Part shown: one piece after another, positions 1 to 64,000 of the stretch
How positions within the stretch are numbered: position 1 is the stretch's first letter
Layout of the letters: each line of letters begins with the position of its first letter
Origin: a virus
Length of the DNA stretch: 64,000 nucleotides
Reading direction: 5' to 3' (one strand)
Virus record (IMG/VR): IMGVR_UViG_3300020123_000219
Coordinates: 1-64,000 of that record
The notes under the pieces: model-generated
Database searches by the model: none
The model's input: only the letters and a program-made list of their open reading frames with translations
What the model was told of the DNA's origin: nothing
Made by a program: the position numbers and the translations under genes

Positions 1-96
1 GTTCTTCGTCGGGAACGGATTATTGTATTCGATTTTAATGGGACCTGTAATGCGGCCTTCACTGTCAAGCGAAAGCCTCCCGGGTATGTTTAGCAT
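1..96 (-). CDS. Unknown protein, N-terminal fragment running off the left edge
   Basis: An open frame starts with ATG at 96-94 and stays open to the window edge (32 codons). It begins MLNIPGRLSLDSEGRITGP. Its ATG lies 2 nt upstream of the HNH stop at 92-90, so the two genes overlap and are probably translationally coupled. The stretch is clearly richer in A/T than the rest of the window, like the flanks of the other two HNH genes. No family is recognised from 32 residues. The start is supported by the overlap and by sensible composition, not by homology. Confidence 0.5.
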   Translation of the reverse strand, partial: MLNIPGRLSLDSEGRITGPIKIEYNNPFPTKN

Positions 97-608
97 GCAA
101 CCGCCTTCTTTCTCCGGCGCCGGGCTGCTTCGTTTCTTGCATGGCAGGCCAGGCACCTGCGCTCGCCGCTCGGCTTGACTGACGTATTCTTCGGGGTATA
201 CGCGTGACCGTGCCTGCACTGAGCCGACAGCGGACGAAACGACGTACCATGCCTGACCCTATCCTGGCCGTTCTCCGCCGGAGTCCCCCACACTAGGTTC
301 GACGCCCTATTATTAAGGTGATCACCGTCAAGGTGACGCCCCTGCATGCCCGGCCCGGGACGGGCTCCGCTGAACGCATCAAGCACGAGTTCATGAACGT
401 AGCGCTTCGATATGCACCCGTCGGCGCAGAGTGATACGCAGAGGTAATGACCCCTTGATCGCGGCCACGGCTTCAGGTCTGCGGCCTTCCGCCGCCACCC
501 GCGCGCATCAAGCCGTGCAAGAACCCGGACATGACCGAGGTCGCTGACCTCATAGATTCCCTCGAACCCCGCCACCGGCAGCCAGGTCTCACCTGCTGTC
601 GTGGCCAT
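90..608 (-). CDS. HNH homing endonuclease (NUMOD4 + HNH type)
   Basis: 172 aa. Residues ~7-35 (ETWLPVAGFEGIYEVSDLGH) match the NUMOD4 DNA-binding motif of free-standing homing endonucleases. The HNH core follows (HLDGDHLNNRASNLVWGTPAEN, ~residues 92-113), and the C-terminus has a zinc-ribbon-like C-x-H-GH...C-x2-CH pattern. A GGGAGG ribosome site precedes the ATG. Such enzymes cut a recipient genome to spread their own gene. Its 3' flank is AT-rich. It is divergent from the + gene cluster starting at 834; a repeat array lies between them. Confidence 0.9.
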   Translation of the reverse strand: MATTAGETWLPVAGFEGIYEVSDLGHVRVLARLDARGWRRKAADLKPWPRSRGHYLCVSLCADGCISKRYVHELVLDAFSGARPGPGMQGRHLDGDHLNNRASNLVWGTPAENGQDRVRHGTSFRPLSAQCRHGHAYTPKNTSVKPSGERRCLACHARNEAARRRRKKAVAC

Positions 609-640
609 TGGCGCCTCCCTTATCCTGTAGGCTCTAACCT

Positions 641-816
641 TATACTGGCAGGTTTGGTCGTTACTGCCGTCGACGCCCCGCGACTGTCCCGGTCATGCCA
701 AGCCCGCTGCCGACTGGCCCACCCGCCGCTCCGTGCCGCACGCCGACTACCCGCGCCATCGCCCGCATTCCTCCACGTAGTACCCGGATGCGTGGTACTA
801 TCCGCAAGTATCCGAC
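641..816 (+). repeat. Repeat array D: leader hairpin plus ~30-nt spaced CGAC motifs
   Basis: A stem-loop at 646-669 (TGGCAG / CTGCCG, one G-T pair, 12-nt loop GTTTGGTCGTTA) is followed by CGAC motifs at 671, 681, 711, 744 and 813, with a degenerate copy near 776. The motif is followed by a C-rich block (CGACTGTCCC, CGACTGGCCC, CGACTACCC). The array ends just before the ribosome site of the 834 gene, so it would be that gene's 5' leader. No convincing ORF covers it. It is the smallest of four related arrays (see 3372, 4159 and 6541). Function unknown. Confidence 0.6.
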
Positions 817-833
817 CAGGGAAAGGAACAGGA

Positions 834-1082
834 ATGGACGTAACGCTGATGCGGGCACGCGACACCCTCAGCATTCCCGGCGGCGCCGACCTCATGGCAC
901 CCGAGCCGTGCACCCTCACCCTCACCACAGCTCCCTGCCCGTCCGTGCTCCCGGACCACGCGTGGGCGCGGGGACGGCACGCAGACGGAACCCCCCGCAC
1001 CGTGCTCATCCCCCGCATCATGCCGCCCGCCACGGCCACCAGGCGCGGCGGCACCGACCCGGTCCGCGCCGGGATCATGTGA
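834..1082 (+). CDS. Small protein of unknown function (82 aa)
   Basis: ATG at 834 follows a clear AGGGAAAGGAACAGG purine-rich site, so this start is preferred over longer upstream frames that read through array D. The protein begins MDVTLMRARDTLSIPGGADL and is rich in Pro, Thr and Ala, with no recognisable domain. It is the first gene of a tightly packed + cluster reaching to 2863; the next gene begins 2 nt after its stop. Confidence 0.6.
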   Translation: MDVTLMRARDTLSIPGGADLMAPEPCTLTLTTAPCPSVLPDHAWARGRHADGTPRTVLIPRIMPPATATRRGGTDPVRAGIM

Positions 1083-1084
1083 CC

Positions 1085-1204
1085 ATGACCGAGGAAACCT
1101 GCGTCTGCCAGATCGACGGCGGCCAATGCCAGAACAACGCCGTAACCGGCGACGACTACTGCAGCCTGTGCCTGAACGACAGGCACGCCCACCACAACAA
1201 CTGA
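1085..1204 (+). CDS. Tiny Cys-rich protein (39 aa)
   Basis: MTEETCVCQIDGGQCQNNAV... has five Cys and several His residues (C-x-C...C...C-x2-C...HAHH), the pattern of a small metal-binding knuckle. It starts 2 nt after the preceding stop. Codon third positions are mostly C or G, as in its neighbours, which supports coding. Function unknown. Confidence 0.6.
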   Translation: MTEETCVCQIDGGQCQNNAVTGDDYCSLCLNDRHAHHNN

Positions 1205-1234
1205 GAACACGCGCCGGGAAAGGAAAACACGAAA

Positions 1235-1576
1235 ATGGGTCACGGAACGTACACCTTCGGCAAGATGATCGAGATAGCCGCGCTCACCGGCTTCGGCACC
1301 GCCATGCTCGCCGTCATGGTCCTGCTCGCCGGATGGACCCGCGCCGGCCGGCACGCAGCCGAAGCTGCCCTGGCCGCCCGCGAGACCCGGTGCGCTGCCG
1401 CAGGTTGCGCCCACTCCCACGCCGCCAGCAGCCAGGACATCGGAACCCCGGACGACGACGACGCGACCATCAACTGGCTCACCTGCCTCAGCAGCGACAC
1501 CCCCGCCCAATGGCAGGGAATCGACGCGGAACTCAGCCGCGTCCTCGCCTGGGCCGACCGGGTACTCGCCGGATGA
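1235..1576 (+). CDS. Small membrane protein, single N-terminal helix (113 aa)
   Basis: The ATG follows a GGGAAAGGAAAAC site. Residues ~11-33 (MIEIAALTGFGTAMLAVMVL) form one hydrophobic helix, followed by a soluble, Ala-rich tail with two Cys. Its last bases overlap the ATG of the next gene (ATGA). It could be a membrane-anchored accessory protein. No family is recognised. Confidence 0.7.
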   Translation: MGHGTYTFGKMIEIAALTGFGTAMLAVMVLLAGWTRAGRHAAEAALAARETRCAAAGCAHSHAASSQDIGTPDDDDATINWLTCLSSDTPAQWQGIDAELSRVLAWADRVLAG

Positions 1577-2223
1577 AACAACCCCACGCCGTCCCGCCCG
1601 GCAAGCCGTGGACCAGCCGGAAAGCCCGCCGCACCTGGGGACCTCTGAAACTGGGGCGGCTGGCCGCCAGGCTGGTCCGCAGGCCGGACCCGGAGCGGTC
1701 CCACCCCGGTTACCGGACGTGGGAAGAAGTCAAGGACAAGCGCGCCATGCACGACCAGTGGGCACGCGACCACAAGGCACGCGGCTGGCTGATCAGCCGG
1801 GCCTACTCCCTCGACCGGTGGGTGTCGTCCGTCCTGCACCTCACCTGGTACCGCAAGACCCGCACCTTCATCACCCGGGGCCGCAAAGGCTGGGCACCCC
1901 GCGACATCTGGTCCCTCGACCACTACCTCACCCGGGTCATCGGCGACGAGTTCGCGTGGGCCGCCGGCCTCATCGGCGACACCGTCCTCGAACTCGACCG
2001 CACCAGCCACTCCTACCCCAGCGACGGCATGACCCCCGGCCAGTGGCGCGACATCCTCCTCAACATCAGCGTCCCCCTCCGCGCCTACAAGCACCTCTGG
2101 GAAGAAAGCACCCGCGAAGACCGCACCTACAAGGAAAACCGGGCAGCAGAGGAAAAGATCATCAACGACGCAGCAGACGCGTTCCGGCTCCTCGCCGACC
2201 ACCTCCCCTCACTCTGGGACTAA
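1573..2223 (+). CDS. Unknown protein, basic N-terminus (216 aa)
   Basis: Starts at the ATGA overlap with the preceding stop. The first ~50 residues are strongly basic. The remainder is Trp- and Tyr-rich and mixed-charge (RAYSLDRWVSSVLHLTWYRK; EFAWAAGLIGDTVLELDR) and looks like a folded soluble protein. Strong G/C third-position bias supports this frame over the long overlapping frames. No domain is recognised. Confidence 0.75.
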   Translation: MKQPHAVPPGKPWTSRKARRTWGPLKLGRLAARLVRRPDPERSHPGYRTWEEVKDKRAMHDQWARDHKARGWLISRAYSLDRWVSSVLHLTWYRKTRTFITRGRKGWAPRDIWSLDHYLTRVIGDEFAWAAGLIGDTVLELDRTSHSYPSDGMTPGQWRDILLNISVPLRAYKHLWEESTREDRTYKENRAAEEKIINDAADAFRLLADHLPSLWD

Positions 2224-2228
2224 CCGCT

Positions 2229-2486
2229 GTGAAACCCGCAGGCCCGATCACCGAACCCCACCCGATCGAAGAATGCTACGGGTCGAAACTCCACTGCTGG
2301 TCGCATGACGTTGACGAACCCGACCAGCCGGCCTACATCTCGTGTTTCGAGTGCAAGCACGTTTACCGGTCGGCTGAGGAACTAGTCGCCGAGCACAACA
2401 AGCACCTAGACCCGGCATGGAATGAACCTGCCGTGACAGACCCGGAACTTGTGCACTGCTGCCCCCTGTGCATCCACGACTGGTAA
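2229..2486 (+). CDS. Small Cys/His-rich protein, zinc-ribbon-like (85 aa)
   Basis: Probable GTG start at 2229, five bases after the previous stop. Two C-x2-C type pairs (ISCFECKHVY and HCCPLCIHDW) plus CYGSKLHCWSHD suggest metal binding. The upstream frame can be extended, but its composition there is that of a shadow frame. Function unknown. Confidence 0.65.
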   Translation: MKPAGPITEPHPIEECYGSKLHCWSHDVDEPDQPAYISCFECKHVYRSAEELVAEHNKHLDPAWNEPAVTDPELVHCCPLCIHDW

Positions 2487-2500
2487 CGAGCAAAGGAAAC

Positions 2501-2863
2501 ATGAAACTGTACCTGGCAGGCCCGATGCGCGGCTACCCCGAATTCAACCACCCGGCCTTCCACGCCGCCGCCGCCGAACTCCGCGCCTCCGGCCACGCAG
2601 TGTTCAACCCCGCCGAGCACGCCGAGTCACTCGGCATCAACACCACAGGAATGACCGGCGACCCCAGCCACGAAGAACTAGCCGGGTACTCGCTGCGGGA
2701 ACTCATCGCCGCCGACCTGGCCTGGATCTGCGCCAACGCCGAAGCGATCGCCCTGCTCCCCGGATGGCAGGACTCACTCGGCGCCGCAGCCGAGGTAGCA
2801 ACAGCCAAAGCACTCGGCATCCCGGTCGGGTACGCCCGGGACTTCCTCGCCAACCCCCGATGA
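2501..2863 (+). CDS. DUF4406 / nucleoside 2-deoxyribosyltransferase-like protein
   Basis: 120 aa. MKLYLAGPMRGYPEFNHPAF is the typical N-terminus of DUF4406 proteins: a Rossmann-like fold related to nucleoside deoxyribosyltransferases, with the YLAGPM motif. A second conserved part is ADLAWICANAEAIALLPGWQ (~residues 69-88), matching the family's D-xx-x-C-D/E-xx..L.GW pattern. The role in phages is unproven; nucleotide metabolism or base modification is possible. The ATG follows AAAGGAAAC. Last gene of the first + cluster; a strong hairpin follows. Confidence 0.8.
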   Translation: MKLYLAGPMRGYPEFNHPAFHAAAAELRASGHAVFNPAEHAESLGINTTGMTGDPSHEELAGYSLRELIAADLAWICANAEAIALLPGWQDSLGAAAEVATAKALGIPVGYARDFLANPR

Positions 2864-2905
2864 CTAACCCTGACTGCGGCTGCGCTCGCGCAGCGGAACG
2901 CTGGA

Positions 2906-2944
2906 AGTTGAGGCCCAGGTCATCGCACGACCTGGGCCTCAACT
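2906..2944. terminator. Perfect 16-bp hairpin after the first + gene cluster
   Basis: Arms at 2906-2921 and 2929-2944 (GTTGAGGCCCAGGTC core) with a 7-nt loop. There is no T-run on either side, so it is a hairpin terminator or transcript-end stabiliser rather than a classical intrinsic terminator. It separates the 834-2863 cluster from the promoter of the Lsr2 gene. Confidence 0.6.
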
Positions 2945-2958
2945 GTGTCCCGGGGGTC

Positions 2959-2987
2959 TCGACCTGACCCGTGAACGGTGGTATGAT
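2959..2987 (+). promoter_or_regulatory. Promoter for the Lsr2-like gene
   Basis: TCGACC at 2959-2964 and TATGAT at 2982-2987 are separated by exactly 17 nt. Transcription would start near 2994, which fits a TTG start at 3034 and argues against the upstream GTG at 2971 lying in the same frame. Confidence 0.6.
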
Positions 2988-3033
2988 CGGTACGGTAAGC
3001 GGCAGTGAAACAGAAACTATAAGGCTACAGGCA

Positions 3034-3360
3034 TTGGCTCGCACGCACATCGTGACCGACGACCTTGACGGAACCCCGGCCCAGGAGACCATCCAGTTCT
3101 CCATCAGCGGGAAGTATTACGAGATCGATTTGTCCCACGCGAACGCTGACACGTTCCGGGAAGTGTTCCAGCCGTGGATCGACGCGGCCAGGTCCCGGAA
3201 CCCGGCCCGGCAGCTTCCCCGGTCGCGGGATTCCCGCGCGGAGTCCGCTGCGATCCGTGACTGGGCCAGGCACACGGGCGTGGACGTGAAGGACCGGGGG
3301 AGGCTCCCGTCGGGCGTGAAACGCCAGTACTATAACCGGATCACTTCCGCCGCCGCTTAA
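3034..3360 (+). CDS. lsr2: Lsr2-like nucleoid-associated protein
   Basis: About 108 aa, close to cellular Lsr2 (~112 aa). The N-terminal dimerisation part reads RTHIVTDDLDGTPAQETIQF with the typical D-D-x-D-G-T. The C-terminal DNA-binding domain has AIRDWARHTGVDVKDRGRLP and an RGRLP hook in place of the usual RGR. Lsr2 binds AT-rich DNA and bridges it, silencing foreign genes; phage copies are thought to counter or mimic host Lsr2. The TTG at 3034 is chosen because it fits the 2959-2987 promoter and the family's N-terminus. Repeat array A starts 11 nt after its stop. Confidence 0.85.
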   Translation: MARTHIVTDDLDGTPAQETIQFSISGKYYEIDLSHANADTFREVFQPWIDAARSRNPARQLPRSRDSRAESAAIRDWARHTGVDVKDRGRLPSGVKRQYYNRITSAAA

Positions 3361-3371
3361 AAAAGAAACCT

Positions 3372-3690
3372 CCTGCCGGTACGGTCATCACGGCAGGCAG
3401 CAAACGACTCTCCATTCCAGTACAGGCCGCTGCGTGGCGACTTGTCCGACCAGGGCACGGCGCTTCGACTAATCGTCGCTATCCCGGTCGGCCCCGACTC
3501 TGCCATTCACGACCAACCCGATCCGACGGGTCCGTGCGCGCCGCCTCCCTCGCCGACATGTCAGGCCCACGCGCTTCATGACCGCCGACCTGTCAGACCC
3601 GCGCGTACCACAGCATGTGACTACCCTGCCCACGCCATTCCGTCGACGACTACGCGACTCCCTGCCCGCCCCACCCGCACCCGACTTCCC
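3372..3690 (+). repeat. Repeat array A: leader hairpin plus about ten phased CGAC motifs
   Basis: Hairpin 3372-3397: stem CCTGCCG/CGGCAGG, loop GTACGGTCATCA. CGAC or TGAC motifs follow at 3405, 3438, 3466, 3495, 3524, 3554, 3586, 3618, 3647/3655 and 3682, mostly 27-33 nt apart. After each core comes a short C-ending block (CGACTTGTCC, CGACTCTGCC, CGACATGTC). Unit lengths are not multiples of 3, so they do not encode peptide repeats. The array strand is purine-poor. It begins just after the Lsr2 stop and ends at the stop of the convergent 3691-4125 gene. Confidence 0.75.
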
Positions 3691-4125
3691 TCACTCGTCA
3701 GAAGGACCGAAATCCTCAGGGAAAAGCACATCGGCTGTAGGCCATTCCCCGTGCGCGAAGAACTCGACTTCTGCCACGTCGTCCCTGCCCCGGAACACGA
3801 ACTTGCGGACGCGGGGGCACGCCCGCAGGTGCAGGCCGCCGCACCACATGCATCCCTCGCCGTTCGCGAACCGTTCCCGCACGGACGCCCGCTGTTCCTC
3901 GTCGAGGTCTTCAGGGTCCGCGCGTTCCGGCCCGGTCATCGGGTCCGCGAGCGCCTGCTCGCGGATGTCGGCGAACCCACGGAGGCGATCCTCGTGGCTG
4001 CGTATCATCGCCGCTGACAGGGCGATGGCGGGAGCGAGCTTGCTGACCTGGTCGTCGTCGAGGACGCGGCCGAGGGTTTTCCTGAGCACTGCTTCCAGCG
4101 CGGGCCATTCAGGTGAACCAGCCAT
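3691..4125 (-). CDS. Unknown protein with a Cys-x2-Cys motif (144 aa)
   Basis: Starts with ATG at 4125 behind AGGAAAGG. The helical, charged N-terminal part (DDQVSKLAPAIALSAAMIRS) is followed by GEGCMWCGGLHLRACPRVRK, a possible metal site. The gene is isolated between arrays A and B. Its position beside terL would suit a terminase small subunit, but no helix-turn-helix or small-terminase signature was recognised, so this is speculation. Confidence 0.7.
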   Translation of the reverse strand: MAGSPEWPALEAVLRKTLGRVLDDDQVSKLAPAIALSAAMIRSHEDRLRGFADIREQALADPMTGPERADPEDLDEEQRASVRERFANGEGCMWCGGLHLRACPRVRKFVFRGRDDVAEVEFFAHGEWPTADVLFPEDFGPSDE

Positions 4126-4137
4126 GAGCGCCTTTCC

Positions 4138-4146
4138 TGATACAAT
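4138..4146 (+). promoter_or_regulatory. Possible extended -10 element ahead of repeat array B
   Basis: TGATACAAT at 4138-4146 fits an extended -10 (TGn followed by TAtAAT with one mismatch). A start near 4153 would place the array B leader hairpin (4159) at the very 5' end of the RNA. No good -35 is seen. Confidence 0.35.
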
Positions 4147-4158
4147 TTAACTGACACG

Positions 4159-4831
4159 CCTGCCGGTACGGTCATCACGGCAGGAGACAAACGACCCTCC
4201 CTTGCCACGCGTGCTCCGACTCCGCCAGCCAGCTCCGGACAATAGCCGACTTCCCGCGCCTTTGCGGCTCGCCGCGACCACCCATGCCCGCGCCATTCCT
4301 TGCGCCGCCAACCGAGCCGACATGCCTGCCCGGCGCGTGACCCACTTCCGACATGACCCTCCCGTTCCCGCCACCCCCGACTCTCCGCTGCGACGCATAG
4401 CCCCGTGACTAACCGGTGCGGTACCGCCCATTGCCGACATGCCGCCGCCCGCGCCCGTCCCGTATCCGACCGGCCAGGCCATCACATGCCAGACCACCCG
4501 ACTTGCCGTTCCATTGCAGTCCCGGCCCGACCTCCCAGGCCGACTCGTCGCAAGCCCGACTCTCCATTCCTGCCCGATGCCGCGCCCCGACGTGCCGCGC
4601 CGCTCCTGCGCATGCGACTGCTCCGGGCATCACACTGCGAACCGACCAACCGCTCCTACGCGAAACGCTCCCGACTCCCCAGCTCAGGCCCACTCCCTTC
4701 CCGACTCCCCAGCTCAGCCCAGGCCCGACTTGCCTATCCGATCCCGCGCCGACCTGACTTGCCGGCCCGATCCCGCGCCGACATGCCGTTGCTGCGCCCT
4801 CCACCGCGACTCTCCATCGCCCTGCTGACCG
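4159..4831 (+). repeat. Repeat array B: leader hairpin plus 22 phased CGAC motifs
   Basis: Leader hairpin 4159-4184 is identical in stem and loop to that of array A. CGAC (once TGAC) motifs start at 4192, 4217, 4247, 4275, 4318, 4349, 4378, 4406, 4435, 4467, 4499, 4528, 4557, 4588, 4615, 4643, 4672, 4702, 4726, 4750, 4779 and 4807: 24-32 nt apart except one 43-nt step. Common unit beginnings are CGACTTGCC, CGACATGCC, CGACTCTCC and CGACTCCCC; the rest of each unit varies. The array runs up to the terL stop codon and is convergent with terL. The long + frames across it are artefacts of a stop-poor, C-rich strand. Confidence 0.8.
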
Positions 4832-6502
4832 CTACCGGAACAACGCCGACGCCGCGCCCTGAAACGGTGACGACACCTCCGCGTGCGCGAGCATGTCCCC
4901 CGCCGGGTACGGCTCCGGTTCCCCCTCATCCAGAACCGGGGCCTGCCGGCACTTCGGGCACGCCGGATGCCCCGCCCCGTAGTACTTGTGGCCGCAGAAC
5001 CCGCACTCCGCCACCCCGTACACGTCAGCCCACGACCCCGCCTGCCGCCAGAACGCCTGCACCACGGCGTCCCCCCGGTCCGTTGACCGGCCGATCCTGG
5101 CCCGGATCTCGTCCTTCGTCTCCATCCGCAGCACCCCGCCGGACAGCGGTTCCTTGCTGTGCGGCGCCGACAGGTCCGACAGCAGGTCCTCGTCATCAGG
5201 CAGGCACACCGTGGACCCAGCCGACGGGTCCAGCATCTCCCGCAGCCCGTACCAGGCCCCTACCCTGCAATTCAAGAAGGAAAGCTCGCCGGTCTTGTCC
5301 CTCTTCCGGGTCCGCGCGGACGCCGTGAACGGCTCGGCCCGCGCCCCCATCTCCCGCAGCCGGTCCAGCACCCCCGCCCCGATCCCGATCACGTCCACCA
5401 TCGCGGTCGCCTCCGGGTCCGCGTCGAGGATGCCCTTCACCCGCCCGGTCACCGCCATCGTGTCTTCCTTCGCGTACGTCCGCAGCTCGGTGATCACGTC
5501 GCCCTTGCGGATCGCTATCGCGGTCTTGTCCTCCCCCATACGCGCCGGGTCCACCCCGACCACGTGCGGCTCCCCCGCGTGCAGCAGCCCCGCGCCCTCC
5601 CGCTCGTACCAGCGTTCCACCGCCGCCTCGGCCCACGCCAGCGGAATGATCGCATCCTCATCTCCCGCGTAGAACTCGCCCAGCACGCGGTTCTGGTACA
5701 GCGACGAGATCTCGCCCCACTGCTTCTTCCGCTGGTCAGCCCACTGCTCGCTGATCCTCAGCGACGAGATCGCCTCAGCGAGGGTGACGTGCCGGGGCCG
5801 CCAGTCCTCGTAGCCGGGGCGGCGGGAGCAGATGTCGTAGAACCGTCCCTGCGGCTCCCCTGGCGTGGACAGCGCCAGGGCGTAGGCTTCCCCGGTCCCG
5901 GAGAACGCGCCCTCGCACGCGTCGAACGTGTTCGCGGGGATCGACTTCGACTCGTCGTAGATGAACAGGAGGCTGTCGGCGTGGCAGCCCTCGATCAGGG
6001 CCGGGTTGGAGCACGCGGCAGCGAACGCCTGCCCGTGCTGCAGGTTGACGTGCAGGGACAGCATCTCGCGGGGCTGCAGCGGGTAGTCCCGGATCTTCTC
6101 CCAGTTCAGCCGCTGCGACCATTTCCGGATCTCCGGCCACAGGTAGTGGATGAGCTGCCGCCACGCCCCTGCCGTGGTCACGATCTTCCAGTCCGTTCCG
6201 GTCGCGTCCCTGGTGAGCGCGAACCACCACACGGTCAGCGCCGCGATGCAGGACTTCCCGAGCCCGTGGGGGCCTCGCACCGCTTCCCGCTTGTGGAGGG
6301 ACAGCCCCCCGATGATGTCTTCCTGGTAGGGGGTCAGGCCGGGGCCGTCGCGGAAGTCGACGCAGTCATGGATGAACGCGACCGGGTCGTCGTAGTAGAC
6401 GGCGACGCCTTTCTTGACCTGCGCTGCGCGCTGCTTCAGTGACCGCAGGTAACGGAGGCGTTCGAGCCTGATCTCGTCGAGTGACCGTGGAGCCTGGTCC
6501 AA
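4832..6502 (-). CDS. terL: Terminase large subunit
   Basis: 556 aa. The N-terminal packaging ATPase shows Walker A RGPHGLGKS (76-84) and Walker B LLFIYDES (178-185). The C-terminal nuclease shows VGVDPARMGEDKTA (from ~315; first acidic residue D317), VDVIGIGAG (D370) and RGDAVVQAFW. An unusual C-terminal zinc-ribbon-like segment follows (CGFCGH...CPKC, ~residues 500-520). TerL translocates DNA into the prohead and cuts the concatemer. The TTG start at 6502 is preceded by GGGAGG. No terminase small subunit is recognised next to it and the portal is not in the window. Repeat arrays flank it on both sides. Confidence 0.95.
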   Translation of the reverse strand: MDQAPRSLDEIRLERLRYLRSLKQRAAQVKKGVAVYYDDPVAFIHDCVDFRDGPGLTPYQEDIIGGLSLHKREAVRGPHGLGKSCIAALTVWWFALTRDATGTDWKIVTTAGAWRQLIHYLWPEIRKWSQRLNWEKIRDYPLQPREMLSLHVNLQHGQAFAAACSNPALIEGCHADSLLFIYDESKSIPANTFDACEGAFSGTGEAYALALSTPGEPQGRFYDICSRRPGYEDWRPRHVTLAEAISSLRISEQWADQRKKQWGEISSLYQNRVLGEFYAGDEDAIIPLAWAEAAVERWYEREGAGLLHAGEPHVVGVDPARMGEDKTAIAIRKGDVITELRTYAKEDTMAVTGRVKGILDADPEATAMVDVIGIGAGVLDRLREMGARAEPFTASARTRKRDKTGELSFLNCRVGAWYGLREMLDPSAGSTVCLPDDEDLLSDLSAPHSKEPLSGGVLRMETKDEIRARIGRSTDRGDAVVQAFWRQAGSWADVYGVAECGFCGHKYYGAGHPACPKCRQAPVLDEGEPEPYPAGDMLAHAEVSSPFQGAASALFR

Positions 6503-6540
6503 TTACCTCCCTTACAGGGGTAACTGTACCGTCTCGCGGT

Positions 6541-6822
6541 GTCGGTGAGGAGTGCAGAGCAGGGACTTGGCCAGTCGGGCGCGGGACGCGCTGACGTGGA
6601 AAGTCGGGCGCGAGGGGAACTGGCCAGGCAAAGTCGGGGCGGAGCGGACAGCAACGGCTGGCGGAGTCGGGCCGGCGCTGGGCGGGATAGGCACGTCGGA
6701 ACGGGGCGGAGTGGACTGGCGGGACAAGTCGGTGTGGCAATGACCGGCCAGGACTAGTCGATTCGCCCGGAGCTGCGGTGAGTGGGATTGTCGTGACGGG
6801 ATGTAGCGACCGAACCATCCCG
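6541..6822 (-). repeat. Repeat array C: leader hairpin plus nine phased CGAC motifs, upstream of terL
   Basis: Read on the - strand. The hairpin at 6822-6797 has stem CGGGATG/CATCCCG and loop GTTCGGTCGCTA. CGAC motifs then start at 6793, 6760, 6731, 6698, 6669, 6636, 6606, 6577 and 6544, spaced 33, 29, 33, 29, 33, 30, 29 and 33. The stem differs from arrays A and B on both arms yet still pairs, and the loop keeps the same length and 8 of 12 bases. Typical units start CGACTTGTCC, CGACTCCGCC or CGACTTTGCC. It lies between the stop of 6837-7388 and the terL ribosome site, in the terL direction. Confidence 0.8.
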
Positions 6823-6836
6823 GTGAATACTTCCGG

Positions 6837-7388
6837 TCAGGAGGAGCTGACGACCCTGAGGTGCCGACCGTCACTGGCGGGACGTTTCGGCTTGGCCGCG
6901 CGCAGCTTCCCGGCCGTGGCCGTTGCCTTCTGCGGGGGCCACGGCTTGCCTGCTGCCTCGGCTTCCCTGCGGCGCCGCTCGGTGTTGTCCCGGGTGTTCT
7001 TCTTCTCGCAGTCAGTGCACTGGGTCCGCAGCTTTTCCGGGTGCTTCTTGTTCGCGTAGAACGTCAGCTCCGGGTTGTCGCGGACGTTGCGCTTGCAGGA
7101 GCTGCACGTCCGGGGCGGCGGCTCGGGGTCCTCGCCCCGCAGGGCGCGGGCCTCGTTCCTCATCTCCGCAGCGCTGCGCCTGGCCGCGCGGACCAGCACC
7201 TCGTGCTTGCGGACCGTGAGTTCGTCGCGGCGGCGGTCCCGCCGCGACCAGTCAGTTTCCAGCGTGATCAGCGCGTCGACCTTGGCCATGATCTCGTCGG
7301 CGTAGCCAGCGAGACCGAGCGCGAGCGTGCCTTTCAGGTCAGCCCGCGCTTCCAGTAGCTCTTTCGCGTAATCCCTTTCCGTTCCCAT
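6837..7388 (-). CDS. Unknown protein with a zinc-finger-like module (183 aa)
   Basis: A helical, charged N-terminal half (LLEARADLKGTLALGLAGYA; many Arg/Glu) is followed by TCSSCKRNVRD...RTQCTDCEKK, a two-pair Cys motif at roughly residues 114-146, and a basic Ala/Lys-rich tail. Encoded just upstream of array C and terL in the same direction. DNA binding is plausible; a terminase small subunit or array-binding factor are only guesses. Confidence 0.75.
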   Translation of the reverse strand: MGTERDYAKELLEARADLKGTLALGLAGYADEIMAKVDALITLETDWSRRDRRRDELTVRKHEVLVRAARRSAAEMRNEARALRGEDPEPPPRTCSSCKRNVRDNPELTFYANKKHPEKLRTQCTDCEKKNTRDNTERRRREAEAAGKPWPPQKATATAGKLRAAKPKRPASDGRHLRVVSSS

Positions 7389-7420
7389 GTTCCCCTATTC
7401 TACACGAGCGGGGGGAGGCG

Positions 7421-7690
7421 TCACTCAGGAAGCCAGGCACGGCTCCGCTCGCTGTCCGGCGTCCGGACCTTGCCCGGGTTCGCGTCCTGCCAGGACCGGA
7501 ACCGGTCGACTGAATCCTGCACCAGGGCGATGTGCCTGCGCGGCGAGCCGCCCTTGATGCACAGGAACACGTAGTAGGCGAGCGTCTTTACTGACTGGCA
7601 GTCCCTGGCCCGGAGCACGATCACCGGCTCGTCGTCGGGGATGTCCCCGTGCTCGGTCGTTACCTTCCCGTATTTCCCGTCATATCCCAT
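7421..7690 (-). CDS. Unknown small protein (89 aa)
   Basis: Begins MGYDGKYGKVTTEHGDIPDD with a mixed-charge soluble composition (VIVLRARDCQSVKTLAYYVF). Good G/C third-position bias. First gene of the leftward block 7690-4832. No family recognised. Confidence 0.7.
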   Translation of the reverse strand: MGYDGKYGKVTTEHGDIPDDEPVIVLRARDCQSVKTLAYYVFLCIKGGSPRRHIALVQDSVDRFRSWQDANPGKVRTPDSERSRAWLPE

Positions 7691-7791
7691 GCCGGCAGCT
7701 TACCACCAGGGCAGCCGGGGCCCGGGGGAAGGGTAAGATCACGGGGTGCCTCCTGCGCGGGGCGGGAACGGAAGAGAGGGAGGCGGAAGCG

Positions 7792-8364
7792 ATGCGCAAG
7801 CACATGGTTCTGGACGGGCTGAGGCCCGTCGATTTCACCGGGGTGCTGCTCGCGGAGAAGTCCACCAGGTCCGCCGGGCGGCTCAGGTGGACCGAGCTGG
7901 CTCTGTACCGGATGGCCGGCGAAGACCAGCACCCCCCGGAAGGCGCCGGGGATGAGTACCCTTCTGGCGCCTACGTCCTGACTTCCCTCGGCGCGTCCCT
8001 GGTGTATCACCGGGGCGAGGGCGGGTGCGACCGGAGCAGGCGGTGCGATCCTGGCCGGGCGGGGGACCTGCCTCCGGGGTTCGCGCCGTGCGAGGAATGC
8101 TGGCCGGTGGCGGAGCGGTGGCCGGGTGACGGCGATGACCCGACTGAGCTGGCGCCCGGTGACATGTGCCGGCCTGAGCGGAACCGGCCTAAGGCCGTGG
8201 TGTGCGCGGGGGCCGGGGACGTGGAGGGGACGCTTCGGGACTGGTCGGGGAGCAGGAAGGTGCGGGCGTCGCGGCTGTCCGGCCCGGCGCAGGACCTGCT
8301 GGAGGAGGCGTCGAAGGTCGACGAGGACATCAGGCGCATGATAACCGAGGAAGTCCACCTGTGA
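7792..8364 (+). CDS. Unknown protein (190 aa)
   Basis: Starts at an ATG behind GAGGGAGG. Sequence MRKHMVLDGLRPVDFTGVLL, then a Cys-containing central part (CDRSRRCDPG; CEECW) and a charged helical C-terminus. Divergent from the leftward block. Function unknown. Confidence 0.7.
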   Translation: MRKHMVLDGLRPVDFTGVLLAEKSTRSAGRLRWTELALYRMAGEDQHPPEGAGDEYPSGAYVLTSLGASLVYHRGEGGCDRSRRCDPGRAGDLPPGFAPCEECWPVAERWPGDGDDPTELAPGDMCRPERNRPKAVVCAGAGDVEGTLRDWSGSRKVRASRLSGPAQDLLEEASKVDEDIRRMITEEVHL

Positions 8365-8374
8365 CCGTTATGGC

Positions 8375-8403
8375 TTGACAGGGGCAGCTAGCGCCTATAG
8401 CAT
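8375..8403 (+). promoter_or_regulatory. Strong sigma70-type promoter of the rightward operon
   Basis: A consensus TTGACA at 8375-8380 is followed 17 nt later by TAGCAT at 8398-8403. A leader of ~30 nt leads to the GGGAAAGG site of the 8439 gene. This is the best early-promoter candidate for the packed + genes up to 25131. Confidence 0.7.
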
Positions 8404-8438
8404 CCCCTTATAGCTTCACCACCGGGAAAGGAAACACC

Positions 8439-9698
8439 ATGGCGAAACTAGGCGACATCGCGACCATGCAGGTCGCGGGCCGGCCAGTCGTCGGCGACGA
8501 CGACACCCTGCACGACGCCTGGCTCATCTGGGTACGCATCCGCAACAGCGTCACCGACAGGAACCGCAAGGCAGGAGACGGCCAGCCGCTCCCCTGCAAG
8601 CCGATGACCCTCGACGGCGTGCCCGGCTGGGTGTGGCAGGGACACATCTCCGACGCACGCCGGTTCGTGTTCCCGCCAGGCCAGCCACGGGAACACCCGT
8701 ACACCCCCGCCACCTCAGACCCCGACGACATCCAGCGTGCCAAGAACAACTTCAGCACCGTGCACTCGCGGCTCACCAAGTCCACCGCGAACCTGGTGAA
8801 CGTCGAAACTCACCGTCCCGACCCGTCTATCTGGTGGGTCCGCGACGAGTTCTCCGGCGTGTCACTGCCGGAGGGCAGGTACCGGGTGCTGCTCGCGATG
8901 GCCAGGGGCGAGGAAATCCCCGACCAGCCCGAGCCCGCCGCCCCCGCGCAGCCGGCGCCCGAGGTCCCGGCCGCCGGGGCATCGCCTCCGGAGAGCGCAG
9001 CGACGGTCTACATCTGCCGGTACCGCGACGCCGCCGGGTGCGCCTACACCACGACGGTCCAGGGATCGCTGTACTCGCACGCCGAGGCCGGCACCGTCCA
9101 CACCCGCCACGAGATCCCCCTGCAGATCTGCCCGGTCTGCGGTGACGGGTTCGACTCGCCGCTCGGCAGGGCCTTGCACCTGTCGAAGGCCCACAACGTG
9201 GCGAAGGATTCCGTCCAGCGGAACCTCCTCGACCTGGAGCAGACCACGAAGCTGTGGGCGAAACGCGAGGACAAGGCCGCGAGGACAGCCGCAGCAGGCG
9301 GGATGAGCCCAGGCACGACCCGTGACATGGCGGACCCTGACATCGAGGCGGCCATCGACGCCTTCACCCCCCGGAAGCCAGAGCCCGCCGTCCAGGCTCC
9401 TGCCACTCCTGGTCCCGCGCCTCTCAGCGACTTTGCGGGACCAGGCCAGATGGCCCTGATCGGCCAGTCTCCCCCGGAGTTCGCGCTGCTCCCGCCCGAG
9501 CCGCAGCAGCCTGCAGGGATCGGCAACCCGGCCGTCGAGGCGGTCAGGCAGCTCGTCAGCGACTATGACAAGGCCGTCGCCGAACGCAACGCCGCCGTCA
9601 CCGAACTCCAGGCACTCCGCAAGCAGCAGGCGCAGCTGGCCAACATCAAGGCCGCGCTGCAGCTCGCGCAAGAAGCCCTCGACGACGAGGGAGCGTAG
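8439..9698 (+). CDS. Unknown protein with C2H2-like zinc finger and C-terminal coiled coil (419 aa)
   Basis: Domains in order: a well-structured N-terminal region (~1-160, with VPGWVWQGHISDARRFVFPP); a Pro/Ala linker; a finger-like region with CRYRDAAGCAY and CPVCGDGFDSPLGRALHLSKAH (~200-250); another linker; and a C-terminal coiled coil (AVAERNAAVTELQALRKQQA). This suggests a multidomain nucleic-acid or scaffold-type early protein. First gene after the strong promoter. No named family is recognised. Confidence 0.8.
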   Translation: MAKLGDIATMQVAGRPVVGDDDTLHDAWLIWVRIRNSVTDRNRKAGDGQPLPCKPMTLDGVPGWVWQGHISDARRFVFPPGQPREHPYTPATSDPDDIQRAKNNFSTVHSRLTKSTANLVNVETHRPDPSIWWVRDEFSGVSLPEGRYRVLLAMARGEEIPDQPEPAAPAQPAPEVPAAGASPPESAATVYICRYRDAAGCAYTTTVQGSLYSHAEAGTVHTRHEIPLQICPVCGDGFDSPLGRALHLSKAHNVAKDSVQRNLLDLEQTTKLWAKREDKAARTAAAGGMSPGTTRDMADPDIEAAIDAFTPRKPEPAVQAPATPGPAPLSDFAGPGQMALIGQSPPEFALLPPEPQQPAGIGNPAVEAVRQLVSDYDKAVAERNAAVTELQALRKQQAQLANIKAALQLAQEALDDEGA

Positions 9699-9737
9699 GA
9701 TGCCCGGAATTACAGCAAAGTAGTAAGGGAGCCTCCA

Positions 9738-9986
9738 TTGCCGGCCGAATCCCGCACAGCGGACATCCTCGAACCAGGTGACGTTCTGCTGACGCCCGCA
9801 GAAGTCGCGACGCTGTTCAACGTCAACCCCAAGACAGTGACCCGGTGGGCAGCAAAGAAAAAACTGCGCCCGGTGCTCACCCCAGGCGGTCACCGCCGCT
9901 ACCGCAAATCCGAGGTCCTGGCATTCTTCAACGGCGCCGCAGGAAGCCAAGACGACATCGGCGACGATTATGTACGAGAATGCTGA
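9738..9986 (+). CDS. BldC-like MerR-family DNA-binding protein
   Basis: 82 aa. LLTPAEVATLFNVNPKTVTR followed by WAAKKKLRP...GGHRRYRKSEV closely follows actinomycete BldC and related short MerR-type winged helix proteins, which lack an effector domain. Streptomyces BldC binds direct DNA repeats cooperatively, head to tail. The phage copy could act on phage or host developmental promoters. TTG start behind AAGGGAG. It overlaps the next gene by 17 nt. Confidence 0.85.
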   Translation: MPAESRTADILEPGDVLLTPAEVATLFNVNPKTVTRWAAKKKLRPVLTPGGHRRYRKSEVLAFFNGAAGSQDDIGDDYVREC

Positions 9987-10593
9987 CCTGATGGCCGTGC
10001 GCTGCCCCACATGCGGGGTAGTGCACGGCCTGAGCGAGGGAAGGCAGAGGCTAGCCTCGCAAGAGAACAGCACTAAGCCCCCTTACCATTACGTGAGATG
10101 CCCCAACGGCCACGCGTGGTATTACGAAACCAGCACGGCATTCAGGGCAGCCCCTGAGAAGCTGTTCACCCGGCTGTGCTGTCCTGGATGCGGGCTGCCG
10201 TTCGGCGTCAGCATCGAGTACCTTGCCGCCAGGAAAGGCAAGCTCATCACCTGCCCCAACGGCCACGGGAACGGCTACGCCTGCGGCCAGCCGGAAAAGA
10301 AAGTAGCCGCGAGAAACCCTGCCGGCACGCGCGTAGGCGACACCGCGAGAGACGCAGCATTGTCCAGGCTCACGGAGGCGTTCGTCGCAGGCGAGATCAG
10401 CCACGATGAATACGGCGACCGCTCGGCACGCGCCCTCACCGCTAAGACAGGCACGGAACTCGCGGAACTGACGGCTGACCTTCCCGGCAGCGCCTCCGGT
10501 GCAGGCCGCCACTCGCCTCTCTGGGACTACCTGCCCGTGACCGCGCTGGTGATCTTCTCGCTGGCAGTACTCGCGATAGCCATTCTCGTGTAG
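9970..10593 (+). CDS. Zinc-ribbon / DUF1707 membrane-anchored protein (207 aa)
   Basis: Two zinc-ribbon-like segments (CPTCG...CPNGH; CCPGCG...CPNGHG) occupy ~1-100. A DUF1707-like helical module follows (RDAALSRLTEAFVAGEISHD..., ~120-165), then a C-terminal transmembrane helix (VTALVIFSLAVLAIAILV). DUF1707 modules are common in actinobacterial membrane proteins, usually at the N-terminus; here one sits in a phage protein between Zn ribbons and the membrane anchor. Function unknown. Confidence 0.8.
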   Translation: MYENADLMAVRCPTCGVVHGLSEGRQRLASQENSTKPPYHYVRCPNGHAWYYETSTAFRAAPEKLFTRLCCPGCGLPFGVSIEYLAARKGKLITCPNGHGNGYACGQPEKKVAARNPAGTRVGDTARDAALSRLTEAFVAGEISHDEYGDRSARALTAKTGTELAELTADLPGSASGAGRHSPLWDYLPVTALVIFSLAVLAIAILV

Positions 10594-10631
10594 AGCACAC
10601 GGCAGGAACCGCAAAGGAAGTGGAAAAGGAA

Positions 10632-10808
10632 ATGGGAACTGCTGACGGGACGGTCGCCAGGGCAACAGCCAACGCCGTCATCGGCGCGGCGGACGGGAAG
10701 AAGGTGACCGGTGACACCATGACGGCGGTCGCCACCGCAGCCGTCGCGCTCAGCCTCCTGGAAGTGGCCGCCGCGATACGTGAGCTGGCAGCGAAGGCAC
10801 AGCCATGA
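10632..10808 (+). CDS. Small Ala-rich helical protein (58 aa)
   Basis: ATG at 10632 is preferred over the upstream GTG at 10620 because it follows GAAAAGGAA at good spacing. The sequence MGTADGTVARATANAVIGAA is followed by TAAVALSLLEVAAAIRELAA and may be membrane-associated. It overlaps the next start (ATGA). Confidence 0.55.
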   Translation: MGTADGTVARATANAVIGAADGKKVTGDTMTAVATAAVALSLLEVAAAIRELAAKAQP

Positions 10809-10909
10809 GCGAGAAATGCATGAGCTGCACGAACGCCGACTGCGGGCTCCCCAGCTACAGCCACTGCGGCGGCTGCGACTGCTGCAGGCAGAAAGGGAAA
10901 GGAACATGA
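10805..10909 (+). CDS. Tiny Cys-rich protein (34 aa)
   Basis: MSEKCMSCTNADCGLPSYSH then CGGCDCCRQ: eight Cys in 34 residues, typical of a minimal metal-binding protein. Joined to both neighbours by ATGA overlaps, which supports translation. Confidence 0.6.
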   Translation: MSEKCMSCTNADCGLPSYSHCGGCDCCRQKGKGT

Positions 10910-11325
10910 CCAGCGCAGCCCACGCCGTCAGCAGCGACGACATCTGGACGTTCATAGAAGCGAACTGGATCTGGGTCCTGATCTTCGGCGGCGGGATCAT
11001 CGACTTCCTGCTCGAAACATTCGACGCCGGCATCGGCTCGATCGCCAGGGCAGGCCGCCGCCGCCACCGCCGCCGGATGGAACGGCTGAGACTCCAGCTG
11101 AAGATAGAGAAAGCCAGGGCAGCCACCCAGGTGCAGCTCGCCGGGGACAACAGCAGCCAGTTCCAGGCCGGACGGTCACTGACCATGCCCCGCCCCGGAC
11201 GGTGCGTGCACCGCAACGTCACCGCCGTCGTGGCCAGCGGAACCGACGACGTAGTCGCCTGGCTCTGCAAGACCTGCGACACCAAACTGCCCCCCGACTG
11301 GGCCGTCCGCGAGGAGGACCTGTGA
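10906..11325 (+). CDS. Membrane protein with C-terminal Cys motif (139 aa)
   Basis: One N-terminal hydrophobic segment (ANWIWVLIFGGGIIDFLL), a strongly basic coiled-coil-like stretch (RRRHRRRMERLRLQLKIEKA) and a C-terminal C...H...C-x2-C part (CVHRN...LCKTCDTKLP). Starts at an ATGA overlap behind AGGGAAAGG. Function unknown. Confidence 0.7.
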   Translation: MTSAAHAVSSDDIWTFIEANWIWVLIFGGGIIDFLLETFDAGIGSIARAGRRRHRRRMERLRLQLKIEKARAATQVQLAGDNSSQFQAGRSLTMPRPGRCVHRNVTAVVASGTDDVVAWLCKTCDTKLPPDWAVREEDL

Positions 11326-11675
11326 GCATCCTGTCCTGGGACAAGCCAGGGAAGATCATGACCGAGGACGAATGGCGGTCCATCGCCGCCGACGGCGCCC
11401 CTCCCGGCGTGTACACCCCGAACATGTCCGCCGAGGACGCCGCCCGGTGGAAAGCCAAGATCATAGGAAGCCACGGGGACCACCCGCGAGTCGAGATCCG
11501 CAAGAGCGCACGCGGGGTGCAGCTGCTGATCGTTGTCTGCGAGGACGAGGTCGCGATGTCCATGAACGGCACCGCCAAGCTCACCCTCACCGATTACACC
11601 GACATGCTCCAGGCAGTGGTAGAGGCACGGGTGGAACTGGCAGCGCGCAGCGAAGCGAGGGAGGAAAACCGGTGA
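11322..11675 (+). CDS. Unknown soluble protein (117 aa)
   Basis: GTG at 11322 overlaps the preceding stop (GTGA) behind GGAGGACC. The sequence (MTEDEWRSIAADGAPPGVYT; VQLLIVVCEDEVAMSMNGTA) looks like a compact alpha/beta fold. No family recognised. Confidence 0.7.
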   Translation: MSILSWDKPGKIMTEDEWRSIAADGAPPGVYTPNMSAEDAARWKAKIIGSHGDHPRVEIRKSARGVQLLIVVCEDEVAMSMNGTAKLTLTDYTDMLQAVVEARVELAARSEAREENR

Positions 11676-12085
11676 CGTTGCCCAGGGCAACGCCCGCGTC
11701 CAGCCGTAGGATGCTGATCGCTAACCGGTCATCACGAGCGAAGAAACGCGTCACCGCGCCGGAGAACAGGACCGTGGAAACCATGCGGCGTCCCCTGTCC
11801 GGCGGCGGATGCTGGTGCCAGCTCCCCGCCGCCCACGACTGGCCCGGCCGCGACGAAGGCGCACCTCACCCCCGCCGCGCCATGTGGGCGGGGCTAGCCC
11901 GCCAGCCGTACGATCAGGGGCCGTGCCTCAGCGAGCACTGCGACCGGCAGTCCGAACCCGGGGTGTGGTTCTGCTGCGGGCTGTGCGCCGAGGCGGCGGA
12001 CTTCCGCCGCGAGACAGTCGTGCACGCCGACCCCTGCAACGAAAGATCCGGCGTCCGCGTCGGCCTGAAAGGAAAACGAAAGTGA
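11672..12085 (+). CDS. Cys-rich protein of unknown function (137 aa)
   Basis: GTG at 11672 overlaps the previous stop and has GGGAGG seven bases upstream; an internal ATG at 11784 is an alternative. The C-terminal half has CWCQLPAAHDW, CLSEHCDRQ and WFCCGLCAEAADF, likely metal ligands. It overlaps the next gene by GTGA. Confidence 0.6.
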   Translation: MTLPRATPASSRRMLIANRSSRAKKRVTAPENRTVETMRRPLSGGGCWCQLPAAHDWPGRDEGAPHPRRAMWAGLARQPYDQGPCLSEHCDRQSEPGVWFCCGLCAEAADFRRETVVHADPCNERSGVRVGLKGKRK

Positions 12086-12840
12086 AATTCCGTCTCGCTG
12101 CCGCCGTGATCACGGCGGCAGCTGCCCTCTCGGCAGCGGTGCCCGCCGCAGCGGCAGGGCACGGCAAGGGTCACTGGACGACCTGTAAGCCGTTCTTCCG
12201 CCGCACGATCTCCGGTCCCTGGGGGGCCTACATCATCCGCGATGACGTGTTCACGCTCCCCGGGCTGGCCACGACCATATGCATCCGCCACCAGCGGGGC
12301 ACCCCCGCGTTCGCTGTCAGCTCCTCCGACGCTGCCTCCCCCGGGCCTGCGCTGGCCTACCCCGAAGTGTTCTACGGCTGCGTCTACGGTGCCTGCTCAC
12401 CCGGAACGATCCTCCCCTCCCCCCTGCACGGAGGGGAACACGGCGTCAGCGCGAAGGTGCGGAAAATGAGCGTCTCGGTATTCGACAAGGCCCGGCGCAA
12501 GGGAAAATTCGACACAGGCTTCGACATCTGGCTCACCCCGGACCGGCAGACCGGAGGTCAGGCAACCGGCGCCGAGGTCATGATCTGGCTGCGCGAGCAG
12601 GGAGTCCGCTTCACCCCCCGGTGGCGGGTCCGGGCCGGGGGGATCTGGTGGCTGGCAGAGGAATGGCGGACCTGCCACTCCAACGGCCTGTGCTGGCCGC
12701 TGATCATATTCCTGCGCGAGCACCAGCACTCCTACGCCAGGAAACTACCCCTCATGCCGTTCTTCGCGTTCGGCGAGCACCACGGCTGGATCAGGAAAAC
12801 GTTCTGGCTGGAATCAGTCGAGCACGGATTCGAGATCTGA
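12082..12840 (+). CDS. Secreted GH12-like glycoside hydrolase (putative endo-beta-1,4-glucanase)
   Basis: 252 aa with a signal peptide (MKFRLAAAVITAAAALSAAV, cleavage near AAAAG, ~26). Family-12 landmarks in order: WTTCKPF, GAYIIRDDVF (for the usual Y-I-V-N-N-x-W), YPEVFYGCVYGACSPGT, FDIWLTPDRQT, GAEVMIWL (probable nucleophile E165) and the C-terminal VEHGFEI (acid/base E251). Both catalytic glutamates are kept. It should hydrolyse beta-1,4-glucans outside the cell. It sits in the early operon, not the virion operon, and starts by a GTGA overlap. A secreted cellulase-like enzyme is unusual for a phage. Confidence 0.75.
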   Translation: MKFRLAAAVITAAAALSAAVPAAAAGHGKGHWTTCKPFFRRTISGPWGAYIIRDDVFTLPGLATTICIRHQRGTPAFAVSSSDAASPGPALAYPEVFYGCVYGACSPGTILPSPLHGGEHGVSAKVRKMSVSVFDKARRKGKFDTGFDIWLTPDRQTGGQATGAEVMIWLREQGVRFTPRWRVRAGGIWWLAEEWRTCHSNGLCWPLIIFLREHQHSYARKLPLMPFFAFGEHHGWIRKTFWLESVEHGFEI

Positions 12841-12887
12841 TCCGGCGGCACAGGACTAGCGTGCACGTTCTTCCGGGTGTTCCCGTA

Positions 12888-13034
12888 ATGGCCGCCCTGA
12901 TAAGCACGGTAGCCACGCCTACCGCCGTGCACATCTTCGACACTAAGGTCGTTATCGTGGCCCAGGACGGCCAGGTCATCGAGATCGCACGGAAGCTGCC
13001 GGAGGTCCTGCGGAAACCGGAGAAGAAAGAATGA
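12888..13034 (+). CDS. Small unknown protein (48 aa)
   Basis: MAALISTVATPTAVHIFDTK followed by VVIVAQDGQVIEIARKLPEV: two short beta-like strands and a helix. A GTG at 12861 gives a nine-residue longer form. Its stop overlaps the next ATG. Confidence 0.55.
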   Translation: MAALISTVATPTAVHIFDTKVVIVAQDGQVIEIARKLPEVLRKPEKKE

Positions 13035-13237
13035 CCTCCACCACGACCGCGACCATCTGGTGCGATGCCCCCGAGGGCTGTCCCGCCAACGTCACAGGGG
13101 CGACCATCCTCGACGCGCTCAGGGCAGCCGGGCGGCAAGGCTGGCAGACAGGCGACCACATGCACGGCGAAGCTGACCTATGCTCACACCACGCACCGCA
13201 GGGAAGGGACACCCCGTGCATCCCGCGCAGGAACTAG
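13031..13237 (+). CDS. Small protein with scattered Cys/His (68 aa)
   Basis: Starts in an ATGA overlap behind GAGAAGAAAG. TATIWCDAPEGCPANVTGAT and LRAAGRQGWQTGDHMHGEAD, then CSHHAP near the end, suggest a small metal-binding fold. Function unknown. Confidence 0.65.
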   Translation: MTSTTTATIWCDAPEGCPANVTGATILDALRAAGRQGWQTGDHMHGEADLCSHHAPQGRDTPCIPRRN

Positions 13238-13563
13238 CCGAGGCAGCGGCGATCATGCGAGCAGACGCAGGGTTCTGCGGCCTCGTAGGGAAAGTACTCG
13301 ATGACGCAGCTACCGAATACGCCCAGCACTCCCCCGAAATCCAGGCCATCCTCGCCGGAACCGGGGACGCAGCCGACCTCCGCGTCGGCATCGCCCGCCA
13401 GATTCTGCAGCTGCCACGACCCGCTGGTGTTCGGGCACCAGTGCGCCGGGCACTGGACGGCACGGCAGGCACGCACCCTGTTCGAGAGATCGGCACTGCA
13501 GATGACCGGCGCGCTCAGGGACCTGAGCGCGACAATCGAGCAGGCCACCCGGAGCCTTGGTGA
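13216..13563 (+). CDS. Unknown protein with a probable frame break near 13,405
   Basis: From GTG 13216 the frame is convincingly coding (ELAEAAAIMRADAGFCGLVG; DLRVGIARQI) up to ~13,405. Downstream of that, G/C third-position bias and protein-like sequence (CSCHDPLVFGHQCAGHWTAR; ARTLFERSALQMTGALRDL) move to the +1 frame. The 115-aa frame given here ends in a GTGA overlap with the next gene, but its C-terminal third is probably not the native protein. A one-base indel (real or sequencing) or a +1 frameshift would explain it. Confidence 0.6.
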   Translation: MHPAQELAEAAAIMRADAGFCGLVGKVLDDAATEYAQHSPEIQAILAGTGDAADLRVGIARQILQLPRPAGVRAPVRRALDGTAGTHPVREIGTADDRRAQGPERDNRAGHPEPW

Positions 13564-13847
13564 GCACCGCGTCGTCCAGCCGCCTGATCAGGGACGAGGG
13601 GAGCTGCGTCATCGCCGTCGAGGAAAGCAACCCTGACGGCACCGCGCAGGCACTGTGGGTCCGGGCCGGCAGGGTGTACGACGCCGGGAAGCTACGCGAC
13701 CAGCCCGGACTGTGGGTTCACTACCAGGAAGACTACATGCGGGCCACCCTCGACGGCCCCGTGCTCATCACTCCCGCCGTGTGGCGGCTCCTGGTGAAGG
13801 AAACCAACGCCAGGCTCAGGAAACAGAAACGGTACCTCCGCCGGTAA
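13560..13847 (+). CDS. Unknown protein (95 aa)
   Basis: GTG at 13560 overlaps the previous stop (GTGA). Sequence VSTASSSRLIRDEGSCVIAV then DGTAQALWVRAGRVYDAGKL and a basic C-terminus. Looks like a small beta-rich fold. No family recognised. Confidence 0.7.
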   Translation: MSTASSSRLIRDEGSCVIAVEESNPDGTAQALWVRAGRVYDAGKLRDQPGLWVHYQEDYMRATLDGPVLITPAVWRLLVKETNARLRKQKRYLRR

Positions 13848-13869
13848 CGGCGCAGGGAAAGGAAAACAA

Positions 13870-14070
13870 GTGGCAGGTAAGAAACCGTGCCCGCGATGCT
13901 GGTCCGCGCCCGGCTTCGGCTGCGAGCACGACCAGACCGCGCCCGGCATGCACGACACCGGGCGCACGCACACCATCAGGCTGGCAGGCAAGAACGAAAC
14001 CGTTCCCGTCCGCGTGTTCTGCGACGGACGGTGCACCACCTGCGGCGGCACCAGGGAGGTAGACGCATGA
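13870..14070 (+). CDS. Zinc-ribbon protein (66 aa)
   Basis: GTG start behind AGGGAAAGGAAAAC. KKPCPRCWSAPGFGCEHDQT and FCDGRCTTCGGTRE give two Cys pairs spaced as in a zinc ribbon. Probably a small nucleic-acid-binding protein. Overlaps the next ATG. Confidence 0.7.
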   Translation: MAGKKPCPRCWSAPGFGCEHDQTAPGMHDTGRTHTIRLAGKNETVPVRVFCDGRCTTCGGTREVDA

Positions 14071-14351
14071 CAGGCTCCCCGTTCCCCCCGCCCGAGTTCG
14101 AGGAAATCCGCGACCACGTCCGCGAGCACGGCGAACCCTACATCGGCGGGCTGTCCCTCAGGGGCACCGCAGACTCCGCTGTCATCTCCTGCGAGAACGG
14201 CTGCAACATCATCGACACCGGCAGGTTCACCGACTACCACTTCCTCTGCCGCAGGGCGATGGACCACGCAGGCGAAACCGGGCACAGCGTCGCCATCAGC
14301 TGCAGCCAGCAAGCCGTCTACGGCCCCTACACCTACGAGCCGTCGCCATGA
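14067..14351 (+). CDS. Unknown protein (94 aa)
   Basis: ATG in an overlap with the previous stop. PEFEEIRDHVREHGEPYIGG and SAVISCENGCNIIDTGRFTD are followed by a C-terminal CSQQAVYGPY. Cys residues could bind metal. Function unknown. Confidence 0.65.
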   Translation: MTGSPFPPPEFEEIRDHVREHGEPYIGGLSLRGTADSAVISCENGCNIIDTGRFTDYHFLCRRAMDHAGETGHSVAISCSQQAVYGPYTYEPSP

Positions 14352-14494
14352 TCAGCGAAGTGCTGTCGTGCCCGGTCTGCGCCACCGAACTCGACGACGA
14401 GCAGTGGTGCACCGGCTGCGACCGGCACGTATCGGACGAGGAAATCGCGCAGCACCAGCGTATTTGGGGTGACATCTGGTATGAACCGCGCTAA
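14348..14494 (+). CDS. Tiny zinc-ribbon protein (48 aa)
   Basis: MISEVLSCPVCATELDDEQW then CTGCDRHVSDEEI: a C-x2-C...C-x2-C pattern in a minimal ribbon. Linked to the previous gene by ATGA. Confidence 0.65.
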   Translation: MISEVLSCPVCATELDDEQWCTGCDRHVSDEEIAQHQRIWGDIWYEPR

Positions 14495-14504
14495 GGAAGC
14501 CCGG

Positions 14505-14618
14505 ATGAGGCAAGTGATCAGAAATGTTCTCTACCGCTTCAGCGACTGGCTGTGCGCCCATCAGCGAACCTTCGAGCTGGGCAACTGGCTCGGGGAACTT
14601 GGCTGGAAGCTGCGATGA
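14505..14618 (+). CDS. Tiny protein (37 aa)
   Basis: ATG 14505 is chosen because TAAGGAAG lies seven bases upstream; an earlier ATG at 14481 would overlap the preceding gene. The sequence MRQVIRNVLYRFSDWLCAHQ is amphipathic and Trp-rich. Its stop overlaps the next ATG. Function unknown. Confidence 0.5.
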   Translation: MRQVIRNVLYRFSDWLCAHQRTFELGNWLGELGWKLR

Positions 14619-14857
14619 CCCACGCTAGCGGCCAGCGCATCGAAGTGATGCTGGTCGATCCTGACGACCCGGCGCGGGACATCGAGATCTTCGTCTACCC
14701 CGCACACCCTCCGCACGACCCCTGCGGAGACGGCGCATGCGGCTGCGCAGGGCGAAGCATGCTGCTGACCGACCAGCTCGGACGCGGGCTGCTAGACCAG
14801 CTGCACACGTTCTACGACCAGGGAATCCAGACGGTGAAGACCTATGAACCTCGTTAG
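14615..14857 (+). CDS. Unknown protein (80 aa)
   Basis: Starts in an ATGA overlap. MTHASGQRIEVMLVDPDDPA and a Cys-containing turn (CGDGACGCAGR) precede LLDQLHTFYDQGIQTVKTY. Similar-looking small beta proteins are common in actinophage early regions. No named family. Confidence 0.6.
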   Translation: MTHASGQRIEVMLVDPDDPARDIEIFVYPAHPPHDPCGDGACGCAGRSMLLTDQLGRGLLDQLHTFYDQGIQTVKTYEPR

Positions 14858-15116
14858 CGAGCACATGATCGACGCCGCGTTCGCGGCCTACATAGAAGAT
14901 CACTGCCTCCCGTACATGGCCCGCGCCAGCGAGTACATCGACGACGACAGCACCGGGAGCCTGCGCGAGACCCAGATCGGGGAGCTGAGGGAAGCCGACC
15001 GGGAAGCCGACCGGATGAACCGGGAGTTCCTGCGGAAGGTTCTCGAAGCAGCGATGCGGGCGTGGGCAGCCGACGAGCACACCCGCCTGGGCGAGGAGAT
15101 CGAGGATGGAAGGTAA
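14844..15116 (+). CDS. Unknown helical acidic protein (90 aa)
   Basis: MNLVSEHMIDAAFAAYIEDH then ELREADREADRMNREFLRKV: alpha-helical and highly charged. Overlaps both neighbours by 10-14 nt. No family recognised. Confidence 0.65.
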   Translation: MNLVSEHMIDAAFAAYIEDHCLPYMARASEYIDDDSTGSLRETQIGELREADREADRMNREFLRKVLEAAMRAWAADEHTRLGEEIEDGR

Positions 15117-15201
15117 CTGCACCGGGGTCACATCGACATGCACGTGCCTGTGCACTCCGTGCCTGGGCGGCGACCATTGCGACACGACCCATGACAAGTG
15201 A
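15106..15201 (+). CDS. Tiny Cys-rich protein (31 aa)
   Basis: MEGNCTGVTSTCTCLCTPCL followed by GGDHCDTTHDK: six Cys and two His. Embedded in the chain of overlapping short genes, but shortness keeps confidence moderate. Confidence 0.45.
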   Translation: MEGNCTGVTSTCTCLCTPCLGGDHCDTTHDK

Positions 15202-15409
15202 CCCGCTGCTGACCCCCGCCGAGCACGCGGTGCTGGACATCACCGAAATGCTCGCCGGGACGATGAAGAGGAAGAGGAAGAATGACGACTGCCAGCGTTG
15301 TCCGCGTCGCACCGCCCAGCCTCGAACGGCGGTCCCGCGAGCAGTGGCTGCAGCAGCGCCGGTCCGGGATCGGCGGGTCCGACATCGCGGCGATCCTCGG
15401 CTTCGATGA
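15191..15409 (+). CDS. Possible small protein overlapping the exonuclease gene (72 aa)
   Basis: MTSDPLLTPAEHAVLDITEM is followed by LAGTMKRKRKND and looks protein-like, and the ATG overlaps the previous stop. After ~15,290 the frame overlaps the YqaJ gene and looks like a shadow frame, so only the first ~30 residues are convincing. Confidence 0.3.
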   Translation: MTSDPLLTPAEHAVLDITEMLAGTMKRKRKNDDCQRCPRRTAQPRTAVPRAVAAAAPVRDRRVRHRGDPRLR

Positions 15410-16331
15410 CCGCCGGACCGCGCTGGACGTGTACTTCGACAAGAAAGGCATGGGCGAGGCCCGCCGCACCGCGCAGATGGACGAGGCCGCGCGGTTCGGG
15501 CACCTCCACGAGGAACTGGTCGCCCGCGAGTTCGCCCGCCGGGCCGGGCTCCGGCTCTACCCCTCTCCCGGGACGCTGGCCCGCGCCGACAAGCCGTGGA
15601 TGCGGGCCAGCATCGACCGGCTCGTCGCCACGCCCCCCGCCCGGCGTGCCCGCACCGTGAAAGTGCCCCTGGAAGTCAAGACCCGGTCCGCGTACCAGTC
15701 CCAGCAGTGGCAGGACGAGCCCGCCGACCCGCCCGCGATCCAGCTCCAGTGGTACCTCGCCGTCACCGGGGCCAGCCACGGCTACCTCGCCGCGCTCATC
15801 GGCGGGAACAGCCTGCGCTGGTACCGGGTGGCCCGGGACGACGAGCTGATCGGCATGCTCATCGACGCGGGCGAGGAATTCATGCAGCGCCTCGCCGACG
15901 ACAACCCGCCCCCGCCGGGCGGGTCACCGCGCACCGCCCTGCTGCTGGACTCGGTGTGGGACGCCGAGCCCGGCAGCTTCCTGAACCTGACCCCGGAACA
16001 GGCGTCGCACATGAGAGCCATGCGCACCGTGGTGAAAACGTGCGATGCCAGGATCGAGCGGGCCACGTGGCGCCGCGAGGCCGCGATCAACGACATGAAG
16101 ATGATCATGGGCGACGCGGAAGTCGCCGTCGCGGGCACCGAAGTGCTCGCCACCTGGCGCCGCAACGGCACGTTCCGGCAGAGATACCTGACCGCCGACC
16201 ACCCCGACATCGCCGCGAAGTACTCGAAGTCAACTGTGAAGATAGACACGAAACGGCTGCAGGAAGACGAACCTGACCTGTACCGTGCCTACCGCAGCCG
16301 CGCCTTCCGCATAGCAGACGGGACGACATGA
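15282..16331 (+). CDS. YqaJ-family exonuclease (viral recombinase exonuclease)
   Basis: 349 aa. N-terminal nuclease fold with GIGGSDIAAILG (~29-40), E/H-containing helix (EAARFGHLHEELVAREFARR), ASIDRL (~108) and LEVKT (~127), the D...E-x-K pattern of YqaJ/lambda-exo nucleases. It should resect dsDNA ends 5'-3' to give ssDNA for the RecT annealer at 18262. In most phages the two genes are adjacent; here a seryl-tRNA synthetase and two small genes sit between them. Follows GAGGAAGAGGAAG. Confidence 0.9.
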   Translation: MTTASVVRVAPPSLERRSREQWLQQRRSGIGGSDIAAILGFDDRRTALDVYFDKKGMGEARRTAQMDEAARFGHLHEELVAREFARRAGLRLYPSPGTLARADKPWMRASIDRLVATPPARRARTVKVPLEVKTRSAYQSQQWQDEPADPPAIQLQWYLAVTGASHGYLAALIGGNSLRWYRVARDDELIGMLIDAGEEFMQRLADDNPPPPGGSPRTALLLDSVWDAEPGSFLNLTPEQASHMRAMRTVVKTCDARIERATWRREAAINDMKMIMGDAEVAVAGTEVLATWRRNGTFRQRYLTADHPDIAAKYSKSTVKIDTKRLQEDEPDLYRAYRSRAFRIADGTT

Positions 16332-16537
16332 TGCCGGACATCATGGACTGGCCGTTCTGGCTGAAAGACGACGGAACCATCGAGTGCATGCTCGTCACTG
16401 CCAGAACGGAAGACGGTGACCGCAGGCTGACGTACTGCGGCCTGCCGATCCTGCAAGGGAGCACCCTCGGCGAGCTGCACGACAACATCGAAGGGCATGC
16501 CAGGCACGTCCACGGGCACGAAGCGGAGAGGCCGTGA
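16328..16537 (+). CDS. Unknown protein (69 aa)
   Basis: Begins MMPDIMDWPFWLKDDGTIEC in an ATGA overlap with the exonuclease gene; LTYCGLPILQGSTLGELHDN and a His-rich end (HARHVHGHE) follow. Possibly an accessory factor. No family recognised. Confidence 0.65.
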   Translation: MMPDIMDWPFWLKDDGTIECMLVTARTEDGDRRLTYCGLPILQGSTLGELHDNIEGHARHVHGHEAERP

Positions 16538-16590
16538 TCCATGGCCACGTACCCGAAGTCTGGCAAGCGAGCTGACCCAGGGAGGAAATA

Positions 16591-17871
16591 ATGATCGACT
16601 CGAATCTACTGCTTGATCAGCCGGGAACGGTCGTCGCGGCGCTAGCGCGCAGAGGCGTTGCGTCGGATCTCGTCCTTTCCGCCAGGGATGCCCTGATCCT
16701 TCGCCGGACTATCTTGACTGAGGTCGAAGGGCTCCGCGCCGAGATGAACTCGCGCTCGAAGCAGGTCGGGAAACTGATCGCGGCCAACGATCCGAACGCC
16801 GCTGGCGAGCGCGAGGCGCTGGCGGACCTCAAGTCTCGTCTCGCCGAGAAAGAGGTCGCGTTTCGGGAGGCTGAGAGCAACTCACGATCGCTCCTGCTAG
16901 TCTTGCCGAACTTGCCCTCACCGAACGCACCAGATGGTCTCGACGAGTCGTGCAATGTTGTTCTCCGGGTCGAAGGACCTCCGGCTGACAAATACAACCC
17001 AGCGGACTACCGCCCGCACTGGGAGGTCGCGGGCGACCTTGGAATCTTCGATCCCGAGCGCGCCGCAAAGCTGAGCGGTTCTGGTTTCTCGTTGCTCTCT
17101 GGTGACGGGGCAAGGCTGATCCGTGCTCTCGTGCAGTTTGGCCTCGACCTCAACCGTGATAAATACCGTGAGGTCCTTGTCCCGCACATGGTGCGCAGCG
17201 AAGTCTTCGAAGGCACTGGTCACCTGCCTAAATTCGCCGATGACGCTTACAACACCACCCTGGACAATCTGTGGTTGATCCCGACCGGTGAGGTTCCACT
17301 GACCGGCATGCACCGAGGTGAGCTATTCGAACAAGATGAACTGCCGAAGCGTTATATGGCGTACTCGGTCTGCTTCAGGCGAGAAGCCGGATCGGCCGGG
17401 AAGGATACGCGAGGCCTTCAGCGGCTTCACGAGTTCCATAAGGTCGAGCTTGTTCGTATCTGTACGGCAGAGACGGTTCAAGACGAATTTGAGGGCCTGC
17501 TGGCGGATGCCGAGCGGCCTCTTCAGCTTCTGGAACTGCCTTACCGGGTTGTCGACCTGGCTGCGGGCGATCTTACGTTCTCGTCCTCACGCATCTTCGA
17601 CCTAGAGGTTCACTCGCCCGGCGTCGATCGCTGGCTCGAAGTCTCTTCAGTCGGAAACTTTACCGACTTCCAGCCCAGGCGAAGCAATATCCGATACCGC
17701 GCCGGAGCTGGTCAGACTAGGCCGCCCTACTACCTCAACGGATCGGCCATGGCTACTCCGCGGATGTGGGCCGCAATTATCGAGCACGGCCAAAGGGAGG
17801 ATGGCACGGTTGCGCTTCCTGAGCCGCTGGTGTCCTACATGGGCAAGAAAGTGCTGGAACCGGAGAAATAG
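16591..17871 (+). CDS. serS: Seryl-tRNA synthetase, full length
   Basis: 426 aa, the normal bacterial length. The N-terminal coiled-coil tRNA arm spans ~30-100 (GLRAEMNSRSKQVGKLIAAN). The catalytic core has IPTGEVPLT (230-238; canonical TAE is TGE here), motif 2 FRREAGSAGKDTRGLQRLHE (262-281), EVSSVGNFTDFQPRR (canonical SSCSNFxDFQARR) and motif 3 LNGSAMATPRM with R391. It charges tRNA-Ser with serine. It has its own GGGAGG site and visibly more T/A third positions than its neighbours, pointing to recent transfer. Actinomycete SerRS paralogs are known for self-resistance to SerRS inhibitors (albomycin) or supply of seryl-tRNA for natural products (valanimycin); whether either applies is unknown. 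Confidence 0.93.
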   Translation: MIDSNLLLDQPGTVVAALARRGVASDLVLSARDALILRRTILTEVEGLRAEMNSRSKQVGKLIAANDPNAAGEREALADLKSRLAEKEVAFREAESNSRSLLLVLPNLPSPNAPDGLDESCNVVLRVEGPPADKYNPADYRPHWEVAGDLGIFDPERAAKLSGSGFSLLSGDGARLIRALVQFGLDLNRDKYREVLVPHMVRSEVFEGTGHLPKFADDAYNTTLDNLWLIPTGEVPLTGMHRGELFEQDELPKRYMAYSVCFRREAGSAGKDTRGLQRLHEFHKVELVRICTAETVQDEFEGLLADAERPLQLLELPYRVVDLAAGDLTFSSSRIFDLEVHSPGVDRWLEVSSVGNFTDFQPRRSNIRYRAGAGQTRPPYYLNGSAMATPRMWAAIIEHGQREDGTVALPEPLVSYMGKKVLEPEK

Positions 17872-17891
17872 CGTGGTCTCAGTCGGGCGGC

Positions 17892-18209
17892 GTGGTTCTC
17901 ATGACCTTTAACCACGTATCGGCGTGGCCGGGCTACCTCGGGGTGTTCAACGCGGGCCTGCTCACAGGCGCGGTCATCGCTGCCCTGGTGCTCCTTACCC
18001 GGCGCCCCCGCCCCCGCCCGGTTCAGGCCACGGTGCTGCGCTGCCTGCGGGTGCAGGTGCGCCTCACCTGCGACTGCGGCAACCAGCAGGAAAGCGACGT
18101 TCCCTACGAGGACGGGATGAGCGAGGTCGCGGTGACCTGCGACGAGTGCGGGGAGACGCTGTGGATGGAAGTTCCGCCAGAAGTGGCTGCTTTCCTCAGC
18201 GAAGAGTAG
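17892..18209 (+). CDS. Membrane-anchored zinc-ribbon protein (105 aa)
   Basis: One N-terminal hydrophobic segment (VFNAGLLTGAVIAALVLLTR), then a cytoplasmic ribbon with TCDCGNQQES and TCDECGETLW. The start could be GTG 17892 or ATG 17901. Lies directly downstream of serS. Function unknown. Confidence 0.65.
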   Translation: MVLMTFNHVSAWPGYLGVFNAGLLTGAVIAALVLLTRRPRPRPVQATVLRCLRVQVRLTCDCGNQQESDVPYEDGMSEVAVTCDECGETLWMEVPPEVAAFLSEE

Positions 18210-18261
18210 ATGTCAGACCCTGTGGATACGATGCTGCCAAAGCGACGAGAAAGGAACCAGG

Positions 18262-19356
18262 TTGAGCCTCACTGACCGAGTCCGCGACGCCCGCAGCAGC
18301 AACCCCGGAACCGCCGTGGACGTGGTGAAGGAAAAGACCGCGACCATGCGGCACGTCCTGGACTCCATGTCCGGCGAGTTCGCGAAGGCGCTGCCCTCCC
18401 ACATCCCCCCTGCCCTGTTCATCCGCACCACCCTGACCTGCGTGCAGAAGTCGCCGCTGCTGCTGGACTGCACCGCCGAGTCGTTCCTCGGCGCGCTCAT
18501 GTCCTGCGCCACCCTCGGCCTCATGCCCGGCACCAAGGAAGCCGCGCTCGTCCCGTTCGGCAAGACCTGCACCCTGATCCCGCAATGGCAGGGAATGGTC
18601 AAGATGATGTACAACTCCGGGCAGGTCGAGTCCGTCATCGCCGAATTCATCTGCGAGAAAGACGAGTGGGCGTACGTCCCGTCGATGCGGCAGCCCGGCG
18701 ACTTCTTCCACCGGCCCTCGCAGGACGAGGACCGTGGCCATGTCATCCGCGCCTACGCGTTCGCGTGGCTCCTCAACGGGGGCAGGAGCCGCGTCTCCAT
18801 CCTCACCCGCACCCAGGCAGAGGAAATCAGGGACCGGTTCTCCAGGAACTACGCCCGCGCCGAGCAGAACGGCAAGCGGAACTCGACCTGGCACACCGAC
18901 TTCGACGCGATGTGGCGGAAGTCCGCGATCCGCAGGATCTGGGACTACGTCCCGTCGAGCGCGGAGATGCACGCGTTCAACTCCATGGCCGACGAGGACG
19001 GGGAGATCACCAGCACCTATGCCTCCCCCGCCCCGGCCAGGGTGAGCCCGGCTATCCCGGGCGAGGCACCGGGTGAGCTGGACGCTGCCGTGCCAGAGCT
19101 GGCGGAGCTGAACGCAATGTTCGGGACCTATTTCCCCGGTGCCGTTCCAGGTGACATACTCGAAATGAGGTCGGAATTCACCGGACGCGACATCGCGGAC
19201 GTTTCCATGCTAGACGCGGCTGATATAGGTGATATGATGGACGCGTTCAGGACGGCCGAAGCGACCACCGAGTCAGCGGACCCGGCCGAGGTAGCGACCG
19301 CGTTCCGCGAGCTGCTCACCTACGCAGCAGCAGGACCGCCTGAGACCAGGAACTGA
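18262..19356 (+). CDS. recT: RecT-family single-strand annealing protein
   Basis: 364 aa. The RecT core includes SFLGALMSCATLGLMPGTKE, LIPQWQGMVKMMYNSGQVES (LIPGY-type motif) and a conserved C-terminal block FDAMWRKSAIRRIWDYVP. The last ~100 residues are an acidic, low-complexity tail. It anneals ssDNA made by the YqaJ exonuclease for recombination-dependent replication. TTG start behind GAAAGGAACC. Confidence 0.9.
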   Translation: MSLTDRVRDARSSNPGTAVDVVKEKTATMRHVLDSMSGEFAKALPSHIPPALFIRTTLTCVQKSPLLLDCTAESFLGALMSCATLGLMPGTKEAALVPFGKTCTLIPQWQGMVKMMYNSGQVESVIAEFICEKDEWAYVPSMRQPGDFFHRPSQDEDRGHVIRAYAFAWLLNGGRSRVSILTRTQAEEIRDRFSRNYARAEQNGKRNSTWHTDFDAMWRKSAIRRIWDYVPSSAEMHAFNSMADEDGEITSTYASPAPARVSPAIPGEAPGELDAAVPELAELNAMFGTYFPGAVPGDILEMRSEFTGRDIADVSMLDAADIGDMMDAFRTAEATTESADPAEVATAFRELLTYAAAGPPETRN

Positions 19357-19373
19357 AAAGGAACGGGAACCTA

Positions 19374-19928
19374 ATGGCAAGACGCGACTACGTGGCCGAC
19401 ATGACGGCCTACATCAAGGAACGCATCCCTGAAGGGGACTACGTCACGGCCAAGGTGGCGAAGCTGATCTTCGAGCAGGTCAAATCCGACGACCCTGACC
19501 TGCTCAGCGGCTGGCTCATGGCCTGCGGGCCGTCGCTGATCAGCAGGCAGATCGGCCACGCCCGCCTCGCGAGCCACGCGACCGCGCGCCGGTCCCTGAA
19601 GAGGGAACGGTTCGCGGCGGCGGCAGCGGCCTTCAGCCAGGGAAACCCCGAGCCGCTGAAAGATTACCTGGACGAGCTGCAGTACCGCACCGCCGGTAAC
19701 GTGATCAAGAAACTGGGGAACCTGACCAGCGCGGACTGCCGGTTCATCGCGTCGACCTGCCACGAGGCGTCCGCTACCTACAACTTCGAGGCCGTCTTCA
19801 TGGACGCGCTCGCACGCAAGGTACCGGAAGGGGTCGTGCGGGACCACCTCACCGACGAGCAGGTCGCCGAGCTGAGGTCCAACGTGGCTGACGCGATCCA
19901 GCGCAGGTCGGCTGTCATCAGCGCCTGA
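19374..19928 (+). CDS. Unknown helical protein (184 aa)
   Basis: Starts MARRDYVADMTAYIKERIPE; largely helical with a basic middle (ARLASHATARRSLKRERFAA) and LTSADCRFIASTCHEASATY. Encoded between recT and a 290-aa unknown, so a role in DNA metabolism is plausible, but no domain is recognised. Confidence 0.75.
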   Translation: MARRDYVADMTAYIKERIPEGDYVTAKVAKLIFEQVKSDDPDLLSGWLMACGPSLISRQIGHARLASHATARRSLKRERFAAAAAAFSQGNPEPLKDYLDELQYRTAGNVIKKLGNLTSADCRFIASTCHEASATYNFEAVFMDALARKVPEGVVRDHLTDEQVAELRSNVADAIQRRSAVISA

Positions 19929-19960
19929 CACGAAACAAGGGAAAAGGAAAGGAAACCGAA

Positions 19961-20833
19961 GTGGCTGTTGCCATTCCCCCGGCCGGGAACGTGTTCAAGG
20001 AATATGACGAGCGCGCATGGCCGTACAAGTTCACCGTCGGATTCCGCATCGGCGCCATCGCCGGCGGCATCCCCTCCGACCCGATGATCGCCGAGTCATG
20101 GATCAAGACGAAGATCGCGGGGAAAAGCGAGGAAGATTACCGGGCCATGGTCGCGCAGACCATGCTGGACCGCAACGTGACCCTCGACGAGGCCGTAGCC
20201 CAGGCCAACATCATGAAGAACCTGAACGGGTTCAAGCGGGACACCGAGCTGGGCATGTACATCGAGGGCCGGCAGGTCAAGGCAGCGATGAAGGAAGCAG
20301 TGTCCGTTGCCTGCGCGTCCCCGGAGAACAAGCTGGACATCAGGTCATGGGGCAACACCCGCAAGTACCTGACCAACTACCTCCCCGAGCACGTGTTCGT
20401 CGACGACCTGCGGGTCTACCTGTTCCACGCCTCCGACCACCCCCGCGAGGGCTGCGCCTCGGACTGCGAGGACTGCAAGGAAGGACGCGTGTACAAGGCA
20501 GGCGACCCGTTCCACGAGAAGACCCGGGTGATGCAGACCTTCCCGGTGAACGAGAAGACCCGCCAGTCAGGCATCCAGTACACCGAAGTGTGCGAGGACG
20601 TGTACATCGAGTTCACGGTCCGCACCGACCACCCGTTCACCTACGAAGAGTGGGCGATGATCTGGCTGACCGGCCAGTACCAGGGCGTCGGCGCGCTGCG
20701 GGCGATGGGCATGGGCGTCTACGAGCCCGTCAAGTTCACGCAGATCCGGGGACCGGCCATCAAGAAGGCCGGCAAGTCCGGCGGCCCCAAGAAAAAGGAA
20801 GCCGCAGGCGCAGGCGAGGATGAAGAAGACTGA
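19961..20833 (+). CDS. Unknown protein (290 aa), probable DNA-metabolism module
   Basis: Behind AGGGAAAAGGAAAGG. MAVAIPPAGNVFKEYDERAW, a helical centre (SEEDYRAMVAQTMLDRNVTL), a Cys cluster CASDCEDCKEG and a Gly-containing GVGALRAMGMGVYEPV segment, then a charged Lys/Glu tail. It looks well conserved in composition but I cannot assign a family. Confidence 0.75.
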   Translation: MAVAIPPAGNVFKEYDERAWPYKFTVGFRIGAIAGGIPSDPMIAESWIKTKIAGKSEEDYRAMVAQTMLDRNVTLDEAVAQANIMKNLNGFKRDTELGMYIEGRQVKAAMKEAVSVACASPENKLDIRSWGNTRKYLTNYLPEHVFVDDLRVYLFHASDHPREGCASDCEDCKEGRVYKAGDPFHEKTRVMQTFPVNEKTRQSGIQYTEVCEDVYIEFTVRTDHPFTYEEWAMIWLTGQYQGVGALRAMGMGVYEPVKFTQIRGPAIKKAGKSGGPKKKEAAGAGEDEED

Positions 20834-21098
20834 CCCGCCGCCCCGGCAGTCCTGCGGGTACCTGACCGGGATCATGCTGCACAGGGTGCACGGCGAGAAG
20901 CTGTGCGCCCTGTGCAGGGCACGCGCCGGGGACACTACCCCCGACCCCCCGCCGCCCCCGCAGCTCCCCCCCGACGCGCATGTCCCGCACCGCCGCCGCG
21001 CCATCATCGTCCGCGACACTCCCACGGCTGAAAGGATCATCCCCGTAGGGAAAGGACCCGGGAAAAGAGGTGACTATGGTTTCCCCAGCATTTTCTGA
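20820..21098 (+). CDS. Small HNH-less zinc-knuckle protein (92 aa)
   Basis: CGYLTGIMLHRVHGEKLCAL then CRARAG resembles the CG...H..G...C-x2-C module of many small actinophage proteins. A Pro-rich middle and a basic end follow. Overlaps both neighbours. Function unknown. Confidence 0.65.
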   Translation: MKKTDPPPRQSCGYLTGIMLHRVHGEKLCALCRARAGDTTPDPPPPPQLPPDAHVPHRRRAIIVRDTPTAERIIPVGKGPGKRGDYGFPSIF

Positions 21099-21702
21099 GG
21101 CTTCACCGGCATTGTCAGATACCTTCCCGCGCTCGCGGTCGCAGGTGCGCCGCCTCGCCGTGATGGACGGCGAAGACCCCGACGAGGCGGTAGCGGACTT
21201 CATCGCCGCGCAGCTGGACCGGCTGTCCCTGCCCGTGCTGTGCTGGGACCTGGACTCCACCATCGCCGACACCCTGCACCGCCAGCCCATGATCGCGAAG
21301 ATCAAGGCAGGGGAAAGCACGTGGGATGACTACTCACTGGCCTGTACGGACGACAAGCTCATCCCCGGCACCGCCTGGCTCATGGACATGCTCAGGGAAC
21401 GGCACCGGCACTTCATCATCACCGGCCGGTCCGAGATCGCCAGGGAACTGACCACCGAATGGCTCGGGATACGGGGCGTGCCCTGGGACCGGCTCATCAT
21501 GCGCAGGCAGGGCGACCACCGTCCCAACGCGGAACTGAAGATCGCGATCCTCCGCGCACTCAAGACAGAGAGCGTCCCTGTCGCCGGGTTCTTCGAGGAC
21601 TGGCCCGAAGCTGCGGCCAGGATCAGGTCCGAGTTCCCGTCCCTGCCCGTCGTGGTGCTCAACCCCTGCTACCCAGCAGGCGCCCCCCACGCCAACGCGT
21701 AG
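21076..21702 (+). CDS. HAD-superfamily phosphatase (polynucleotide 3'-phosphatase-like)
   Basis: 208 aa. HAD motif I LCWDLDSTIADT (D-x-D), motif II FIITGRSE and motif III GFFEDWPEAA, as in HAD phosphatases and the phosphatase half of T4-type polynucleotide kinase. Probably removes 3' phosphates or acts on nucleotides. ATG 21076 follows AAGAGGTG; an in-frame GTG six bases earlier is possible. Confidence 0.8.
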   Translation: MVSPAFSEASPALSDTFPRSRSQVRRLAVMDGEDPDEAVADFIAAQLDRLSLPVLCWDLDSTIADTLHRQPMIAKIKAGESTWDDYSLACTDDKLIPGTAWLMDMLRERHRHFIITGRSEIARELTTEWLGIRGVPWDRLIMRRQGDHRPNAELKIAILRALKTESVPVAGFFEDWPEAAARIRSEFPSLPVVVLNPCYPAGAPHANA

Positions 21703-21711
21703 CATGTAAAC

Positions 21712-22122
21712 GTGGCTGTTGAGAACCACGCCGGGGCGGGCGCAGAGTTCCCGGCCACCGCCCGGGTTCCCGCCTCGCACGGGGGAACCCGGGCACCACG
21801 ACGCAGGCCCGAAGAAGAGTTCGCGGAGAAAATCCGTGCCCTCATCAAGATGAAACCGTCCCTGAAAGCCTTCCACGCCCGCGACTCGCGCATGTCCTGG
21901 GGGCCTGGCTTTCCCGACCTGGTAATCGCAGGCCCTGCAGGGGTCCTTTTCCGTGAGCTGAAAGCCGGAACCAGGCTCAGCCCGAACCAGAAAGCATGGA
22001 TCGCTTTGCTGGAACAAGCCAAAGCAGACGTGGAAGTGTGGACGCCGGCGGACCTGCAATCCGGCAGGATATGGGCACAGCTTAACGCGATATCGTTCAC
22101 GTTCCCCCCGATCGTGCTGTGA
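21712..22122 (+). CDS. VRR-NUC family nuclease (Holliday-junction resolvase-like)
   Basis: 136 aa. A compact PD-(D/E)xK fold: EEEFAEKIRALIKMKPSLKA, GPGFPDLVIAGPAGVLFREL (D...E-x-K with RELKAG), and SPNQKAWIALLEQAKADVEV, the Q-x-x-W helix of VRR-NUC domains. Structure-specific nucleases of this family act in phage recombination or repair. Fits the RecT/exonuclease neighbourhood. Confidence 0.85.
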   Translation: MAVENHAGAGAEFPATARVPASHGGTRAPRRRPEEEFAEKIRALIKMKPSLKAFHARDSRMSWGPGFPDLVIAGPAGVLFRELKAGTRLSPNQKAWIALLEQAKADVEVWTPADLQSGRIWAQLNAISFTFPPIVL

Positions 22123-22331
22123 GCGGGCTGCAGTGCGGTTTCCCGGCGTCCCCGCAGCACGCGAAACCGCAGGAAATCGTATTCGGCCCGATCGGCGGCA
22201 GCTCCCGCAAGATAACGCCTGACGGCTGGCACAGGATCGTCCCCGGATACGAGGGAAAGCTCACTGCCCTCGGCCTGGGTGCCCCCGCATTCGCCTGGAT
22301 AGATGCACGGCCCGAACGGCAAGGAGAATGA
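22119..22331 (+). CDS. Unknown protein (70 aa)
   Basis: Starts in a GTGA-type overlap: MSGLQCGFPASPQHAKPQEI and DGWHRIVPGYEGKLTALGLG. No domain recognised. Third-position bias supports coding. Confidence 0.6.
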   Translation: MSGLQCGFPASPQHAKPQEIVFGPIGGSSRKITPDGWHRIVPGYEGKLTALGLGAPAFAWIDARPERQGE

Positions 22332-22334
22332 ACG

Positions 22335-22472
22335 ATGGCGCCGAAACCGCCAAGGCCCGCGCTTCCGGGCTGCACCCGCTGCGGGAGGCAGCACCGGACC
22401 GGCCAGGTGTGCCCCCTTCCCAAGCCTCCCCCGCCGCCCGACCAGCTGCCTGATCCCGATCCGCAGGAATGA
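22335..22472 (+). CDS. Tiny Cys/Pro-rich protein (45 aa)
   Basis: MAPKPPRPALPGCTRCGRQH then RTGQVCPLPKPPPPPDQLP. A C-x2-C...C minimal knuckle with a proline tail. AAGGAGAATGAACG upstream is a good ribosome site. Overlaps the next ATG. Confidence 0.55.
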   Translation: MAPKPPRPALPGCTRCGRQHRTGQVCPLPKPPPPPDQLPDPDPQE

Positions 22473-22714
22473 GCGCGTCACCCCGGCTGCCGTACGGATG
22501 GGGAAGCTGGGCGGTAACCGCCCGGTTCATGACCGACGCCACAGGGGAACAGTGGACGCGGCAGCGCATCTACTCGGCGTGGTCACGGCGGCGGGTCAAC
22601 GGGTTCCCTGAGCTGTGCGACGTGCGCGGCGTGCCCGCGTTCCGGATGGAAGATGTCCTGACCTGGTACTATGCGAGGAAAAGGAACGGAAGGAAACGGC
22701 ATGTCCCTGACTGA
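22469..22714 (+). CDS. Small helix-turn-helix-like protein (81 aa)
   Basis: WAVTARFMTDATGEQWTRQR then SAWSRRRVNGFPELCDVRGV and RMEDVLTWYYARKR have the shape of an excisionase-like winged helix (start helix, turn, RVNGFPE-type wing). It may bind DNA as a regulator; the direct target is unknown. Confidence 0.6.
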   Translation: MSASPRLPYGWGSWAVTARFMTDATGEQWTRQRIYSAWSRRRVNGFPELCDVRGVPAFRMEDVLTWYYARKRNGRKRHVPD

Positions 22715-23015
22715 TGCTGAGAGGATCATCCTCATCGCCACCGAGGCGGCAGCATCGTCGGTCGCGGGACAGATGCTCCTGCCCCTCGCCCTGCACATGG
22801 CCGACGAGTACCGCCTGGCCCTGCCCGACCTGGATGACGTGACCATCTCCCGGGTCCTCATCCAGGTGTGCGGCAAGCTCGCGGCCCTGTCCGTGCACAT
22901 GGGCATGGGATCGTTCTGGAACACGTTCCCCCCTGCCGACCTGGCCGGCAACCTCGCTATCGCGTTCGGCACGGCGGCACGCGACCTGGCAGGATTCGAG
23001 CTAGACATCCCCTGA
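22701..23015 (+). CDS. Unknown helical protein (104 aa)
   Basis: ATG 22701 follows GGAAGGAAACGG; the longer upstream frame lies in the previous gene. MSLTDAERIILIATEAAASS and LTHMADEY-type helices form an all-alpha fold. No family recognised. Confidence 0.65.
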   Translation: MSLTDAERIILIATEAAASSVAGQMLLPLALHMADEYRLALPDLDDVTISRVLIQVCGKLAALSVHMGMGSFWNTFPPADLAGNLAIAFGTAARDLAGFELDIP

Positions 23016-23030
23016 CCCTGTTGGAGTTGA

Positions 23031-23246
23031 GTGGCCCAGCCCGAGATCACCATCGAGAAGATCCAGCACCTGCTGGAAGGCGCGGACGCGCAGGGACGCA
23101 ACTTCAACCAGCCGGTCCAGGACCTGTACATCGGCAAGGCACTGGTGTCCGCGCTGCTGCTGATCGCGCAGGAGCTTGACCAGATCGCGGACTGCCTCGC
23201 GGTGCTGGCGAAGCTGAAGGAACCCGGCGAAGCGGCGATCACATGA
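23031..23246 (+). CDS. Unknown helical protein (71 aa)
   Basis: GTG start after TTGGAGTTGA. PEITIEKIQHLLEGADAQGR and ALVSALLLIAQELDQIADCL: amphipathic helices. Overlaps the next start (ATGA). Confidence 0.65.
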   Translation: MAQPEITIEKIQHLLEGADAQGRNFNQPVQDLYIGKALVSALLLIAQELDQIADCLAVLAKLKEPGEAAIT

Positions 23247-23857
23247 CGGCACCGCTGAGCGAGGCCCTCGCTGACGCAGCATCGGCGCTGGAGACAGCCC
23301 TGGGCCAGCTGGAACGCGAGATCGCCGAGCCACGCAGCCCGGTGCCGGGAATGCCGCACGGCAGCTCAGGGTCGCGTCCGCCATGGAACAGCCCGGTCGC
23401 CTGCGCGCTGACCACCATCCACGCAGGCGTGCGGGAGCTGGAAACAGACCTGCGGTACCGCCTGTCCGGGGCCTGCCGTGACGGCCGGGGGGGCAGCGAC
23501 GCGAACACCCTGCTCGCGGTCCGGGCAGTGCTGTCGATGTGCCACGGAGCGGACTACAAGGCCCAGTCCGGGGTGATCCGCAAGTTCACGTCATGGGAAT
23601 GGCAGGCCCGCATCGCGCTGGGCGAGGCCGAGCAGCCGCAGCGGCTCCCCCGCAAGCCCGGCCAGCCTGAGCCTGCCTGCCCGTACTGCCTGTTCACCAC
23701 GCTGCGGATGCGCCCGCTGAAAGGCGAGATCCGCTGCGTGTACCCGCAGTGCCGGGACCGGGACGGCAACCCGCCGGTCGCCCACATCGAGTACGGCCGG
23801 TACGCCTGCGAATGGCAGCTGGTATGGAACGACTCCACTACCGGGCTCGTCGCATGA
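23243..23857 (+). CDS. Unknown protein with C-terminal zinc ribbon (204 aa)
   Basis: A helical N-terminal part (LSEALADAASALETALGQLE) is followed by a ribbon at ~150-180 with CPYCLFTTLRMRP and RCVYPQCRDRDG. Similar helical-plus-ribbon proteins are frequent in actinophages near replication genes. No precise function can be given. Confidence 0.75.
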   Translation: MTAPLSEALADAASALETALGQLEREIAEPRSPVPGMPHGSSGSRPPWNSPVACALTTIHAGVRELETDLRYRLSGACRDGRGGSDANTLLAVRAVLSMCHGADYKAQSGVIRKFTSWEWQARIALGEAEQPQRLPRKPGQPEPACPYCLFTTLRMRPLKGEIRCVYPQCRDRDGNPPVAHIEYGRYACEWQLVWNDSTTGLVA

Positions 23858-24114
23858 CCCTGCCAGCGCTCGGCGACGACAGCCGGTACTGGACAGCGGC
23901 GCAGGCAGCGGCGCTGCTCGGCCCGCCGGAGCTGACGGTGACCCAGGTCCGGCAGCTGATCCGGCTGACCTCCATCGAGCCTGCGGGCCGCCGGAAGCCG
24001 GGGCCACGGTCCCGGGGCCGGTGGCCGGCGGTGTACCCGGCTGAGGACCTGATCCGGGCCTATGATGCGGTCTACCGGGCGAGCCTGGCCCGTGGTACCC
24101 TGACCGCATCCTGA
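23854..24114 (+). CDS. Helix-turn-helix-like protein (86 aa)
   Basis: YWTAAQAAALLGPPELTVTQ, VRQLIRLTSIEPAGRRKPGP and a YPAEDLIRAYD end match the layout of a MerR/excisionase-type winged helix. Overlaps the preceding gene by ATGA. Possibly a regulator. Confidence 0.65.
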   Translation: MTLPALGDDSRYWTAAQAAALLGPPELTVTQVRQLIRLTSIEPAGRRKPGPRSRGRWPAVYPAEDLIRAYDAVYRASLARGTLTAS

Positions 24115-24137
24115 TAGGAACACTGAAAGGAACCCTG

Positions 24138-24299
24138 ATGTGCAATATCGGCCAGCCTCTCCGCGAGTACGTCATGACCGGCGTCCCCGGTGAGCCGCCG
24201 CTTCCGGACACGGCGCCTGTTCAGCCGGCTGTTCCAGCCGCCAGCTGCACTGCCAGCGACACCCAGCCTGACGCAGCCCCGGTACCTGTGGGGGCTTGA
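24138..24299 (+). CDS. Small Pro/Ala-rich protein (53 aa)
   Basis: ATG behind TGAAAGGAAC: MCNIGQPLREYVMTGVPGEP then a Pro/Ala-rich end. The second half overlaps the 24190 frame, which has the stronger codon bias there, so only the N-terminal ~17 codons stand on their own. Confidence 0.45.
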   Translation: MCNIGQPLREYVMTGVPGEPPLPDTAPVQPAVPAASCTASDTQPDAAPVPVGA

Positions 24300-25131
24300 G
24301 GCTACGGTCAGCCCCCGGATCGCCCCCGCTGTCCTGTACGTGCAGCACCACGGAACGGTCAGGGCCGTGCCTGTCTCTGCTTTCTCTGACTTCACCTGGA
24401 CGTACTCGTCATCGACGCCATATCCCCGGCCGCCGGTAACGCCGTTCAGCGTGCTGTCGCCATCGCTCGGCCTCCCCGCCCTGCCGCTCGCGCAGCCGCA
24501 CCCGGTGCCCCGGGTCGCGCAGCCGCGACCCGGGGTGATACGGGCGCAGAAGACCGCGCGGCTCACCCCGGACCGGGGCGCCCCGTTCCGGGGCAGCGGC
24601 GTGTACATACGGTACGGCGCCAAGGATACCGCGCAGTGCTGCGGGTTCTCCGCCCGGTCGTACCGGGGCGGGGAGGCGCCGGATGACAAGGGGGCGCATG
24701 AGGCCCCGCACCCGGACTGCTCGTGCGGGTTCCACGCCCACCTCCACGGCCCGCGCCTGGACTGCTGCGGGCGGTACGCGTGGCTGCTGGACGTGGAGCT
24801 TCACGGCAGGATCATCGAGCACGCGGACGGGTACCGCGCGCAGTGCCAGCGGGTCATTTCCGTGACACCGTCACGGAAATGCTGCGCCTCATCCGGTTGC
24901 TTGCTCGATGCCACTGTGTACGCGCTGCGAGACGGGTACATCCTCCCGTGCTGCGTGAGGTGCCTGCAGGCACCCGTGACTGTGTGGCGCCGCCAGGTCC
25001 CCATGCCGTGGCAATGGATGTACGGGAGCCAGCCCGATTCCCCGGTCGCTTACACGTACATGACTGCGGTCAGCGCGGACACGGTCCGTGACCTGGTTGC
25101 GCCCGCGCTGCTGAAACCCCCGGTGGAATGA
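24190..25131 (+). CDS. Unknown protein with conserved Cys-rich C-terminal domain; start uncertain
   Basis: Up to 313 aa from GTG 24190, which lacks a clear ribosome site, so the true start may be inside. The C-terminal ~130 residues are convincing: CSCGFHAHLHGPRLDCCGRY, WLLDVELHGRIIEHADGYRA and LPCCVRCLQAP, a Cys/His-rich module of a type recurring in actinobacterial phage proteins. It is the last gene of the rightward operon and its stop lies in the 25130 hairpin. Confidence 0.7.
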   Translation: MSRRFRTRRLFSRLFQPPAALPATPSLTQPRYLWGLEATVSPRIAPAVLYVQHHGTVRAVPVSAFSDFTWTYSSSTPYPRPPVTPFSVLSPSLGLPALPLAQPHPVPRVAQPRPGVIRAQKTARLTPDRGAPFRGSGVYIRYGAKDTAQCCGFSARSYRGGEAPDDKGAHEAPHPDCSCGFHAHLHGPRLDCCGRYAWLLDVELHGRIIEHADGYRAQCQRVISVTPSRKCCASSGCLLDATVYALRDGYILPCCVRCLQAPVTVWRRQVPMPWQWMYGSQPDSPVAYTYMTAVSADTVRDLVAPALLKPPVE

Positions 25132-25178
25132 GAATGTGCCCCTCCCCCCGGTTCGGGCGGGGGGAGGGGCACATTCTC
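25130..25178. terminator. Bidirectional hairpin with a perfect 20-bp stem
   Basis: Arms 25130-25149 and 25159-25178 pair perfectly around a 9-nt loop. It lies between the convergent ends of the rightward operon and the leftward late operon and would block read-through from both. There is no long T-run. Confidence 0.8.
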
Positions 25179-25209
25179 AAGGGGAGGGCTACGGGGTTCA
25201 CGTCATAGG

Positions 25210-25617
25210 TCAGGGCACATCACCCCCGTTCAGCTTCCGGTGGATCTCGTCCAGCTTCGCGGCGTGGGCCGAGTGCTGGGAGTCCAGTTTCTCGTGCAGC
25301 TTCGCGGTCTCGTTCTTCACGTGAGCCTCGGTGAGCCCGGAGGTGAAGAACGAGATCACCGCACCGAACAGGGGGATGAGGACGAGCAGCACGACCGTGT
25401 TGCACACGTACCCGGCTGTGTTGGTAGGGGGAACGTCCCCGCCGAATGTCTCCGCGTTCGCGAGGATCACGTACAGGCCGTGCCAGAACGGGATGCGTTC
25501 CGCGACCGCGAACCCGGCCGAATCAGCGAGAAGCACCAGCAGGCACACGGCGATCACCTTCACGGCCCGGCGCCTGCCGTCATTATCCGGGAGCAACCCC
25601 ACGGCCTGCCTCCTCAT
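25210..25617 (-). CDS. Membrane protein, two helices plus coiled coil (135 aa)
   Basis: ATG at 25617 is used because upstream residues look like a shadow frame. Hydrophobic segments VIAVCLLVLLADSAGFAVAE and NTVVLLVLIPLFGAVISFFT flank a loop; the C-terminus is a coiled coil (ETAKLHEKLDSQHSAHAAKL). This layout suits a late membrane or lysis accessory protein. Last leftward late gene. Confidence 0.65.
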   Translation of the reverse strand: MRRQAVGLLPDNDGRRRAVKVIAVCLLVLLADSAGFAVAERIPFWHGLYVILANAETFGGDVPPTNTAGYVCNTVVLLVLIPLFGAVISFFTSGLTEAHVKNETAKLHEKLDSQHSAHAAKLDEIHRKLNGGDVP

Positions 25618-25684
25618 CAGCCTGCTACCCTCGCTGCATGACCCGTTCACGGAACAGTACGGGTCCGCGCACGCGGGCCTGCAG

Positions 25685-26152
25685 ATGACCGCCACGGCCC
25701 GCCGCACCGTGGACACGCGGGCGCTGGCCGCAGCGATCGACCGGAAGCGCAAGCGTCACCACCTGTCGTGGCGGCAGGCCCTCACGCAGATCACCGGCTC
25801 CCCGTCGGGGTCACTGAGAGCCAGGATGGAAGCCGGGCAGCCCGTGTCCGGCGACATGGTCGGCGCTATCATGATCTGGCTCGGTCACACAGACATGAAA
25901 CCCTACCTGCTGCCGTTCACCCGTAACCGTTTCCGCCCGTTACCCTTCGCCACAGGGCAGCCCACGTCCGGGGCCAGCTGGCTGAGTTTCTCGTGGAGCC
26001 GCTGCTCGAACGCCCGCGACGGGTTCGTGGCCGGGTTCCCCGGTGGCGGCCGGAGCTGCACCAGCCCGTCCAGCGTCTGGCAGAGCTTGCGTTCCACGAT
26101 CCTGCCCTGCTGTTCCTGCACCTGCTGCTGGCGGCGCTGCGCAGCCTGGTAG
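25685..26152 (+). CDS. Putative small HTH (XRE-like) protein, antisense to late genes
   Basis: From ATG 25685 the frame reads RALAAAIDRKRKRHHLSWRQ then ALTQITGSPSGSLRARMEAG and VGAIMIWLGHTD, a pattern like compact Cro/CI-type helix-turn-helix repressors. It is coding-like to about 25,925. Beyond that it runs antisense to the 25903-26322 gene and looks like a shadow, yet no stop occurs before 26152. A + strand regulator within a leftward operon would be unusual. Confidence 0.45.
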   Translation: MTATARRTVDTRALAAAIDRKRKRHHLSWRQALTQITGSPSGSLRARMEAGQPVSGDMVGAIMIWLGHTDMKPYLLPFTRNRFRPLPFATGQPTSGASWLSFSWSRCSNARDGFVAGFPGGGRSCTSPSSVWQSLRSTILPCCSCTCCWRRCAAW

Positions 26153-26322
26153 CTGACGCTGTCCACGATCACGCCGATGACGGCAGCAACCGCGATCAGC
26201 GACGGCAGCAGGAACAAGACGACCAGCGCCCTGCTGACCTGGGGCGACAGCCTGGCGTCGCCCTTGTCGCCCTTCGGCCCCTTCGGTCCCTGCGGCCCGA
26301 GCCTATTCGCTATGCTGCTCAC
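25903..26322 (-). CDS. Collagen-like membrane protein (139 aa)
   Basis: The GTG at 26322 overlaps the upstream stop (GTGA) and has GAGGGGGA in front. The N-terminal collagen-type repeat GPQGPKGPKGDKGD is followed by a transmembrane helix (ALVVLFLLPSLIAVAAVIGV) and a charged C-terminal domain (QEQQGRIVERKLCQTLDGLV). Collagen-like triplets trimerise in phage proteins; here a trimeric membrane protein late in infection is likely. Confidence 0.75.
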   Translation of the reverse strand: MSSIANRLGPQGPKGPKGDKGDARLSPQVSRALVVLFLLPSLIAVAAVIGVIVDSVSYQAAQRRQQQVQEQQGRIVERKLCQTLDGLVQLRPPPGNPATNPSRAFEQRLHEKLSQLAPDVGCPVAKGNGRKRLRVNGSR

Positions 26323-26590
26323 CAGATCCCCCTCGCATAGGTGATGATGGCTGTGACCCATGCTGCTGCGATGACTGCGACAATGAGTCGGCTGCGGAAG
26401 ACGGCAAGATCGCCTTCACGTGCTCCGCGATCGACGGCACCGTGAACGCGAGCGCTACCCCGAGGACCCCTTCCCAGTCTGGTCCTGGCGCGAACGTTTC
26501 CTTGAAAACCAGGAATATGCCGGTGCCGGTGAGGACCACATCCCTGATCAGCGCCCATGTGCGCCTGAGCAGCAGTTCCCAGGGCTTCAC
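26303..26590 (-). CDS. Small membrane protein, holin-like (95 aa)
   Basis: GTG at 26590 behind GGGGGAGAG. Two hydrophobic stretches (ALIRDVVLTGTGIFLVFKET; GVLGVALAFTVPSIAEHVKA) and a Ser-rich C-terminal tail match a small actinophage membrane-protein type often placed near lysis genes. In the -1 frame the overlapping 26319-26774 ORF is open across the whole gene, and near 26,410 coding signal shifts to that frame. Confidence 0.65.
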   Translation of the reverse strand: MKPWELLLRRTWALIRDVVLTGTGIFLVFKETFAPGPDWEGVLGVALAFTVPSIAEHVKAILPSSAADSLSQSSQQHGSQPSSPMRGGSGEQHSE

Positions 26591-26774
26591 CGCTCTCCCC
26601 CCCGTATGTGGCGCTTGCCGGTGGCTGGACAGGCAGTTCTGCGGGCTGGTACGTCAGGTAGGGAAGGACCGCCAGGCCGGAGCAGGTGACCATCCCGAGA
26701 ACCGGGGCCAGCGAATCCCAGGTGACGGGCTCGCGCGCCGTCAGGGCATGCGCGACGATCGGGAGGAACAGCAT
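26319..26774 (-). CDS. Open frame with two membrane-type ends; middle probably not coding
   Basis: 151-aa frame. The start (MLFLPIVAHALTAREPVTWD; VLGMVTCSGLAVLPYLTYQP) and end (RLIVAVIAAAWVTAIITYAR) look like real membrane segments. The middle (~26,410-26,590) is T-rich in third positions and overlaps the better 26303-26590 gene. Its stop overlaps the collagen-like gene start (GTGA), supporting the end. Either overlapping genes or frameshifting is involved. Confidence 0.5.
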   Translation of the reverse strand: MLFLPIVAHALTAREPVTWDSLAPVLGMVTCSGLAVLPYLTYQPAELPVQPPASATYGGESGEALGTAAQAHMGADQGCGPHRHRHIPGFQGNVRARTRLGRGPRGSARVHGAVDRGAREGDLAVFRSRLIVAVIAAAWVTAIITYARGIW

Positions 26775-26784
26775 GCAGGGCTCC

Positions 26785-27315
26785 CTACTGGCTGATGAGT
26801 ATGATCCCGAGCTGCGAGTACCGCCCGATGCTGGTCGTGTCCGTCGGCGTGCTCCCAGCCGACGGGGTGGCCTGCACCGTGATGTAGTCCTGGCCCCCGA
26901 TCAGGAACACCTGCGCCCACGCGGACGCGCCTCCCGACGTGCCCCCGGCCAGCGTCACCTGGTTCGTGGTGTACGACACCGACCCGTTGACCGTGATGGC
27001 GAGCTGCAGGTTGACGGCGGTGGTGTTGATTGACACGAACGCCTCAGCCTGGTACCAGGCATCGAATGGCGGCGTCCACGAGTTCGCGGGCATCCCGGTC
27101 GCGTTCCACCCGCTGTACGGGTCTTCGAGCACCGCGTCGTACTGCACGGTGTTCACCGACCCGGTCAGGGTCTGGGTGACTGTCTGCTGGGCGCGGAACA
27201 CCACCCCGGCTGTCTGGAATCCTGCCGGCGCGGTGACCCAGCCGGCGAAATCAGCTGGCAGGGGGTTGAGCCCGGCGGTGAACACGGGGATCTCGGGGGG
27301 CTGCAGCAGCGTCAA
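26785..27315 (-). CDS. Virion protein, beta-sandwich type (176 aa)
   Basis: LLQPPEIPVFTAGLNPLPAD near the start, then a beta-rich body (QTVTQTLTGSVNTVQYDAVL; GQDYITVQATPSAGSTPTDT). Layout resembles C1q-like head-domain minor tail proteins. Overlaps the upstream 27312 gene. Probably a tail-tip or fibre component. Confidence 0.7.
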   Translation of the reverse strand: MTLLQPPEIPVFTAGLNPLPADFAGWVTAPAGFQTAGVVFRAQQTVTQTLTGSVNTVQYDAVLEDPYSGWNATGMPANSWTPPFDAWYQAEAFVSINTTAVNLQLAITVNGSVSYTTNQVTLAGGTSGGASAWAQVFLIGGQDYITVQATPSAGSTPTDTTSIGRYSQLGIILISQ

Positions 27316-28697
27316 GCGCCCTCCCAGATCGTGATCAGCCGGCAGGAGTAGTTACCCGACCCAAGGAGGGTCGCGCCGAGCCCGCTGGTGTCGTGCTGGA
27401 ACCCGGCCAGCGCTATCGCGTCGCCTGCGTTGAGCCTGAGGTACCGGGTGACGGTGCACGCGGTGACCAGTCCCTCGACCGAGGCGGCCGGGTCGGAGTT
27501 GACGGCGGACTGGCCTCCGCCCCACAGCGTGAACGTGGTCCCGGAGTTGTAGTTCGCTGACGTGATGGTGAGCCCTGCCGCCGCGACTGTGGTAGTGGCG
27601 TTGCTGGCGATGGCCACGCACCCGTGCGCGTAGTACAGGCCGCCGACCGGGGCAATCCACCCGTTCGAGTTCGACGCGCTGTAGTTATCCATGGTCGCCG
27701 AGAACAGCTGGATAGGCTGCCCGATCGCCGGCAGGCCGGTGGACGAGCCCAGCGGGATCGGGGAACCGCCCAGGTACTGGCGCTGCATGACCGGCGGGTA
27801 CAGCAGGAACGCGGCAGCGTCCCTGACGTTCTTGTTGAAGAACGGCGCGTCAACGGGGACGCTCACCGCCGCCCCCGACGCGTGCGCGTGCGCGGCAGGC
27901 GTGATCGGCACGGTCCCGGACGCTGCCGGGCCGGTCATCACGACGTTCTCAGCGGCCGGGGTGCCGATGTCAAGGCCCAGCGTGGTGCCCTGCCCGCCGT
28001 AGAACGTCATCCCGGTCAGCGACGCGGGCACCATCTGGGTGCCTCCGGCCGCGACCGTGCCGGTCAGGGTGGTGGACGGCGGCGGGAACGCGTCGTTCGA
28101 CGGGACAGGCAGCGGCGCGGTGCCGGACAGCGCGCACACCCACCGGCAGGCCAGGCGCGGGAACCTGGACGTGCCGTTCAGCAGCGGCCAGGAGAACGCT
28201 CCCGTGCCGGTCTGGTTCACCGACATCGCGATGAAATCTCCGGAGCCGCCGACCACCCCGGTCACCGCGATCTGGCACAGCCGCGCCCCCGATGCCACGG
28301 AGAAGCTGCCTGACGTGTTCGGCATCCGCATACCGAACTTCGTGGTCGCCGTGCCGTTCTGCTGCGCCTGCACGCCGACCGCGAACGCCCCCCCGCCGCC
28401 CGTGTAGTTCAGCGGCGCGGTCACCTCGGCCAGGTACCAGCCGGGGAACTGGCCGAAGTACTGGGCGCTGTCGGTGGTCAGGAAATGCCCGCTGACCGAG
28501 TCCGCGACCTCGGTGTCCAGGGTGACTGGCGTGTTCGTGTCGGCGGTGATCACCTGGCTGGTGAGGGTCTGGGCGCCGATGAACATGGGCGGGTGCGACA
28601 GCAGCTGGATGGTGCCCGCGAAGTCCGCTCGCAGCTGCGGCGCGGTGATCACCTCGGCGGTGGACCAGGTGGACGGCTGCGGCAGGTAAAGCGACAC
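27312..28697 (-). CDS. Minor tail protein (461 aa)
   Basis: N-terminal tail-attachment type sequence (PSTWSTAEVITAPQLRADFA), beta-rich domains, and a C-terminal sandwich (GWIAPVGGLYYAHGCVAIAS; RYLRLNAGDAIALAGFQHDT) of the kind found in receptor-binding minor tail proteins. Transcribed after the 1105-aa tail protein. Exact role inferred from position. Confidence 0.75.
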   Translation of the reverse strand: MSLYLPQPSTWSTAEVITAPQLRADFAGTIQLLSHPPMFIGAQTLTSQVITADTNTPVTLDTEVADSVSGHFLTTDSAQYFGQFPGWYLAEVTAPLNYTGGGGAFAVGVQAQQNGTATTKFGMRMPNTSGSFSVASGARLCQIAVTGVVGGSGDFIAMSVNQTGTGAFSWPLLNGTSRFPRLACRWVCALSGTAPLPVPSNDAFPPPSTTLTGTVAAGGTQMVPASLTGMTFYGGQGTTLGLDIGTPAAENVVMTGPAASGTVPITPAAHAHASGAAVSVPVDAPFFNKNVRDAAAFLLYPPVMQRQYLGGSPIPLGSSTGLPAIGQPIQLFSATMDNYSASNSNGWIAPVGGLYYAHGCVAIASNATTTVAAAGLTITSANYNSGTTFTLWGGGQSAVNSDPAASVEGLVTACTVTRYLRLNAGDAIALAGFQHDTSGLGATLLGSGNYSCRLITIWEGA

Positions 28698-28700
28698 CGG

Positions 28701-31700
28701 TCACCACGCCAGCGTGTTCAGGCCGTTGAGCAGCCCCAGCGTCGTGCTGCCCAGCTGCAGCGCCGCCGCCTCAGGCGCGTTGTCGATGATGCAGGTCACG
28801 GACGCTGACACCTCGCCTTTCACCCCGAACGCCCAGCGGCGCTGGGTCTGCGTCACCCGCCCTGTGATGGAGATGACCGGGTTCCCCGCCCCGAACGGCC
28901 TGCGGTTCACCGTCACCAGGTCACCCACCGACACCCCGAGAACGAACCGCCACCGGAACGGGGACGCCTGCGCCGTCACGGTCACGTGGTTGAGCCGCAG
29001 GTCCGGCGCCGCGTACGTGTTCGCGAGCCAGTTCGCGAGGTCGAGCAGACCGGGGCCGTAGTTCAGCGCGACCCTGGTGTCGCCGTTCAGGTAGCCGGTG
29101 GCGAAGTTCGTGACGCAGCCGTACTGCTTCTGCGAGGCGTCGACCAGCGCCGTGTCGGCGGGCACGACATCGTCCTGCGTGTCGAGCTGGGTGAGCTGGA
29201 TCTCGTTCTGGATGCGGGTCAGGTCGTAGTCGAACGAGATGTCCGGCTCGTAGTGGAACTCCCCGGCGAAAGATTCCTCTCCTAGCACCCACTGCACTGC
29301 CTGGTTCCAGGCAGCCTGCCTGGAAAGCGACACCAGGTCACCGGTCGGCGCAACGTAGAACATGCCGGGCAGCACGGCCTGCGCGATGTTGCTGACCGAC
29401 TGCGACGTTGGCTCTCCCGGTATGTCCTGGCAGGACACGACCGGGGTGACGTAAATGCCGCCCTGCTTGCCGATGGCCCTGCGGCCCGGCGCGTTGTCGC
29501 CGCCCTGCAGCAGCCGCTCGATCCGGTTCTGCGACGGCTCGCCCGCCAGCCCGGTCAGGCCGGCCTTGTAATGGGTCAGGATTCTCTGCTGCGGGAGCAG
29601 GAACGGGAACACCGCGAGCTGGCCGGTGCTGCCGTTGAAATTCAGGCTGCTGATCCCCGCCGCGTTCGAGGTCCCGTTCAGCCAGATGAACGAGAAGTCC
29701 TGCGGAAGGTGCGGAGATCCCCACGACCCGGACCCGGCCTGCTGGCCGTTCAGGTACACGGTCCACGCGGTCCTGTTGAACGTGATCACGACCTGGGTCA
29801 TCGGCGGGGTGCCAGGCGTCAGCGTGTACACCGTCGACCCGATCGTGGTCAGGCTTGCCCCGTTATGCCAGGACATGTGCAGGCCCGCCGACAAGGTGTC
29901 GGCGTAAAAGCCGAAGATCTGCCCGGCCGTGTTCCCCACCGTCATCAGCGACGGCTGCTGGAGGCTGAACGGGCTCTGCATCTGGAACCAGAACTCGATG
30001 GACACCCCGCCCGCTATCGGCGGGAACGTGCTGGTGGAAGCCACGAGGGTGTACCCGCTGTTCGCGCTGAGCGCGCCGACGTTCGTCAGCTGCCACATGC
30101 CCTCGCCGACCGTGACCCGGAACGTCGGGTTGATCAGCAGCGTCGACGAGGTCCCGACCAGCGTGGTCGCGGGGGTGCTCCCGAACTGCTGCTGGATTCC
30201 GCCGGCCCCGTATTTCGACTGCGTCACCGTCAGCGGCACGTTGCTGCCCTGCGCGAGGTTCGCTGCCGCTGACGCTCCCTGCGCGTCCGCGCACGGCCAG
30301 TAGTGAGACGGGTTGTCGTGCAGGACCTCGGTGGACATGATCGGCTGCGGCTCGCAGTTCATCGCGAACCACGCGTCGGTGACCGTGGCCTCGGTGAAAC
30401 CCCGGTACGTCTCGTCCCACTGCTGCGGCAGCCGCTCGATGTTCCCCGAGTACGGCAGGTACCACGGGGTGGCCCACGGCGGTCCCAGCGGGTCGGGCTT
30501 CCACTGCCCCGTCACGGTCACGGTCGCGCCGTTCGCGGCGGTCCACGGCACCGCCGGGGGAAGCAGCAGCCAGCCGGGCACGGACGGGTACGGCGCGGAC
30601 GCAGCCCGGAACGCGGCGTTGACCGGCGGTATCCCGTTGGCCTGGACCGTGATCACCGCCTGCACCGTGCCTGACGGGGCGATGCCGGTGACGATCGCCA
30701 GCGTCGCAAGGGGGCTGGTCACCGGAGCGGACGCCGCTGTCCCGAGCGGGGTGCCGCTCCCGTTCTGGAACGTGATCACCAGCGACACTCCCGCTGCCCA
30801 CGGCACCGAGCACGCGAGCCACGCCGGGAACGAGTACGTGGCCCCGGCGGTCGCTGGGATGGTCACCGATCCCTGCGCCTGAGGGTTCGCCGTGAAGCCG
30901 TTCCCGGTGAACGACACCTGCCACGACCCGCCGGTCCACGCGGTCCGCAGCCGTACCGGGGTGCCCGCGTTGATGCCGGCCAGCGACCCGGACCCGGGCG
31001 GCAGGAACGACCCGGTCGGGTTGTCGAACAGCAGCGTTCCCTCGCCCGTGGACAGCTGCGCCGTCTCGTACTGCCTGCCCTGCGTGATCTCCAGCGCCAT
31101 CGACGCGGTCGTCACCGGCACCCACGTCATGTTGTCGGGCATCGTCTGGAACCCGGAGCCGGGCGCCATCTCGAAGTACGTCACCGGCCAGTTCGACAGC
31201 GGCCTGGCCGGCGCGGCTGCCGCGCACAGCATCCCCCCGAGCCCGACCGCGAAGTTCACCGTGCCCGTCGAGTTCCACGTCGCCGAGCACGCCGTCGTGG
31301 TGTACTGCCATGCGGCCGAGCACTGGATGTCAGCGGAGTCGTCCACGCCGTTGCTGCCGGTCACGGTCGCCACCGGGGACCACAGGCCGCCGGGCGCGAG
31401 GGTGACCGTGTCGGTCAGGTTGTCCGACGCGGCCACGGTGACCGCGAACTGCTGGCTCACCGGGGCGGGCAGGCTCCCTGTGATGGCGGTGACTGAGTTC
31501 CCGAAGCCCGTGGCTGCCATGGTGTTCACCCACGGAGCCATGTTGGCCACGTTCCAGATGATCGCCGCGAATGCGGTGGTGTAGCTGTTCGGGGCCACGA
31601 ACACCGTGGTCTGCGGCGGCAGCCCGGAGTCTTTCGGCGGCGCGGTAACCCTGGCAGCCGGGGCACGCCACACGGAGCACCGGACCAGGCCCTGGTCCGA

Positions 31701-32018
31701 GGACATCGACGAGCCTGCGTCGCACGGCTCCCACCAGTTATGGGCGTCGTCAGCGACCGTGAACACCGGGGCGTCGTACCCGGGCGGGCACCGCCACGTG
31801 ATCACCGCGACCATCCAGTCCCCGGGGGTGTTCGCGCACTTGATCGCCAGCGACGCCGTGCCCGGCAGCGGCGACCCGGTCACGGGCGTGGCGAACACCT
31901 GCGACCCGGACCCGATGACCGTCGCCCCGATCGGGGCGGGCGGCACGGGACCGGGAAGCGGCGGCCCGGTGTCAGGCAGCAGCCCCGGCAGCGGGCCTGG
32001 GAGGAGCGGAAGCGCCAC
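28701..32018 (-). CDS. Large minor tail protein with LamG-like domain (1105 aa)
   Basis: Pro-rich start, then beta-domains (~20-330), repeated carbohydrate-binding-like modules, and a concanavalin/LamG-like lectin domain around 690-830 (GGVSIEFWFQMQSPFSLQQP; TAWTVYLNGQQAGSG). The C-terminal part (FRWRFVLGVSVGDLVTVNRR) resembles actinophage minor tail proteins. Likely contacts host surface glycans. Confidence 0.8.
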   Translation of the reverse strand: MALPLLPGPLPGLLPDTGPPLPGPVPPAPIGATVIGSGSQVFATPVTGSPLPGTASLAIKCANTPGDWMVAVITWRCPPGYDAPVFTVADDAHNWWEPCDAGSSMSSDQGLVRCSVWRAPAARVTAPPKDSGLPPQTTVFVAPNSYTTAFAAIIWNVANMAPWVNTMAATGFGNSVTAITGSLPAPVSQQFAVTVAASDNLTDTVTLAPGGLWSPVATVTGSNGVDDSADIQCSAAWQYTTTACSATWNSTGTVNFAVGLGGMLCAAAAPARPLSNWPVTYFEMAPGSGFQTMPDNMTWVPVTTASMALEITQGRQYETAQLSTGEGTLLFDNPTGSFLPPGSGSLAGINAGTPVRLRTAWTGGSWQVSFTGNGFTANPQAQGSVTIPATAGATYSFPAWLACSVPWAAGVSLVITFQNGSGTPLGTAASAPVTSPLATLAIVTGIAPSGTVQAVITVQANGIPPVNAAFRAASAPYPSVPGWLLLPPAVPWTAANGATVTVTGQWKPDPLGPPWATPWYLPYSGNIERLPQQWDETYRGFTEATVTDAWFAMNCEPQPIMSTEVLHDNPSHYWPCADAQGASAAANLAQGSNVPLTVTQSKYGAGGIQQQFGSTPATTLVGTSSTLLINPTFRVTVGEGMWQLTNVGALSANSGYTLVASTSTFPPIAGGVSIEFWFQMQSPFSLQQPSLMTVGNTAGQIFGFYADTLSAGLHMSWHNGASLTTIGSTVYTLTPGTPPMTQVVITFNRTAWTVYLNGQQAGSGSWGSPHLPQDFSFIWLNGTSNAAGISSLNFNGSTGQLAVFPFLLPQQRILTHYKAGLTGLAGEPSQNRIERLLQGGDNAPGRRAIGKQGGIYVTPVVSCQDIPGEPTSQSVSNIAQAVLPGMFYVAPTGDLVSLSRQAAWNQAVQWVLGEESFAGEFHYEPDISFDYDLTRIQNEIQLTQLDTQDDVVPADTALVDASQKQYGCVTNFATGYLNGDTRVALNYGPGLLDLANWLANTYAAPDLRLNHVTVTAQASPFRWRFVLGVSVGDLVTVNRRPFGAGNPVISITGRVTQTQRRWAFGVKGEVSASVTCIIDNAPEAAALQLGSTTLGLLNGLNTLAW

Positions 32019-32026
32019 CGGCTACC

Positions 32027-33757
32027 TCACGGGTTGTTGATCTGCCAGTAGAACGCGGAGTTGTCGCCGCCGTTCGACGACGACACGACGAAACTCGTGC
32101 CCGCGTTCCGCGCCCCCACGTGCAGGAACCCGGGCGTCCCGGAGGTCACGCCGGCGGTCACCAGGATCACGCTGGACGAGGTCACCGACGTGCACGCCAC
32201 CGTGGCCACCCCTGACGACAGCGAAGCCGTGCCGTACCTCGGTCCCTGCACCGTCGGCGCGCTCGTCGACCCGGACGCGGCGAGCACGGTCAGGTCGTAC
32301 AGGGTGGCCGCCGTCGTCCCGTCGTCGATGATCGCAGAGTTGAACCCCTGGATGTAGGTCGCGCCCCCTACCTGCACGAACGTCTTGTTCGTGTTGTTAC
32401 TCGACAAGATCATCCCGACCTGCGGGGAAGTTACCCCCGAGCCGTCGTCATCGACCCCGGGCCACACCTGGCAGCCGGAGATCTGCAGCGCGTTCGGGAA
32501 CGCCGTGCAGAAGATCCCGGAGAGAACCCCGCCTCCGGCGTTGCCGTTCCTGCCGTCGCGGCGGAACGCGCACCCGGACAGGATGACCGGCGCGGCAGAG
32601 TTGTTGTTCGACGAGATGTAGAACCCGTACCCCTCGTTCCGGTCCGTCGAGCAGCCGATGAACCGGCAGCCACCCGACCCGGTCGAGGACGACGTGGCGG
32701 TGAACGTGTACCCGTTCCCCACCCCCGCCGTGCCGTTGTGCTCGCTGCGGCACCCGATGAACACGCCGCTCGACGCGTTCGTGATCTGCCACCCGTCCCC
32801 CGCGCAGCCCTCGACCAGGCAGTCGATGTACGTCGAGTCGGAGATCTTCGGGTGCAGGATGCCGACCGAGTTGCCGTGCAGGACGTTGCAGCGGAACATG
32901 TGCACGGCGTCCTGCCCGTTCCCGGCGAGGTCGTTCACGAAGTTCACGCCCGCCCCGCGCGGGAACTCGATCAGGACGTGCTCCACGCGGGGCCGCGAGA
33001 TACCGCCGTAGAACTGGATGCCGTCCGCTGACCCGGTAGTCAGCAGCGAGCAGTCGATCGCGAAGTCGTACAGCTTCTGCTCGTCGGCCACGTTGGCGTA
33101 CCCGCCCGTGAACTGGCCTTGCACCACGATGATCGCGTTCGCCGGGGCGGTGCCCTGCGCCCACGTCGCCGACGGCTGGATGATGCTGCCCCACCGGCCC
33201 ACCGACGGCTTGGCGACCTCGTTGGAATGATCCCCGATCAGCACCGCGCCCGGCGGGACGAGGATCGGGGACGTGGTCTTGTAGATCCCGGCCGGAAGGT
33301 ACACCGGCTGTCCCGGGGCGTTGTTGTACGCGTCGGTCAGCGCGTTGTTGATCGCCGTGGTGGAGTCGACCACCCCGGTCGGGTCCGCGCCGTACGCGGG
33401 CTGCACCACGTTGACCCAGTCGGTCTTGTACAGGTCCCGCCCGGCAGCGCCGTGCGCGATCGTCACCCCCGCGCTGTGCGCCGGGGCCGCTGACCCGTCA
33501 TCACCCCGGATGCTGTTGCTGTAGGTGAACGGCCCGGTCCCGGTCGCCGCCTGGGTGACCGTGATGACCTCGGAGTTCGTGGTACCGGGCTCGACGACCA
33601 GCGTGAACGGGAACCTGGCGTTCCCCTGCACGCCCGGGTTCCCGGTGATCGAGTTCACCTGCACGGTCCCCGTCGTGCCGGGTGACACCGACCCGAGCGG
33701 CGCGGCCAGCGTCGTCAGCGCCGCGTCCGAAGAGTAGTACCACCTGGTCTGCGCCAT
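32027..33757 (-). CDS. Tailspike-like protein with pectate-lyase-type beta-helix (576 aa)
   Basis: The ATG at 33757 overlaps the upstream stop (TGATG). After an N-terminal sandwich, VVQPAYGADPTGVVDSTTAI then PVYLPAGIYKTTSPILVPPG is the classic start of a pectate_lyase_3 / right-handed beta-helix. The helix runs to ~450 and a C-terminal cap follows. Such trimers bind or degrade host exopolysaccharide. Confidence 0.85.
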   Translation of the reverse strand: MAQTRWYYSSDAALTTLAAPLGSVSPGTTGTVQVNSITGNPGVQGNARFPFTLVVEPGTTNSEVITVTQAATGTGPFTYSNSIRGDDGSAAPAHSAGVTIAHGAAGRDLYKTDWVNVVQPAYGADPTGVVDSTTAINNALTDAYNNAPGQPVYLPAGIYKTTSPILVPPGAVLIGDHSNEVAKPSVGRWGSIIQPSATWAQGTAPANAIIVVQGQFTGGYANVADEQKLYDFAIDCSLLTTGSADGIQFYGGISRPRVEHVLIEFPRGAGVNFVNDLAGNGQDAVHMFRCNVLHGNSVGILHPKISDSTYIDCLVEGCAGDGWQITNASSGVFIGCRSEHNGTAGVGNGYTFTATSSSTGSGGCRFIGCSTDRNEGYGFYISSNNNSAAPVILSGCAFRRDGRNGNAGGGVLSGIFCTAFPNALQISGCQVWPGVDDDGSGVTSPQVGMILSSNNTNKTFVQVGGATYIQGFNSAIIDDGTTAATLYDLTVLAASGSTSAPTVQGPRYGTASLSSGVATVACTSVTSSSVILVTAGVTSGTPGFLHVGARNAGTSFVVSSSNGGDNSAFYWQINNP

Positions 33758-34344
33758 CAGGAATACCCCACCCAGAACGTGAACGCCGACGTGGGCGTGT
33801 TCGACGTGACGGTGAGCTGCGTGCCCAGCACCGTCCCGGTGCCGTTCGTGCAGAACCGCAGCCCCGACGCGGTCAGGCCCAGGTTCAGCAGCGTCACCGA
33901 CCCGGTGGACCCCAGACGGAACAGCGACGGCTGGGTGGTGCCCAGGTTCGACAGCAGCGCCGCCCACACGAACGTGCCCGCCGACACCGGCTGAGCGGTG
34001 GCCAGCGGCGCCGTCACGATCGACGGGGCAGCAGCTGTGAACAGCGTCCCCACGTCAGCAGACCCTGACAGCAGCACCCCCGTGGAGGAGTACACGCCGA
34101 CGAACGTCCCCGTCGAGCTGCCGACTCCCGAAGCGCCGAGCCCGAACCACAGGTTCGTCATCGTCCCCGACGCCCGGATCGGGATCTTCATCATCGTGAC
34201 GGTGCCCTTGGAGATCGCCACGGTCGACCCCCCGGCCGCAGCGACGTTGTCGTTGGCGCCCAGCAGCGCATTATCCGCCGGGGTCCAGAACACCGTGGAA
34301 AGCTGGCCGTTCACGACCAGGTTGTCGTTGATCGTTGTCGCCAT
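33757..34344 (-). CDS. Virion protein, paralog of 48626-49330 (195 aa)
   Basis: Beta-rich: GTMTNLWFGLGASGVGSSTG, TFVGVYSSTGVLLSGSADVG and PLATAQPVSAGTFVWAALLS. The same string of elements (GLYNSTGTL..., PLATAYTPTTSGPYYVGMFF) occurs in the 48626-49330 protein, so the two are paralogs. Likely a tail or head decoration protein. Confidence 0.7.
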   Translation of the reverse strand: MATTINDNLVVNGQLSTVFWTPADNALLGANDNVAAAGGSTVAISKGTVTMMKIPIRASGTMTNLWFGLGASGVGSSTGTFVGVYSSTGVLLSGSADVGTLFTAAAPSIVTAPLATAQPVSAGTFVWAALLSNLGTTQPSLFRLGSTGSVTLLNLGLTASGLRFCTNGTGTVLGTQLTVTSNTPTSAFTFWVGYS

Positions 34345-34345
34345 G

Positions 34346-35731
34346 TCAGCTCCCGCTCAGGAATCGGGTCATGTAGTCGCCGATCATCTGGTGGCCCTTG
34401 TTCGACGGGTGCACCAGGTCGCCGCCCTGCCACAGGCTGTAGGTATCGGTGTCCGCGCCCGGCATGCGCGGCCCGAGGGTGAAGTCCATCACCGTCGTGA
34501 TAGGCGTCAGGTTCGGCCCTGACGTGTCCGCTCCCGCGACGTTCCACGCGGCGTTCACGTACTGTGCCCACGGGTAGGTGTAGGACGACTGGCTCGTGCG
34601 CGGCGGGTACATGCACAGCACGAACGACGGGAACGGCGTCGACAGGACCGCCTGCAGGTCCGTGATCATGGTCTGAAGGTTCGTCTGGAACGTCGCCGGG
34701 AGGACGTTGTTGAACTGGTCGTTCACCCCGAGCGCGATGACGATCAGGTTCGGGTTCAGGGCCTTGATGGCAGCAGCAGGCCCCGTAGTGCCGTTCGCGA
34801 GGACCGTGATCCAGTTCTGGGTGGTCCACCCGAAGTGCCCGCAGTCGTGAACCTGGATGCCCTGCGAGAAATCCCCCCAGTACTCCACGACCCCGGTCAC
34901 GTCCGCGTTCCCCGACACCCACGCGAGCGTGAGGGTATGCTGCCCGGCCGAACCCAGCGAGATGTGCGTGACCTTCCCGTCGACGATCGACCCGCCGGAC
35001 GTGGACACGTTCGTTGCCGACCCGCCGTCCACCGCCCACGAGAACGTCCCGCCGCCCGGTGCCTGGGTCCACATGATGTCCGCCGAGTCGCCGTTCAGCG
35101 TGTACACGACCGACTGCCCGGTGTTGTTCAGCTGCAGGAACGAGGACTTCGGGCCTAGCGTCGACGCCGGGGTCGGCGACCCGTTGATCGTCGTCGGCCA
35201 CGTGAACGAGGTCTCGCCCGTGGACTGCACGCCGATGAACCCCTGGCCCCCGCCGGTCACGAACGGCGTCGGGTAGGCAGACCTCAGCGAGTCGCGCAGC
35301 CGCGCGACCCACCGGTCCTGGAACCCCGTGGACGGCGGCCCGACAGCGTGCTGCCCCTCGGTGATCGAGTCGCCGATGACCGCCACGTTGCAGCGCGCCG
35401 CCTGCCGGTTCGCCAGGCCCGCGAACCACGGGGTCAGGGCCTGCGCCCGCTGGGTAGCGAGCTGCTGCTGCCCGTACTGCGTCAGGTTGACCAGGTTCGA
35501 GCCGGCGAACGTCAGGTTCCCGTCAACGGTGAGGTTGCCTGCGATCTCGACGTTGGCGGGCAGGTACGCGAAGTTAGGCATGACCACCGTGTCCGTGATA
35601 GTGCCGGGCGCGAAGTTCTGGGTAGTGGCGGCGACCGCGACCTTGTCCCACGTCTGCCCTCCTGGCGCAGGCAGGCCGGACGACGGGCTGATCCCGGCGA
35701 AGTACCGGAACAGCGCCAGGGTGGTGTCCAC
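34346..35731 (-). CDS. SGNH/GDSL-type esterase domain virion protein (461 aa)
   Basis: Residues 120-124 GDSIT (Ser122), GVND (~328) and DLVHPSNKGH (~443, Asp/His) give the SGNH catalytic set. A beta-sandwich lies between blocks I and III. The N-terminal ~100 residues probably attach to the tail. Could deacetylate host surface polysaccharide. GTG start behind GGGGAGG. Confidence 0.85.
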   Translation of the reverse strand: MDTTLALFRYFAGISPSSGLPAPGGQTWDKVAVAATTQNFAPGTITDTVVMPNFAYLPANVEIAGNLTVDGNLTFAGSNLVNLTQYGQQQLATQRAQALTPWFAGLANRQAARCNVAVIGDSITEGQHAVGPPSTGFQDRWVARLRDSLRSAYPTPFVTGGGQGFIGVQSTGETSFTWPTTINGSPTPASTLGPKSSFLQLNNTGQSVVYTLNGDSADIMWTQAPGGGTFSWAVDGGSATNVSTSGGSIVDGKVTHISLGSAGQHTLTLAWVSGNADVTGVVEYWGDFSQGIQVHDCGHFGWTTQNWITVLANGTTGPAAAIKALNPNLIVIALGVNDQFNNVLPATFQTNLQTMITDLQAVLSTPFPSFVLCMYPPRTSQSSYTYPWAQYVNAAWNVAGADTSGPNLTPITTVMDFTLGPRMPGADTDTYSLWQGGDLVHPSNKGHQMIGDYMTRFLSGS

Positions 35732-35859
35732 CGTGCCTCCCCGCCCCGGTATAATGGGTCACGCAAAAGGACAACTGAAAGGTTTGCGTTTTGTCGGTCA
35801 GGACACGGGTCTTCATCACGTTCGCCCTGATAATCGGGGCAGTCCTCACCGCAACCGCG
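35732..35859. other. Gap between tape measure and SGNH genes with a + strand TATAAT
   Basis: No leftward gene. On the + strand TATAAT at 35750-35755 is followed by CTGAAAGG and a TTG-started frame (35791-36060, beginning MSVRTRVFITFALIIGAVLT, one membrane helix) that overlaps the tape measure 3' end. No good -35. It may be an antisense transcript or tiny membrane protein; unproven. Confidence 0.35.
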
Positions 35860-38712
35860 CTAATGAACGCGCCCGCTGATGAACAGCTGCGTCGAGCCGT
35901 TCCTGATCGTCTTCCGGTTCAGGCCCGCCTGGGCCACCCTGATCATTTCCTGCTCGGCCATCAGCGACCCGTGCACGTGCACCACCACCTGAGACGCCCC
36001 GCCGCCCCCCAGCCGCACGATCCCCGGGTTAGGGCCGTGCACCCCGCCCGGTGCCCCTGACGGCCCTCCGCCCCCGCCGCCTACCCCCGGGACGTTGCCC
36101 TGCTGGGTGACCGTGACAATGATGTTCTTGCCGTGCATTGAGTCGATGAACGCCTGCAGCCGCTCCGCTGACGCCTGCGCGCTGGAGAACGCGCTCGTCA
36201 TGCTGTGCCCCGCCGACTGCACCGACGTGGACGCGTGGCTGCTGCCCTGAGCCATCTGGTTACCCCACGCGATGCCCCGCAGCCCGGCGGTGTTGATCGC
36301 GTCCTGCACCGTCTGCAGGTCGCCCCTGATCGTGGCCCACGGGGCGCCGTTCGCCGCGTCGGTCTGCAGTTTCGCGAGCTTGGTGTTGAACCCGGTCGAG
36401 GCCAGCGCGGCGTTCGCGAGCTGGGTGGACACCTGCTGCGACAGGGCGCTCGCGACGTTCTTCGCCATCTGCGACAGGTTCGACATCGCGATCGTCGTGT
36501 TCGATACCCGCTTGCTGAGGTCCCCGAACCCGACGCCGGCCTGCGCGACCATCTGCTTCAGCCTGTTGAACGACGGGATGTTCAGCCCCGCCGACCGCAG
36601 CACCCCGAGCAGCGTGGCCTGCGCGGTCTTCGACTTCGCGGCGAGCGGCACCAGCGCCTTCGCCATGTCCAGCGCCGCGTGGGTCACGTCCCTGCCCGTG
36701 GACGCCCCCAGCACCCCGGCGGTCCTGAACCAGTCCAGCATCTGCGGCATCGTCGAACCGACCACCTGGTCGAAGTTGTTCCACGCCGCCGCGCCCGTCC
36801 CCTTGAACGACTGCAGCGCCGTCGCGAACTGGCCGACCGACAGGCTCATCTGCCCCGTCGCCTTACCCAGGTTGTTCCGCACGTTCGCGGCGACCTGCCC
36901 GATGTTCTGCATCGACTCCGAGAACGCCGCCAGCGCCCCAGTCCCGCCGGTCAGCAGCCCGATGTACTGGTCGATGGCCTGGTTCAGCTGCTGGACCTTC
37001 GAATCCTGCACCGCCGTCGCCAGCGACAGGGCGTCCATCCCGGCGCCGACCTGCCCGGCCCGCAGCCCCATCTGCGCGTACCCGATCTCCAGGTTCACCA
37101 GCGCCATCGCCTGCGTCCCGATCGCCTGCGACAGCCTGCTCATGTCACTGGTCAGCCCCGCGACCTTGTTACCCGCCAGCACGTTCCCGAACCGGCCGAA
37201 CGACCCGGCGGCCCCCGTCGCCGCGCGGGTAGCGGCGTTCAGCTGCGGAGCCAGGTTCTTCACCCCGCCGAGCAGCAGCTTCACGCCACTGGTCATGTTG
37301 CCCAGCGACGGGGTCATCGACTGGACCTTCTTGATCAGCGCGTCCGACGCGTCCGCGCCCCGCGTCATCGCCACCACGAGATCAGCGCCGATGACAACCG
37401 CCGCCGCAGCGGCCATGACCCCGAGCGGGGTCATGAGGAACGTCCCGAGCTTGTACAGCGAGGCCCCCAGCGGGCCGGAGTACGACAGCGCGGTCCCGAG
37501 GCCCTGCGACATGTAGCTCAGGCCGGTGACGATCCCCCGGATCGCGCTGACGAGCTGCATGCCGATCAGCGCCCGGAACATGCCGACCAGCAGCAGCCCG
37601 TACCGGTACGCCGCAGACAGGGCGGCGGCCATGCCGATCAGGAACCCGATCACCGGGTTCGCGGTCAGCATCTCCAGGACGTGCGAGATCACCACCAGCA
37701 CGTTCAGCAGAGCCGTGCCTGCACCCCACATATTGTGGGCGACGTTGACGAACGTGTGCCCCAGGTTCCCCAGCAGCTGGCCCCACTGCGTCATGAAGTG
37801 CACGCCGCCGGACAGCATCTTGGTGAGCTGGCCGCCCAGCGCGCCGCCCGGCCCCAGCTCGGTGGACAGGTGCGACGCGAACCGGGCCATCACGTTCCCC
37901 GCCTGCTCGGCGACCTGAGAGAACGCGCTGAGGTGGCTGCTGATCGACGTGATGATGCTCCCGAAGATCATGTACACCTCGGGGGCCATCGCCCGGGACA
38001 GGGTACCGAAACTCTGCCCGAGGGCGTGCAGCGGCCCCACCGAGTTCAGCAGAGCGTTCCCCAGCCCGCCCGACGCCACGAGCAGGTTATTCATCACGTC
38101 GGAGATGTGGATCACTGTCGGTGCCATGCCCGCCGCCGCCGACCCGAACGCGATCAGCGCCGGGATCGCCGTCGCCGCGACCTCCAGCGTCCCCATCACC
38201 AGCCAGTGCAGCGCCTGGGTCGTCAGCCTGATCCCTGTGCCCCAGATCCGGATCGAGTTATTCGCGCCACTGGCCGCAGCAGCAGACGCCGTCGTGCCCG
38301 CGCTGAGGACACCGAGCCCGGCCGCCATCACCGCAGCTGTCGCGCCGACCTTATCCAGCGCGTCTTTCTTCTTGTCCAGCTCGGTGTCAAGAGCAACCAG
38401 GGCGCCGAGCAGGGTGCCGATCTTGCCGTTCAGCCCGGTGAACCGCCGCGACAGCGACGAGGTCTGGTCGCCCACGGAGCTGAGCGCCCTGGCGGTGCCT
38501 TCCGCCTTCACCCCGAGTTCGCCCAGCCTGTCGCTCAGCGCCCCCACGCCCCCGGCGGCGGCAGCGGCATCCAGGCGCCCGATCTCCCCCACCAGCTCGC
38601 CGACCGCCCCCGCCGCCGCCGCCGTCACGCCGATCATGTCCCGGACCGGGCCGATATACCGCTCCGCTGACGCTATGAACTCCTGGATGATCGGCGGAAG
38701 GTAATCAGCCAC
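35860..38712 (-). CDS. Tape measure protein (950 aa)
   Basis: Long, mostly helical protein with an N-terminal coiled-coil (~30-140), several hydrophobic segments in the middle (~370-440) and a Gly/Ser-rich C-terminus. Position directly after the frameshifted chaperone pair and the neck-type protein, and its length, identify it. It sets tail length and is injected with the DNA. GTG start behind GGGAGGCTG; an intrinsic terminator lies just upstream. Confidence 0.9.
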   Translation of the reverse strand: MADYLPPIIQEFIASAERYIGPVRDMIGVTAAAAGAVGELVGEIGRLDAAAAAGGVGALSDRLGELGVKAEGTARALSSVGDQTSSLSRRFTGLNGKIGTLLGALVALDTELDKKKDALDKVGATAAVMAAGLGVLSAGTTASAAAASGANNSIRIWGTGIRLTTQALHWLVMGTLEVAATAIPALIAFGSAAAGMAPTVIHISDVMNNLLVASGGLGNALLNSVGPLHALGQSFGTLSRAMAPEVYMIFGSIITSISSHLSAFSQVAEQAGNVMARFASHLSTELGPGGALGGQLTKMLSGGVHFMTQWGQLLGNLGHTFVNVAHNMWGAGTALLNVLVVISHVLEMLTANPVIGFLIGMAAALSAAYRYGLLLVGMFRALIGMQLVSAIRGIVTGLSYMSQGLGTALSYSGPLGASLYKLGTFLMTPLGVMAAAAAVVIGADLVVAMTRGADASDALIKKVQSMTPSLGNMTSGVKLLLGGVKNLAPQLNAATRAATGAAGSFGRFGNVLAGNKVAGLTSDMSRLSQAIGTQAMALVNLEIGYAQMGLRAGQVGAGMDALSLATAVQDSKVQQLNQAIDQYIGLLTGGTGALAAFSESMQNIGQVAANVRNNLGKATGQMSLSVGQFATALQSFKGTGAAAWNNFDQVVGSTMPQMLDWFRTAGVLGASTGRDVTHAALDMAKALVPLAAKSKTAQATLLGVLRSAGLNIPSFNRLKQMVAQAGVGFGDLSKRVSNTTIAMSNLSQMAKNVASALSQQVSTQLANAALASTGFNTKLAKLQTDAANGAPWATIRGDLQTVQDAINTAGLRGIAWGNQMAQGSSHASTSVQSAGHSMTSAFSSAQASAERLQAFIDSMHGKNIIVTVTQQGNVPGVGGGGGGPSGAPGGVHGPNPGIVRLGGGGASQVVVHVHGSLMAEQEMIRVAQAGLNRKTIRNGSTQLFISGRVH

Positions 38713-38733
38713 CAGCCTCCCGCGTCACAACGC

Positions 38734-38762
38734 AAAAAAGCGGGACGCGAACCACGTCCCGC
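38734..38762 (-). terminator. Intrinsic terminator upstream of the tape measure gene
   Basis: On the - strand: 8-bp stem GCGGGACG/CGTCCCGC, 7-nt loop, then TTTTTT (38739-38734). It lies within the late operon, between 38779-39273 and the tape measure ribosome site, so it should limit tape measure mRNA unless transcription is antiterminated. Confidence 0.8.
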
Positions 38763-38778
38763 CATCCCGTCCCGGCCA

Positions 38779-39273
38779 TCACAGCACCGCGTCGACGATC
38801 GCGCCGAAAGCCTCCCCGGCCGCGTCCCTGATCCCGCCCTCATACACCGCGATCGCATTCGCCGGCCGCATGTACGGACGCGGCGGCAGGCTATGCGCCC
38901 TCGACCTGTGCCACACCCCCGGCGGCTGCTGCCAGTGCATGAACCCCGACGGGTTATGCGCTCGCATCATCCCGCCCAGCTCCTGAATCCTCGCGTACCT
39001 CACCGTCGGACCCGTCAGCGACCGCGCCGTCACATCCCCCGTCAGCACCGCCGCCGTGTTCACGAAGGACCCCTTCAGCGCCCCCGAGATCCACGCAGGC
39101 GGCGTGCCCGGCATCGACGGAGTCTGCGTATGCAAAGGGTGCCCCAGCCTCATGATCGAACGCGCGATGCTCACGAACGGCGGCGGCATCTCATTCGCCG
39201 CCGCCAGCACCGCCGACGGGAGCACCGCCTCCAGCCGCGCGAACCGCGCCTCAAGATCACCGAAACTAGCCAC
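38779..39273 (-). CDS. Unknown tail/neck protein (164 aa)
   Basis: MASFGDLEARFARLEAVLPS, ANEMPPPFVSIARSIMRLGH and a basic C-terminal part. Length and place suggest an HK97 gp10-type tail-completion protein, though the usual position is before the major tail protein. GTG start overlapping the chaperone frameshift product's end. Confidence 0.6.
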   Translation of the reverse strand: MASFGDLEARFARLEAVLPSAVLAAANEMPPPFVSIARSIMRLGHPLHTQTPSMPGTPPAWISGALKGSFVNTAAVLTGDVTARSLTGPTVRYARIQELGGMMRAHNPSGFMHWQQPPGVWHRSRAHSLPPRPYMRPANAIAVYEGGIRDAAGEAFGAIVDAVL

Positions 39274-39798
39274 GCGCCGCCCTCCGCCGGTCCTCCGCGA
39301 TATGATCCAGCGCCGTCCACATCACCGGCAGGTAGATATAGCACTGCAACGGCTGCTCCAGCGTCACCTCCGCCGCCCACCCGTACTTCTCGTAGCACAT
39401 CAGGCACATCAAGTCCGCGTTGTCAAGACCCCACGGAAGCGGCCCGCCCTGCCCTTCGAGAATGTGCTTCAGGCGGGAGGCGTCCTGCGGTTTGGGACCA
39501 CCCGCATCACCTCCAGGTGATCCGTCGTCGCCTCCGACAGCGCGTTATACGCCTCCAGCGGCAGATCCTCCAGCTGCGCCCTCGTCACCGGCATGTCCCC
39601 GTACGACCACGACGTGATCACCGACACCAGCAACGCGATCTGCATGTCCTCCTGCATCCCCGCGTTAATCATCATCGGCTTGCCGTCAGGATCAGGAACA
39701 TAAGACAAAGCCCGCTGAATCGCGACCTTATCCTTCGCCCTCAGCTCATCCAGCCCCCGCAGCTCCGCCCAGTTGCCACCAGGCAAATCAACGCGCAC
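39266..39798 (-). CDS. Tail assembly chaperone, -1 frameshift form (GT-like, ~176 aa)
   Basis: Zero frame codons 39798-39490, then -1 shift at CCCAAAC (tRNAs re-pair on CCC AAA), continuing 39490-39266. The added part starts PQDASRLKHILEGQGGPLPW and contains NADLMCLMCYEKYGWAAEVT, clearly protein-like and not reachable by a separate good start. It ends at TAG 39268-39266, overlapping the next gene. This matches the conserved G/GT mechanism of siphophages. Confidence 0.8.
39469..39798 (-). CDS. Tail assembly chaperone (short form, G-like, 109 aa)
   Basis: MRVDLPGGNWAELRGLDELR then AKDKVAIQRALSYVPDP and TRAQLEDLPLEAYNALSEAT: typical actinophage tail assembly chaperone. It precedes the tape measure gene with one gene between. 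Near its 3' end a CCCAAAC slip site (39496-39490) allows a -1 shift to a longer form. Confidence 0.85.
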   Translation of the reverse strand: MRVDLPGGNWAELRGLDELRAKDKVAIQRALSYVPDPDGKPMMINAGMQEDMQIALLVSVITSWSYGDMPVTRAQLEDLPLEAYNALSEATTDHLEVMRVVPNRRTPPA

Positions 39799-39809
39799 AA
39801 ACGCCTCCG

Positions 39810-40583
39810 CTAAGAATGGTTAATGATGTGCCACGCCACCGTCGACGAATCCGACGACGAAGTAGAAAGCACCGTGAACGAAACACCCGGGGTAACCGTC
39901 CCCACATAAGGCCCCCCCGGCGTGCCCCCCGGCACCTGCGTCGTCAGGAACACCCTCGACTTAGCAGAAACAGCCGACGTGGACACCGTCACCGGGGTAA
40001 CCCCGTTCAGGACCGCCGTTCCCATCCACGCATTCGAGCCCTCAGGAACCACGATCGACTGAGAAAACGTATTCGCAGCCGTCCACGTGTTCGCCAGCCC
40101 CAGCAGACCAGCATTCGCGACCGTCACAACCCCCGACTGGCCGTTCACCGACGAAACAAACGGGACCGACAAGCCGCCCGCCTGCTGCGCGAAAACAATC
40201 GGTGCGCTCGTAGGACCCGACACCTGCGCCGTGGGCAGCGACGCCTCAGGAGAAACAGCCGTAATATCCACCGTCGCCCCGAACGACGATGGCAGAAACG
40301 CCGAAAACGTCTGCTGCGCCCCCGGAACCGCAACCCCGATAACCCACCACCAGCCAGAAGGCCGCAGATTCGCGTTATCCGTGCACGCAAGGCCAGGCTG
40401 CGAAAACGTCCCGAGCGTGCCCAGCGCGGAAACGATAGGAACCTGAGCCAGAACGGTTTTCCCCGACAAGTCAGAAAGCTCATTCGACGGCGAGAAAGTC
40501 ACCGCACCCGCCTGCGGACTACCGCCGCCGTCCAGGTACTTCCCGGTGACGGTGATCGTGGTCAAGTCGACCGGAAGAGGCAC
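39810..40583 (-). CDS. Virion protein, tail-fibre-like (257 aa)
   Basis: N-terminal beta-sandwich (DLTTITVTGKYLDGGGSPQA), then SSVNGQSGVVTVANAGLLGL and ANTWTAANTFSQSIVVPEGS, a shaft motif often found in phage tail fibres and minor tail proteins. Its placement between the major tail protein and the chaperones is unusual for a fibre; it could be a tail-tube decoration. Confidence 0.65.
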   Translation of the reverse strand: MPLPVDLTTITVTGKYLDGGGSPQAGAVTFSPSNELSDLSGKTVLAQVPIVSALGTLGTFSQPGLACTDNANLRPSGWWWVIGVAVPGAQQTFSAFLPSSFGATVDITAVSPEASLPTAQVSGPTSAPIVFAQQAGGLSVPFVSSVNGQSGVVTVANAGLLGLANTWTAANTFSQSIVVPEGSNAWMGTAVLNGVTPVTVSTSAVSAKSRVFLTTQVPGGTPGGPYVGTVTPGVSFTVLSTSSSDSSTVAWHIINHS

Positions 40584-40606
40584 TGACCTCCACGGAAACT
40601 GTTAGC

Positions 40607-41110
40607 ATGCCGAACATGGACGATGCAACCTGGGCAGACATACCAGACCGGCCTGGCTACCAAGCCAGCACGCACGGGCAAATCCGCAGCACCGACAGGC
40701 TCGGCTCCGACGGACGCCGACTCAAAGGCCGAATCCTCAAACCCCGGCCCACGCCGACCGGATACCTCCGGGTGTCGCTATGCACCGGAGGCAAGCCCGT
40801 CGACGAGTACATCCATTACCTCGTAGCACGAACCTTCATCGGGCCTCGCCCCGAAGGACTAGACGTTGCCCACGACGACGGCAACCCCTCAAACAACGCC
40901 GTCACCAACCTGGCCTACAAAACCAGGTCAGAAAACCAGCTCGACATGCGCAGGCACGGCACGCACCGCAACGGAAGGAAGACCCACTGCGACAGCGGAC
41001 ACGAGTTCAGCGAGGAAAACACGCATGTTGACCCTGCGCACCCCGACTGGCGTATCTGCAAGATCTGTCGGCGCCAGCGCCTTCGGGACTGGCGTGCGAG
41101 GAATCAGTAA
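40607..41110 (+). CDS. HNH homing endonuclease (NUMOD4 + HNH type), inserted against the late operon
   Basis: 167 aa. NUMOD4 ATWADIPDRPGYQASTHGQI, HNH core VAHDDGNPSNNAVTNLAYKT and a C-terminal zinc ribbon (HCDSGHEFSEEN...CKICRR). The only confident + gene in the structural operon. It overlaps the 3' end of the major tail protein by 7 nt. The tail-protein end next to it is AT-rich. A mobile insertion with co-converted flank is the simplest reading. Confidence 0.9.
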   Translation: MPNMDDATWADIPDRPGYQASTHGQIRSTDRLGSDGRRLKGRILKPRPTPTGYLRVSLCTGGKPVDEYIHYLVARTFIGPRPEGLDVAHDDGNPSNNAVTNLAYKTRSENQLDMRRHGTHRNGRKTHCDSGHEFSEENTHVDPAHPDWRICKICRRQRLRDWRARNQ

Positions 41111-42354
41111 ACTGGCGTCTGATTCTTCAGAGTGATTTGGATTGGACCGTATCCAGCTGAATTGCCCGTATTGGTAGTGTTTGCTATTCCTTGCCAGGAA
41201 TCGTTGTAACCCAACAAAGCCTTACCGGGTTCGATGACCGATGCGTCGAATGCGCATTGCTGTACGTCGAACTGGATGGATTCGGCGAGGGTTCCGGTGA
41301 GTCCGTTGGTCTGGATGACCTGGATCTGCGGCTGAACATTGTTCAGCATCTCGGTGAGCGGAACTTCGTCGATGGTCGGGGCGAACGTGACCTTGCCGGT
41401 GGTGGAGAACTTGCCCCGGCCGAGGATATAGGGGTTCTGCGCTCCGTCGGCGGTGTAGAAGGGCTCGACGACGCGGGTGAGGGTGAATTCCCATTCGCCG
41501 ACCTGGTAGATCTGGGCTCCGGAGACGGTGCCGCCGAGGCCGAATGTGGAGTTCCAGGACGGTTCGGCGGGGATGTTGCTGAACGTGCTGGTGGGCGCGG
41601 AGTTGGGTTCCTGGTTGGCGTAGCTCATGCCCTTGCCGGCCCAGGTGAACAGTTTCTCGGCGTTGCCGGTGAACGTCATCTCGGACATGCAGGTGAACGG
41701 GTACCAGCGGGCCTGGTTCGCGGGGATGAAGGTGCGGTCGGTGATGGTGTGGGTCGGGGGCTGGGCGTTCCCGGTGCCGTTGAGCAGGGAGAACACGTGG
41801 GTGTAGGAGCCGGTGACCTGGAATACGGTGGCGTTCTGGGCGTGAGCGAAACGGGTGGTGCCGGACAGGACGATGTTGGTTCCGGCGGCGGAGGAGTAGG
41901 CGACGATTTCGCTGTTGGTGCCGGTAGCGTCGAGCTGCACGTAGCCGGGGGCTCCGGCAGTGAAGTTGGAACCCTGCGGGACCTTGATCGAGCCGGTGGT
42001 CGCGGCGGGGTACCCGCCGACGTTGCTGATCGTGCCGGTGGTGCCGGTGGACACCCCGGATGCGGTGTAGTCACCGAGGATGTTCCACAGGAAATGACCG
42101 ATGGTGTCCATGTAGACCGGGGAGGCGTCGAACGTCAGGTCAGCGACGTACGGTCCCTGGATGAGGCCGTAAGTTGCGGCCATGGCGGCGCGCATGGACT
42201 CGTCGGGCAGCCAGATCGGCTTGTCTTCCGGGACGAATCCGACCATGGGGATCGAGAACGTGGGAGCCAGCGGCGTGCCGGGAGTGGCCTCGCGGGCACC
42301 GCCGATCGCGCGGCGCTCGCTGGGAAACACATTTGTAGGCACCGTCAGGGGCAT
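41104..42354 (-). CDS. Major tail protein (416 aa)
   Basis: Starts MPLTVPTNVFPSERRAIGGA, REATPGTPLAPTFSIPMVGF; central Ig-like segments; EWEFTLTRVVEPFYTADGAQ near the end. Size and order (after connector and tail terminator genes, before chaperones) fit a siphophage tail-tube protein. The last ~60 codons have markedly lower GC than the rest, next to the HNH insertion. Confidence 0.8.
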   Translation of the reverse strand: MPLTVPTNVFPSERRAIGGAREATPGTPLAPTFSIPMVGFVPEDKPIWLPDESMRAAMAATYGLIQGPYVADLTFDASPVYMDTIGHFLWNILGDYTASGVSTGTTGTISNVGGYPAATTGSIKVPQGSNFTAGAPGYVQLDATGTNSEIVAYSSAAGTNIVLSGTTRFAHAQNATVFQVTGSYTHVFSLLNGTGNAQPPTHTITDRTFIPANQARWYPFTCMSEMTFTGNAEKLFTWAGKGMSYANQEPNSAPTSTFSNIPAEPSWNSTFGLGGTVSGAQIYQVGEWEFTLTRVVEPFYTADGAQNPYILGRGKFSTTGKVTFAPTIDEVPLTEMLNNVQPQIQVIQTNGLTGTLAESIQFDVQQCAFDASVIEPGKALLGYNDSWQGIANTTNTGNSAGYGPIQITLKNQTPVY

Positions 42355-42364
42355 TAGCCTCCGG

Positions 42365-42589
42365 TTAGTCCGTGGTGTCGGGGTCAGTCGTCACCGGGGG
42401 CGCAGTACCGGTGGTGTCCTTGTCCGCCGGGGGCGCCTCGCGGGTCCACCAGGCCGGGTTCCCGGGCGGGTCGCCCCCGAATTCGTATTCCTGTCCGGGG
42501 CGGAGGATCAGGGTGCCGCCGATGTCGTCCTGCGCGCCCATGTCGGGCACGGTTTCTTCCTGCGGTCCCGCGTATGTCCACGTGCTCAT
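42365..42589 (-). CDS. Small acidic protein (74 aa)
   Basis: MSTWTYAGPQEETVPDMGAQ then LILRPGQEYEFGGDPPGNPA and a Thr/Asp-rich tail. Located between tail terminator and major tail protein; a small virion component is likely. Overlaps 42586. Confidence 0.6.
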   Translation of the reverse strand: MSTWTYAGPQEETVPDMGAQDDIGGTLILRPGQEYEFGGDPPGNPAWWTREAPPADKDTTGTAPPVTTDPDTTD

Positions 42590-43107
42590 GCCTGGAAGCT
42601 CTCCTTAGCGATGACCTTTACCAGCGCCTCGTACAGCATTGACCTCTGGTTCAGCTCCGTTCGCGGCGTGGCGATCTCGTAGGCCATGTTCTCTCCGATG
42701 GAGAACAGCGTGGAGTACCGGAACGTGGCGGAGTCCTGCAGGTTGTAGGCGGCGTCCACTGAGCAGCGCATCGCGTCCATGACCGCGTCCACGATCACCG
42801 GGAACGAGATGCTGGGTGTCAGGTCGCCCTGGTCGCGCCACCACATGAGCCACACGTCAACGCGGTGCTCCATCTGCTTGTGCCCGGCTTGCGTCGACCC
42901 TGTACCGGGGGTGCCCTGCTGCGGGCGTGGCAGCGACTCGCGTTTCTCGTCCCCGGCCGTCGGCCACACGTAGGCGACGGCGTTCTGCTGCTCGGTCTGC
43001 GGGTCCGGCGGGTCGATGACGGCTAGGAGCGTAGAGCCCCCGAATCCGGGGAGGGGCAGGTTTTCGAGGAGGCTGTGCACGTGCGTCAGCGCGGTTGCGA
43101 TGGGCAC
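42586..43107 (-). CDS. Tail terminator-like protein (173 aa)
   Basis: LTHVHSLLENLPLPGFGGST, QMEHRVDVWLMWWRDQGDLT and ATPRTELNQRSMLYEALVKV: a beta-alp fold consistent with minor tail protein U/terminator families. Position between head-tail connector and major tail protein supports this. No exact family assignment. Confidence 0.65.
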   Translation of the reverse strand: MPIATALTHVHSLLENLPLPGFGGSTLLAVIDPPDPQTEQQNAVAYVWPTAGDEKRESLPRPQQGTPGTGSTQAGHKQMEHRVDVWLMWWRDQGDLTPSISFPVIVDAVMDAMRCSVDAAYNLQDSATFRYSTLFSIGENMAYEIATPRTELNQRSMLYEALVKVIAKESFQA

Positions 43108-44028
43108 TCAGGTCATCCTGCGGTACGGCTTGCACAGCAGCTCGGCTTCGGTGGCGTACGCGGCCGGGTTGTCGCCGTGGATCGTGGCCGCGTTGGTGGA
43201 CTGCACCGCTGTGGCGGTAGCGCCCCGCATCAGGGCCTGGGACATGGCGAACAGGATCGCGGCCTGCATCAGCTGGGGCGGCAGCGACGAGATCAGCGTC
43301 CCCGTCTGGTGCGCGAAGAAGGTCGGGGTTTCCAGGACCAGGGTTCCGGGGCCGAACGCTGCGCTGGTGTCCAGGCAGTGCAGGGATTCCTCGTTGCCCG
43401 CGTCGTACACCAGACCGGATGCGCCGGGTCCGTTCATTGTCTGCGGCGCCCACCCGGTCACGTCGTCGACCTGGACGGTCAGGGAACCGGCGGGGGAGTC
43501 GGCGGTCAGGACCGCATGCGGGTACCCGGACACGTACGACACGGTCAGGGTCGTTCCCCGGCGCCCGTTCCGCCAGGTCACGAACCCCGGTGCGAGGGTC
43601 ACGGACTGCCCGGATTCCCCCGCGTCCCCGGGGACGGTGGACCCGAACACCCCGGGGGACGGCTGGTTGATGAGGAAGGCGCTGGCCGGGACCGGCTGGT
43701 AGTTCACGGGCGGGATGGTCAGCCCCCACTGGCCGCCGGTCACTTCCAGGATGGGCTTGCGGGCCAGCAGGATGTAGGCCGCGCCTGACGGCATGACCGT
43801 GACCCGGTAGTCCGGGGCCAGGAGCGTTTCCTTCGACGCCGTAGCGCGGAGCCGCTGGTTGACCTCGGTGTCGATCATGGCGGAGGCGCGGCGGCAGATG
43901 TTCCACTGCTCGGCAAGCTGCTGCGCAGGGGTCGCGTTGCGTGACGGGAGCGTCTGCCACGAGATCCCCGTCGCCGCGTTCGTCAGGATCTCGGGAGTGA
44001 TGTACGGGGCTGGCGTCAGCGCCGACAC
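43108..44028 (-). CDS. Head-tail connector protein (306 aa)
   Basis: YITPEILTNAATGISWQTLP, RRASAMIDTEVNQRLRATAS: the helical N-terminus of an adaptor. Beta-domains follow and a C-terminal helix bundle (LMQAAILFAMSQALMRGATA). Resembles the gp6-type head-tail connector with an inserted beta domain. Position agrees. Confidence 0.7.
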   Translation of the reverse strand: MSALTPAPYITPEILTNAATGISWQTLPSRNATPAQQLAEQWNICRRASAMIDTEVNQRLRATASKETLLAPDYRVTVMPSGAAYILLARKPILEVTGGQWGLTIPPVNYQPVPASAFLINQPSPGVFGSTVPGDAGESGQSVTLAPGFVTWRNGRRGTTLTVSYVSGYPHAVLTADSPAGSLTVQVDDVTGWAPQTMNGPGASGLVYDAGNEESLHCLDTSAAFGPGTLVLETPTFFAHQTGTLISSLPPQLMQAAILFAMSQALMRGATATAVQSTNAATIHGDNPAAYATEAELLCKPYRRMT

Positions 44029-44345
44029 TAGCCTCCCGTCGCTGGCGGCAGCACCGTGGTCTTCCCCTTGAACTCCGGCCGGCCGGCCAGGGCTTCGAGC
44101 GCCTCGTGCATCATCGCAGGGTCAGGCAGCGGGACGGCCGGGGGATGCCGGGACGTGTGCGGCGCCCAGTAGCTGGCGGCAGCGCCGAGCAGGGCCGACA
44201 CAGCCCAAGGCAGGAACGTCTGCAACGTCGGCGGCAGGCCGCTGTGGAACGCCGGGACGTAGGTCACGAGAATCCACGCGATCATGCCGGTGACCAGAGC
44301 CGACGCGCCGCCGGCGGCTGTCTTGATCTCAACCGGTTCTTTCAC
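44028..44345 (-). CDS. Two-helix membrane protein, possible holin (105 aa)
   Basis: GTG 44345 with GAGGG upstream; an ATG at 44360 is an alternative. Two hydrophobic helices (ALVTGMIAWILVTYVPAF; FLPWAVSALLGAAASYWAPH) with short loop and a charged C-terminus. Composition fits a holin, though it sits among head-tail genes. Confidence 0.6.
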   Translation of the reverse strand: MKEPVEIKTAAGGASALVTGMIAWILVTYVPAFHSGLPPTLQTFLPWAVSALLGAAASYWAPHTSRHPPAVPLPDPAMMHEALEALAGRPEFKGKTTVLPPATGG

Positions 44346-44541
44346 GCCGCACACCCTCATCCAGGCACCGCTGGCAGTAAAACGCGTCCTCATCCCACTT
44401 GGCGTGCTTCGGGCACAGCGGGACATGGCACTGCTGGCACATCGTCACGGACTGGGGGGCCTTCCGTGACCTGGCGCCGGTCGCGCCGCACCGGCCGCAA
44501 GAGCGGGCCTGCCCGGGTGCGCCGCGCCGACGCCAGCTCAC
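44329..44541 (-). CDS. Zinc-finger-like protein (70 aa)
   Basis: SCGRCGATGARSRKAPQSVT, MCQQCHVPLCPKHAKWDEDA and CQRCLDEG: three Cys pairs and a C-x-K-H, like a small treble-clef or B-box. Function unknown. Confidence 0.65.
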   Translation of the reverse strand: MSWRRRGAPGQARSCGRCGATGARSRKAPQSVTMCQQCHVPLCPKHAKWDEDAFYCQRCLDEGVRRERTG

Positions 44542-45170
44542 TTACGGCAGTCCAGGCAGTCTGAGGGCCACCGGCCGGTGGCGTGTGCCCGGCGGGTCAG
44601 CGTGTTCCCGCACGTCCCGCACTTCCGGGACGGGTGCGCCTCGGCGGGGAAATCAGGAACGTCGCGGCCAGGCGCGGGAACCGCGTCTCGCACCTCCTGC
44701 CCGGACGCTGCCTTCGCCACCGACGCCTGCCCCGGCACTGATGCCATCGCGATCCTGGTGGCCTCCTTCAGCGCAGCCGCCCGGTCCTCAGCTGCCCGCT
44801 CGGCGGCGGCAGCCGCCCGCTCGGCTTCCGCAGCAGCAGCGAACCGGGCCTGCGTCGCAGCCGTCTGCGCCTCGGCGACATCCCGCTCGTGCAGGATCTT
44901 GCCCGCCGACATGGCCAGCGCTTCCGCGACCTGCCGCATCGTCGACGTGCCCTCGACTTCGAGTTTCCTCGCCTTCCGCTCCTCATCAGCGGTCGACGGG
45001 ATCATGTCCGGGTGCTGCGACCAGCACGGATCGGACGACAGCTCCATCTCGCACATCGGGCATGCCAGCGCGAACACCCGCACCGGCTCGCCGTCCACCA
45101 CCGGCCGGTCATGCACGTGCCCGTGCGACGACACGTACCGGTCCACGTCAGACCGCGCGAAAACCGTCAT
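44538..45170 (-). CDS. Coiled-coil protein with terminal Cys motifs (210 aa)
   Basis: N-terminal CPMCEMELSSDPCW, central Ala-rich coiled coil (AATQARFAAAAEAERAAAAA) and C-terminal RKCGTCGNTLTRR...CLDCRK. Overlaps both neighbours by ATGA-type junctions. Could be a minor virion or scaffolding factor. Confidence 0.65.
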   Translation of the reverse strand: MTVFARSDVDRYVSSHGHVHDRPVVDGEPVRVFALACPMCEMELSSDPCWSQHPDMIPSTADEERKARKLEVEGTSTMRQVAEALAMSAGKILHERDVAEAQTAATQARFAAAAEAERAAAAAERAAEDRAAALKEATRIAMASVPGQASVAKAASGQEVRDAVPAPGRDVPDFPAEAHPSRKCGTCGNTLTRRAHATGRWPSDCLDCRK

Positions 45171-45472
45171 TCCTGCTCACTTCCTTCCGGAACCGTCGGG
45201 CCGCCGCATTTATGGCACTCCATGGTCCACCCCTGCCAGAGGCGCCTGCACGGCAGGCACCAGCGGCCCTGCTTGGTGCCGATGCTGACCTGCAGCTTCG
45301 ATGAGATCAGGCCCAGCCGCCCGTTAGACGACGACTCGATCTGCGCCGCCTGATGATCATCGACAGTGACAGTCCCGCCGGGCTTCCCGCTGACCTTCGA
45401 CCCGTCCTCGAACTCCAGCCCGTAACAGCCGGTCTTCCTGCCAGTCTTCGGCAGCGCCACCCGCGCGCTCAT
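45167..45472 (-). CDS. Unknown protein with zinc ribbon (101 aa)
   Basis: ATG 45472 overlaps the upstream stop; the longer frame upstream is a shadow. MSARVALPKTGRKTGCYGLE, a small beta domain, then WCLPCRRLWQG...ECHKCGGP. Probably a small virion-associated or assembly protein. Confidence 0.65.
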   Translation of the reverse strand: MSARVALPKTGRKTGCYGLEFEDGSKVSGKPGGTVTVDDHQAAQIESSSNGRLGLISSKLQVSIGTKQGRWCLPCRRLWQGWTMECHKCGGPTVPEGSEQE

Positions 45473-45759
45473 GTCGTCGTCATTATCGTGACCTGCAGCG
45501 TGGAAACGCCGCCTGTGGACACCGCGTACAGGCTCGCCGGCTGCGAAGTCAGCGGCAGGTACATCGGGTACGGGAACTGTGTGCCGTTCGGGCAGTAGAT
45601 CCCGTTCGATGAGGTCAGGGCCGTGCCGATGCCGACGTAGTTCGGGTTCGTGCCCGTGGTCTGGAACAGCGCAGTCCCGCCCGGCGGGAGGAACCCTACC
45701 GGGGTCAGCAGCGTGCCCGTGCCGGTGCCCGTGGAGTAGGTGTTCACCGAGACAGCCAT
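45469..45759 (-). CDS. Small virion-type protein (96 aa)
   Basis: MAVSVNTYSTGTGTGTLLTP, LPPGGTALFQTTGTNPNYVG and PASLYAVSTGGVSTLQVTIM: Gly/Thr-rich beta protein similar in style to 49663-49938. Possibly a capsid decoration protein. Confidence 0.65.
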   Translation of the reverse strand: MAVSVNTYSTGTGTGTLLTPVGFLPPGGTALFQTTGTNPNYVGIGTALTSSNGIYCPNGTQFPYPMYLPLTSQPASLYAVSTGGVSTLQVTIMTTT

Positions 45760-46301
45760 CAGCCTCCCAGCCGTATCTCACCCAGGCCGTTGCAGCCGGG
45801 ATGGTTGACCCAGGTCAGCCCGTTGGCCGGGCAGAAGTCGTCGAGAGCCTGCGCGACCTCGCGGCGCTCCCACTCAGTGTCGTGCAGCAGGACCGTGCCC
45901 CGGGAGTGCAGCAGCGGTATCCACAACCTGAGTTCGTCCATCGTGTGCTGGTACAGGTGCGAGGTGTCGATGAACAGCAGGTCCGCCGGGGCGGCGTGCT
46001 CACGGTGCCAGTCCACGATCTCCCCGGCGGTGTCGTCACCTCGGGTGAACGTCCACGACGGCAGATCCAGCCACCCGGGCGGAACCTTCGGCGCGTCGAT
46101 GTCAACCGACCACAGGTGCCCGGCGCCGAGATGCTCGATCGCCGCGAGGAACGCTGACGTGGAGTTCCCCGTCCTGGTTCCCAGCTCGATGATCCTCGGC
46201 TCCGGTGACCGGCACGCCGCCGCGAACAGGTAATCCATGTGCTCCCAGATGTCCGACGGCACCAGGCGCCGCGCGTCGAACTGCCGGGTGACGGTCAGCA
46301 C
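45759..46301 (-). CDS. Class I SAM-dependent methyltransferase (CmcI / Methyltransf_24 type)
   Basis: 180 aa from GTG 46301, which overlaps the glycosyltransferase stop. Motif I is RIIELGTRTGNSTSAFLAAI; then WSVDID (post-I acidic), ADLLFIDTSHLYQHTMDELR and RGTVLLHDTEWERREVAQAL. These mark the family that modifies sugars or natural products. Coupled to the glycosyltransferase, it may methylate a glycan put on virion proteins. Confidence 0.8.
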   Translation of the reverse strand: MLTVTRQFDARRLVPSDIWEHMDYLFAAACRSPEPRIIELGTRTGNSTSAFLAAIEHLGAGHLWSVDIDAPKVPPGWLDLPSWTFTRGDDTAGEIVDWHREHAAPADLLFIDTSHLYQHTMDELRLWIPLLHSRGTVLLHDTEWERREVAQALDDFCPANGLTWVNHPGCNGLGEIRLGG

Positions 46302-48255
46302 CCCGCTGCCTCGCGGACCTTGCGGACGGTTTCCACGTCCGCTTTCATCCGCTCGAACCGCCACTGCTCGAAGTTCCCCATGTCCTGCGTGAACTTCGTC
46401 TCCGCCTGCCGGTACGTGTCATCGCGCACCGACGGGTGCTTCGGGTTTAGGTGATGCAGGTGCTCGACGTGCACGTCCTCGCAGTACGTGATGCACCCGG
46501 CGAACTGGCCCAGGTCCGACCACACGTTGTCGACGAAGAAATGCTCCAGCCGGGGCTCGCACATCCACCCGAGCGCCTGCACGATCTCCGACGACACGAC
46601 CACGGCCTGCGGGATGTCCTCGCGCACATGGTCGTTCGGGTACGTGAACCCCGGGCCTCCGGCTTCCAGGACGCGTATCAGCATCTCGTCCCACCCATCG
46701 GTCAGCGGCAGGTGATCATCGCCGAACGACGCGAGGTACCGGTACCCGGACGCGTGGTCCAGGGCCAGCTTGTTCGTCCACGGCCCCAGGTCCATCCGCT
46801 CCCCGGAGGTCACGATCACCGACGGCACGCGCCTGTCGCGGAAGCCTGTCAGCGACTCGCTGACCGCCTTCAGGTTCGCCTCGAACTCCGGGTCATCGTC
46901 GTCGAACCCGAATGCGATGTCGGTGCGCATCACTGCGGTTTCCGCGACAGCCCTGATCAGCCGCCGCACGTTCTCCGGCCTGCCCCTGGACGGGACGATG
47001 AGCAGCAGGTCCCCGTCCGTGCTGCCCTCAGATGCCTTCGGCAGCTCGTCCAGCTGCGCGGCGCTGACCCGCCGGGTCTTCGGCCGCTGATCGTCGATCG
47101 CTTTCAGCACCGGGGTCCAGTACTCGTCAAGCACCCGGTCCGCGTCATACTGCAGAGCGAACTCCCGGGCCTTGGCCTGCACCTGCGCCCACGTCACCGT
47201 GCCCTGACCCGGCACGCGGGTGCCCTTGTCACCCGCGTCGTGGAGCTTGCGTGCGTTGTTCAGGGCAGACAGGATTCCGGACACGTTCGGCCGGGTCCAC
47301 ATCGCGTCATGGCCGTCAACGAAAAAGTCCTCGCCCGACACCTTCCACCCGGAGCCGCACAGCTCCGTCATCGACGACGCGTTCGTCACGATCACCGGAA
47401 CCCCGCACGCCTGCGCCTCGACCACCGGCAAGCCGAACCCCTCCCCGTAGGAGCAGTTCAGCAGCACGTCCAGGCACCCGTACCAGCGGGCCATCGTCGG
47501 GGTGTCCATCAGCCCGCACGCGTACGCGTATTGGTCCGGCAACATGATCGCGTTCGCGATCCCGTAGTAGTCGGCGAGGTTCTTCACGTTCAGGCCCTCG
47601 CGCGGCTGCGCGAACGAGTGCACCAGCAGCCGCGAATCCGGGTGCTTCTCATGGAAGTACGCGAACGCGATGATCTGCTCCTGCAGGCCCTTCCGAGGCC
47701 CTGCTTTATTCGCCGCGTTCAGCCCGACCAGGAAATGCTCCGGAGAGAACCCCAGCTCCTCCCGCAGCGCCCTCTTATCCTCAGGAGGAGAGAACACCTG
47801 CGTGTCAATCCCGTGCGGCACGTAGAACGGGTCGAAGCCCGCCTCCCGCATCTGCTCCTCGCCGAACCGCGACATCGCGATAAGCGCCGACGCGTGCCGC
47901 GCCTTCTCCGCGTCCTGCTTCCCCATCCGCCGGCAGTCCACCGGCAGCCAGTGCACCACGTTCAGGCCCCGCATCGCCGCAGGCTCCATCATGAACACGT
48001 CACACAAAGTGATCATGATGTCGCATTGATTCCGGCGGTAATGCCCCGCGATCACATCCGACCCGAACGGGTCCTGCGCGCCCGGCAGGACCTGGAAACC
48101 GCCCCACGCCATCGGCGACCCGGCAAAAGAAAAAGGCCCCGAGATAACAATCTCATGGCCTAGGGCCTGCAATCTCGGCGCCCAGATTCCTGTTTGCTGA
48201 CCGTACCCGGTAAAGTACGAATCCAGGGAGCATTACTGTGGAATAGGATTCGCAT
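46295..48255 (-). CDS. Two-domain glycosyltransferase (GT4-like + C-terminal GT-A-like), N-terminus frameshifted
   Basis: Native start is probably ATG 48255 behind GGGAGGTGATG: MRILFHSNAPW is a typical GT4 beginning. That frame hits a stop after 31 codons; the true continuation (SYFTGYGQQTGIWAPRLQAL) is in the -1 frame from about 48,220 and stays open to 46295. The GT4-like part carries NVVHWLPVDCRR, YVPHGIDTQVFSPP and NCSYGEGFGLPVVEAQACGV. The C-terminal GT-A-like part has LLLIVPSRGRPENVRRLIRA and FGFDDDDPEFEANL. It would glycosylate an unknown acceptor, maybe a virion protein. A one-base loss or sequence error is likely; an internal start (TTG 48172) is weak. Confidence 0.75.
48125..48161 (-). 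terminator. Terminator-like hairpin inside the glycosyltransferase 5' region
   Basis: - strand AGGCC/GGCCT outer and GAGAT/ATCTC inner stems (48161-48134) followed by TTTTTCTTTT (48134-48125). It lies ~35 codons into the gene, just after the frame break, and could end transcripts not being translated there. Confidence 0.4.
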
Positions 48256-48273
48256 TTAAACATCACCTCCCTG

Positions 48274-48298
48274 CGCACGGGAAGTAATGTCCCGTGCG
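48274..48298 (-). promoter_or_regulatory. 9-bp hairpin upstream of the glycosyltransferase start
   Basis: Arms CGCACGGGA (48274-48282) and TCCCGTGCG (48290-48298), 7-nt loop, about ten bases before the GGGAGGTG ribosome site. No T-run. Could influence translation of the downstream gene or protect the upstream mRNA end. Confidence 0.45.
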
Positions 48299-48317
48299 TA
48301 AGCGCAGTCCTGCACTC

Positions 48318-48440
48318 TCACGCACTAGCCTCCATATGATGTGACCGGCAGTGGCATTCATCGCCGGCGCAGCGGAAAACGACGCAGCCTCCGTGCGGGC
48401 AGCGGTCGCAGTGATAAACAGACCTCAGGTCAAGTGCCAT
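48318..48440 (-). CDS. Tiny Cys/His-rich protein (40 aa)
   Basis: MALDLRSVYHCDRCPHGGCV then VFRCAGDECHCRSHHMEASA: six Cys and five His in 40 residues. Its ATG overlaps the last codons of the 48430-48624 gene. Easily missed because of its length, but the density of likely metal ligands and clean overlap argue for it. Confidence 0.6.
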   Translation of the reverse strand: MALDLRSVYHCDRCPHGGCVVFRCAGDECHCRSHHMEASA

Positions 48441-48624
48441 CGTTTCTCAGGTCGTCGCCGCGTTTCAGGTCCCGCTGCTGTTTCAGGTCAGCGATCTGCG
48501 ACAGCGCAGAGTCAAGCCGCGAGTTCACCAGGAGGTGAACCTCGGTCAGCTTTTTCCTGTTCAGGAGTCCCAGGACTGCCGCCGCGAGGGCGGCGGCAGC
48601 CGAGATCACTGATGCCCAGGCCAC
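48430..48624 (-). CDS. Small membrane protein with helical tail (64 aa)
   Basis: MAWASVISAAAALAAAVLGL anchors the membrane; LTEVHLLVNSRLDSALSQIA then DLKQQRDLKR forms the coiled tail. This arrangement is a frequent late small membrane protein in actinophages, of unproven function. Confidence 0.75.
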   Translation of the reverse strand: MAWASVISAAAALAAAVLGLLNRKKLTEVHLLVNSRLDSALSQIADLKQQRDLKRGDDLRNDGT

Positions 48625-48625
48625 G

Positions 48626-49330
48626 TCAGGACAGGCCGCACCAGAACACCTGCGCCCCGGTGGTTCCGGCGGAACCGAGAGCGAAGGTACCGGGCATCGC
48701 GGTGCCCGAGGTGGTGGCGATGGCCGCGAACGGGGACGGGTAGACCGTGCCGCCCGTGCCGACCGGGGTGGTGAGGGTGGACAGGGCGGTGAACCCGACG
48801 GACCCCGCGTAGGTGGTCAGTGAGTTCGCTGCTGTCTGCCCCGTCATCCCGCCGAGCACCGGGAACGACGCCGTCCCGGAGGCGTTGAAGAACATGCCCA
48901 CGTAGTACGGTCCCGACGTGGTCGGGGTGTAGGCAGTGGCCAGCGGGAAGGTCATCAGCCCGGTCTTGCCGGCGACGGTGGACAGCACGCCGGACAGGTC
49001 AGCGGTGGTAGCCACCAGGGTGCCCGTGGAGTTGTACAGCCCCGCGAAACATGATCCGGCTGACGCGGTACCGCCGTTGGCGATGACGTTGACGTGAATG
49101 TTGGAATAGGTGAGCCCGGTCTGCAAGTGCATCAGCGTCATGTAGACAGACCCAACGACGGAGAACGTCGCGGTGCCGGTGCAGTTGTAGGTCGGGAAGT
49201 TCCACGCCTTCAGGGCAAGGTCGGCGGGGTTGAGCGGGGACATGGCCAGCGTCACGTTCGCGCCGCCGGTCAGGACCGTGCCGTCGAACAGGTACGGGGC
49301 CTGGGTCTCGTTGACTTGCGGGTTAGGCAC
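48626..49330 (-). CDS. Virion protein, paralog of 33757-34344 (234 aa)
   Basis: Beta-rich: GSVYMTLMHLQTGLTYSNIH, CFAGLYNSTGTLVATTADLS and PLATAYTPTTSGPYYVGMFF parallel the corresponding strings in the 33757 protein. Preceded by GGAGG. Likely a head or tail surface protein. Confidence 0.7.
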   Translation of the reverse strand: MPNPQVNETQAPYLFDGTVLTGGANVTLAMSPLNPADLALKAWNFPTYNCTGTATFSVVGSVYMTLMHLQTGLTYSNIHVNVIANGGTASAGSCFAGLYNSTGTLVATTADLSGVLSTVAGKTGLMTFPLATAYTPTTSGPYYVGMFFNASGTASFPVLGGMTGQTAANSLTTYAGSVGFTALSTLTTPVGTGGTVYPSPFAAIATTSGTAMPGTFALGSAGTTGAQVFWCGLS

Positions 49331-49354
49331 TTACCTCCTGTGAGCGGGGTGCTT

Positions 49355-49648
49355 CTACTGCCGTGGGAGCGTGGTGACTGAGCCCCCGCTGCCCGAATTG
49401 GAGTGGGTGATCCCGACGCTGCCGATGTTCCCGGCAGAGCCCTTGGCCAGGCTCACCGCCGAGGACACCGCCGTGGCGAGGACCGCCGGCGCCGAGAACC
49501 AGGTCAGGTCCACCTCGGACCCGTTGGCTTCCACCAGGTCCGGGCGGACCTGCCCGGACCACTGCGCGGCCTGGCCCAGCAGGGCAGCCAGCCTGGCCGC
49601 ATCTGCAGGGCTGGCGCACGCGATTCTCGTGTATGACTGGCGGTTCAC
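49355..49648 (-). CDS. Small virion-type protein (97 aa)
   Basis: GTG 49648 after AGAAGGACC. NRQSYTRIACASPADAARLA, ALLGQAAQWSGQVRPDLVEA and a Ser/Gly-rich end. No family; placed between capsid-region genes. Confidence 0.6.
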   Translation of the reverse strand: MNRQSYTRIACASPADAARLAALLGQAAQWSGQVRPDLVEANGSEVDLTWFSAPAVLATAVSSAVSLAKGSAGNIGSVGITHSNSGSGGSVTTLPRQ

Positions 49649-49662
49649 CAACGCAGGTCCTT

Positions 49663-49938
49663 CTAGCTGATCGACTGGGTGATGGTCAGGGTGACCGATG
49701 TCCCGGATGCGGTGATGCCCCAGATGCCCGCCGCCGGCAGGTTGAGGAACACGGCCTGGGAACCCGGGGGGAACGGGCATCCCGTGGTCGTGGCGACCCC
49801 GGAGCCCGCCCCGAGGTACGCGGTCACGCCGGAGGTAGGAGGGTTGAAGATGGTGACGGTCTCGTTGCCGTACTGCGCCTCGCCAGCCACGACGAGGGCG
49901 GCAGAGCTGGTCACTGTCGCGAAAAGCTGGTTAGCCAC
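49663..49938 (-). CDS. Small virion-type protein (91 aa), possible decoration protein
   Basis: MANQLFATVTSSAALVVAGE, EAQYGNETVTIFNPPTSGVT, PPGSQAVFLNLPAAGIWGIT: a beta-sandwich right after the major capsid gene, the usual place of capsid decoration proteins. Confidence 0.65.
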   Translation of the reverse strand: MANQLFATVTSSAALVVAGEAQYGNETVTIFNPPTSGVTAYLGAGSGVATTTGCPFPPGSQAVFLNLPAAGIWGITASGTSVTLTITQSIS

Positions 49939-49955
49939 TGGCCTCCGGGATGGAG

Positions 49956-49996
49956 CGGTCCTGCTGCGGGGTTAGCGCAGCCTCGCAGCAGGACCG
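49956..49996. promoter_or_regulatory. 13-bp stem-loop following the major capsid gene
   Basis: Arms 49956-49968 (CGGTCCTGCTGCG) and 49984-49996 pair perfectly; loop 15 nt; no T-run. It lies 12 nt past the capsid stop (leftward) and may stabilise the capsid mRNA 3' end or act as a weak terminator. Confidence 0.6.
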
Positions 49997-50007
49997 GGTC
50001 GCAGGGA

Positions 50008-51894
50008 TCAGGAGTAGGGGGTGGTGTCGGAAATCTGGATGCCGCCGAGCCGAGCGCAGTAGTACGGGGCGTTCGCGACAAGCGAGCCGTACATGAACAG
50101 CGAGTAGCGGAAGGTGGCGTCGATGACGGGCCACGCGATCGAGATGTAGTCCTGGACCAGGGTCATTTCCCACACGTTCGCGACGTTCGTCCACGTGTAG
50201 GGCAGCGAGTAGCTCATGAGGAGCGCGTTGCCCTGGGACAGGAACGGGTGGACCAGGATCTTGATCAGCTTGCGGGTAATCGGGTTCTGGAACTCGCTCA
50301 CTGCCGCGCCGGTCGTGATCCCGGACGACTGGTCTTGCTGGACGAACATGCGGAAGTTCGTGGCGTTACCGGACTGCACGATGTCGTTCGACATGCGCAT
50401 GATGTCGCCGCCCTCGCCGATCAGCTCGTCAGGGTCGGCCCGGAACGCGCCCGGGGAGATCGAGCCGGTGCCGTCGAACATGCCCTGAAGCGCGTTGTTC
50501 ACGGCGGTGATCGACAGGTGGGTGCCGAGTTTCTGGTTGATGTACCCGCCGTCCCAGTTCGCCGGGTACACCCCGGCGGTGGACGCCTGCCCGTCGAGAG
50601 TCGGGATGATACCCGCCATGCGGGTGTTCTTCCCGGTGCCGGTGTCCACGGTCGGAGGGTTCGCGCCCGTGGTGGCCACCGCGCCCTGGATGGTGAACCG
50701 CAGGCCGCCCGCAGACGCGGCGGTCTGCGACCCGGTCGACAGGACCCCGTTCTGGGTGGTGGACCCGACCTGCAGGAAGTACTGCGAGTTCGTCGGCGCC
50801 GCAGCGGCGTTCGACACGTAGATGTTGTACTGCAGCGCCCCGGCGACAGTCGGGATGGTCACGTCCGCGACCTGCGAGGTGGTCACGGTGGTGTCCGTGG
50901 ACTGCGCCGACGCGATGGTCTCGCCGTAGTAGTTCACGGCGGTGACCTTCACCGAGAAGTGCGAGGTCGCGCCGGTCATGGCGGTCTCGTTCGACCCGGC
51001 GGTGCGCACCGCGACGGTCGGGGTGCCCGGGGTGGCCAGCGCGGCGGGAGTCGCCGCGATCATCGCGTACTCCTCGGCCAGCATGAACTCCTGCAGGAGT
51101 ACCAGGTTGGCCAGGGCGGACAGGTCCTCGAAACCCTGGCCGGCGAACTGCGACAGCCACGACAGGGACTCAGTCAGGCCGAAGAACTGGTACGGGACGT
51201 TCAGGTCAACAGCGGTCTGCGCCCCTGCGCCGGGCAGGTTCAGCGGCCACGTGCCGGTGATCGACGATCCGCTCACCAGCTCGGGGATCGAGATGTCGAT
51301 GACTCCCTGACCGCCGGTCTGGGAACCCGAGATCCCGGTCATGACCTTCACCCTGCGGCTGGTGCCCTGGCCCTGCACGCGCGGCAGCTTGTTCCGCAGC
51401 GGCGTGTACACCGGGTAGATCAGCCGGGACGGCGCCACCAGGTCGAACGGGACGAACCCGGACGCCAGCGGCGAAGTAAGGGTGAAGTTCTTCAGCGCGT
51501 CGACCTGGCTGAACGCCGAGTTCAGCTCCGACACCAGCTTCTGCAGGCCCTGCCCCCCGAACCCGGGGGTGCCCTGCGCGAGAAACGCGGGGAACTGGCT
51601 CGCGAAACCGGAGTTCAGGCCCTTGTACACCGACTGGGAGTCATAGATCCCGTCGTGGGTGGCCTTGCGGAGCTTGGTGACGGCGTTGAACGAACGCTCG
51701 AAGATGACATCTTCGTCCCTCACCGAGTCCAGCGGCTCCACGCCGCCGGGCTTGGCGTACCCGAATCCCTTGACCGCGTCGGGCATGCGGTGCGCGAGCA
51801 TGTCGTTCGAGCCATTCGGCCCGTTCGCGAACTTGGCGGCCTCGCCGGCCGCCTGCGCCTGCACCTGGGCAGGCGTGTCATACAGAACTGCCAC
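50008..51894 (-). CDS. Major capsid protein, HK97-like with an inserted Ig/FN3-like domain (628 aa)
   Basis: N-arm and E-loop-like region (~60-200), then SRLIYPVYTPLRNKLPRVQG and PYQFFGLTESLSWLSQFAGQ. Residues ~285-400 form an FN3-like insert (SVKVTAVNYYGETIASAQST; ALQYNIYVSNAAAAPTNSQY). The C-terminal part RADPDELIGEGGDIMRMSND and LPYTWTNVANVWEMTLVQDY completes the A/P domains. It follows the protease/scaffold gene. Size is large because of the insert. Confidence 0.85.
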   Translation of the reverse strand: MAVLYDTPAQVQAQAAGEAAKFANGPNGSNDMLAHRMPDAVKGFGYAKPGGVEPLDSVRDEDVIFERSFNAVTKLRKATHDGIYDSQSVYKGLNSGFASQFPAFLAQGTPGFGGQGLQKLVSELNSAFSQVDALKNFTLTSPLASGFVPFDLVAPSRLIYPVYTPLRNKLPRVQGQGTSRRVKVMTGISGSQTGGQGVIDISIPELVSGSSITGTWPLNLPGAGAQTAVDLNVPYQFFGLTESLSWLSQFAGQGFEDLSALANLVLLQEFMLAEEYAMIAATPAALATPGTPTVAVRTAGSNETAMTGATSHFSVKVTAVNYYGETIASAQSTDTTVTTSQVADVTIPTVAGALQYNIYVSNAAAAPTNSQYFLQVGSTTQNGVLSTGSQTAASAGGLRFTIQGAVATTGANPPTVDTGTGKNTRMAGIIPTLDGQASTAGVYPANWDGGYINQKLGTHLSITAVNNALQGMFDGTGSISPGAFRADPDELIGEGGDIMRMSNDIVQSGNATNFRMFVQQDQSSGITTGAAVSEFQNPITRKLIKILVHPFLSQGNALLMSYSLPYTWTNVANVWEMTLVQDYISIAWPVIDATFRYSLFMYGSLVANAPYYCARLGGIQISDTTPYS

Positions 51895-51912
51895 TAACCT
51901 CCACTGATTAGG

Positions 51913-54603
51913 TCAGGTAGAGAGCATCTTGCGGATTTGTGCCTTCGCGCCTTCCCGCAGTTGCGGGTCGCCGCTGTTCTCCAGCGACTGGAGCCACGAC
52001 AGGTAACCCGCCCGGTGCTGCTCGCCTGCCTCATCAACCAGGGAGCGCCGCTCCGCTGGAATTACGGCAGAGGCCGCCTTCGCCACGACGGACCGGTTAG
52101 GCGCGTCAGCGGTGTCAGGCTGTGAGCCGAGGATGTCGACGCTGCGCCGCAGCGTGTCGATCTCGGCCTGCTGGTGTTGCAGCCGGGACTCGTAACCCTT
52201 GGTGAGTTCCGCGATCTGGCTGTCCTGCTCCTCGCGGGCCTTGCCCAGCTTCCTCAGCTGGCGCTCGACCCGGGCGAGCAGGACGGAAATGTCGCCGGTC
52301 TGGGCGACGTAATCACTAGAAGGGACATATGTAGCGGTGAACCCTGATTCGTTCACCTTGACGGACGACGGGGTCGCGGGCATAGACGGGATCGGGTCCA
52401 TCGGCGCCCATTCGGCGGGCGGCTTCTTAGACTTCTTCTTCTTGCCCTTCCCGATCCCGGTGGCCGGGCCGGCGTCCGCGCCCATCGGGCAGACGCCGTT
52501 CCAGCGGGCAGCGAAGTGGTTGTGGATGGTGCGGAGCTGCGCAGCTGCCTGCTGCGCATCAGCCGCGTGATCGTAGACCTGCCCTGCCGGGGTGCCGGCA
52601 GGGAACGGGTTGGAGTCGCCCTTGTTCCCGGGCGACGGGGACTCGTGGCCTGCGGTAAGCGGGCCGCGCCTGAAATCGTTCGCCATCGGGTGATACGACG
52701 GTACCGTGCCCGGCGATGTGTCCCCAGACGGCGCAGGAGCGTTCGCGTGCCCCGCCGAGATGTACGGGCGGTGGAACTGGCCCGGCATGATCTCGCCCGG
52801 GGACAGCCGCACCGACGGGTACATGTCGGTGAACGCCTTTCGCAGCCCAGCCATCGCGTCCGCGATCACCAGCGGGTCAGCCTTCGACAGCATCTCTGCA
52901 GCCTTCGCTGCGGCGAGCAGCCGCTCCCCGCCGTCAAGATCACCGGAGGCGACCGCTGACAGGGCGGCTTCCTTCAGCTCACCCGGGTCGCAGGCAACGC
53001 CCGGATGCGCCAGCGCCGGGTACGCCGCCTTCACTGCGACAGGGTCATACGCAGGGCACGTCGCGTCGTGCGCCCGCTGCGCCGAGTACGGGGCGTCGGT
53101 GGTGCGCTTGACCGCCTTGCCCCACGGCTGGTCCGGGTGGATGACATCCGGGCCGCAGTCCATCGACCCGCCGCCCCGGTGCGCCGGAACAGGCGACGCC
53201 TGGGGCACGCCCTGCACGCCCACCGTCGGCGTGCATTTCGCCAGCTCGGCCTGTAGCTGCTCGATCTGCTTCATGATCTCCGCAGCCCGGCCGCCCTTCC
53301 CAGAGTCATTGTCGTCATCGTCATCGTCGCCGCCGGGAGGCATCTTCTTGCCGTCCTTCGGCTTCTTGCCGAACGGCTTGGCCTGGTTACCGCCGAACGG
53401 CTTCGCGGCCTTCCCTGCGGTCTGCGGGGCCTCGTCGTCATCGAGGTCGTTGTCTTCGTACTCGTCGGCCGTTTCCTGCGAGGACCGCGAGTCCTTCACT
53501 GACTCAGGCGCGTAACCGAGGTACTTGACCGCCATCTCCTCAGCCAGGTTCCCGTCAGCGAGGGCCTTCGACACGGACCCCGTGTCGATCTCCACGTCGT
53601 CGACATCGAAGACCTTTCCCGTGTGATCGCCTTCCAGCGACGGAGGGAGCTTCTTGCCCGGCCACTTCCTGCGCGCGATAGCCGCGATCCGGGACCGCAC
53701 CGCGCCCGGGTTCTTCGCGTGATGCGCCAGCGACGCCGCGTCGGACACGTCGCCCCACGTCTCGATCGGGAAAGTCTTCCCCGGTCCTGCGAAGTCGCCG
53801 GAAGCTACATCGGAGCGGTCCTGCCCTGAGGAGTCCACCACCCTGCCCGACGCCGTCACCCGCTTCGCCACCTCGGCGTCAAGCACAGGCGCTGCGTACC
53901 GCATGTCCTCCGACTTGGCGACAGCCTCAGCCAGCGACGACTCCGCCAGCGCGTCAGCGAGCCGCTGCGCGACAGGGTCGGAATACAGGTGCCCGATCTG
54001 GCCGGCGTCGCGGCGCCGTGCCACCCGAGCCGCGATGTCGGCCGGACTCGGCGCCGTCACCGACTTCTCCAGCGCCAGCCGGGGGTCGCCGTGCATCTCC
54101 GCGACCCTGACCAGGTTCCCGGACGCATCGGACTTCACCAGGGTGAACGCGCAGTTCTTGTTCGCCGGCCGGTCCACCAGCGAGATCTCCGCGAGCTGAC
54201 CGCCCTTGATGATCCCGCCCCGCGCCTTACCCGAGATGTCCCGCTCGACCACAGGACGGGCGATCCCCACCGAGTAGGCACGCAGCACGCCCTTCTTCAC
54301 CAGGTTCTTCGCGTTCGAGTCCACGACCAGGCTCTTGACGAAAACACCGTCGTCGGTCAGGTCCACGCCCAGCGACGTGCCGACGGCCTTCGTCGGGTCA
54401 TGCGACTGGCGGACGTTCCCCCCGGTCTCGTGCCACTCCGGGACGGCTGTCTTCGCCCACATCGGGTCAACGATCTGCAGGTCCGAATCCACGCTGCCGT
54501 CAGTGGCCTTGCCGTAGACGACCAGGTCCCCGTCTTCGGTGGTGTCCCACTTCTCGATCGGGAAGGAGACGAAAGTCAGCTCGTCGGTCAGGGTCTGCGG
54601 CAT
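51913..54603 (-). CDS. Prohead protease fused to scaffold-like region (896 aa)
   Basis: ATG 54603 behind GGAGGCG. The N-terminal ~170 residues resemble HK97-type prohead proteases (FVSFPIEKWDTTEDGDLVVY; VPEWHETGGNVRQSHDPTKA with His; EISLVDRPANKNC with the conserved S-x-V). A long, charged, low-complexity middle follows, including an Asp run and Lys/Pro blocks, and coiled coils at the C-terminus (LLARVERQLRKLGKAREEQD) typical of scaffolds. It would guide capsid assembly and then cleave it. Confidence 0.8.
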   Translation of the reverse strand: MPQTLTDELTFVSFPIEKWDTTEDGDLVVYGKATDGSVDSDLQIVDPMWAKTAVPEWHETGGNVRQSHDPTKAVGTSLGVDLTDDGVFVKSLVVDSNAKNLVKKGVLRAYSVGIARPVVERDISGKARGGIIKGGQLAEISLVDRPANKNCAFTLVKSDASGNLVRVAEMHGDPRLALEKSVTAPSPADIAARVARRRDAGQIGHLYSDPVAQRLADALAESSLAEAVAKSEDMRYAAPVLDAEVAKRVTASGRVVDSSGQDRSDVASGDFAGPGKTFPIETWGDVSDAASLAHHAKNPGAVRSRIAAIARRKWPGKKLPPSLEGDHTGKVFDVDDVEIDTGSVSKALADGNLAEEMAVKYLGYAPESVKDSRSSQETADEYEDNDLDDDEAPQTAGKAAKPFGGNQAKPFGKKPKDGKKMPPGGDDDDDDNDSGKGGRAAEIMKQIEQLQAELAKCTPTVGVQGVPQASPVPAHRGGGSMDCGPDVIHPDQPWGKAVKRTTDAPYSAQRAHDATCPAYDPVAVKAAYPALAHPGVACDPGELKEAALSAVASGDLDGGERLLAAAKAAEMLSKADPLVIADAMAGLRKAFTDMYPSVRLSPGEIMPGQFHRPYISAGHANAPAPSGDTSPGTVPSYHPMANDFRRGPLTAGHESPSPGNKGDSNPFPAGTPAGQVYDHAADAQQAAAQLRTIHNHFAARWNGVCPMGADAGPATGIGKGKKKKSKKPPAEWAPMDPIPSMPATPSSVKVNESGFTATYVPSSDYVAQTGDISVLLARVERQLRKLGKAREEQDSQIAELTKGYESRLQHQQAEIDTLRRSVDILGSQPDTADAPNRSVVAKAASAVIPAERRSLVDEAGEQHRAGYLSWLQSLENSGDPQLREGAKAQIRKMLST

Positions 54604-54649
54604 TCGCCTCCGGTAGGAAACTTCATCGTCAAATTCTCGGGAAGGGCGC

Positions 54650-55204
54650 TCAGGTATCCCACGCAAGGCCCCAGGAAAGCAGCGGCACAGTTTCCCAGGG
54701 TGATTCAATCCCGTGCGACACGGCGAAATCACCGGCCACGTACACGCAATGGTCCCCGGTTACCGCGATATCGCAGCCGGGAACTATCTCTGCTTCCGGG
54801 CCGAGGAACCCGCTCGCTGCCAGCGCCACCACCTCAGCCGGGTCAGCCCATGCGGCGTTGCCGCCCGCAGCGACATGCAGCCGGACAGCGTCCTCGTCGG
54901 TCACCGGCACGCCTGCGGCGACAAGGCTGTTAGCGACCGCGACAGCCGCGCACGTTCCCAGGACATCGTTCATGCCGGTCAGCCAGCGGGAACCCGGAGC
55001 CAGCACGCCCGCAGCCCCGGCCTTGTGGCGGCGGCCATGATGTTTCGCTGCCGCCGCAGTGTGTTTCGACGCCGACCTTTTCGTGCCCGCGTGCTTGCGC
55101 TTGACTGTAACCCTGCTCCGTGCGCTGCCGCCCGGAAGGCCCAGGAGTTTCTTGGCCGCCTTGAACTGCGAGGGCGTCAGCGTGTTGATTCCGGCAGCGG
55201 CCAC
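54650..55204 (-). CDS. Possible cysteine-peptidase-like virion protein (184 aa)
   Basis: A basic N-terminal tail (~25-65) is followed by MNDVLGTCAAVAVANSLVAA (C85), LHVAAGG and GDHCVYVAGDFAVSHG (H152), which recalls C39/papain-like folds used by phages, but I cannot confirm the catalytic set. Located between protease/scaffold and small beta proteins. Confidence 0.6.
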   Translation of the reverse strand: MAAAGINTLTPSQFKAAKKLLGLPGGSARSRVTVKRKHAGTKRSASKHTAAAAKHHGRRHKAGAAGVLAPGSRWLTGMNDVLGTCAAVAVANSLVAAGVPVTDEDAVRLHVAAGGNAAWADPAEVVALAASGFLGPEAEIVPGCDIAVTGDHCVYVAGDFAVSHGIESPWETVPLLSWGLAWDT

Positions 55205-55213
55205 CGGGTCACC

Positions 55214-55519
55214 TCACTGGATCTGGATCTGACCCGGGGTGCGGACAGGTACCTCCGGGTTATCGGTGATCTTTACCCAGATCGTGTAGATCCCGGGCGT
55301 GAGGGCCACCACTCCGGACGGCCCGATGTTGCAGGCCGCGTAGTAGGTGTTCGCGACAGGGATGAACCACGTGCCCGTGTACCACGTTCCAGGGGCGACT
55401 GCGCCCGGCTCGAACGCGAACTGCACCACGTCACCGGTCGGGTTGTACGGCTGGTTCACCCCCGCAGCTGACACCGGGACGAACACGTACTCCGTTGACG
55501 AAGCCAGGTAGGTCAGCAT
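55214..55519 (-). CDS. Small beta-sandwich protein (101 aa)
   Basis: ATG 55519 overlaps the stop of the next upstream gene (TGATG). YLASSTEYVFVPVSAAGVNQ, GTWYTGTWFIPVANTYYAAC and TPGIYTIWVKITDNPEVPVR: an Ig-like fold. Likely a head-associated protein. Confidence 0.7.
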   Translation of the reverse strand: MLTYLASSTEYVFVPVSAAGVNQPYNPTGDVVQFAFEPGAVAPGTWYTGTWFIPVANTYYAACNIGPSGVVALTPGIYTIWVKITDNPEVPVRTPGQIQIQ

Positions 55520-55656
55520 CAGCGGCCCGGCGCCAGCGTGACCGGCTGCCCGGCCACCCAGCGCGGCAGCGGCGCCGCAAGGTCCCACCGTGCCAGCGGC
55601 TCCCCGAAAGCCCAGCGGGGCAGCGGCGGCCCCAGCTCGAACACGATCACGGCCAT
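55519..55656 (-). CDS. Tiny P-L-x-R-W repeat protein (45 aa)
   Basis: MAVIVFELGPPLPRWAFGEP then LARWDLAAPLPRWVAGQPVT: three PL-x-RW-type repeats. TGATG overlaps on both sides. Such mini-proteins are encoded next to Ig-like head genes in actinophages; role unknown. Confidence 0.65.
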   Translation of the reverse strand: MAVIVFELGPPLPRWAFGEPLARWDLAAPLPRWVAGQPVTLAPGR

Positions 55657-56486
55657 CAGGTCACCAGCGTCTCGGTCATCTTCCGGAAAGCGGCAGCGAA
55701 CACCGGGTTCCGCATAATCCTGAAATCACCGTCGCGGCACCCCGACAGCCAGACCAGGTCACCGCAAGGCTTCCCGTCCGCGATCCTGCGGGCAAAGAAA
55801 TCCTGGGTGTAATCAAGGAACGACATGTTGTCGCGCTCGCAGAGCCGGTCAAAGTCCGGGGTGAACTCGGCGAGCCCGAACGGCTTGCCGTGCTCGTCAG
55901 CAAACGCCGCAGCCCGGTCCAGCGACAGCCCCGTCGGGTAGAACGTCACCGCCACAGAATCGGCGTACTCATCACCCGGCCAGAACCGTTCCAGCGCATC
56001 AGTGGTAATGGCAGCGAAATTGGAGACGCAGAACGTGTGCGTGAACCCGTACTGGTGAATCACCGGGACGTAGATCTCGCACAGCACCCGGTACTGCTCC
56101 GCGTGCATCTTGTGATGCGCCTCAGGATGCAGCGTCACATCCACGACCAGCCCAGCCGCCTTGCACAAGCCAAGGAACAGCGCCAGCCTGCCCGGTACCC
56201 AGCCCGCGCCCGGACGGAACACCACCAGCGTCTTGCGGCCCGTGCCCCGGTCCGTCCACGAATCAGACTCCTGCAGCCGCTCCGGGATATCCGCCCCGTA
56301 ATCATGCTTGCGGGCATACAGCGGAGCCCCGGTGAACTCCACGAACTCCGCGATAGCCCCATCCATCGGCTGGCCAGGCTCGGGGATGATGAACGCGCCG
56401 GTCAGCGAACCCCGGCCGTCCGCCACCACGAGCGGCGCCGACGCGCTCGCCTCCCCGGCGGTCACGGTCGCGAGATACCTCGTCAA
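55656..56486 (-). CDS. Glycoside-hydrolase-like TIM-barrel protein (276 aa)
   Basis: IAEFVEFTGAPLYARKHDYG, DVTLHPEAHHKMHAEQYRVL, FWPGDEYADSVAVTFYPTGL and KPFGLAEFTPDFDRL: strands ending in acidic residues in the way of GH26/GH-A clan barrels (E after beta-7 in GLAEFTPD). Could digest host glycans or bind them. Catalytic assignment is tentative. Confidence 0.55.
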   Translation of the reverse strand: MTRYLATVTAGEASASAPLVVADGRGSLTGAFIIPEPGQPMDGAIAEFVEFTGAPLYARKHDYGADIPERLQESDSWTDRGTGRKTLVVFRPGAGWVPGRLALFLGLCKAAGLVVDVTLHPEAHHKMHAEQYRVLCEIYVPVIHQYGFTHTFCVSNFAAITTDALERFWPGDEYADSVAVTFYPTGLSLDRAAAFADEHGKPFGLAEFTPDFDRLCERDNMSFLDYTQDFFARRIADGKPCGDLVWLSGCRDGDFRIMRNPVFAAAFRKMTETLVT

Positions 56487-56773
56487 GCGGTCGCGGTGAA
56501 CACGGCCACGGTGCCGTTATCGGACGACTGCGCCCACGTGCGGCTGCCCGTGTCCGACACCGACACGGTGTCACCGGCCTGCGGCGTGTTCACCGTGAAA
56601 GGGGCACTGTCCTGCGCCACCGGGGTGCCGTCGGTGTTCGAGATCACCACCGTCGCAGTGAACGTCTGGGGGACGACGCCGGGAGTGTCCGGAGTGTAGT
56701 CAGCGGTCAGGGTGATCATCTGGCCCGGCGTGTACGACGCCTGGTCGAACGTGATCGAGTTGACGACGGCCAT
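56483..56773 (-). CDS. Ig-like virion protein (96 aa), first gene of the late operon
   Basis: ATG 56773 behind GGAAGG. ITFDQASYTPGQMITLTADY, TATVVISNTDGTPVAQDSAP and SDNGTVAVFTATA: a bacterial Ig-like domain. First gene after the late promoter and attenuator. Confidence 0.75.
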   Translation of the reverse strand: MAVVNSITFDQASYTPGQMITLTADYTPDTPGVVPQTFTATVVISNTDGTPVAQDSAPFTVNTPQAGDTVSVSDTGSRTWAQSSDNGTVAVFTATA

Positions 56774-56800
56774 CAGCGAGCCTTCCGGTGAACGGGCATC

Positions 56801-56886
56801 AAAAAAGCCCAGACATCGGCCTGGGCTCACCTGGAGACAGATCTGTCCCGCTGGCTGAATTATAGACACAAATTGAACGCCGTCAA
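56801..56886 (-). promoter_or_regulatory. Late promoter, palindromic operator and attenuator-type terminator
   Basis: Reading leftward: TTGACG (56886-56881), 16-nt spacer, TATAAT (56864-56859), perfect 12-bp palindrome GACAGATCTGTC (56847-56836), then a 7-bp terminator stem AGCCCAG/CTGGGCT (56827-56806) with TTTTTT (56806-56801), then the ribosome site of the 56773 gene. An intrinsic terminator starting ~25 nt after the start point would stop most transcripts unless a phage factor antiterminates, as at lambda pR'. Confidence 0.75.
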
Positions 56887-56929
56887 CACCCGCCGCATAA
56901 CGAGGCGCATCCCGGGGAAGAACAACCAT

Positions 56930-57085
56930 ATGCCGGCCTCCCGCATGCTGCTCCTCGTAGCCGCCGCATGCTTCCTTATCGCGGCGCTCGCAGCAGCGGT
57001 CGCCGGGTTCCCGCTAGGCCCCCCGCTCGCGTGGATCGCGGGCGGGCTCAGCGCGTGGGCGCTCAGCGGCGTAGTGACCCCGTGA
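56930..57085 (+). CDS. Small membrane protein (51 aa), divergent from the late operon
   Basis: ATG 56930 behind GGGGAAGAAC. MPASRMLLLVAAACFLIAAL and PLAWIAGGLSAWALSGVV: two hydrophobic helices. Comparable short membrane proteins are common in actinophages. Followed by a strong hairpin. Confidence 0.65.
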   Translation: MPASRMLLLVAAACFLIAALAAAVAGFPLGPPLAWIAGGLSAWALSGVVTP

Positions 57086-57090
57086 AAAGC

Positions 57091-57122
57091 AGGACCCCCC
57101 GGGCTGCAGCCCGGGGGGTCCT
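57091..57122. terminator. 15-bp GC-rich palindromic hairpin
   Basis: AGGACCCCCCGGGCT (57091-57105) pairs with 57108-57122. It follows the + membrane gene and also lies ~20 nt downstream of the leftward promoter at 57161-57189, so it can act on both strands. No T-run. Confidence 0.7.
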
Positions 57123-57160
57123 CAACGCCCACGAAGGCCGTCAGATAATCACCGCCACCT

Positions 57161-57189
57161 ATCTTAGGTGACTAATGTGCCTTTGTCAA
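57161..57189 (-). promoter_or_regulatory. Leftward sigma70-type promoter with overlapping operator
   Basis: TTGACA (57189-57184), 17-nt spacer, TAAGAT (57166-57161). An inverted repeat CACCTA-TCT-TAGGTG (57156-57170) covers the -10. The -35 lies in the last codons of 57186-57440. No leftward gene follows before the 57091 hairpin, so the product could be a short RNA or read through toward the late operon. Confidence 0.6.
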
Positions 57190-57440
57190 GGCCACGAGAT
57201 ATCCCGCCACGATTTCGGCTTCCCAGCCGGGCTCAGCAGCCGCTTCAGCAGTACTTCGCCCGGTGGGACATCCATTCGCCACGTGCGCAGCGGAACTCGC
57301 TTCCCTTTCTTCCCGACCGGCCATTTCTTGCCCATGAACTTCATCGGCCTGCGGCACAGCGGGCACGCCGGGGTGCCGTGCGACTTCGCCACGAAATCGC
57401 ACGGCACGCACCAGAACTTGTACCGCTCGCTAGCTCGCAT
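57186..57440 (-). CDS. Zinc-ribbon protein (84 aa)
   Basis: MRASERYKFWCVPCDFVAKS, HGTPACPLCRRPMKFMGKKW: C-x2-C...C-x2-C ribbon with a basic tail. Starts 12 nt after the Ro60 stop in the same direction, hence possibly cotranscribed. Function unknown; RNA binding is conceivable. Confidence 0.75.
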   Translation of the reverse strand: MRASERYKFWCVPCDFVAKSHGTPACPLCRRPMKFMGKKWPVGKKGKRVPLRTWRMDVPPGEVLLKRLLSPAGKPKSWRDISWP

Positions 57441-57452
57441 CGCGCTGCCCCC

Positions 57453-59273
57453 TTAGCCTGCGGTCCCCCACGGCCCGTCGGACATGTAGTCCTCCGGAAC
57501 CCCGTGCTCGGTGAAAGCCTTGCAGGTAGCCGGGCGGACCTCGGCCATGCGTGCCTTCAGCCGATCCGTCCCGCTCTCGGCGAGCCACGGCCACGGCACG
57601 GTCTTGCCCGCCTGCAGCGCCGTGATCAGCCGGAACGCCGCGTCAGTCAGGCCGCCGAACGTGTGCCGGTTCGACCCGCCCGACGGCAGCGCCCCGGTCT
57701 TGTACCCGGCGAAGTTCCACATGTACACCGGGACGGTCTTCGGGATCAGGTCATCGATCAGGGTCTCGCTCATGCTGTTCGCCGCGATGCTGCGCCCGTA
57801 CTGGATGCAGTTCGACGGAAGCCACCCCGGCCGGGTCTGCTCGTCAGTCAGGATCACGACCTCCGTGTGGTACGGCTTCAGGTGATCCCGCACCGCCGCC
57901 GGGATATCAGTCCCGCCCGGAGCGGGCTTCACGGAGAACTTCTCCATGATCTTCAGCACCGACTCGCCCTTCCCGAACGGCACCGGCTTCGAATGCGCCC
58001 AGAACTCCGCCAGGTCCGCGTTATCCGCCCGCACCGCCAGCGCGGCGCCGAACAGCGCAGCAGCATCCGCCCAGTCCATGTCCGAATGCTCCGTCATCTT
58101 GTACGCCCACATCGACGGGGACCGGTCCACCAGGACCAGCGGGCGCCGCAGCGGAGTCACGTTCGCCAGCGACGCGTCCAGCGCCTTCTCCAGCGGCCAC
58201 GCCCACCGCAGCGACGGCGCGTTCCTGTACGCAAGCCAGAACGCGAACGGGAACTCACCCGACCGCGCGACCGCCTCCGGGTCGGCCAGACGGGCAGCCA
58301 CCTTCGCGGCGACCGCGTCCGAGATCCCGGCCCGGTCGAAGTTCGCGAGGTTCCGCCGCAGTGCCATGTACGGCATCGACGGGATCGCCGCCTCCCACTT
58401 CCCGGCAGTCATCTCGCCATGCGACGCGGCCCGCTCCCACGTCATCCCCGCCTTCTTAGCCGACTCAGCCGTGATCTTCGACGGATCGCGCATCAGCCGC
58501 TTGTTCTGCCGCAGAACCCGCAGCACTGCCGGGATCTCCGCGTCCTGGTCGTGGCGCCGCGCGATCAGGTACTTCCACAGCACCGCACGGTACGCCGGGT
58601 CGCCCTCGCAGCCCGGAGCGTGATGCCCCAGCGCGCCGCACAGGTAGCACGTGCCGCGAGACGTGGCGTTGTACCGCGCGTTGACGATCTCGATCACGTC
58701 ACCGAACCGGACCGCAGCCGACGGAGTATCGTACTTCGCGACCGCGTACTCCGTGTACAGGCGCGGCAGCGCATCGGCGATGCCGCGCTTCAGGCCCTTC
58801 GGCATGGTGTTCCGGCCGTACTTGGTGATCCAGTACGCGATCAGCTCGCCTGGCTCGTCACCGCGCTGCAGGACAGCGTCGGTCACCTTCCGGACCGTCC
58901 ACTCCTGAGGGTCGGCGCGGTAACGTGCCTCTTCCTTGCGTGCCTGCGCGAACTCGGCTGCGCCGTACACCGGCCCGAGCCGCAGGTTCCCGCCATCGCG
59001 TGCCCGCAGGTAGTTCAGCAGGCCACCGGCCCAGTCAGGGTCCGTGCTGGCGTTCGCGCGCACCAGCTCCGTCCACCGGGCCACCCGGGCGTCCTTGCCC
59101 TCGTGCAGGGTCTTTTCGTCCGGCATGTAGCACGACGCCAGCACGTACAGCTCTGACTTCAGGTCCCGCAGGTAGCCCTGCGCGCCCAGTGCGGTCTTCG
59201 CGTCCGGCGCAGCCTCGGAGAAGACCGGCGACGACGGCAGGGTCGTGACCCTGCCCCTGTTGTACCGCGACAT
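57453..59273 (-). CDS. rsr: Ro60 / Rsr (TROVE + vWA) RNA-binding protein with a zinc-knuckle insertion
   Basis: 606 aa. N-terminal TROVE helical ring (ELYVLASCYMPDEKTLHEGK; WAGGLLNYLRARDGGNLRLG; ELIAYWITKYGRNTMPKGLK; GMTWERAASHGE), then a C-terminal von Willebrand A domain whose MIDAS is D383-R-S-P-S (VLVDRSPSMW), with VVILTDEQTRPGW. Residues 209-222 form C-x2-C-x4-H-x4-C, a retroviral-type zinc knuckle inside TROVE. Ro proteins bind Y RNAs and misfolded RNAs and tether exonucleases; some mycobacteriophages carry them. ATG 59273 lies behind GAGGAGG. A candidate Y RNA lies directly upstream. Confidence 0.93.
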   Translation of the reverse strand: MSRYNRGRVTTLPSSPVFSEAAPDAKTALGAQGYLRDLKSELYVLASCYMPDEKTLHEGKDARVARWTELVRANASTDPDWAGGLLNYLRARDGGNLRLGPVYGAAEFAQARKEEARYRADPQEWTVRKVTDAVLQRGDEPGELIAYWITKYGRNTMPKGLKRGIADALPRLYTEYAVAKYDTPSAAVRFGDVIEIVNARYNATSRGTCYLCGALGHHAPGCEGDPAYRAVLWKYLIARRHDQDAEIPAVLRVLRQNKRLMRDPSKITAESAKKAGMTWERAASHGEMTAGKWEAAIPSMPYMALRRNLANFDRAGISDAVAAKVAARLADPEAVARSGEFPFAFWLAYRNAPSLRWAWPLEKALDASLANVTPLRRPLVLVDRSPSMWAYKMTEHSDMDWADAAALFGAALAVRADNADLAEFWAHSKPVPFGKGESVLKIMEKFSVKPAPGGTDIPAAVRDHLKPYHTEVVILTDEQTRPGWLPSNCIQYGRSIAANSMSETLIDDLIPKTVPVYMWNFAGYKTGALPSGGSNRHTFGGLTDAAFRLITALQAGKTVPWPWLAESGTDRLKARMAEVRPATCKAFTEHGVPEDYMSDGPWGTAG

Positions 59274-59274
59274 G

Positions 59275-59307
59275 AAAAAGTCCTCCTCGCGTCAGCGGCG
59301 GGAGGAC
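59275..59307 (-). promoter_or_regulatory. Hairpin plus T-run masking the Ro60 ribosome site
   Basis: - strand GTCCTCC (59307-59301) pairs with GGAGGAC (59286-59280), which contains the Shine-Dalgarno of the Ro gene. Five T follow (59279-59275), then CATG with the start. It can act as terminator of the upstream RNA and as a translational lock. Confidence 0.65.
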
Positions 59308-59312
59308 GTGCA

Positions 59313-59481
59313 TCAGGTGACCGCGCCCGACAAGAAATGCCGGAAGACATATCAAGGACGGGACTCGAACCCGCGACCTCTACCTGCGTAGGGTAGCGCT
59401 CTTCCAACTGAGCTACCAGCACCGAATGGTGTGCTGTTATTGAAGGAACTCCCGGCGGGCACCCCGGGCGCGGTCATCTGA
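59313..59481 (-). ncRNA. Candidate bacterial Y RNA with tRNA-like module
   Basis: Outer helix: TGACCGCGCCCG (59476-59465) pairs perfectly with CGGGCGCGGTCA (59329-59318), extended beyond an A-C mismatch by TCAG/CTGA. A second helix of 7 bp (59456-59450 with 59345-59339) follows. Inside lies a tRNA-like core at 59422-59350: D arm (GCTC/GAGC), anticodon arm (CTACC/GGTAG, loop CTACGCA), 5-nt variable loop and T arm with TTCGAGT. The acceptor stem has three central mismatches and there is no CCA, so it is not a normal tRNA. This two-part architecture next to a Ro60 gene is that of YrlA-type Y RNAs. Not predicted by any program here; folded by eye. Confidence 0.75.
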
Positions 59482-59629
59482 AGTTATGTCCCCTCACCGA
59501 CAACAATCGGGAAGCGGCTGTGGTTTCCACTGCGAAGGTGAGAAGTAACCGCTGCCCAGCACCCCGGTGACGGGGTAGAACGAAAACTACCCTACATTGG
59601 GGAGTGCCGTTATGCAAGCCTTTTTCGGG
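59482..59629. other. Non-coding, structured stretch upstream of the Y RNA
   Basis: No convincing ORF. Contains a 6-bp hairpin with a GTGA tetraloop (ACCCCG/CGGGGT, 59561-59576) overlapping a second 6-bp hairpin (GGGTAG/CTACCC, 59573-59592). Probably holds the promoter of the Y RNA unit on the - strand, but no clear -35/-10 pair is seen. Confidence 0.4.
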
Positions 59630-59848
59630 TCATCGTCCCGCTGTGCCTTCCGGCAGCACCAGCACGGGTCCTCCGGCGTGCACCGCTGCATGCAGTCCGG
59701 GCATATCCCGTGCCGTTCCATGACCTTCCTTTCCCTTCACGGGCTTGTGGGCGCAGTCGCACCACGTGCCTCCCCGGCACTTCCCGTGCCGCTGCCTGCA
59801 GCACGCCTTGCAGATCACGCCCGCCCCAGGACCAGGCCGCCAAGACAC
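59630..59848 (-). CDS. Cys-rich protein (72 aa)
   Basis: GTG start. GVICKACCRQRHGKCRGGTW then CDCAHKPVKG: five Cys and His, zinc-finger-like, followed by a less ordered tail. The overlapping 126-aa frame on the same strand looks like a shadow. Function unknown. Confidence 0.55.
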   Translation of the reverse strand: MSWRPGPGAGVICKACCRQRHGKCRGGTWCDCAHKPVKGKEGHGTARDMPGLHAAVHAGGPVLVLPEGTAGR

Positions 59849-60024
59849 GATGACTCGTGTACCCGCCGGTCAGCGGCAAGCGCAACGAAATCACGCTGCG
59901 AGTTCGCTGTCCTGTGCCACCCGCACCACCGCTCACCCTGGGTGCACAAAAGTATATACGGTATCTTAATAGGATTTCCGGTGACTTCACCAGCGACCGG
60001 TTCGCTGCTGTACTTTACGGCCAT
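59815..60024 (-). CDS. Small protein downstream of the HNH gene (69 aa)
   Basis: Starts in a TGATG overlap with the HNH stop; GGGAAG upstream. MAVKYSSEPVAGEVTGNPIK then IPYILLCTQGERWCGWHRTA. The 5' half is AT-rich. Overlaps the next gene by 34 nt. No family. Confidence 0.5.
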   Translation of the reverse strand: MAVKYSSEPVAGEVTGNPIKIPYILLCTQGERWCGWHRTANSQRDFVALAADRRVHESSCLGGLVLGRA

Positions 60025-60599
60025 CAGTAGAACTTCCCAACTCCCCGCTCAGTCCGGAGAACGGTCGTTGCTGAGCAACCGACGATCCTTCCCACCTCCG
60101 CCTGCGACAGGCCAGCAGCCCGCAGATTCAGTATTACAGCGGTGCGCTCGGCGAGCGCAGCCCGGTAACCCGCGCGTTCAGGAGCCCTTCTGCGCTCAGC
60201 GTACTCGCGCGCGCATGTCTTGCACTGGCCCCTGGCATTGTCGTTACCGTTCCCCCACGAGTGACCGCACGAGCGAAGCCGACTGCGACGCTCAGTACCA
60301 GAGCGCTGCATGTTCTCCGCGTGGGTAACGGCCTCAAGATGTTCCGGCCAGAAACAAGCCCTAGACCGGCATCCGCGTTCCCAAACGTGGTCGATTTCCT
60401 TCCCTGCGGGGATCGGGCCGTTAAATCTCTCATACGCGACCCGGTGAACATACTCGGGGTGTTCACCCCAGCGACAGACACCGTATCCAGATGACTTGCC
60501 GAGCGGCCAGACCAGGCAGCCGTTAGCATCACGACCCAGCGCGCCAAGCCTGACGTACTCAGGGAAGCACAGTGCCGACATGACATCTTCCGGCGTCAT
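60024..60599 (-). CDS. HNH homing endonuclease with C-terminal HTH (191 aa)
   Basis: GCLVWPLGKSSGYGVCRWGE, YVHRVAYERFNGPIPAGKEI then DHVWERGCRSRACFWPEHLE is an HNH_3-type core; CGHSWGNGNDNARGQCKTCA is a zinc ribbon; and LRAAGLSQAEVGRIVGCSAT a resolvase-type helix-turn-helix. Its start codon is buried in a 16-bp hairpin (60569-60610). Confidence 0.9.
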   Translation of the reverse strand: MTPEDVMSALCFPEYVRLGALGRDANGCLVWPLGKSSGYGVCRWGEHPEYVHRVAYERFNGPIPAGKEIDHVWERGCRSRACFWPEHLEAVTHAENMQRSGTERRSRLRSCGHSWGNGNDNARGQCKTCAREYAERRRAPERAGYRAALAERTAVILNLRAAGLSQAEVGRIVGCSATTVLRTERGVGKFY

Positions 60600-60610
60600 G
60601 TCGGCACTGT
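60569..60610 (-). promoter_or_regulatory. 16-bp hairpin sequestering the HNH start codon
   Basis: Perfect arms 60569-60584 and 60595-60610 with a 10-nt loop. The ATG (60599-60597) is inside the stem, so long transcripts would not be translated efficiently. Hairpin control of this kind is known for T4 homing endonucleases. Confidence 0.7.
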
Positions 60611-60631
60611 ATCACCTACATGATGTGCAGG

Positions 60632-61030
60632 TCAGATCGTCGCGTGCTTGAATACCTTGGCGGCATCCTGGACACCGGTCTGCTCACGCAGCCTGTCCAG
60701 CTCCTCCTGCACCGGGGTCTGCCTCCGGTCGAACTCGCCGTTCCTCACCCCTGCGAGGAACGCATCCCACTCGGCAGCAGTGAACTCCAGCACCGGGCCG
60801 TCAGGGTTCTTCGAATCCCTCACGAGCACCTCGGTTCCCTCTTTCACAGGATGGTAGGACTCGGGGACGGCCGACGCCTCGACGCAGCCGCTCCGCTCGC
60901 TGAAGCTGGACTTGCCCCACCCGACTTCCACGCAGCCGCCGCCGTTCCCGCCGCTGAAGCTCGCCTTGTGCCACGAGACCTCAACGCAGGACTGGCTGGC
61001 GAACGAATATGACGACTTGAACCAGGTCAT
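60632..61030 (-). CDS. DUF397-type protein with three tandem N-terminal repeats (132 aa)
   Basis: ATG 61030 behind AAAGGAAAC. WFKSSYSFASQSCVEVSWHK, WHKASFSGGNGGGCVEV and WGKSSFSERSGCVEASAV are three copies of the W-x-K-S-S-x-S...C-V-E element, followed by one full DUF397 body (VLVRDSKNPDGPVLEFTAAE, WDAFLAGVRNGEF). DUF397 proteins are nearly confined to Actinobacteria and often pair with XRE regulators. A triple repeat is unusual. Confidence 0.85.
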   Translation of the reverse strand: MTWFKSSYSFASQSCVEVSWHKASFSGGNGGGCVEVGWGKSSFSERSGCVEASAVPESYHPVKEGTEVLVRDSKNPDGPVLEFTAAEWDAFLAGVRNGEFDRRQTPVQEELDRLREQTGVQDAAKVFKHATI

Positions 61031-61043
61031 GGGCGTTTCCTTT

Positions 61044-61640
61044 TCATCGGACTCGGAAGTATTCCGTCGGGTGCCACCACTGGTCATAGTGGATGACGCT
61101 GACAGGGGAACCGGAATCGTGCGCCCCCAGAGTGTACCCGGAGCGGTCGTACAGCTCCACGTGCCCGGACCCGTAGAACGCGAGATCGCCTTTCCTCGGG
61201 TGGTAGACGCGGACCAGCTGCCGGCTGCCCAGCATCTCGTACGTCGTCCGGGGCAGGTAAACCCCGGCGTGCCGGTAGGCCATCATCACCAGCCCCGAGC
61301 AGTCGTAACCGTCGTGGCACGGCCCGGTGCCGCCCCACACGTACCAGCAGCCCCTCTGGGACATCGCCCACCTGTAGGCGATCAGCCGCCGGGACGTACC
61401 CGACCGGACCGGGATCAGGTCACCGTGCGCCTTCCCCGAACGGGTAACCAGCACGCGTGCGTCCCGCGCCGCCGGAGCTGCAGGGACAGCAGGAGCAGCC
61501 GGCGCGGCGAACCTGGCTGCTTTCGACAGGGCAGCGGGCTGGGCGAACGCGGACGTGCCGCGCGGAGTAGCCAGCAGAACCCCCGCCAGGATGAAGGACG
61601 CCGCGCCGAGCCACGCAGCCGTGATCTTCGCGCGCCTCAT
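61044..61640 (-). CDS. Secreted NlpC/P60 endopeptidase (198 aa)
   Basis: ATG 61640 overlaps the LysM gene stop (ATGA). A signal/anchor (AAWLGAASFILAGVLLATPR) precedes an Ala/Pro linker. The catalytic domain has YDCSGLVMMAYRHAGVYLPR (C114), GDLAFYGSGHVELY (H160) and a third polar residue. It cuts peptide stems of peptidoglycan; likely a lysin or exit enzyme. Confidence 0.88.
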   Translation of the reverse strand: MRRAKITAAWLGAASFILAGVLLATPRGTSAFAQPAALSKAARFAAPAAPAVPAAPAARDARVLVTRSGKAHGDLIPVRSGTSRRLIAYRWAMSQRGCWYVWGGTGPCHDGYDCSGLVMMAYRHAGVYLPRTTYEMLGSRQLVRVYHPRKGDLAFYGSGHVELYDRSGYTLGAHDSGSPVSVIHYDQWWHPTEYFRVR

Positions 61641-62404
61641 GCCTGGCACCCGTCGTAGCTGCTCCACGGCGAGGCGCCGGCTTCGGCGTAAAGCTTGTCG
61701 AATGCCTCGTACTGCACCGACGGGGGTGCCGTGGATGCGCCGCCCGGGTAGCCGAGGCCCATGCCGTCCCAGGTGGACAGCAGGAACCCGAACAGGCCCG
61801 ACGCCCCCGATGACGGGTTGTAAGCAGCCGGGTCTCCGCCGGACTCGGACGCGATCACGCACGCGGTGAACGCGGCGGGCGGGGTGCCGTAACCGCCGGA
61901 AACCGGCGGAGCGGGAGCGGGCGCCGCCGGGGGCGGCGAGGTGACCGGCTGGGCGGGCTGGGCGGGCTGCGCAGTGGTCACTGGCGCAGGAGGCGGCGGC
62001 GGGGCGGCAGCGCTCTGCGCCTTCGCCATCACCAACGAGGAAACACCCGGCGACGCGGGGATCTGGACGCCGTCACCTGCCTCGATGACGTTCGGGTCCG
62101 GGATCAGGTTTCTGTTCGCCCACCACAGGGCAGGCCAGTCACCAGCGGACCCGAACACGCGGCGGGCGATGACGGACAGCGTGTCGCCCCGCCTGACCAC
62201 GACGTACCGGGGACGTGCAGGCCGTGCGGCCTGCGGGTGCTCCTGAGCAGCCCCTGCCGGGCCGGGAGACGTGAGAGAGATCGTGCCCGCCAGGCGCGCA
62301 GCCGGACCGGGCCGGGCACTGGCGGACGGGACCGCCGCGACCAGGATCGCGGCGGTGGCGGAGACGCCCGCTAGGGACAGGGCGATCCTCCGGGATCGGT
62401 GCAT
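61637..62404 (-). CDS. Secreted LysM / Rpf-like transglycosylase (255 aa)
   Basis: ATG 62404 behind GGAGACAC. Signal peptide (IALSLAGVSATAAILVAAVP), LysM domain 67-117 (YVVVRRGDTLSVIARRVFGS), Pro-rich linker, then an Rpf/transglycosylase-like domain with FTACVIASESGGDPAAYNPS (catalytic E187). Rpf-type enzymes cleave glycan strands. Coupled to the NlpC gene; together a two-enzyme wall-lysis pair. Confidence 0.88.
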   Translation of the reverse strand: MHRSRRIALSLAGVSATAAILVAAVPSASARPGPAARLAGTISLTSPGPAGAAQEHPQAARPARPRYVVVRRGDTLSVIARRVFGSAGDWPALWWANRNLIPDPNVIEAGDGVQIPASPGVSSLVMAKAQSAAAPPPPPAPVTTAQPAQPAQPVTSPPPAAPAPAPPVSGGYGTPPAAFTACVIASESGGDPAAYNPSSGASGLFGFLLSTWDGMGLGYPGGASTAPPSVQYEAFDKLYAEAGASPWSSYDGCQA

Positions 62405-62517
62405 GTGTCTCCAGACACTCGCAGTGCGCGCTGACCGCCAGCGCCCGGCTACGGGGGGTGACGGCAGCGCCTGGTGAAAGGCACAGTAACACATCCGTGA
62501 TCCCGCGCAAACCTTTT

Positions 62518-62552
62518 GATGAAATTTTCATCCGTTCCTTAGCGGCGCTAAG
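62518..62552. promoter_or_regulatory. Two adjacent 15-bp palindromes with a promoter-like region
   Basis: GATGAAA-T-TTTCATC (62518-62532) and CTTAGCG-G-CGCTAAG (62538-62552), each 7+1+7. A -10-like TAAGAT (62549-62554) overlaps the second; TTTTCA (62525-62530) could be a -35. They lie between divergent genes (62404 and 62596) and look like operators. Confidence 0.55.
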
Positions 62553-62595
62553 ATAGTGATAGGTTCCGAAAGACGGGGAACGGAAGGAAACGAAC

Positions 62596-62691
62596 ATGAA
62601 CTGCGACCGGTGCGGCCAGTGGGTCGGGATCGCCAGCAACGGTGAACTAGCCAGGCACAACGACCCGAAGACGGGCAGGACGTGCACCTGA
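62596..62691 (+). CDS. Tiny Cys-containing protein (31 aa)
   Basis: ATG behind GGAAGGAAAC. MNCDRCGQWVGIASNGELAR then HNDPKTGRTCT: a C-x2-C...H...C knuckle. Overlaps the next GTG start. Confidence 0.6.
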   Translation: MNCDRCGQWVGIASNGELARHNDPKTGRTCT

Positions 62692-63008
62692 CGGACAGGA
62701 TCAGGATCTACCTGGAGCCACGCGACCTGTGGGTCGGGCTCTACGTCAGCCCCCGGCACCTCTACTGGTGCCCGCTGCCCTGCCTCGTGGTCAGGTGGAC
62801 GAGGAAACGCAGGATAAAGTACCCGCTGGTGCCGAACTGCGCGGGCTGCGGCCACATGTGGGCTCTCCACGGCCTGAACTACCGAGGCGGCGGCTGCTAC
62901 GCCGACAGCGACTGCCCGTGCCTTGAATACGAGGCTAGTGGTGAGAAGCCCGGAGTTCTTCCCATTCTGCGAGCGCTCGCCGGGACGCTGCGACGACCTC
63001 GGGGGTGA
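62682..63008 (+). CDS. Unknown protein (108 aa)
   Basis: GTG start inside the previous gene. IRIYLEPRDLWVGLYVSPRH, LYWCPLPCLVVRWTRKR and CAGCGHMWALHGLNYRGGG then CYADSDCPCLEY: a common actinophage small-protein style with one hydrophobic strand and a Cys cluster. Its 3' end overlaps the convergent 62935 gene. Confidence 0.7.
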   Translation: MHLTDRIRIYLEPRDLWVGLYVSPRHLYWCPLPCLVVRWTRKRRIKYPLVPNCAGCGHMWALHGLNYRGGGCYADSDCPCLEYEASGEKPGVLPILRALAGTLRRPRG

Positions 63009-64000
63009 TCTTGTGGTGCCCCCAGTGCAGGTCACCGCGAGCCCACCTCTTCACCGCGTTGATCGCGGTGGCGATGGCCTGTGACTCATCCATGCCCTGG
63101 TCCCGCATGAGGGCGTGGGCTATGTGCTCGATATAGTTCGGGAGCTTCTGCGGACGACTGACGTGCCGGTCCGGTGTGTGCCACAGCCCGTGCGTGCCCA
63201 GCAGGTCCGGGGTCGCCTCAAGACGGGGGGTCTCCGCTGACTTCGACACCATCGCCGCGATGTGGTCCCACTCCGACGCCAGTTCCATCCGCAGGTCCGG
63301 ATGCGACCCCATCTCCCCCGGATGGAACCACCCCAGATCCTCCGGGTCACCGTCCGGGTGATCCGGGTCGACGACATGGCCGCGTCGCTGCGGGACCGCT
63401 GATTCTGACGGTACTTCGAGGAAGTACACGCGGTGCTTCCCGTTCGGCGAGTCCACCCAGCCCGTGACCTTCCCGTCGGGCGGCAGGCACCTGGTCTCCT
63501 CCGCCCACTCCCGCATCGCCGCGTCCAGCGGCAGCTCCCCGTCCTCCATCCGCCCGCCCGGGAACTCCCACTTCCCGCCCGCGTCATCATCCGGGTCAGG
63601 GCGGCGCCGCATCATCAGCACCCGCCCGGAATCCGCAGCGTGCACGGCCACCGACGCGGCCCGCATGCCCTTCGACGCCGCCGAGTCGGTCGCTCCCGGG
63701 TCACCCTCGTGGTACTGGTAGTCGTGGGACTTCTCCGCCTCCCGCGCCGTCTCCATGTCAACCCGGCCCACATAGGCGTGGATCGGCTCGCCCAGCTCGT
63801 GGTACGCCACCGCGTGATGATGCCCGTCGATAATGATCAGGTGCGTGCCCCGGTCAGTGTCCGGCCGGTCGATCATCACGACCGGCTTCGGCTGCCTGCC
63901 CGCCGCCAGGTCGTCCTTGATCTTCCGCTTGAAACGGTCGACCTTCGCGTCCTCATGCCCCGCCGCCCACTTCTCCGGGGTATAGTTCACCTGCGTCGCA
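62935..64000 (-). CDS. ParB-like / NUDIX fusion protein, 5' end beyond the window
   Basis: At least 355 aa. The frame stays open to 64000 (a GTG at 63990 is only an internal candidate). ParB/Srx-like part: KPVVMIDRPDTDRGTHLIII then DGHHHAVAYHELGEPIHAYV. NUDIX domain: GGKWEFPGGRMEDGELPLD then AAMREWAEETR, a complete G-x5-E-x7-RE-x2-EE box. The C-terminal helical region (NYIEHIAHALMRDQGMDESQ) resembles tails of phage portal or maturation polyproteins. Likely part of a larger head-module protein. Confidence 0.75.
   Translation of the reverse strand, partial: ATQVNYTPEKWAAGHEDAKVDRFKRKIKDDLAAGRQPKPVVMIDRPDTDRGTHLIIIDGHHHAVAYHELGEPIHAYVGRVDMETAREAEKSHDYQYHEGDPGATDSAASKGMRAASVAVHAADSGRVLMMRRRPDPDDDAGGKWEFPGGRMEDGELPLDAAMREWAEETRCLPPDGKVTGWVDSPNGKHRVYFLEVPSESAVPQRRGHVVDPDHPDGDPEDLGWFHPGEMGSHPDLRMELASEWDHIAAMVSKSAETPRLEATPDLLGTHGLWHTPDRHVSRPQKLPNYIEHIAHALMRDQGMDESQAIATAINAVKRWARGDLHWGHHKITPEVVAASRRALAEWEELRASHH

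What the first reader, a model, noticed from the sequence alone, without database searches (positions are those of the whole stretch)
641..6822. Four hairpin-led, helically phased CGAC arrays around terL: an undescribed repeat element
About 45 copies of a short motif (CGAC, rarely TGAC, then 2-4 variable bases and a C-rich end; consensus about CGACTTGYCC) are spaced 24-33 nt apart in four non-coding stretches: D 671-816, A 3405-3690, B 4192-4831 and C 6793-6541 on the - strand. The parts between motifs vary. Chance would give about one CGAC per ~160 nt in DNA of this composition; here it is about one per 29, with near-regular phase (array C: 33, 29, 33, 29, 33, 30, 29, 33). Other gaps I read (2864-2958, 25132-25209, 56774-56929, 59482-59629, 62405-62595) lack it. 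Spacing near three helical turns suggests same-face protein binding; alternatively the arrays are transcribed as repeat RNAs with variable spacers, superficially like guide arrays. No effector gene is identified.
Basis: seen in the sequence. Interest (0 to 1): 0.93.

Follow-up and report, generated by a model that had tools for sequence, protein, structure and literature searches.

The report
Phage guide-RNA arrays with five-base code
The odd CGAC repeats in this soil phage look like RNA guides written in a five-letter rhythm and read by a CRISPR-like phage protein encoded 13-19 kb away in the same window, and similar guides in related phages match bacterial anti-phage defence genes.

Summary
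The arrays are real but mis-described. CGAC is only the punctuation. The hidden order is a 5-nt period (NN-x-y-C) with a C every fifth base, reset by CGAC. This is the architecture of vrRNAs of VIPR, the phage RNA-guided system reported in 2026 (PMC13142463). The missing effector is in the window: ORF 19961-20833 (+) is a CRISPR-type RAMP (HMM E 5e-78 to a family found beside such arrays; hhalign to Vipr E 1.3e-7; AlphaFold pLDDT 87; Foldseek to Csm3/Cas7 about 1e-6). A second gene, 19374-19928, is conserved next to it. Among large viral records, 12 of 13 with CGAC arrays carry this RAMP against 0 of 18 controls. Decoding one guide from relatives with the published 1-nt-skip rule gives LEQRFGRIHR, which matches in frame, with wobble bases skipped, the anti-phage helicase HmaA; a second guide matches DrmD-like helicases. 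Verdict: a VIPR-like system with a different scaffold (xYC, not GGY), CGAC punctuation and, in this phage, arrays far from the effector. Whether it is one of the seven published VIPR types could not be checked (supplement closed). No target of this window's own short guides was found. Array D is marginal.

The parts
647..668 (+). leader hairpin of array D, 5-bp stem, loop GTTTGGTCGTTA
671..762 (+). array D (marginal; about 3 units)
   Evidence: HMM 7.4; CGAC count p 0.0075; no lag-5 signal
3372..3397 (+). leader hairpin of array A, 7-bp stem, loop GTACGGTCATCA
3405..3690 (+). array A: CGAC plus NNxyC pentamers
   Evidence: (HMM score 22.5 over 3405-3582)
4159..4184 (+). leader hairpin of array B, same loop as A; a TACAAT -10-like box lies just upstream at 4141
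4192..4831 (+). array B, about 22 units
   Evidence: (score 77.9)
6797..6822 (-). leader hairpin of array C, 7-bp stem, loop GTTCGGTCGCTA
6541..6793 (-). array C, 8-9 units, between gene 6837-7388 (-) and terL (-), so co-directional with both
   Evidence: (score 42.4); a near-identical strain (L003) has three extra units here
19961..20833 (+). Vipr-like RAMP effector, 290 aa
19374..19928 (+). conserved accessory gene (candidate vap), 184 aa, all-helical model, function unknown

Best explanation
The arrays are transcribed (CGAC strand) into guide RNAs of a phage-encoded VIPR-like system. The RAMP encoded at 19961-20833 coats the RNA, one subunit per pentamer, holding the fixed xYC bases and presenting the variable NN pair. 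Successive NN pairs pair with DNA, skipping one target base between pairs. CGAC is a fixed 4-nt mark that separates guide units; the 5' hairpin is a leader or cap. Bound complexes silence genes of host defence or rival elements. Shown: the 5-nt code, the RAMP, its genetic link to such arrays, and decoding of a guide from relatives onto defence-helicase genes. Inferred: transcription and loading in this phage, the role of CGAC and of the hairpin, the silencing outcome, and any target of the window's own guides.
For: Pentamer logo in the window: positions 1-2 carry 0.02-0.03 bits, position 5 is C at 98%; the same in about 40 other loci, with clade-specific position 4 (CC, TC or AC). RAMP in the window: E 5e-78 to the family beside such arrays; hhalign to Vipr 94%, E 1.3e-7; weak profile hits are CRISPR RAMPs; fold matches are Csm3/Cas7. 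Array and gene adjacent, nearly always same strand, in about 25 loci, in Streptosporangiales genomes and in Microcystis phage Mae-JY09. Association 12/13 vs 0/18, p 9e-8. Decoding: a guide shared by L146 and L148 (NN 19/20 equal, scaffold positions 3-4 differing at 10 of 18) matches HmaA in frame with the wobble base skipped; 29 sites in 299 genomes with at most 1 mismatch, one exact, reversed control 0; 12 of 16 viral hits in the same gene. A second guide, 1 mismatch, hits DrmD-like helicases. Wrong-skip controls scatter over unrelated genes.
Against: Window units hold only 5-7 NN pairs (10-14 specified nt), fewer than the 9-16 repeats of published vrRNAs. No target for them was found; unit-level matching in 1.09 Mb showed no excess at any skip length, two decoded guides of another phage had no viral hit, and a third shared guide was not above its control. 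Arrays are 13-19 kb from the effector. The scaffold differs from GGY on the gene strand. No expression data. Guide 1 was picked from many unit pairs by NN similarity.
Confidence: 0.85

Rival explanations
1. The opposite strand is the RNA (GGVNN-like, closer to the published GGY/NN), with the hairpin as its 3' tail or terminator.
For: The reverse complement of NNxYC is GRVNN, close to GGYNN; published vrRNAs carry a structured 3' tail; the same hairpins would then lie at the 3' end.
Against: In about 25 loci the CGAC strand is the RAMP strand. In L033, L034, L097 and L114 the array sits 8-25 nt upstream of the RAMP start, leaving no room for a promoter, so the CGAC strand must be transcribed. 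In SUSP1 the guide strand is the gene strand.
Confidence: 0.17
2. The arrays are DNA-level binding sites (centromere, packaging or nucleoid protein sites).
For: An Lsr2-like gene and terL are adjacent; CGAC is regularly spaced.
Against: The period is 5 nt with uniform NN; arrays track the RAMP, not terL or Lsr2; terL relatives in TurkishDelight and phiAsp2 lack the RAMP, and no array was found in the terL regions read.
Confidence: 0.05
3. A degenerate minisatellite with no function that spread among phages.
For: Unit gain and loss between near-identical strains; near-duplicate units in array B.
Against: The fifth base is held at 98% C while NN is uniform; unrelated phages share the grammar; tight link to one protein family; decodable guide.
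Confidence: 0.03

Closest known systems
VIPR (Viral Interference Programmable Repeat; PMC13142463, type II of phage SUSP1)
   Same: Phage-encoded; single-domain RAMP; pentanucleotide guide repeats with hypervariable NN; an adjacent accessory gene; 1-nt skip with the wobble base skipped.
   Different: Scaffold xYC on the gene strand instead of GGY; a CGAC tetramer resets the frame every 5-7 pentamers; long arrays with a 5' hairpin instead of about 100-nt vrRNAs with a 3' tail; accessory gene unlike SUSP1 vap1; here the arrays are far from the effector; decoded relatives hit host defence genes.
CRISPR-Cas class 1 (Csm3/Cas7 RAMPs)
   Same: RAMP fold; array with unit turnover between strains.
   Different: No long identical repeats; 5-nt rather than 6-nt grammar; no long uninterrupted spacers.
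TIGR-Tas (PMC12045711)
   Same: Phage-borne guide arrays with short variable parts.
   Different: RAMP rather than the Tas protein family; pentamer code.

Membership tests
VIPR | Vipr protein: RAMP homologue | tested here: met
VIPR | tandem pentanucleotide repeats with hypervariable NN | tested here: met
VIPR | GGY trinucleotide scaffold | tested here: not met
   scaffold is xYC on the gene strand; the preprint allows 'a related consensus' shown only in a supplement that could not be read
VIPR | vrRNA of 9-16 repeats followed by a conserved 3' tail | tested here: not met
   5-7 pentamers per CGAC unit, arrays up to about 110 pentamers, hairpin at the CGAC-strand 5' end
VIPR | vap gene beside vipr | tested here: inconclusive
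   conserved accessory gene but no similarity to vap1; vap2-6 were not available
VIPR | guide arrays flank vipr | tested here: not met
   13-19 kb away in this phage; adjacent in about 25 relatives
VIPR | 1-nt-skip DNA recognition | tested here: inconclusive
   supported computationally for two guides of relatives; not for the window's guides
VIPR | guide RNA co-purifies with Vipr and silences a target | not testable with these tools
   needs RNA-seq, pull-down and reporter assays
CRISPR-Cas | near-identical direct repeats separated by unique contiguous spacers | tested here: not met
   only CGAC and every fifth C are constant
TIGR-Tas | Tas effector protein | not tested
   the effector linked to the arrays is a RAMP; no Tas search was made

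The most novel reading that the evidence does not exclude
A separate VIPR-like type with its own xYC/NN code and CGAC-punctuated multi-guide arrays, used by actinophages as counter-defence: guides aimed at conserved codons of host anti-phage helicases (HmaA, DrmD), with the target's wobble base skipped so that synonymous changes do not give escape. In this phage the arrays act in trans from several loci.
Probability: 0.4. Interest if true: 0.9.

Novelty: new variant of a known kind. Interest (0 to 1): 0.78.

Why it matters
It extends a brand-new class of non-contiguous RNA guides to a large set of actinobacterial viruses with a different guide alphabet and built-in punctuation, so the decoding rule can be tested on many natural guides. 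The match of shared guides to defence helicases suggests that phages may use such guides to switch off host immunity, a role not described in the readable part of the VIPR report.

Tried and rejected
Helical-phase protein binding: the period is 5 nt. Coding repeats: unit lengths are not multiples of 3, and control loci with 30-nt coding repeats have no RAMP. Gene 3691-4125, which sits between arrays A and B, as effector: no family match and found only in the sister strain. A candidate array at 76.2-76.7 kb proved to be coding and tRNA-like sequence. SUSP1 Vipr alone finds nothing in this phage; the second subfamily was needed. Unit-level target search in 1.09 Mb at skips 0-3: no excess. Two decoded L047 guides: no viral hit. 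A third shared guide (L110/L137/L148): 25 genomes, not above the reversed control, rejected as evidence. NN-versus-scaffold divergence between orthologous arrays L050/L066: no clear difference. NN dinucleotide bias: not diagnostic. Accessory protein fold: no PDB match.

Full report
Observation. Counting from CGAC, cytosine is fixed at offsets 3, 8, 13, 18 and 23. A 5-state periodic HMM with a CGAC reset parses the arrays as CGAC + (NNxyC)n, sometimes with a 4-mer before the next CGAC. It scores 78, 42 and 22 for B, C and A, against at most 5.7 in shuffled genomes. The first two pentamer positions are nearly uniform and the fifth is C in 98%. The four leader hairpins are related in loop sequence.

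Related arrays. A scan of IMG/VR for three consecutive units returned 118 stretches, many of them coding repeats. A subset are non-coding arrays of the same grammar in unrelated phages, with a clade-specific fourth base (CC, TC or AC). A near-identical strain (L003) differs from the window in array C by three extra units. Array substitutions (12/1085) exceed gene substitutions (4/2495), although half of them adjoin the indel; without those the difference is not significant (p 0.08).

Literature. A 5-nt period with a hypervariable dinucleotide is the architecture of vrRNAs of VIPR, a phage system built on a CRISPR-type RAMP (PMC13142463). The supplement, which defines seven types, was not readable here.

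Effector. Using SUSP1 Vipr, relatives were found beside arrays. These led to a second subfamily of about 220-290 aa. Its profile hits one protein of this phage, ORF 19961-20833, at E 5e-78. Profile-profile comparison with Vipr gives 94% and E 1.3e-7 over 135 columns. A comparison with the single SUSP1 sequence is weaker (E 0.003). AlphaFold is confident (pLDDT 87, pTM 0.81) and the top PDB matches are Csm3/Cas7 subunits. The gene follows a RecT-like gene and a 184-aa gene (19374-19928) whose homologues sit beside the RAMP in at least seven other loci.

Linkage. In about 25 viral loci the RAMP gene is directly flanked by CGAC arrays, nearly always on the same strand. Among records of at least 30 kb, 12 of 13 with such arrays carry the RAMP, against 0 of 18 controls. 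The one isolate phage found, Microcystis phage Mae-JY09, has accessory gene, RAMP and array in a row. Streptosporangiales genomes carry the module (Actinomadura, Nonomuraea, Thermoactinospora), in 8 of 299 genomes of that order sampled. Some phages, like this one, have arrays far from the RAMP: one 153-kb record has seven arrays in the 11.9-kb stretch held and the RAMP elsewhere on the record.

Strand. Where the array lies upstream of the RAMP there is no room for a promoter between them (L033, L034, L097, L114), so the CGAC strand is transcribed there. In the window C is co-directional with terL and its upstream gene, A follows the Lsr2-like gene on the + strand, and B has a TACAAT box just before its hairpin. 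This is inference; the opposite strand would look more like GGY/NN and remains a rival.

Code. Two prophage arrays (L146, L148) share a guide with 19 of 20 NN bases equal while scaffold positions 3-4 differ at 10 of 18 (the tenth pair is). Decoded with one skipped base it reads CTxGAxCAxCGxT[TC]xGGxCGxATxCAxCG, that is LEQRFGRIHR. In 299 genomes it has 29 matches with at most 1 mismatch, one exact, and the reversed pattern has none. All HmaA hits that were read are in frame with wobble positions skipped and use different synonymous codons. PADLOC identifies the gene as HmaA, the helicase of the Hma defence system. Several of the other matches are the related LEQRMGRIHR motif of another SNF2-type helicase (for one). 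A second guide of L146 matches IEQRNGRVDR of DrmD-like helicases with one mismatch in two genomes. Wrong-skip versions of guide 1 hit unrelated genes. Caveats: guide 1 was found by scanning many unit pairs, its target motif is conserved so the hits are not independent, and a third guide failed its control. The window's own guides have only 5-7 pairs and no target was found.

Conclusion. The finding is a guide-array part of a VIPR-like RNA-guided system with its effector in the same window. It is filed as VIPR-like, not as a member of a described type, because the GGY scaffold and the vrRNA-plus-tail layout are not met. The function as counter-defence is suggested by relatives, not shown here.

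Noticed in passing
L141:37174-38868 (PP395641.1, Microcystis phage Mae-JY09): A deposited isolate phage genome carries the whole module (accessory gene, RAMP, CGAC array), annotated only as hypothetical proteins.
   Followed up: yes
L003:42-388 versus window 6541-6793: Near-identical strains differ by three guide units in array C; two of these units are found nowhere else in the fetched DNA.
   Followed up: partly
L146:2290 and L148:2805 onward: Prophage guides whose decoded peptide is the conserved motif VI of anti-phage helicases (HmaA; DrmD-like).
   Followed up: partly
L127, L128, L129, L130, L131 (mycobacterio- and gordoniaphages): Hypothetical proteins of well-studied actinophages are relatives of SUSP1 Vipr (PHROG 4652, unknown function); several have G-periodic sequence on the gene strand.
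   Followed up: partly
L020:8123-8550: Pentamer arrays of NNGAC type beside a Vipr-family gene on the opposite strand, i.e. GTC/NN on the gene strand: another scaffold variant.
   Followed up: no
window 2971-3360: Lsr2-like nucleoid protein gene ends 11 nt before the leader hairpin of array A.
   Followed up: no
G000:C1:76200-77400 (L004:11500-13700, minus strand): Apparent tRNA-like cluster outside the window; the window itself has no tRNA by ARAGORN.
   Followed up: no

Follow-up and report, generated by a model that had tools for sequence, protein, structure and literature searches.

The stretch 57190-56774 of a virus genome may form a conditional, tandem attenuated leader, built as promoter P1, terminator T1, promoter P2 and terminator T2, for the virion operon that follows it (56773-25210), a reading to which we give a probability of roughly 0.4. 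The window, that is, the whole stretch of 64,000 bases that was analysed, has a G+C content of about 67% and is the first part of a virus record of 88,198 bases. According to the proposed mechanism, a host-type RNA polymerase would initiate at P2 (and P1) and would stop by default at T2 (and T1), yielding short RNAs (about 52 and 70 nt, respectively). At a later stage of infection, a change encoded or induced by the phage would permit the passage of T2 and subsequently of a third terminator, T3, leading to the expression of the capsid and tail genes. From the sequence we infer that both promoters are active and that transcription ends at the hairpins, and likewise that passage beyond them is processive and under control instead of a constant leakage; the regulatory claim as such is plausible. 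The order and spacing of the elements, their tandem repetition, the lone promoter region, T3 and the fold z-score of the short P2 RNA were counted in its favor.

The unit nearest to the operon agrees to the letter with the original prediction, which had named a TTGACG-16-TATAAT promoter, a palindrome and a hairpin with six T at 56886-56801; all of them lie on the minus strand (Table 1). The hairpin of T2, GAGCCCAGGC-CGAT-GTCTGGGCTT, occupies 56828-56805 with a dG of -16.3 kcal/mol, and the six T cover 56806-56801. Between this T tract and the ATG at 56773 there are just 27 nt, which include a GGAAGG ribosome site. With the start set about 7 bases past the -10 element, a P2 transcript ended at T2 is predicted to be about 52 nt long and to consist of two hairpins, with a fold z of -2.8. 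The palindrome GACAGATCTGTC was previously proposed to bind the read-through factor or a repressor. This role was not borne out, as no further copy was found in the contig at 0-1 mismatch and the palindrome was rejected as a repeated operator; in the RNA it makes the stem of a 5'-terminal hairpin, GGGACA-GAUC-UGUCUC. By itself the palindrome is weak evidence, considering that the window contains 25 perfect 12-bp palindromes and the chance of one per 50 bp is about 2%. Scans of the collection by the palindrome gave 0 and 1 match, and the single match (in L043) was judged a chance event, being A+T-rich with no -35 element and no terminator after it. Leader-peptide attenuation was also rejected, for no convincing start with a ribosome site was found ahead of T2. 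The GTG at 56830 is in frame with the gene at 56773 and has no ribosome site, and the start of the homologue is the equivalent of the ATG at 56773. Likewise, no likely coding frame with a ribosome site was found inside the 52-nt RNA.

A second unit, P1-T1, which was not part of the original prediction, was located upstream, so that a description as promoter-terminator units in tandem fits the locus better than a single late promoter plus operator. P1 and the T1 hairpin are separated by 39 bases, giving a predicted T1-ended transcript of about 70 nt; the hairpin is followed by TGCTTTT (TGCTTTTC). An inverted repeat, CACCTAAGATAGGTG, is centred on the -10 element of P1 as a possible operator; no second copy was found in the contig, and it was rejected as a repeated operator. 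Between P2 and T1, the plus strand carries a possible ORF for a 51-aa single-pass membrane peptide (56930-57085) with a weak coding score.

Table 1. Features of the leader, the genes around it and the virion operon (positions in the window)
Feature	Position	Strand	Remarks
tRNA-like RNA	59485-59310, core 59422-59350	minus	Rfam tRNA 45.6 bits; fold z -4.3
Ro60/TROVE-like protein	59273-57453	minus	32-41% identical to 'Ro-like RNA binding proteins' of Streptomyces, Gordonia and Arthrobacter phages
Orphan basic protein, 84 aa	57440-57186	minus	pI 10.6, CxxC-CxxC; directly upstream of P1; candidate factor
P1, promoter TTGACA-17-TAAGAT	57189-57161	minus	10/12; located where gene 57440-57186 ends
Inverted repeat, possible operator	57170-57156	minus	Centred on the P1 -10
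T1, 13-bp perfect G+C hairpin	57121-57092 (element 57121-57084)	minus	dG -32.2
P2, sigma70-type promoter TTGACG-16-TATAAT	56886-56859	minus	11/12 consensus positions
Perfect 12-bp palindrome	56847-56836	minus	About +6 to +17 of the P2 transcript
T2, putative intrinsic terminator	56828-56801	minus	10-bp stem, 4-nt loop, T6; hairpin + T tract
First gene past T2, 96 aa	56773-56483	minus	Two relatives have homologues (64% and 59% identical)
Virion operon, about 31.5 kb	56773-25210	minus	Protease-like, head, neck-like, tape-measure candidate, tail and fibre genes
Head-protease-like protein	54603-51913	minus	
Major head protein	51894-50008	minus	
Neck-like protein	39273-38779	minus	
T3, putative intrinsic terminator inside the operon	38763-38734 (hairpin 38763-38739)	minus	11-bp stem, T6; the GTG of the 950-aa gene follows after 21 nt
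Tape-measure candidate, 950 aa, GTG start	38712-35860	minus	By size and place; no family match
Long perfect hairpin at operon end	25177-25131	minus	Between convergent genes; probable end terminator, no T tract

The P1-T1-P2-T2 arrangement is non-random. With a unit defined as a promoter of at least 10/12 plus a hairpin-T element, the real contig held 2 units and none occurred in 150 simulated contigs of 88 kb with the same trinucleotide composition; for promoters scoring 11/12 or higher at a spacing of 16-18 nt, the expectation was 0.007 per simulated contig. Moreover, of 2000 dinucleotide-shuffled versions of the 427-bp intergenic region, 7 contained a promoter of at least 10/12, 12 a terminator and 0 a unit.

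The original prediction also held that an operon of about 30 kb would be silent unless read-through occurred. The part that stood is the obstacle itself. From 56858 to 25210 on the minus strand, a consensus scan detected no other promoter-like site of at least 9/12, and with only 27 nt left before the ATG the polymerase must cross T2. Many actinobacterial promoters have no recognisable -35 element, so a promoter of this kind could be missed by such a scan. Inside the operon, which also contains glycosyltransferase genes, T3 (likewise absent from the original prediction) confronts the polymerase once more, and no promoter was found between T3 and the 950-aa gene. With T2 and then T3 in the path, transcription of the operon requires some read-through, by antitermination or by leakage, unless it starts downstream at a different kind of promoter. 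This last proviso is the core of a reading in which T1 and T2 do no more than end the transcripts of the accessory block, and the operon is served by a promoter of a different kind, located within 56801-56773 or in the first genes. T1 does stand after the Ro60 operon, and promoters lacking a -35 element may escape the scan; however, the distance from T2 to the ATG is short, and P2 lies between T1 and T2, making the P2 transcript the natural substrate of T2. We regard such insulation as improbable.

Leakage in place of regulation is the essence of a further explanation, in which P2 is the operon promoter, T2 is weak or leaky and merely sets the level or protects the 5' end of the mRNA, T3 lowers tape-measure expression, and no regulated factor exists. 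It draws on the modest stability of T2, on the position of T3 before a gene whose product is probably needed in few copies, and on the refolding of the read-through leader, which by direct energy evaluation reaches -39.1 kcal/mol, compared with -36.8 kcal/mol if the terminator hairpin is retained. A precedent is also at hand in the Cluster A mycobacteriophages, in which abundant RNA at P-left is followed by a drop of more than 90% with no known factor (PMC5712189). Nevertheless, a near-perfect promoter and a T6 terminator would be a wasteful way merely to cut output, and the tandem repetition is left unexplained, so that this explanation seems unlikely.

The claim that the unit stands before the first late gene did not hold, since the portal gene (contig 67040-65163, same strand) and a Nudix gene lie upstream of P1 and P2. 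With the portal gene upstream, late transcription may come from the portal side, and the late promoter may be one other than P2. G013, a relative, has the portal gene, the Nudix gene and the homologue of gene 56773-56483 packed in this order, and neither a promoter nor a terminator on their strand was found there; in G010, the homologue comes straight after the terminase gene plus a small frame, and no promoter or terminator was found before it. Since both relatives lack the units and have a packed operon, the promoter-terminator scheme is not the general late switch of the lineage; their lack of the units was also counted against the leader reading. Compared with G013, the present contig has an extra block of about 6 kb between the Nudix gene and 56773, comprising LysM, NlpC/P60, DUF397, an HNH-like frame, the tRNA-like RNA, Ro60/TROVE, the CxxC protein and P1-T1-P2-T2. 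The HNH-like label is only a reading of the frame, with no family match. The two units may have arrived with this accessory block, which is peculiar to the present phage.

This setting bears on the possibility that the accessory block brought in two genes for small RNAs, P1-T1 and P2-T2, whose stable products (about 70 and 52 nt) have functions of their own, the operon being transcribed mainly from the portal side past T1 and T2 by leakage or antitermination. Each unit is complete with promoter, structured RNA and terminator, the 52-nt RNA lacks a likely coding frame with a ribosome site, and the units stand at the edge of the insertion of about 6 kb relative to G013. In addition, near-consensus promoters in this genome drive stable RNAs: apart from P2, the contig has a single 11/12 promoter (72517-72489), at which part of a tRNA array begins, and this brings the small-RNA reading close behind the attenuated-leader reading. 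The tRNA-like RNA of the same block, which lies 77 bases before the Ro60/TROVE gene, is a candidate bacterial-type Y RNA (YrlA-like), having poor acceptor pairing, no ARAGORN call and a long outer stem that encloses the core. On the other side, T2 lies right against the ribosome site that serves a virion gene, so the phage would have placed a strong terminator in its own capsid operon with no gain, and no homologue was found for either the ~52-nt or the ~70-nt RNA. On balance we consider this possibility, the chief alternative to the leader, doubtful. If it were correct, phage small RNAs would be documented beside Ro60 and a Y-RNA-like RNA.

Further relatives provide some context for the attenuated leader. 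In G008 and G010, strong hairpin-T terminators lie past the final virion genes that could be recognised, where they would be expected to stand if terminators of this type work in these phages, and no terminator was found ahead of the tape-measure position, the equivalent of T3. In G001, a noncoding stretch of about 200 bases (L003 1663-1861) contains the inverted repeat ACTAGTTTTACTAGT and a hairpin-T element, the latter 20 nt before the homologue of gene 55214, which leads the portal block, and downstream of a Ro60 gene. The element has no recognisable -35 promoter; the stretch is possibly a non-homologous analogue of the leader, and its position before the portal block was counted in support. 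The leader itself was absent from related viral contigs, in which only chance matches of 13-21 bases were found.

The proposed lambda Q/pR' principle was sustained in outline only. Like lambda pR'-tR', the locus has a strong sigma70-type promoter (11/12), a short default transcript predicted to end at an intrinsic terminator ahead of the gene, and a long virion operon behind. Unlike lambda, it has portal and Nudix genes upstream and two units in tandem. No match to the Q family (PF06530, PF03589) was found at E<=1 in the 88-kb record, which is possibly incomplete, and in the first 30 bases past the -10 of P2 the best candidate for a -10-like pause element scored 2/6, short of the 4/6 sought. 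In the Q-bearing phage YA3 the terminator is 224 nt past the promoter (PMC7326022), whereas here it is at about +52. With no Q family protein, no pause element and virion genes upstream, the locus resembles lambda pR'-tR' and is not a member of the lambda Q class. A non-homologous replacement of Q acquired with the accessory block is conceivable; the gene of the CxxC protein is placed as Q is, upstream of pR'. This protein would load at P1 or P2 and carry the polymerase past T2 and T3 by processive antitermination; we regard this as very improbable.

Serial terminators in long operons are known from pLS20, with 23 internal terminators (PMC8955417), and from Tn916, both of which employ processive antitermination (PMC8955417, PMC11658703), and these precedents were counted for the leader reading. 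The operon studied here may resemble the conAn system of pLS20-type plasmids and the canT system of Tn916 as a long mobile-element operon with serial internal intrinsic terminators, here the putative T2 and T3 in the path and T1 just upstream. Those systems have a dedicated antitermination RNA or protein, whereas none was recognised here: the NusG family (PF02357) had no match in the 88-kb record, and Rfam at gathering score had none besides the one tRNA-like RNA, with only sub-threshold matches at the leader. PHROGs and Pfam scans found no known antiterminator family, which was counted against the leader reading, as was Ter1 of pIP501, a terminator predicted within a long operon and inactive in vivo (PMC8955417). 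The P-left regions of the Cluster A mycobacteriophages L5 and D29 are similar in having an actinophage promoter and an abundant noncoding leader RNA before a long operon with lower downstream levels (PMC5712189). They differ in that P-left is an early promoter, its RNA measures about 500 nt and a canonical stem-loop terminator is lacking, in contrast to the explicit hairpin-T and the structural operon here. The literature searched contained no description of a late-gene antitermination switch in actinobacteriophages. If the stop at T2 and its late bypass were real, the 417-bp stretch would offer a compact reporter for the factor hunt, and a lambda-like logic would have arisen independently via an inserted cassette.

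DUF397 is an actinobacterial domain, and its threefold occurrence in one protein (60632-61030, minus strand) suggests that the host is probably an actinobacterium. The virus is uncultured and far from isolated phages: among 50,697 phage records compared, the best relatives of the major head protein are 23-28% identical. In known phages, megablast found no homologous DNA for 53000-59500, and a homologous-DNA search with 56400-57200 returned chance matches only; cultured genomes queried via the major head protein gave no prophage relatives. In the relatives L009, L010 and L011, the Ro60 gene likewise comes after tRNA genes. A large tRNA array occupies L007 and L008 (contig 64001-88198, minus strand), with at least 33 tRNA matches and small genes interleaved.
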